Made by a program: the position numbers and the translations under genes
Source of the DNA: a bacterium
Lineage (GTDB): Bacteria > Patescibacteriota > Minisyncoccia > UBA6257 > 2-01-FULL-56-20
DNA length: 11,222 bases
Assembly: GCA_021780545.1 (NCBI GenBank)
Contig: JAJXYP010000044.1
Span: forward strand, 1 to 11,222
Reading direction: 5' to 3'
Part shown: positions 1 through 11,222 of the stretch, piece by piece
Numbering within the stretch: the first letter of the stretch is position 1
Layout: each line of letters starts with the position of its first letter
Notes under the pieces: generated by a model
The model's database searches: none
What the model saw: only the letters and a program-made list of their open reading frames with translations
Told to the model about the DNA's origin: nothing

Positions 1-26
1 CGATAATAAAAGTAAAAAAATGCGCT

Positions 27-1658
27 ATGTCCAATAAAGAAAGAATGGGAACGGAATTCAATGCTTCGGAAGAGCACCGGACAGACAATGATCCTCAATT
101 CTATAATCGAAATGAGAAAAAACAGGAGTATGACGCGCTAGTACATTCGCTGTGCAATGTTCGAAACTTGACCGATAACTCACAAAAACGCCGCGACTCG
201 ATTCCCCTCAAGATACTCAGCCGCTCACCCTTTAGATTCTTCGAAGATCCCGCTTCCCGGAATGACGACGCTCCCGAAAGAAAGTCTTTTACGATCGACG
301 AAGCGGAAGAGATAGCAAACGTTATCGTCCACGAAGATCCGCCCGCGAAAGCGATCACGGAAAACGAGCTAGGAAGCGCACTCGATCGCTTATTTGGAGA
401 TGGCCGCACCGCCCCGAAATGGGCGGATGGATTGATGATACTCGAATATATACGCCGAGGGGACTCTCCCGAAGGTCGACAGCGCCGCATTGATGCTGTA
501 TATCAAATAATCTCGCACGAAATCACCTTCAGTAAAAAACCATTATCATTTTCTGTTGTGGCCCTTATGAGCGAAATAAATAGTCTGGGAAATGCCGCCT
601 TCCCAGAAGAAAGATTCGCCCAAGCCCTTGACAAAAAAGAGTGCGTGCTCCCGTTGAAGTTGATAAATCAACTCTCTGCCCTGATCCGAGCGAACCATCC
701 CCAAACCAACGTACTCGCCCATAAGGTTATGGATTTCGTCAGCTCGGACATCAAAGCATTGCAGAATTTTATTCCACCTCAAATATATCGCTTAATGATT
801 AGTCCCGACTCTCACGACGATGAAAGCGATACTCCCAACAGATACAACAAAAGGGATTATACGCGTTTTGCGAAAACATTTGTAAAGCTGTTTACTCATA
901 ATTCGGAGGATGCTGATGAAAACTATCTCATCCAACAGCATCTTGAAGACATTGCGGCAACGGCATTCGATTTTGACGAGAAGAGAGACGCCATAAAAGG
1001 GATCGCCGGAAGTGCGGCGAACGAAACTATCTACACCTATCAAAACATCTATCGCTCTTACAAATTGCGCCTGCAATACGGGATCACCCAAGGCAATCTT
1101 CGTTCGCACATGGTCCTGCCGTTGGGCCAAGGATACCTGGGGATGTATCGTCACGGGAACCTCGAAAAGATATTCGATTTGACCGCCGCCGGAAGACCTG
1201 CCGAACCGAACGATCGATCTTATGCCAGCATGAACGATCCTTCTGATAATTACATTTACTCAGAATTGAATAGCGACTGGTATTCGGGTCCGGCTTCCGC
1301 CCATCTGAGATCACCGTCGCAATCTCTTTCTTTATTCGATAAACGACTTCGTGATTCCGGAAGAACATTTTTTTTTGATCTGGATCAAGTCGGCATAAGA
1401 TACCTCCATCCTTTTGTGGCCGCAGAAATCCTCGATAGAAATCTTAAATATATCCAGGCGGCAGAGAGAACCAACAGCGAACCGCCGGCCCTCAGCAAAG
1501 ATGAATATTTGCATCGACTATTCCCTGCCGGCGGCGCGTCGGAGGAAACGCTTTATATCTATCAATACTTGATGCGCCTTGGCATGCGAAAAAGCATCGA
1601 AGATAACCTTAGAATCGATATGGGGGGCTGCCTCTTTTTGCGCAGGCTCAATTTTTGA
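27..1658 (+). CDS. Hypothetical protein, 543 aa
   Basis: I do not recognise this protein. It is a soluble, charged protein with no signal peptide or membrane segment. The first 120 residues are rich in D, E, K, R and N and look poorly ordered. Residues from about 125 to 545 look like mixed alpha-helical segments. A more hydrophobic, Gly/Tyr-rich stretch (around 'LPLGQGYLGMYRHGNLEKIF', near residue 370) is the most family-like part. The ATG at 27 is used; an in-frame ATG at 45 is an alternative, and neither has a clear Shine-Dalgarno sequence. Its TGA stop overlaps the start of the next gene, so the two are probably co-transcribed and translationally coupled. The upstream promoter lies outside or at the very edge of the window. 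A real gene is likely because of length and the tight join; the function is unknown. Confidence 0.85.
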   Translation: MSNKERMGTEFNASEEHRTDNDPQFYNRNEKKQEYDALVHSLCNVRNLTDNSQKRRDSIPLKILSRSPFRFFEDPASRNDDAPERKSFTIDEAEEIANVIVHEDPPAKAITENELGSALDRLFGDGRTAPKWADGLMILEYIRRGDSPEGRQRRIDAVYQIISHEITFSKKPLSFSVVALMSEINSLGNAAFPEERFAQALDKKECVLPLKLINQLSALIRANHPQTNVLAHKVMDFVSSDIKALQNFIPPQIYRLMISPDSHDDESDTPNRYNKRDYTRFAKTFVKLFTHNSEDADENYLIQQHLEDIAATAFDFDEKRDAIKGIAGSAANETIYTYQNIYRSYKLRLQYGITQGNLRSHMVLPLGQGYLGMYRHGNLEKIFDLTAAGRPAEPNDRSYASMNDPSDNYIYSELNSDWYSGPASAHLRSPSQSLSLFDKRLRDSGRTFFFDLDQVGIRYLHPFVAAEILDRNLKYIQAAERTNSEPPALSKDEYLHRLFPAGGASEETLYIYQYLMRLGMRKSIEDNLRIDMGGCLFLRRLNF

Positions 1659-2947
1659 GTTATATAAACAAGCAAAGCACAAACGAGATAAACAGATTAA
1701 TCGCAACTTTAAAAAAAATCGATGTCGTTACCAACCCGGATCATTGGACCATTGGAGATCCGTTACCAGACAACCAACCCGACAACATTAACATTCATAT
1801 AAAAAATTTCATTACGGCATTCCTCTCTTGCTCCGAGGGCGGCGATAAATACGGGGATTCAATCATTGCGATCGCCAACGCATTGGATAGGGACGACGCC
1901 CGAAAATTTTTTGCCAAATATGCCGAGATAGCCACAAAAATCGAATCCGCAAAGCAATATCTACGGGAGAACTTCCGCCCGGAAAGCGGAACGACCGCGG
2001 AATTCGCGGAGCAAGCAACCCGCAATCTGCTGAGACGAGGCAACGAGCTCATCGACCAATACGCCGCGACGGTAGCCACTCACGGGGACATGACGCCTCT
2101 TCTGAAAAAACTGGATGACATACAAGCGGAAGCGATGCTTTTTACGAGCACCTTCAGGGCGCTCCGGCAAGAACTCGGTCCGCGGCCGCTCGATCTCCGC
2201 GAACTCAAATTCGCGGATTTTATCGTTTCCTCCGGCGAGATGCTTAAAGAACAGACGTCAACCGTTGAGGCAATGAAACAAATCTATCAGAAAAACTATG
2301 GCGACCGATCCCAGTATTCCAAGGAGTTCAGCGACGCCCTCCTCCGTTCGTTTGAAAATGCTCTTAATAATCCTGGCACGCGCTTCTATCTTTTGAAACA
2401 CCAAAACGATATTGCGGCATTCTGCAGGTTTGACCACGAATACCGGAACGGCGTACTTAAGGCGACCTATTTCGGCTCGTTCAATACAAATCCGACCTAC
2501 TGGCGCGGGCGCGTTGGCGAAACGATGGTCGAACAGGCGCTCAACGAAGAAAAGGAGCTCGGCGTGCCCATCTTTGCGGATTGCAATCCGCGCAGTCCCA
2601 TCACGAAAAAATATATCGAGTTTGGCTTTGTCGCTACCCGCGCCTATGAACATAACGGGACCCCGAGTCTCTCAATCGAACTCCCGCCGAAAACCGCGAC
2701 GCCGTTCACCTCCAAGCAGCTATCAAACAAAGATATTGCGACGATGGCCGACAAGGCGGGAGTCGGGCGCGAACAAAGCGACATCCTAGTCCGTTCTTAT
2801 CCGCACGACACCGAACCCGATCTGTCTCCCCTGCGCAACGAATATGCCCTGACCCGCTTCTTCGATGAGGGTAACCGCACTATCTGTGTTTTTGAAAAAA
2901 TGCCTCGCGGCGCTATCACGTCCGAGAGCCTGGAGCAGGCGGCGTAA
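1655..2947 (+). CDS. Protein with C-terminal GNAT-like acetyltransferase domain, 430 aa
   Basis: The N-terminal half (residues 1-200) is helical and unrecognised. Residues about 205-343 resemble a GNAT N-acetyltransferase fold. A strand pair around 'FYLLKHQNDIAAFCRF' is followed by a strand around 'ATYFGSFNT'. The motif-A-like loop and helix is 'RGRVGETMVEQALNEEKELG' (residues 284-303), an imperfect R-x-x-G-x-G/A acetyl-CoA loop. The next strand, 'VPIFADCNPRSPITKKYIEFGF', matches the usual GNAT 'N..a..lYek.GF' region. Residues 345-430 form an extra C-terminal segment. The start is a TTG whose last two bases lie in the TGA stop of the previous gene (TTGA). No in-frame ATG lies close by, so TTG with coupling is the best choice. 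The last 32 bases overlap the end of the convergent TrmB-like gene. Substrate unknown; GNAT assignment is by eye. Confidence 0.82.
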   Translation: MSYINKQSTNEINRLIATLKKIDVVTNPDHWTIGDPLPDNQPDNINIHIKNFITAFLSCSEGGDKYGDSIIAIANALDRDDARKFFAKYAEIATKIESAKQYLRENFRPESGTTAEFAEQATRNLLRRGNELIDQYAATVATHGDMTPLLKKLDDIQAEAMLFTSTFRALRQELGPRPLDLRELKFADFIVSSGEMLKEQTSTVEAMKQIYQKNYGDRSQYSKEFSDALLRSFENALNNPGTRFYLLKHQNDIAAFCRFDHEYRNGVLKATYFGSFNTNPTYWRGRVGETMVEQALNEEKELGVPIFADCNPRSPITKKYIEFGFVATRAYEHNGTPSLSIELPPKTATPFTSKQLSNKDIATMADKAGVGREQSDILVRSYPHDTEPDLSPLRNEYALTRFFDEGNRTICVFEKMPRGAITSESLEQAA

Positions 2948-3701
2948 TTTTTTCCGCGATCCCCCAGAGATATTCAAAGAGATATTTGTGCATATTATAA
3001 ATATGCCGATCGGCAATGATCGCACCGATCATTTTGTCGGGCTGCAGCGTGATGTATGAAATTTTGCCATCGTAGATGTTCATCACGCTTTCGAAAGGCG
3101 GAGCGTCGACCCGGATCAATCGGCTTTCGGTAACGGTCACGTGATAATCCTTAAGATACTCCCGCGTCGCGGGAGTATCGAGCAGTATGCCCCGCCGCCG
3201 TATTCCAAGCTTTTCTCGTTTCGCGACATAGGTCTTGTTAATCGCGCCAATATTCTTAATAACCGCTTCGATGTCAGCATATGAACAAATCTCCGTTTTC
3301 GAATCAAGCGTGTCGTCGAGCACCCGCTTGATTCCCTCCACTCCTTCGTAAAACAGTACGCCCGGCTTCCCCGAAGAAAGATTGTAATCCGATATCAATG
3401 ACGCAATCGCCCCTTCAAGCGCGGTATGCGCGTCGGCCGCTTCGCGTGCCCGCTGATCCGCGAGATCCTGCAGGCGCAAAGGGTGCGCGGGCTCGAAACG
3501 CGCCACGGCGCCCTTCTCGCTTTTCTTCGCCGCCAATCCGACGCCTTCCAGCTCGCCAAGCACCTTATATGTAAGGCCCCTCTTCAAGCCTGCGTAGCTG
3601 CTGATTTTACCCGCGGACAAGGGCCCATTCTTAAGCAATACTTCGTAGATTTTTGCCTGGTCGGCGGACAATCCCGCTCTGTTTAATATCTGATCATACA
3701 T
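2916..3701 (-). CDS. TrmB-family transcriptional regulator, 261 aa
   Basis: This is a DNA-binding regulator of the TrmB type. Residues 1-70 form a winged helix-turn-helix ('AGLSADQAKIYEVLLKNGPL', then 'AGKISSYAGLKRGLTYKVLGELEGVGL'). A helical linker follows (about 75-105), then a C-terminal sensor-like domain (115-250) containing 'GVEGIKRVLDDTL', the usual TrmB pattern. The frame is open upstream to 3779, but those 26 residues are AT-rich, hydrophobic and lie over the promoter. The ATG at 3701 begins exactly where family proteins begin, so I use it. A minus promoter at 3749-3721 leaves a leader of only about a dozen bases. An 18-bp palindrome at 3784-3801 is a likely operator, with a near copy over the rightward promoter at 3882-3910. 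It therefore probably controls itself and the transcript to its right. The ligand cannot be read from sequence; TrmB members often sense sugars. Confidence 0.9.
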   Translation of the reverse strand: MYDQILNRAGLSADQAKIYEVLLKNGPLSAGKISSYAGLKRGLTYKVLGELEGVGLAAKKSEKGAVARFEPAHPLRLQDLADQRAREAADAHTALEGAIASLISDYNLSSGKPGVLFYEGVEGIKRVLDDTLDSKTEICSYADIEAVIKNIGAINKTYVAKREKLGIRRRGILLDTPATREYLKDYHVTVTESRLIRVDAPPFESVMNIYDGKISYITLQPDKMIGAIIADRHIYNMHKYLFEYLWGIAEKITPPAPGSRT

Positions 3702-3720
3702 ACGTTTATCAATATATAAA

Positions 3721-3749
3721 AAAATAACATACAAATAATATATTGTCAC
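3721..3749 (-). promoter_or_regulatory. Promoter of the TrmB-like gene
   Basis: On the minus strand there is a -35 GTGACA (3749-3744, 5 of 6 consensus) and a 17-bp spacer. The -10 is TATTTT (3726-3721, 4 of 6). Predicted start is near 3714, giving a leader of about 13 nt before the ATG at 3701, with no Shine-Dalgarno. Confidence 0.5.
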
Positions 3750-3783
3750 TATTCTTAAAAAATAGGCCGTAGGTTGCACAGGC

Positions 3784-3801
3784 TGTCATATGTTTATGAC
3801 A
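3784..3801. promoter_or_regulatory. 18-bp palindrome, candidate TrmB operator
   Basis: The sequence is TGTCATATGTTTATGACA: perfect 7-bp arms (TGTCATA and TATGACA) around 4 bp. It sits upstream of the TrmB-like gene promoter and between it and the rightward promoter. Its position and symmetry suit a dimeric wHTH repressor or activator. Binding by the adjacent regulator is inferred. Confidence 0.55.
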
Positions 3802-3881
3802 TTTTTGATATATAAAATCTATATAATTAAGCTTATTTTATATGGTTTATTTCATTTCTATGTAATAATTGCCACTATCTC

Positions 3882-3910
3882 TTGACAATATTTAAATCCC
3901 ATGCTATCAT
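3882..3910 (+). promoter_or_regulatory. Near-consensus sigma70 promoter with AT-rich upstream region
   Basis: The -35 is a perfect TTGACA (3882-3887), the spacer is exactly 17 bp, and the -10 is TATCAT (3905-3910) preceded by TGC, an extended -10. About 80 bp upstream (3801-3880) is very AT-rich and could act as an UP element. This is the strongest promoter seen in the window. It has no ordinary coding gene directly downstream; predicted start is near 3917. Confidence 0.8.
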
Positions 3911-3928
3911 GTGTTTGTAAGCATGACA
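3905..3928. promoter_or_regulatory. Second operator-like site over the rightward -10
   Basis: TATCATGTGTTT (3905-3916) matches the left part of the 3784 palindrome (TGTCATATGTTT) at 10 of 12 positions. It is followed after 6 bp by the same right half-site ATGACA (3923-3928). The site covers the -10 element and start point, where a repressor would block the promoter. Confidence 0.4.
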
Positions 3929-3942
3929 GATAGATAGCTACT

Positions 3943-4007
3943 TAAAAAGATGGCTGGCGGGGAAAGGAATGGGATGGGACTGACGAACGCCCATTCCTCT
4001 CCCCAGC
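3943..4007 (-). terminator. Long hairpin with T-tract on the minus side
   Basis: The stem pairs 3965-3973 with 3990-3998 (9 bp, perfect) and 3959-3963 with 4000-4004, with a further GCT/AGC at the base. The loop is about 16 nt. Read on the minus strand it starts 4 nt after the stop of the 4383-4012 ORF and is followed by CATCTTTTT, which suits an intrinsic terminator. On the plus strand it lies about 36 nt into the leader of the strong promoter and has only a weak T-run. Confidence 0.5.
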
Positions 4008-4011
4008 AATT

Positions 4012-4383
4012 TTAGAGGAGAGACCTAAGGAGATCCGGGTAAGCGATCTTCAGCAGCTCTTTATCAAACGACGGTTGCCCGCGGATATCAATCTCGAGGA
4101 GAGGATGATTCGTGAGGGAACTTGTCAAACATTCGTCGCAGCGCATGTCATCGCTTAAAAAGAGCGAGAGCGGCAGAGGAGAAAAGGGAATCGACGACTC
4201 TATCTCCAAGCCGCGCCGATCACATGATCCATCGCGCCACAACGTTTCTTTTAGCGAGATACGTTGCCGGCGAAACGGTTTAACCCACCGCTTCACGGCA
4301 AAAATCTCCCCGAAAGAGGAGAAGCGATCCGCGGATTCGAAGAGGAGAGAGCCCGGATTGAGCAGGAATAGTAAAGAGTTCAT
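4012..4383 (-). CDS. Possible small hypothetical protein, 123 aa
   Basis: This protein is unrecognised. It has a hydrophobic N-terminus ('NSLLFLLNPGSLLF'), a basic middle ('KRWVKPFRRQR') and two cysteine patches ('GSCDRRG' and 'MRCDECL'), which could be a small metal site but is not a known motif. A hand count of G+C by codon position gives about 54, 41 and 61 percent, the order expected of a coding frame in this DNA. A terminator-like hairpin begins 4 nt after its stop. Against it: no Shine-Dalgarno, no clear minus promoter, and it lies antisense to a transcript expected from the strong plus promoter. Confidence 0.35.
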   Translation of the reverse strand: MNSLLFLLNPGSLLFESADRFSSFGEIFAVKRWVKPFRRQRISLKETLWRDGSCDRRGLEIESSIPFSPLPLSLFLSDDMRCDECLTSSLTNHPLLEIDIRGQPSFDKELLKIAYPDLLRSLL

Positions 4384-4427
4384 TAAAAACTTGATAACGA
4401 TTGCGTAGATGGCTTTGGCATTCTTAA

Positions 4428-4479
4428 TGTGGAGAGTATGGAGGACGTCGTTTTGTTGGTGTTTTCCATACTCTCCACA
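4428..4479 (+). repeat. 15-bp perfect inverted repeat in leader
   Basis: Arms TGTGGAGAGTATGGA (4428-4442) and its exact complement (4465-4479) enclose a 22-nt loop. It sits about 65 nt before the 287-aa ORF. It is the longest uninterrupted stem in the locus and could be an attenuator, processing site or structural element. Confidence 0.85.
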
Positions 4480-4488
4480 AGGGAGAGG

Positions 4489-4530
4489 CGTGTGGATATC
4501 CCGGAGTTCGGGATAAATTCAAACCACACG
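4489..4530 (+). repeat. Two-tier hairpin just before the ORF
   Basis: The outer 7-bp stem CGTGTGG/CCACACG (4489-4495 with 4524-4530) encloses an inner 7-bp stem TATCCCG/CGGGATA (4497-4503 with 4509-4515). They are separated by an asymmetric internal loop of 1 and 8 nt. It ends 13 nt before the ATG at 4544, so it could influence ribosome access. Confidence 0.75.
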
Positions 4531-4543
4531 AAAGAAAGAACAA

Positions 4544-5407
4544 ATGGGGAACGCGATAGTGATTGACTGCCGGTCGCGTGAGCTAAAAGTCTGGATGGCG
4601 TCAGCCACTCAGACGAACAATTTCCAGCTCGTGCTTCGGCACGCGCTGGAAATGGGGACACTAAAAGACCTTCTCGCGAAAAGCGAGAAGGTCGAATTCA
4701 ACCGGTTTGGAAAAAAACCGGTAAGAATAATCCGGTCCTCGTGGCCGGTCATCGCCCTGGGAAATTACCAGGCGATGAGCTCGGCGGGGCATGCCTGGGT
4801 AAAAGGGGCCGTCCCGTCGGCCGACTCCCCCCGCAGCCCGCGTTGTCTGCTGGTGGTTGGAGGGCTCGGCCGGGGCGCATTTGGCGGGAAAGGGCTCCGC
4901 GTCCTTTCCCGCCCAATTGAGGGGCAGTTGGTCGCGGGACCAACCGCCATCGATGAATTGGAGAGTTTCTCCAATTCAAATTGGACGGCGACGGAGGCGG
5001 CGGCGGCGGCAATCGATCTCCTCACAGAGATCGACAAGGAATCAATCTTCATTGAAGAAGGACAGTCGGACCGAGCCTACGTGGCGCGAATCCGCTCGTC
5101 CGCGGAAACGTCGACGACGTTTCCGGCGGAACACCGCCAGGAAATGTTTTCTCAGGAGAACATCCTACGACGGATGTTCAAATCCGCCGCGTACCGCGAG
5201 GCGCGCGGCGGCGAGGAAGAAGCCCCGCCGGACTGGGCCGTGCGGGCGGCCTGCCGCCGCCTCGCGGGGCAATACATAAAGGCGGTCGAGAAAGACCGCT
5301 GCAGCCAGCTGCTCGGGTACTGGCCCGGGTACTGGCCCGAGGCGGCGCGGCTCGCCGTCGCAACGGGATACGCAGAAGAAAACCCCTCTGAGGGTTCCGA
5401 GGGGTAG
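4544..5407 (+). CDS. Hypothetical protein, 287 aa, in hairpin-packed DNA
   Basis: I do not recognise this protein. It is soluble, with an N-terminal mixed region, a Gly/Ala/Pro-rich middle (about 85-145), and a helical C-terminal half with a penta-alanine run (near 152). 'YWPG' is repeated at 256-263 ('GYWPGYWPEAAR') because of a 12-bp tandem duplication. A hand count gives G+C of roughly 50 percent at second and 73 percent at third codon positions, a coding-like pattern matching this frame. A TAA at 4514 closes the frame upstream, so the ATG at 4544 is the first ATG; there is no clear Shine-Dalgarno. Against it, two minus frames and another plus frame are also open for 87-140 codons. The sequence is a chain of perfect inverted repeats, so it might instead be part of a long structured RNA. 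Confidence 0.5.
   Translation: MGNAIVIDCRSRELKVWMASATQTNNFQLVLRHALEMGTLKDLLAKSEKVEFNRFGKKPVRIIRSSWPVIALGNYQAMSSAGHAWVKGAVPSADSPRSPRCLLVVGGLGRGAFGGKGLRVLSRPIEGQLVAGPTAIDELESFSNSNWTATEAAAAAIDLLTEIDKESIFIEEGQSDRAYVARIRSSAETSTTFPAEHRQEMFSQENILRRMFKSAAYREARGGEEEAPPDWAVRAACRRLAGQYIKAVEKDRCSQLLGYWPGYWPEAARLAVATGYAEENPSEGSEG
4620..5300 (+). repeat. Serial hairpins through the 287-aa ORF
   Basis: Stems read directly, with perfect arms unless noted: 4620-4634 with 4639-4653 (one mismatch, C(TTCG)G tetraloop); 4667-4677 with 4683-4693 (GAAAA loop); 4701-4708 with 4715-4722; 4732-4737 with 4743-4748 (one wobble); 4750-4760 with 4768-4777 (one bulge); 4807-4811 with 4818-4822; 4883-4893 with 4903-4913; 4927-4933 with 4938-4944; 4955-4964 with 4968-4977; 5013-5020 with 5027-5034; 5046-5050 with 5054-5058; 5103-5112 with 5116-5125; 5125-5129 with 5134-5138 (competes with the previous stem); 5158-5165 with 5172-5179; 5184-5191 with 5204-5211; 5222-5228 with 5264-5270 around 5245-5249 with 5254-5258; 5282-5287 with 5294-5299. 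This is far above chance; the flanking genes examined by eye do not show it. Confidence 0.85.
5314..5337 (+). repeat. Tandem 12-bp duplication
   Basis: CGGGTACTGGCC occurs twice back to back (5314-5325 and 5326-5337). It keeps the 4544 frame and duplicates Gly-Tyr-Trp-Pro. The block can also fold, with CTCGGG (5312-5317) pairing with CCCGAG (5336-5341). Confidence 0.85.
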
Positions 5408-5412
5408 GGGTT

Positions 5413-5466
5413 AAACAGAGTTTCGAGAGTTCTCTTCAAAAACTCTCTCTGTTTTTCATTTTTTTT
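5413..5466 (+). terminator. Strong intrinsic terminator
   Basis: AAACAGAG (5413-5420) pairs with CTCTGTTT (5447-5454), enclosing GAGAGTT/AACTCTC (5425-5431 with 5441-5447). It is followed by TTTTT, CA and eight Ts. It starts 6 nt after the stop of the 287-aa ORF and defines the right end of the structured transcript. A further G-rich fold (AACCCC 5381-5386 with GGGGTT 5407-5412) lies directly upstream. Confidence 0.85.
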
Positions 5467-5492
5467 AGATGTGCATCTGGGCTGGCGAGGTT

Positions 5493-5521
5493 AAAAAATG
5501 GGGGGCGAAAAGCCCTTTTTT
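5493..5521. terminator. Small bidirectional terminator
   Basis: GGGC (5503-5506) and GCCC (5512-5515) form a short stem with a GAAAA loop, flanked by A6 on the left and T6 on the right. It could stop transcripts from either side and separates the structured locus from the rod-like repeat and tRNA. Confidence 0.6.
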
Positions 5522-5558
5522 CCATAAAAGACGAGACAAAAAAAGCACCTTTTGCCGC

Positions 5559-5668
5559 CGTAGAACTGCGAGACAAACAACGGGATTGGACGGAGGGTTG
5601 CGAACATACTCTCCTCTAAACGCCGCCCCCGGCTCATCATATCCGGTTTGTTTGCTCGCAGTTCTACG
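5559..5668. repeat. 110-nt rod-like inverted repeat beside tRNA-Lys
   Basis: CGTAGAACTGCGAG (5559-5572) is exactly complementary to 5655-5668. Pairing continues with bulges through 5574-5586 against 5641-5654, giving about 25 bp in all. The 54-nt interior can form a second stem, 5592-5598 with 5608-5614 (one wobble). It ends 10 nt before the tRNA. It does not carry 5S rRNA, SRP or 6S signatures that I can see. It could be a small structured RNA, a processing element for the tRNA transcript, or a remnant of an inserted element. Confidence 0.7.
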
Positions 5669-5678
5669 AATGAAACGG

Positions 5679-5751
5679 GCCTCCTTAGCTCAGTCGGTAG
5701 AGCAGCTCCCTTTTAAGGAGACGGTCGCAGGTTCGATCCCTGCAGGAGGCA
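5679..5751 (+). tRNA. tRNA-Lys (anticodon TTT)
   Basis: The full cloverleaf reads as follows. Acceptor GCCTCCT (5679-5685) pairs with AGGAGGC (5744-5750), with discriminator A at 5751. The D stem is GCTC/GAGC (5688-5691 with 5700-5703). The anticodon loop CTTTTAA (5710-5716) has TTT at 5712-5714. The T stem GCAGG/CCTGC (5727-5731 with 5739-5743) closes loop TTCGATC. CCA is not encoded, so a CCA-adding enzyme must finish it. The first anticodon-stem pair (5705-5721) is a G-A mismatch. Confidence 0.95.
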
Positions 5752-5814
5752 CGTATCAGGTATTCTATGAACTAACCGGTGTTGCACTTGAAAGTTGAAT
5801 GTACCCGGGGCGTT

Positions 5815-6372
5815 TCAGTACTCAATCCCCTTTTTCGCCGGAACTTTGCTATGGAAGGGATGTTTCACCTCGACGCATTCGGTCACGAAATCCGCCCGGG
5901 AGATGATACTCTCGTCCGCGCCCCGTCCGGTTATCACGACATCGCATTCCACGGGGACCGCGGCCAGAAAATCGTCCATCTCCTCGCGCGCGATTAGTTT
6001 CAAGGCCATCGCGACATTCGCCTCGTCGAGCACGAGGAGTCCGTAGCTGCCGGAGGCGACAGCTTCACGGACCGCATCGAGCGTCGCAAGAGCCGCCGCG
6101 CGGTGTTCGGCGAAAGGCAGCGTATCGCCACAAATGCCCACGAATCCCCGGCCGCCCTTGAGAAAGGTCAGTTGATCGCCGAATGCCGTCCGCAGCAAAC
6201 GGTCCTCCCCGCTCGGAAAACCATCCGATTTGATGAACTGAGCGAAAAAAACGCGCCGTCCGTGACCCATCGCGCGCACCGCCTGCCCGATGGCAGCAGT
6301 CGTCTTCCCCTTGCCGTTGCCGGTTGCGACAATCAGCACGGCTATATGATTTCGCACGCTCCCCCGGCGCAC
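5815..6372 (-). CDS. cobA: ATP:corrinoid adenosyltransferase (CobA/BtuR/CobO family), 185 aa
   Basis: This enzyme transfers the adenosyl group of ATP to cob(I)alamin or another corrinoid, making adenosylcobalamin in the cytoplasm. The family P-loop GNGKGKTT is at residues 18-25. A Walker-B-like 'LVLDEAN' is near 113-119, 'VITGRGAD' at 146-153, and the C-terminal 'VKHPFHSKVPAKKGIEY' is the typical CobA/BtuR ending. Length is close to the family norm. The start at 6372 is GTG. A second in-frame GTG at 6357 is possible, and both lie inside the 3' end of the reductase gene, so translation is coupled. Its neighbour needs adenosylcobalamin, so the likely role is corrinoid salvage for deoxynucleotide synthesis rather than de novo B12 synthesis. 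No terminator is visible after its stop. Confidence 0.95.
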   Translation of the reverse strand: MRRGSVRNHIAVLIVATGNGKGKTTAAIGQAVRAMGHGRRVFFAQFIKSDGFPSGEDRLLRTAFGDQLTFLKGGRGFVGICGDTLPFAEHRAAALATLDAVREAVASGSYGLLVLDEANVAMALKLIAREEMDDFLAAVPVECDVVITGRGADESIISRADFVTECVEVKHPFHSKVPAKKGIEY

Positions 6373-8678
6373 GCAAGTTCTTTCTTCAAATCTGACTCGT
6401 CGGCTTTTTCGTACGTGATAATCTTCGAGTAGTCGATGTGTGCCATGCGTTTCGCAAGCTCGGCGTACCGCGTTTCATCGATCGCTTCATAGGGCGCAAG
6501 CTGGTACACATGCTTTTCGCGCGGCAAAAACGACAGCCCGCCCACGATATCCCAATTTTCATATACCCAGTTCGCGACGCCAATCCATTCATCATCCCCG
6601 ACAGAAACCGTAACCGACGGATTGTGCTCCGTGAAATGCATCTTCACCAGCTTCCACCGCTCGAGCTGGTCGAGCGCCGAAACGTCGTCTTTGTATACTG
6701 ATCCCTCGGGCGCCTTCACCGGAAATTCCAAAACGTAGGTTGTCGCATTTTCCGCCGACTGGCCGACCTCGGGATGGTACGGGACACCCTGGTCTTTCAG
6801 CATGCGGAAGAGCGCATCGGTCGCGGAAATCCGGATGCGGCGGATATAGAACGGCGCGTGCCGCGGATGCATGCCGGAGGAACAATCGACCATCTGCGAA
6901 AGCGTACCCGACGGCTTCACGCACGTGACGGCTGTCGCGGGATTGATACCGAACCGCTTCGAGTATTCCTCGTTCACCCGAACCGCCTCCGCGCGCAGCT
7001 CCTCAAGCAGATTGCCGTTCCAGATGGCCGGACAATCCCACTGGCCGGTAATCGATACGCCAAGCAGACGTTCGCGCTCGCAGTGATCTTTCCACTCCTT
7101 TGAAAGATACGGGAAATGCGTCAAACTCGCCTGGTACGTGCCGAGAATCGCCGCCACCCGCACCTTGCGCATCAAAGATGCCCGGTCATCCTCGGGACGC
7201 GCGACAACCTCGGACAGATTGCAAAACTGCTTCGACTGCAAAATAATCTCGCCGCAGGGATTCGTGCCGATCGGCCCCACGACCATATCGCCCGACGGGC
7301 TGAAGTAGCCATTGTATTCCCTGAAAGCCCGGATCCGGCGTTCCGGCAGCATCTTGGCGAGCGATCCGCGGTTGAAAATGCCACGCTCGCCCGATCCCGA
7401 CTGCATGAGCGCGAACCATTCCTCCATAAATTCCGTATTGGTCGGCTTCGTGACGTATACCGCAGAATTGTTGGACAGCATCCGCTGAGGCTCGTTGATA
7501 TAAAACTGGCCTTTTTTTGCATCGCGGATGTCGGTATCGTCGAGGTCGGAAAGAGATATCATCGCGCTCCGGCGAACGCCGCCCGCGACGACGCAGTCGC
7601 CGATCATGCAGATGATGTCATGGACATCGATGTTCCGAAGCCGCCGCCCCTGGCGCGCAAGCATCTTCTCGCGGGTGAAACGGAGGAGACGCTGGAGCGG
7701 CTCGGGGCCGGACGCCTTTCCACCCATCGTCCTGAGGCGGGAACCGGCGGAACGGATATTCGAATAATCGAAATCGACGTCTTTCCCGTCCGCCCAGGTG
7801 CGCATGCCAAGCGCGAGCGCATCCGCCCAACCCTCCTTGTTGTCCGGCACCGCATGAGCGGCCAGCTTCTCGCCCGTCTGGTACGCAATCTGCGGAAACC
7901 GCTGCACATTGCGGCTCTCGACGGAAAATCCGACGCCGGTTCCGCACATCGAAACATACATGACTTCGGCGAGATCCTGAAATTTTTCGGGCGCGATATA
8001 GGAACAGTTGTAAGCGCAGACGTTCGTCTTCCGCGCCGCGGTACCGGCAAACTGCAACAGCCGCATCGATGGCATCGATTCCTGCTGAAGGATCCCCTGC
8101 CGCACCTGTTCGTACTCCGCCGCTGTCAGCTTCTCGCCGAGGTTCTCTTTCATGAAACGGATATACCGGTCAACCGTCTCCACCCAGGTCTCGCGCCGCT
8201 GTTCCCGCTCGATCCAGCGCGAATACGTGCGGTAATATACAAATTCACCGAGCGGATTCCGAAAATATTTCCGGCTCTCTTCAACAAGCTTCCGCACCTT
8301 CGCCGGAACCTTCACGCCGGTTTCGCGGATCTTCGCCCGCTTTTCGCGATAGAGAATGTATGCCTTGGCCGTTTTGACGTATTCGCCAAGAATCAACTCT
8401 TTTTCCACCGTGTCCTGAATCCCCTCGACAGTCGGCACGAAATTCCGGTATTTTTTCGTTATTCGAAGCACGTCGGCGTACACGTTCTCGGCAACCATCT
8501 GCGCCTCGTGAAACGATCCTTCTCCCGACGCCACCATCGCTTTATTGACCGCCACGGTAATTTTTTCCTTGATGAACGGCACGATCATTCCGTCACGCTT
8601 CTGGATGCTCGCCACGGCGACCGCCGCTTCCTTTTTTTCTTTCGCTCTCACCGCAACCGTCGGACTGGAATTTGCCAT
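6342..8678 (-). CDS. nrdJ: Adenosylcobalamin-dependent ribonucleoside-triphosphate reductase (class II), 778 aa
   Basis: This enzyme reduces ribonucleotides to deoxyribonucleotides using a radical generated from adenosylcobalamin. It is closest in layout to the monomeric RTPR of Lactobacillus leichmannii. Residues about 23-115 form an ATP-cone regulatory domain. In the barrel, Cys225 ('NCSYIA') and Cys486 ('FCNL') are the likely redox pair. 'NPCGEI' gives Asn473, the thiyl-radical Cys475 and Glu477. The 11-residue spacing from Cys475 to Cys486 matches the C408-C419 spacing of the Lactobacillus enzyme. The C-terminal 'CAGGAC' (Cys770, Cys775) is the shuttle pair that re-reduces the active site. 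Length agrees with RTPR plus an ATP cone. The ATG at 8678 lacks a clear Shine-Dalgarno. The 3' end overlaps the adenosyltransferase gene by 31 bp. No cobalamin riboswitch was seen upstream. Confidence 0.96.
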   Translation of the reverse strand: MANSSPTVAVRAKEKKEAAVAVASIQKRDGMIVPFIKEKITVAVNKAMVASGEGSFHEAQMVAENVYADVLRITKKYRNFVPTVEGIQDTVEKELILGEYVKTAKAYILYREKRAKIRETGVKVPAKVRKLVEESRKYFRNPLGEFVYYRTYSRWIEREQRRETWVETVDRYIRFMKENLGEKLTAAEYEQVRQGILQQESMPSMRLLQFAGTAARKTNVCAYNCSYIAPEKFQDLAEVMYVSMCGTGVGFSVESRNVQRFPQIAYQTGEKLAAHAVPDNKEGWADALALGMRTWADGKDVDFDYSNIRSAGSRLRTMGGKASGPEPLQRLLRFTREKMLARQGRRLRNIDVHDIICMIGDCVVAGGVRRSAMISLSDLDDTDIRDAKKGQFYINEPQRMLSNNSAVYVTKPTNTEFMEEWFALMQSGSGERGIFNRGSLAKMLPERRIRAFREYNGYFSPSGDMVVGPIGTNPCGEIILQSKQFCNLSEVVARPEDDRASLMRKVRVAAILGTYQASLTHFPYLSKEWKDHCERERLLGVSITGQWDCPAIWNGNLLEELRAEAVRVNEEYSKRFGINPATAVTCVKPSGTLSQMVDCSSGMHPRHAPFYIRRIRISATDALFRMLKDQGVPYHPEVGQSAENATTYVLEFPVKAPEGSVYKDDVSALDQLERWKLVKMHFTEHNPSVTVSVGDDEWIGVANWVYENWDIVGGLSFLPREKHVYQLAPYEAIDETRYAELAKRMAHIDYSKIITYEKADESDLKKELACAGGACEII

Positions 8679-8704
8679 GGTGATTATGACCGTTTGATTA
8701 ATAT

Positions 8705-8733
8705 TTTTTAACTATCGGCCCATTTATTGTCAG
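8705..8733 (-). promoter_or_regulatory. Candidate promoter of the reductase operon
   Basis: On the minus strand, -35 is CTGACA (8733-8728, 5 of 6), the spacer is 17 bp and -10 is TAAAAA (8710-8705, 4 of 6). The start would be near 8698, about 20 nt before the ATG at 8678. Confidence 0.45.
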
Positions 8734-8812
8734 CCCCACATCGCTCCCGGCCAAACGCGTTGTCCACAGCCGCGCGCGGCGGGCGGAGAAACACAAGGAT
8801 TTCCGCATCCGG

Positions 8813-8846
8813 CTGACGGAGAATTTGTTGACAATTTTGCCGTCAG
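8813..8846. promoter_or_regulatory. Inverted repeat over a TTGACA box, candidate operator
   Basis: CTGACGG (8813-8819) and CCGTCAG (8840-8846) flank a TTGACA (8828-8833) upstream of the second TrmB-like gene. The same GTCAG half-site recurs at 8729-8733 inside the candidate -35 of the reductase promoter. ACATC/GATGT (8854-8858 with 8863-8867) is a smaller hairpin nearby. No good -10 was found at the right distance from the TTGACA. Confidence 0.4.
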
Positions 8847-8887
8847 TTTTCCGACATCGGGAGATGTGATAGGATGATGGCAATCCT

Positions 8888-9637
8888 ATGCATCTTCGCA
8901 CCGTCATCGAACAACTCGGCTATTCTTCCCATGAAACGTCGGTTTATCTCGCTTCGCTCGAACTCGGCCCCGCAACCGCAACAGACATCGCCAATAAAGC
9001 CCGCCTACCCCGAACAACGGTCAATCTCGTCATCAAATCGCTGAACGAGAGAGGCCTCATGAACGCGCTCCTTCTCCGGAAACGCAAGACCTGGGTAGCC
9101 GAAAATCCGGAAAAGCTGATAATTGCGCTCCATGAGAGCGAAGCCGCGCTTAAAACCGTCCTGCCCGAACTACAATCGCTCCGGAACGACACCGGCGTAA
9201 AGCCGACCGTCCGCGCCTATTCCGGCGTCGAGGAAATCAAGCAGATCATGGGCGACATCATCCAGACCAAGCATCATTTTTCGACAATCATGTCCTGGGA
9301 TGATTGGGTCGCAACGCTCGGCAAACCGTTCGTCGACGACTTCATCGAGATGCGTTACCGGCACTATCTCCGGATTCGCCTGCTGACGCCGAAGACCAAA
9401 CTTTCGGTTTCCCTGCGCCAGCATGACGCCCAGGAAATGCGCGTAACGCAATTTTTGCCGGAATCCATCGTTATCAATAACGCCAATTTCATTTACGGAA
9501 ACAAGGTGTCGATTATTTCGCTCAACAAAAAACGGCCGGTTGGCATTACCATCGAAGACGAGGACATCCACCACACGATGACGGTACTTTTTGAAAGTCT
9601 CTGGCGGCAGAGCGGCGGCGCTGACGTTAAATTTTAA
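8888..9637 (+). CDS. TrmB-family transcriptional regulator, 249 aa
   Basis: An N-terminal winged helix-turn-helix covers about residues 1-70 ('LGYSSHETSVYLASLELGPA', then 'ATDIANKARLPRTTVNLVIKSLNERGLM'). A helical linker (75-100) and a C-terminal domain with 'GVEEIKQIMGDII' (about 113-125) complete the TrmB pattern also seen in the other regulator here; the two proteins are clearly different. It is transcribed away from the reductase operon across a 209-bp intergenic region with inverted repeats. It may therefore regulate the reductase, itself, or both (inference). An AGGA at 8871 is rather far from the ATG at 8888. The nuclease-like gene begins 48 bp after its stop on the same strand, suggesting one operon. 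Confidence 0.9.
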   Translation: MHLRTVIEQLGYSSHETSVYLASLELGPATATDIANKARLPRTTVNLVIKSLNERGLMNALLLRKRKTWVAENPEKLIIALHESEAALKTVLPELQSLRNDTGVKPTVRAYSGVEEIKQIMGDIIQTKHHFSTIMSWDDWVATLGKPFVDDFIEMRYRHYLRIRLLTPKTKLSVSLRQHDAQEMRVTQFLPESIVINNANFIYGNKVSIISLNKKRPVGITIEDEDIHHTMTVLFESLWRQSGGADVKF

Positions 9638-9685
9638 TAAAGGGCGCGTTGACGGCGGCGGCGCGGGCGACGGAAAATACCCCGC

Positions 9686-10324
9686 ATGGCGAAAACGCTG
9701 CGATACGCGATCTGGTTTGGCGCGGCCATCCTTTTCGCTTATTCGATCCGGCACGCCAAACCGCCGCCGCCGGCTCCGGGAACGGTTCCGCCGGTAAACC
9801 GCGCCGTTGCCCTGCTTGCCGCCCGCGCCGCCGCCTCCGGCAATCCCATCGGCCGCCGGACGGCGTCGGGCAGCTGCACCGCGCGGAACGGCCTGCCGGA
9901 CCCGACCTGCACGCCGGGCGCCATTTTCCCGACGGCGGCGCCGGCGCAAATCTGCACAAAAGGCTATACCGCCGCCGTCCGCTCCGTTCCGACTTCGGAA
10001 AAACGCGCCGTCTACCACGCCTACGGATTCGCCTACCCCCAGGCCCGCGGCATGTTTGAAGCCGACCACCTCATTGCACTCGAACTCGGCGGCAGCAACG
10101 AAATCGCAAATCTCTGGCCGGAAGCCGCGGCTCCCGCGCCCGGCTTCCACGAAAAAGATCTCGTCGAAAATTACCTGAACGAGGAGGTCTGCGCCGGCAA
10201 CCTGCCGCTCGCCGCCGCGCAATCCCTCATCGCCCGCGACTGGCTCTCCGTCTACCGGAGTTTGAACCCCGATGAGATAAAACTGCTGAAAGAAGACGCT
10301 GCAGCACGAACGAACTTCAACTGA
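9686..10324 (+). CDS. Membrane-anchored HNH-like nuclease family protein, 212 aa
   Basis: Residues 7-22 form a hydrophobic signal or anchor, followed by a Pro/Ala-rich linker (about 25-50), so the rest should lie outside the cytoplasm. The C-terminal part has the family pattern around 'FEADHLIALELGGSNEIANLWPEA' (124-147). The DH at 127-128 and Asn138/Asn142 fit an HNH-type metal site. 'GFHEKDLVENYLNEEVC' and 'AQSLIARDWLSVYRSL' follow, as in widespread small bacterial proteins annotated HNH-like. Cys64, 75, 90 and 169 could form disulfides. This suggests an exported nuclease, perhaps for degrading environmental nucleic acid in an organism that must scavenge nucleotides. Catalysis is inferred from motif only. 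It probably shares a transcript with the regulator upstream; G+C is higher than in the first two genes. Confidence 0.8.
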   Translation: MAKTLRYAIWFGAAILFAYSIRHAKPPPPAPGTVPPVNRAVALLAARAAASGNPIGRRTASGSCTARNGLPDPTCTPGAIFPTAAPAQICTKGYTAAVRSVPTSEKRAVYHAYGFAYPQARGMFEADHLIALELGGSNEIANLWPEAAAPAPGFHEKDLVENYLNEEVCAGNLPLAAAQSLIARDWLSVYRSLNPDEIKLLKEDAAARTNFN

Positions 10325-10336
10325 TCGCGCGAATAA

Positions 10337-10364
10337 AAAAGGCTTCAGCCGGATGTCGCCTTTT
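10337..10364 (-). terminator. Terminator of the membrane-anchored protein gene
   Basis: AAAAGGC (10337-10343) pairs with GCCTTTT (10358-10364) around a 14-nt loop. Read on the minus strand the stem is followed by T6 (10340-10335). The stem overlaps the TAA stop of the minus gene. It may also work weakly for the convergent nuclease gene, where only TTTT follows. Confidence 0.75.
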
Positions 10365-11082
10365 AGCCACGCCCGTTATCCGGCGGGGCAGAAGGCACAA
10401 AATTCTGAATCGGCTTCAATGTGGCGATAATCGCATGCATCAATTTTAAATTATTCTGATAATCTTCATCGCTCAATCCCACGGTTGAAGTAGAAGCGAT
10501 TCCATAGTTGACGTAGATTTTCCCGAGATTGAAACGAAAGCTCGCATCGGCATGGTTTGTCTCGCTAATTCCATGCGTCGTAATATTTTCCCCAGCAACC
10601 ATAAGCGAGTCCTGCACGGGATGGTCATCCGCCGCGGTTCCAGTTGGGCCGCATGGCACTTGAGAAAAATTGGAATCGGTCGATATGTTTATATACCAAG
10701 GGGTGTCCGCTTGCGACACATTGATACAGGTAGAGGCATACCAAACCGTCGTCGTAGAAATGGCGCTGGTAGTTACTGACTCAGCTGAGATAGCATCACC
10801 CGTTCCAACAAGAACAATATCTATCCCAGGGGGATATTGAATAGTGTATCCGTGTTGATTATTTATGTAGGTTTTCCACTCCGCGATGCTCGTTTCCGCC
10901 AGAGAGTTTGTTGTGGCGCCAGAATCCGATAAACTAGCTGGGGCGTCCACAACAGTTTGCTTAGGCGTGGAATTAGTGGCATTGCTCCGATGCGAACCCC
11001 AATACCAAACACCACCCACTACCGCCAAGACAACCACCGCTGCAAGCAAAATCAGTATTGGCGCAAAACCTCTTTTATTCAT
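10363..11082 (-). CDS. Membrane-anchored extracytoplasmic protein, 239 aa
   Basis: The N-terminus 'MNKRGFAPILILLAAVVVLAVVGGVWYW' (1-28) is a short positive stretch plus one transmembrane helix, a form very common in Patescibacteria surface proteins. A Ser/Thr/Asn-rich linker (30-65) follows. The domain begins with 'WKTYINNQHGYTIQYPPGIDIV' (69-90), the 'Y.n..gysi.YP' opening of PsbP-like or lipoprotein-like domains in these bacteria. Two cysteines (around 118 and 144) may form a disulfide. There is no lipobox, so it is probably anchored by the helix. The function is unknown. The ATG at 11082 has only about 14 nt between it and an upstream hairpin with a T-tract, and no convincing promoter was found. 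Confidence 0.85.
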   Translation of the reverse strand: MNKRGFAPILILLAAVVVLAVVGGVWYWGSHRSNATNSTPKQTVVDAPASLSDSGATTNSLAETSIAEWKTYINNQHGYTIQYPPGIDIVLVGTGDAISAESVTTSAISTTTVWYASTCINVSQADTPWYINISTDSNFSQVPCGPTGTAADDHPVQDSLMVAGENITTHGISETNHADASFRFNLGKIYVNYGIASTSTVGLSDEDYQNNLKLMHAIIATLKPIQNFVPSAPPDNGRG

Positions 11083-11095
11083 AAATTTATGATAG

Positions 11096-11123
11096 AAAAA
11101 CAGCCCTTCCGCGAGAGCTGTTT
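11096..11123 (-). terminator. Hairpin with T5 just upstream of the membrane protein gene
   Basis: AAACAGC (11098-11104) pairs with GCTGTTT (11117-11123) around 12 nt. On the minus strand T5 follows the stem. It looks like the terminator of a gene lying beyond the right edge, or an attenuator in the leader of the 11082-10363 gene, whose ATG is only about 14 nt downstream. Confidence 0.55.
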
Positions 11124-11154
11124 CTGTTTACTTTCAACCAAAGCTCTCCTAGTA

Positions 11155-11222
11155 CTTCGCCCACTAGAGGGGCCTTTTATTCTGTAGCTGGTCTGCGGCG
11201 CTCGTTTACCGCTTCGCCCACT
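11155..11222. repeat. 11-bp direct repeat at the window edge
   Basis: CTTCGCCCACT occurs at 11155-11165 and 11212-11222, both preceded by TAC (immediately before the first copy, 2 nt further upstream in the second). The second copy is cut by the window end, so its extent is unknown. Apart from this and the hairpin at 11096-11123, I see no gene I can support in 11083-11222. Confidence 0.5.

Follow-up and report, generated by a model that had tools for sequence, protein, structure and literature searches.

The hairpin-rich transcript predicted in the window (the whole 11,222-nucleotide stretch analyzed here) belongs to a recurrent unit of Patescibacteria, in which a gene for a TrmB-family regulator diverges from a strong promoter followed by a structured leader and tightly folding cargo genes. 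Leader and regulator are constant while the cargo genes change. This architecture is well supported. As for function, we propose an armoured mRNA, and we lean toward that explanation taken as a whole, that is, the unit, a selected fold and a nuclease-resistant message together.

Results

A hairpin chain lies within a protein-coding gene

The sequence-only reading of this DNA had reported at least nine perfect stems of at least 8 bp between 4620 and 5211, against 0.1–0.2 expected at random. We counted nine with loops of 3–15 nt, and 500 dinucleotide-preserving shuffles of the same segment averaged 0.20 and never exceeded 3, in agreement with both figures. Elsewhere in this genome, in 159 kb on 20 further contigs, none of 287 1-kb windows had more than three such stems. 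The stable C-TTCG-G and GAAAA loops it had named are present in the chain. From its list of perfect arms (15, 11, 11, 10 and 10 bp) we recovered the 15-bp arm, the 11-bp arms (at 4667, 4883 and 4954) and one 10-bp arm (at 5103), but not a second 10-bp arm under the 3–15 nt loop limit. The 15-bp arm (4428–4442 with 4465–4479) spans a 22-nt gap, beyond that limit, and with inner G-U pairs 4428–4479 forms one 23-bp hairpin.

The structured unit exceeds the 4428–5466 originally proposed: the chain lies inside those limits, but the unit begins at the promoter (3882–3910), includes the leader (3917–4540) and runs to the T run that reaches 5466. Each of the six 300-nt bins between 3901 and 5700 had an MFE z-score of -3.3 to -6.6, compared with -2.1 to +4.8 in the remaining bins of the window. 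We predict that 3882–5466 is one transcription unit with a transcript of ~1.55 kb (Table 1). An intrinsic terminator had been called at its end; a terminator-like stem with a T run is there, although a simple consensus terminator scan did not list 5413–5466. Over 41 nt, this stem region matches part of G062 at 88% identity.

Table 1. Features of the structured unit and its divergent regulator, in window coordinates.
Feature	Position	Strand	Remarks
TrmB-family winged-helix regulator gene	2916..3704	-	PF01978, E 1.8e-10; divergent from the structured transcript
Sigma-70-type promoter, TTGACA-17-TATCAT, TG ahead of the -10 box	3882..3910	+	11/12 consensus matches
Structured 5' leader RNA	3917..4540	+	Start placed from the promoter; ~0.6 kb
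Three GAGGAGAG purine boxes, Shine-Dalgarno-like	4015..4349	+	At 4015, 4096 and 4342
Most conserved leader core, source of covariance model R1	4134..4322	+	98% of 196 cells paired
Degenerate boxA-like element GTTCATTAAAAACTTGATAA	4378..4397	+	Putative function; the G029 and G016 leaders, among others, have better copies
Leader hairpin, 15-bp perfect outer stem	4428..4479	+	MFE -34.6 kcal/mol, z -8.9; shortly before the gene
Gene for a 287-aa protein, family unassigned; holds the hairpin chain	4544..5407	+	Homologue P0002
Chain of nine perfect hairpins	4620..5211	+	Wholly within ORF 4544-5407
Terminator-like stem-loop and T run	5413..5466	+	z -3.1

The chain is real, and it sits within a protein gene rather than forming a stand-alone ornate RNA. 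A single homologue, P0002, is 45% identical to the 287-aa protein over 79% of the query (241 aa, E 1.6e-45), with gaps in frame, and on this ground we reject a stand-alone non-coding RNA for 4544–5407. The ORF matched no Pfam, NCBIfam or PADLOC family, and an AlphaFold2 model from a two-sequence input had a pLDDT of 36.5. The idea of a new large ornate RNA is thus unsupported for this conserved gene but fits the leader, which has no Rfam match, occurs in three genomes and shows some covariation. The sequence-only reading had recognized no known RNA family, and we found none: Rfam covariance models at gathering cut-offs gave tRNA only, and an E-value search of 3880–5680 gave two matches under the cut-off (E 0.89 and 4.8).

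The same leader heads different operons

In G016 and G029, leaders with 84% and 78% DNA identity to that of the window (over 338 and 402 nt, respectively) head different, unrelated operons that are structured too, and TTGACA is retained at the same place. Other TrmB loci have promoter-like matches in their divergent regions too, the best one lying 110–213 nt from TrmB in 11 of 14 scanned. Both sides of the pair carry a compensated change in 16 of 116 leader consensus pairs. In the core the paired fraction falls to 39.5–50.3% when the structure is slid, and both sides changed in 4 of 66 pairs, a score reached by 12 of 500 letter shuffles. Covariation, which had been suggested as a check, is therefore present but modest, since only three sequences are available. 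A search for homologous loci found the leader in these three genomes of the window's order: R1 matched 3 of 244 (the window's own, G016 and G029). One extra R1 match, in G223 (E 0.002), we regard as chance. R1 had no matches in six other loci, nhmmer gave none above noise, and the exact leader pattern occurred in GTDB contigs of the two relatives only.

The GAGGAGAG box is present in three copies in the window leader, five in G016 and four in G029, numbers reached by 0 of 500 shuffles; the G678 and G675 leaders have none. The GTTCATTAAAAACTTGATAA element is of a type that we take to be boxA-like. A strict motif, YTTGAMAAYTDAATA, occurs in 6 of 21 leader stretches versus 0.02 expected, the window's own not among them; five of the six (G016, G029, G694, G748 and G784) served to define it, and G750 is independent. 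A copy with one mismatch occurs in G805, and looser copies recur in G448. Allowing one mismatch, YTTGAMAAYTDAATA is missing from 13 of the 21 stretches, including the window. A boxA-like motif was not convincingly found in the genomes' own rRNA loci, a check in which 3 of 7 genomes gave LSU rRNA matches, all of them fragmented.

Coding sequences fold below codon-preserving controls

One option in the sequence-only reading was an mRNA with a selected fold, and the comparison with codon-preserving shuffles that it had called for supports this. In synonymous shuffles that fix both protein and codon counts, the window ORF had z -6.2; a second run gave -6.8, a value that none of its 30 shuffles reached, and 660 nt of the ORF gave -8.5. 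For comparison, 120 long ORFs of G000, G016 and G029, picked by length without a homology check, had a mean z of -0.65 and a minimum of -5.2, none being at or below -6. Synonymous z was -15.2, -11.8, -13.1 and -18.3 for ORFs under the same leader in G029, and -2.0 to -6.6 for eight in G016. We also examined 18 cargo genes taken from structured stretches: 17 had z between -3.7 and -19.8 and one -0.6, while two genes flanking such stretches had +0.5 and -1.7. DHH-family genes were at or below -2.2 in 8 of 11 cases, with only 4 of 11 beyond the control minimum of -5.2; the -2.2 cut-off, like the motif definitions, was set after data inspection. Structured runs are near-continuous over ~1.5 to 11 kb across loci. 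Start regions are more open, with mean pairing of 0.53–0.58 versus ~0.67 in the surroundings of 20 genes; judged against its own context, the start region falls in the lowest 5% for 8 of the 20 genes and outside it for 12, including 5 above the median. The start region of 4544–5407 is likewise open in the predicted fold.

Of 22 loci selected for their structure, all 22 fold more tightly as the sense than as the antisense strand, and sense is the more structured strand in 353 of 419 windows, versus 28 of 54 control coding windows of equal strength. The 13 structured TrmB loci in this test were chosen after data inspection, and G103 was not included. Selection therefore seems to act on RNA. The plus-strand RNA originally predicted holds at the level of the class, but the margin at the window locus is small (sense -4.09, antisense -3.86; sense lower in 4 of 6 windows). 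Summed over loci, G-U exceeds A-C by 344 to 265 at 3-bp flanks (p 0.0016). At 4-bp flanks there are 39 A-C and 45 G-U versus 12 and 13 in shuffles, and the difference between them has p 0.59; stems in the window do not prefer G-U over A-C (4:8).

Orthologs keep some stems but not one fold. For the DHH-like gene, 4 of 15 locus pairs share base pairs in numbers matched by at most 3% of shifted controls (G029/G128, 53; G029/G669, 28; G448/G128, 21; G441/G669, 17), whereas 11 pairs are not above the control level and 2 of these share none. Of five other ortholog pairs, three share more stems than any of 25 double synonymous shuffles and two do not. On these tests we reject one fixed fold across orthologs, and given such mixed sharing we retain structuredness with some kept stems. 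Loss of stems while the protein is kept, named beforehand as an outcome that would tell against a structural role, was seen in part: homologues of one cargo protein are without structure in G656 and G216, and weakly so in G103.

Structure lies mostly on the divergent side of TrmB in a phylum search

TrmB homologues occupy the same position in other structured loci. The window TrmB is 67–76% identical to its counterparts in G016 and G029, and the G678 protein, 35% identical, is also divergent from its leader. TrmB is not beside every structured locus, as the G675 leader (L120) has another gene upstream. For a regulator-first test we searched 267 genomes with the TrmB alignment and took the best 30 loci of a longer match list. 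Twenty-five had both flanks present and lay outside the discovery set; L121 and L122 (discovery), L128 and L149 (short downstream flank) and L130 (no upstream flank) were left out. The divergent flank had a mean z of -1.77 versus 0.13 for the other flank, and in 22 of the 25 loci it was the more structured side (p 3.3e-6). A mean z of -1 or lower was found for 18 of 25 divergent flanks and 1 of 25 other flanks. Conversely, the divergent flank was above -1 in 7 of 25 loci and not below the other flank in 3. A scan of longer stretches, covering 16 of 20 regions (L153, L154, L159 and L168 left out), found little structure in G627, G757 and G751.

Cargo genes vary

Cargo at other loci includes SAVED, AAA-Csx3 (E 3.1e-56), DHH-like and HrpA-like proteins. 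G805 carries a bpMoxR gene (E 4.6e-14), and in G641 the gene after a bpMoxR homologue encodes a protein whose vWA-like domain scores slightly below the Pfam cut-off. Relatives have known enzymes at the same structured position. Within the window unit, the ORF has no PADLOC family, homology to conflict proteins being seen at some other loci only. Labeling the cargo as conflict or recovery genes is accordingly our reading of a few recognizable genes, none of them in the window, because much of the cargo is unassigned. Structured loci adjoin ordinary genes, and we rejected a phage or plasmid origin, as the queries tried gave no match in phage and plasmid collections or IMG/VR. Type III CRISPR was rejected as the source of an attacking RNase: the best Cas10 palm model matched 1 of 20 of these genomes, marginally, so such an RNase is not generally at hand.

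Discussion

We conclude that this unit recurs in Patescibacteria, and we suggest that selection acts mainly on mRNA structuredness and low exposure, with some individual stems also kept. An armoured, long-lived message could outlast single-strand-specific RNases, whether immune or toxin RNases or the decay of a dormant cell, and its survival would allow conflict or recovery proteins still to be made. The 5' end may be protected by the leader's hairpins and Shine-Dalgarno-like purine boxes, with TrmB as the putative activator of the unit. In its fullest form, the proposal is of phylum-wide TrmB-linked operons, constant in leader and exchangeable in cargo, whose mRNAs have evolved to be largely double-stranded in cis; this nuclease armour would keep conflict or recovery genes expressed when other messages are being degraded, or when the cell lies dormant on its host. 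This version we advance tentatively, as a serious candidate that we would not yet back over its alternatives.

There is a minor but real chance that the structure is instead a translation switch, with the operon not expressed from its folded mRNA until an RNA helicase, or some condition, unfolds it, and HrpA-like cargo providing self-regulation. Structure does cover whole ORFs, three operons (G448, G669 and G665) encode HrpA-like helicases and a separate DEAD helicase gene lies upstream of the G675 leader. However, start regions are on average open rather than hidden, ORF-wide stems would make a poor block to initiation, and the window unit, with 4544–5407 as its sole gene, contains no helicase. 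We regard as unlikely that structure and a boxA-like element, acting by anti-termination or Rho avoidance as in rRNA operons, let RNA polymerase complete operons that are long and poorly translated: the excess of YTTGAMAAYTDAATA speaks for it, but most leader stretches, the window's included, lack the motif, rRNA loci yielded no confirmed copy, and structure in a short single-gene unit like that of the window would be left unexplained.

It is improbable that the transcript itself travels, inside a particle or into a host or neighbor cell, and is folded compactly for that purpose like an ssRNA phage genome. The constant 5' leader ahead of variable cargo could serve as a packaging signal, and transcript-wide structuring recalls the genome-scale ordered RNA structure (GORS) of RNA viruses, but the Pfam-searched part of the cargo contains no capsid, polymerase or reverse transcriptase, and the phage, plasmid and IMG/VR searches were negative for the queries tried. 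A large non-coding ornate RNA with an accidental stop-free frame is very improbable and already largely refuted; its promoter-to-terminator layout would resemble that of OLE, GOLLD and ROOL RNAs and the ORF has no known family, but the P0002 alignment and the enzymes at the same position in relatives contradict it. Least credible is a mutational or DNA-level cause, such as template-switch palindromes or cruciform DNA. The many perfect arms and the excess of A-C as well as G-U at 4-bp flanks would suit it; the uniform sense bias, the preference for G-U at 3-bp flanks, compensated changes and the concentration of structure on one flank of the regulator already speak against it.

The armoured-mRNA unit proposed here resembles GORS, a property of persistent positive-strand RNA viruses that is linked to persistence and in which coding RNA folds below codon-preserving shuffles along its full length, with particular stems partly conserved. 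Coding RNA of the window's class likewise lies below sequence-order and codon-preserving controls, with structure spread along the whole RNA in many local hairpins. Here, however, the carriers are bacterial chromosomal operons with an adjoining regulator, a conserved leader and changing cargo, and without a viral or replicating-RNA host the unit works like GORS but is not a member. The GORS literature, in the matches listed and the parts consulted, concerned viruses, synthetic genes or methods. With OLE, GOLLD and ROOL RNAs, as the consulted portions of the literature describe them, the unit shares a long transcript with many stable stems between promoter and terminator and a nearby tRNA gene; it differs in having no Rfam match, in the location of the chain's stems in protein-coding sequence and in a lineage-specific leader of about 0.5–1 kb. 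The STAB-SD leader of Bacillus thuringiensis cry genes also carries Shine-Dalgarno-like purine boxes, proposed to protect mRNA; here several boxes lie in a large structured leader before a structured coding region, and their stabilizing effect is putative. The bpMoxR cargo of G805 recalls the MoxR-vWA ternary conflict systems, but is one cargo type among many here; the passages of that report on five terms contain neither TrmB nor DHH, and mRNA in a reference only (Kaur et al. 2020, PMC7159879). In the open-access literature we found no description of an armoured-mRNA operon class.

Selection of coding sequence for tight folding over kilobases is familiar from RNA viruses and designed therapeutic mRNAs. 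If our explanation is true, these operons would represent a new layer of gene expression, in which mRNA durability is encoded at synonymous sites, and a chromosomal operon class tied to one regulator family that keeps this property as its genes change, the bacterial equivalent of ordered RNA structure in viruses. They would offer natural examples of structure-optimized mRNA, and some 'ornate RNA' signals in metagenomes may turn out to be protein genes. The finding is also relevant to how reduced, host-dependent bacteria maintain the expression of selected genes.

A predicted structured transcription unit in the window

Nine perfect stems, each 8 bp or longer and closing a loop of 3–15 nt, lie between positions 4620 and 5211, compared with a mean of 0.20 and a maximum of 3 in 500 dinucleotide shuffles, bearing out the chain of hairpins proposed by the sequence-only reading. 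Elsewhere in this genome (159 kb), none of 287 1-kb windows contained more than three such stems. The structured region exists as claimed but is larger than the roughly 1 kb it was given, with minimum free energy z-scores (folding energy relative to shuffles) of -3.3 to -6.6 in all six 300-nt bins of 3901–5700 versus -2.1 to +4.8 in the remaining bins. The chain falls within a predicted transcription unit, divergent from a TrmB-family regulator gene; a consensus terminator scan of the window did not include the stem at its end among its results.

Elements of the predicted transcription unit
Feature	Position	Strand	Remarks
Promoter	3882–3910	+	TTGACA-17-TATCAT, TG ahead of the -10 box; 11/12 matches
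Leader	3917–4540	+	between promoter and ORF
ORF	4544–5407	+	287 aa; holds the entire hairpin chain
Terminator-like stem and T run	end at 5466	+	predicted

We take the ORF to be a real protein gene because its product is 45% identical, over 79% of its length and with gaps in frame, to P0002, a 323-aa protein on a 1150-bp contig. P0002 was the sole homologue at E ≤ 0.001 besides the window's own protein, and Pfam, NCBIfam, and PADLOC assigned the ORF no family. The predicted fold leaves its start region open (mean pairing 0.27 vs 0.66 across the transcript).

Outside this unit, a long imperfect hairpin (5559–5668, z -7.2), possibly a tRNA-leader element or small mobile repeat, lies between the terminator-like stem and tRNA-Lys (5679–5752). 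Two adjoining ORFs of 543 and 430 aa at 27–2947 (+) read as one gene interrupted by a frameshift, either genuine or introduced in assembly, since relatives G016 and G029 (G denotes genomes, L regions taken from them) have a single continuous 917–940-aa gene with a C-terminal GNAT domain. A C-terminal homologue (25%) also adjoins the TrmB gene in G678.

The ORF is structured at synonymous sites

The mRNA of the ORF, whose fold the sequence-only reading had suggested might be under selection, folds better than shuffles preserving amino acids and codon counts: z was -6.2 with 16 shuffles, -6.8 in a second run (0/30 shuffles as low), and -8.5 for the first 660 nt. Among 120 random control ORFs, 40 each from regions of G000, G016, and G029, the mean was -0.65 and the minimum -5.2, with three reaching -3.6 and none -6; five further window genes gave -1.5 to +0.4. 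The fold thus appears to be under selection at synonymous sites. The most structured control, L049 (G000:C7) 5841–6614, at -5.2, is as far as seen no TrmB locus; its contig contains several runs of moderate structure.

A leader shared by few genomes

A search of 151 genomes, the window's own among them, found the leader in G016 (84% over 338 nt) and G029 (78% over 402 nt), in both adjoining the same TrmB-family gene as in the window. Apart from these, the first search for relatives matched only window 5410–5448 to G062 (88% over 41 nt) and 5507–5544 to G127 (84% over 38 nt); these shorter matches were rejected as leaders and perhaps represent a shared terminator element. When the order (244 genomes) was searched with a covariance model for the core of the leader, only the same three genomes and one weak match came up, and the leader had no match in Rfam.

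Within the core, 98% of 196 cells are paired, compared with 39.5–50.3% when partners are slid. Both sides changed in 4/66 core pairs, a number equaled by 12/500 letter shuffles, and 16/116 consensus pairs of the whole leader show compensated change. Because three sequences are few, this covariation is supportive, not conclusive. The leaders carry GAGGAGAG boxes (three copies in the window, five in G016, four in G029), numbers reached by 0/500 shuffles; the G678 and G675 leaders have none.

A second leader family (G694, G748, G784; 77–87% mutual identity) precedes partly different genes: a DHH-like gene is common to G694 and G748, beyond which the two differ, and the short G784 contig has an 85-aa ORF resembling one in G694. 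Copies of a GTCATTCTGAGCGAAGCGAAGAATC-like repeat, presumably a widespread palindromic repeat, occur in the otherwise unrelated leaders L155 (394–420), L164 (661–687), and L152 (1457–1506; all offsets from the TrmB start).

Changing cargo under structured leaders

The protein genes behind the window-type leader, here called cargo, differ between genomes. G029 has four ORFs (synonymous z -11.8 to -18.3), and in G016 the eight ORFs tested, a radical-SAM and an AAA protein among them, range from -2.0 to -6.6, the weaker ones inside the control range. The first G029 ORF, L007 3768–4718 (-), is a member of a family counting at least 915 metagenomic homologues, the best 120 being 59–71% identical, and has no Pfam domain of its own and no NCBIfam match. 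Its structure model (pLDDT 89.7) best matches RecJ, PAP phosphatase, DhhP, and NrnA structures in the PDB (best E 8e-5), partially and with TM-scores of about 0.3. Given these matches and the Asp/His positions of DHH type kept in the family, we call it DHH-like.

DHH-like homologues occurred in 4/244 genomes of the order, 4/383 of the class, and 4/379 of the phylum, with G128 counted twice. Eight of the 11 genes tested had a synonymous z ≤ -2.2, four of which (G029, G441, G314, G448) passed the control minimum of -5.2; G216, G656, and G103 did not reach -2.2, the last having a structured stretch upstream. Several sit within structured stretches, the longest spanning 11 kb (G448).

GNAT proteins and HrpA-like helicases are cargo common to G448 and G669. 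Other recognized cargo includes radical-SAM proteins, a SAVED protein in G448, AAA-Csx3 in G806 (E 3.1e-56), and bpMoxR in G805, whose G641 homologue precedes a protein scoring just below the Pfam cut-off for a vWA-like domain; many cargo proteins have no recognizable family. A leader-proximal ORF of G016 recurs in G641 (58% identity), and two ORFs of G029 recur in G748 (58% and 63%). Judged by these families, the cargo has the flavor of conflict or recovery systems, but the window's own gene has no known relative of that kind, and a Cas10 palm model matched just 1 of 20 of these genomes, marginally. PIN-like ORFs (VapC-type, by eye) lie near the structured operons of G441 (L092 8379–9865) and G314 (L093 10633–11097); those of 123 and 154 aa are 34% identical.

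Structure accompanies the regulator in most loci sampled from the phylum

So that loci would not be chosen by structure or cargo, we entered the search through the regulator. The query, an alignment of the TrmB genes of the window, G016, G029, and G678, matched 67 of 267 phylum genomes at E ≤ 1e-30. Of 30 loci among the matches listed, 25 remained once two discovery loci and three lacking a usable flank on one side were set aside. The divergent flank was lower in mean z than the other flank (-1.77 vs 0.13), in 22/25 loci (Wilcoxon p 3.3e-6), and reached ≤ -1 in 18/25 versus 1/25. Longer divergent stretches (n=16) were mostly structured over ~1.5–9 kb, with little structure in G627, G757, and G751. 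Seventeen of 18 cargo genes tested had synonymous z of -3.7 to -19.8, the other -0.6; two genes outside the structured stretch gave +0.5 and -1.7. The best promoter-like match lay 110–213 nt from the regulator start in 11/14 regions.

The sense strand was on average more structured in all 22 loci compared (nine from earlier steps, the window included, and 13 TrmB loci chosen for their structure) and in 353/419 structured windows, versus 28/54 control coding windows of similar strength; in the window alone the margin was small (4/6). Summed over stems with 3-bp flanks, G-U exceeded A-C mismatches (344:265, p 0.0016), an excess absent at 4-bp flanks (45:39) and in the window itself. The sense RNA seems to be the target of selection.

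For orthologous cargo genes of distant genomes, common stems exceeded all 25 double synonymous shuffles in three of five pairs (55 vs a maximum of 22, 44 vs 22, 34 vs 27) and not in the other two; for the DHH-like gene, 11/15 locus pairs were not clearly above shifted controls. What is kept between loci is structuredness and some stems. The G448 operon (L091 1380–2160, 6180–6960) contains a module of hairpin leader and ~150-aa ORF in two copies, the ORFs 74% identical over 117 aa; by inspection, both keep a long stem whose changed distal arms still pair.

Possible roles of the structure

The closest likeness to these operons is the ordered RNA structure of RNA viruses, and we saw no sign of a virus at them. 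Packaging of the RNA is one conceivable role, and a very improbable one. A helicase-dependent switch of translation is unlikely. Anti-termination, quite unlikely in our judgment, would fit a boxA-like motif present in 6/21 leader stretches against 0.02 expected; five of the six had served in defining the motif, and the window copy is degenerate. Titles and abstract openings among the matches listed in the open-access literature, a body mostly excluding subscription journals and preprint servers, describe no such operons.

Computation shows the architecture, the synonymous-site structure, the sense bias for the loci taken together, and the TrmB association. As to function, we favor an mRNA that would be armored against single-strand-specific RNases, or long-lived. 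The leader, with its boxes, may protect the 5' end of this mRNA, and TrmB would be the regulator of the structured unit.
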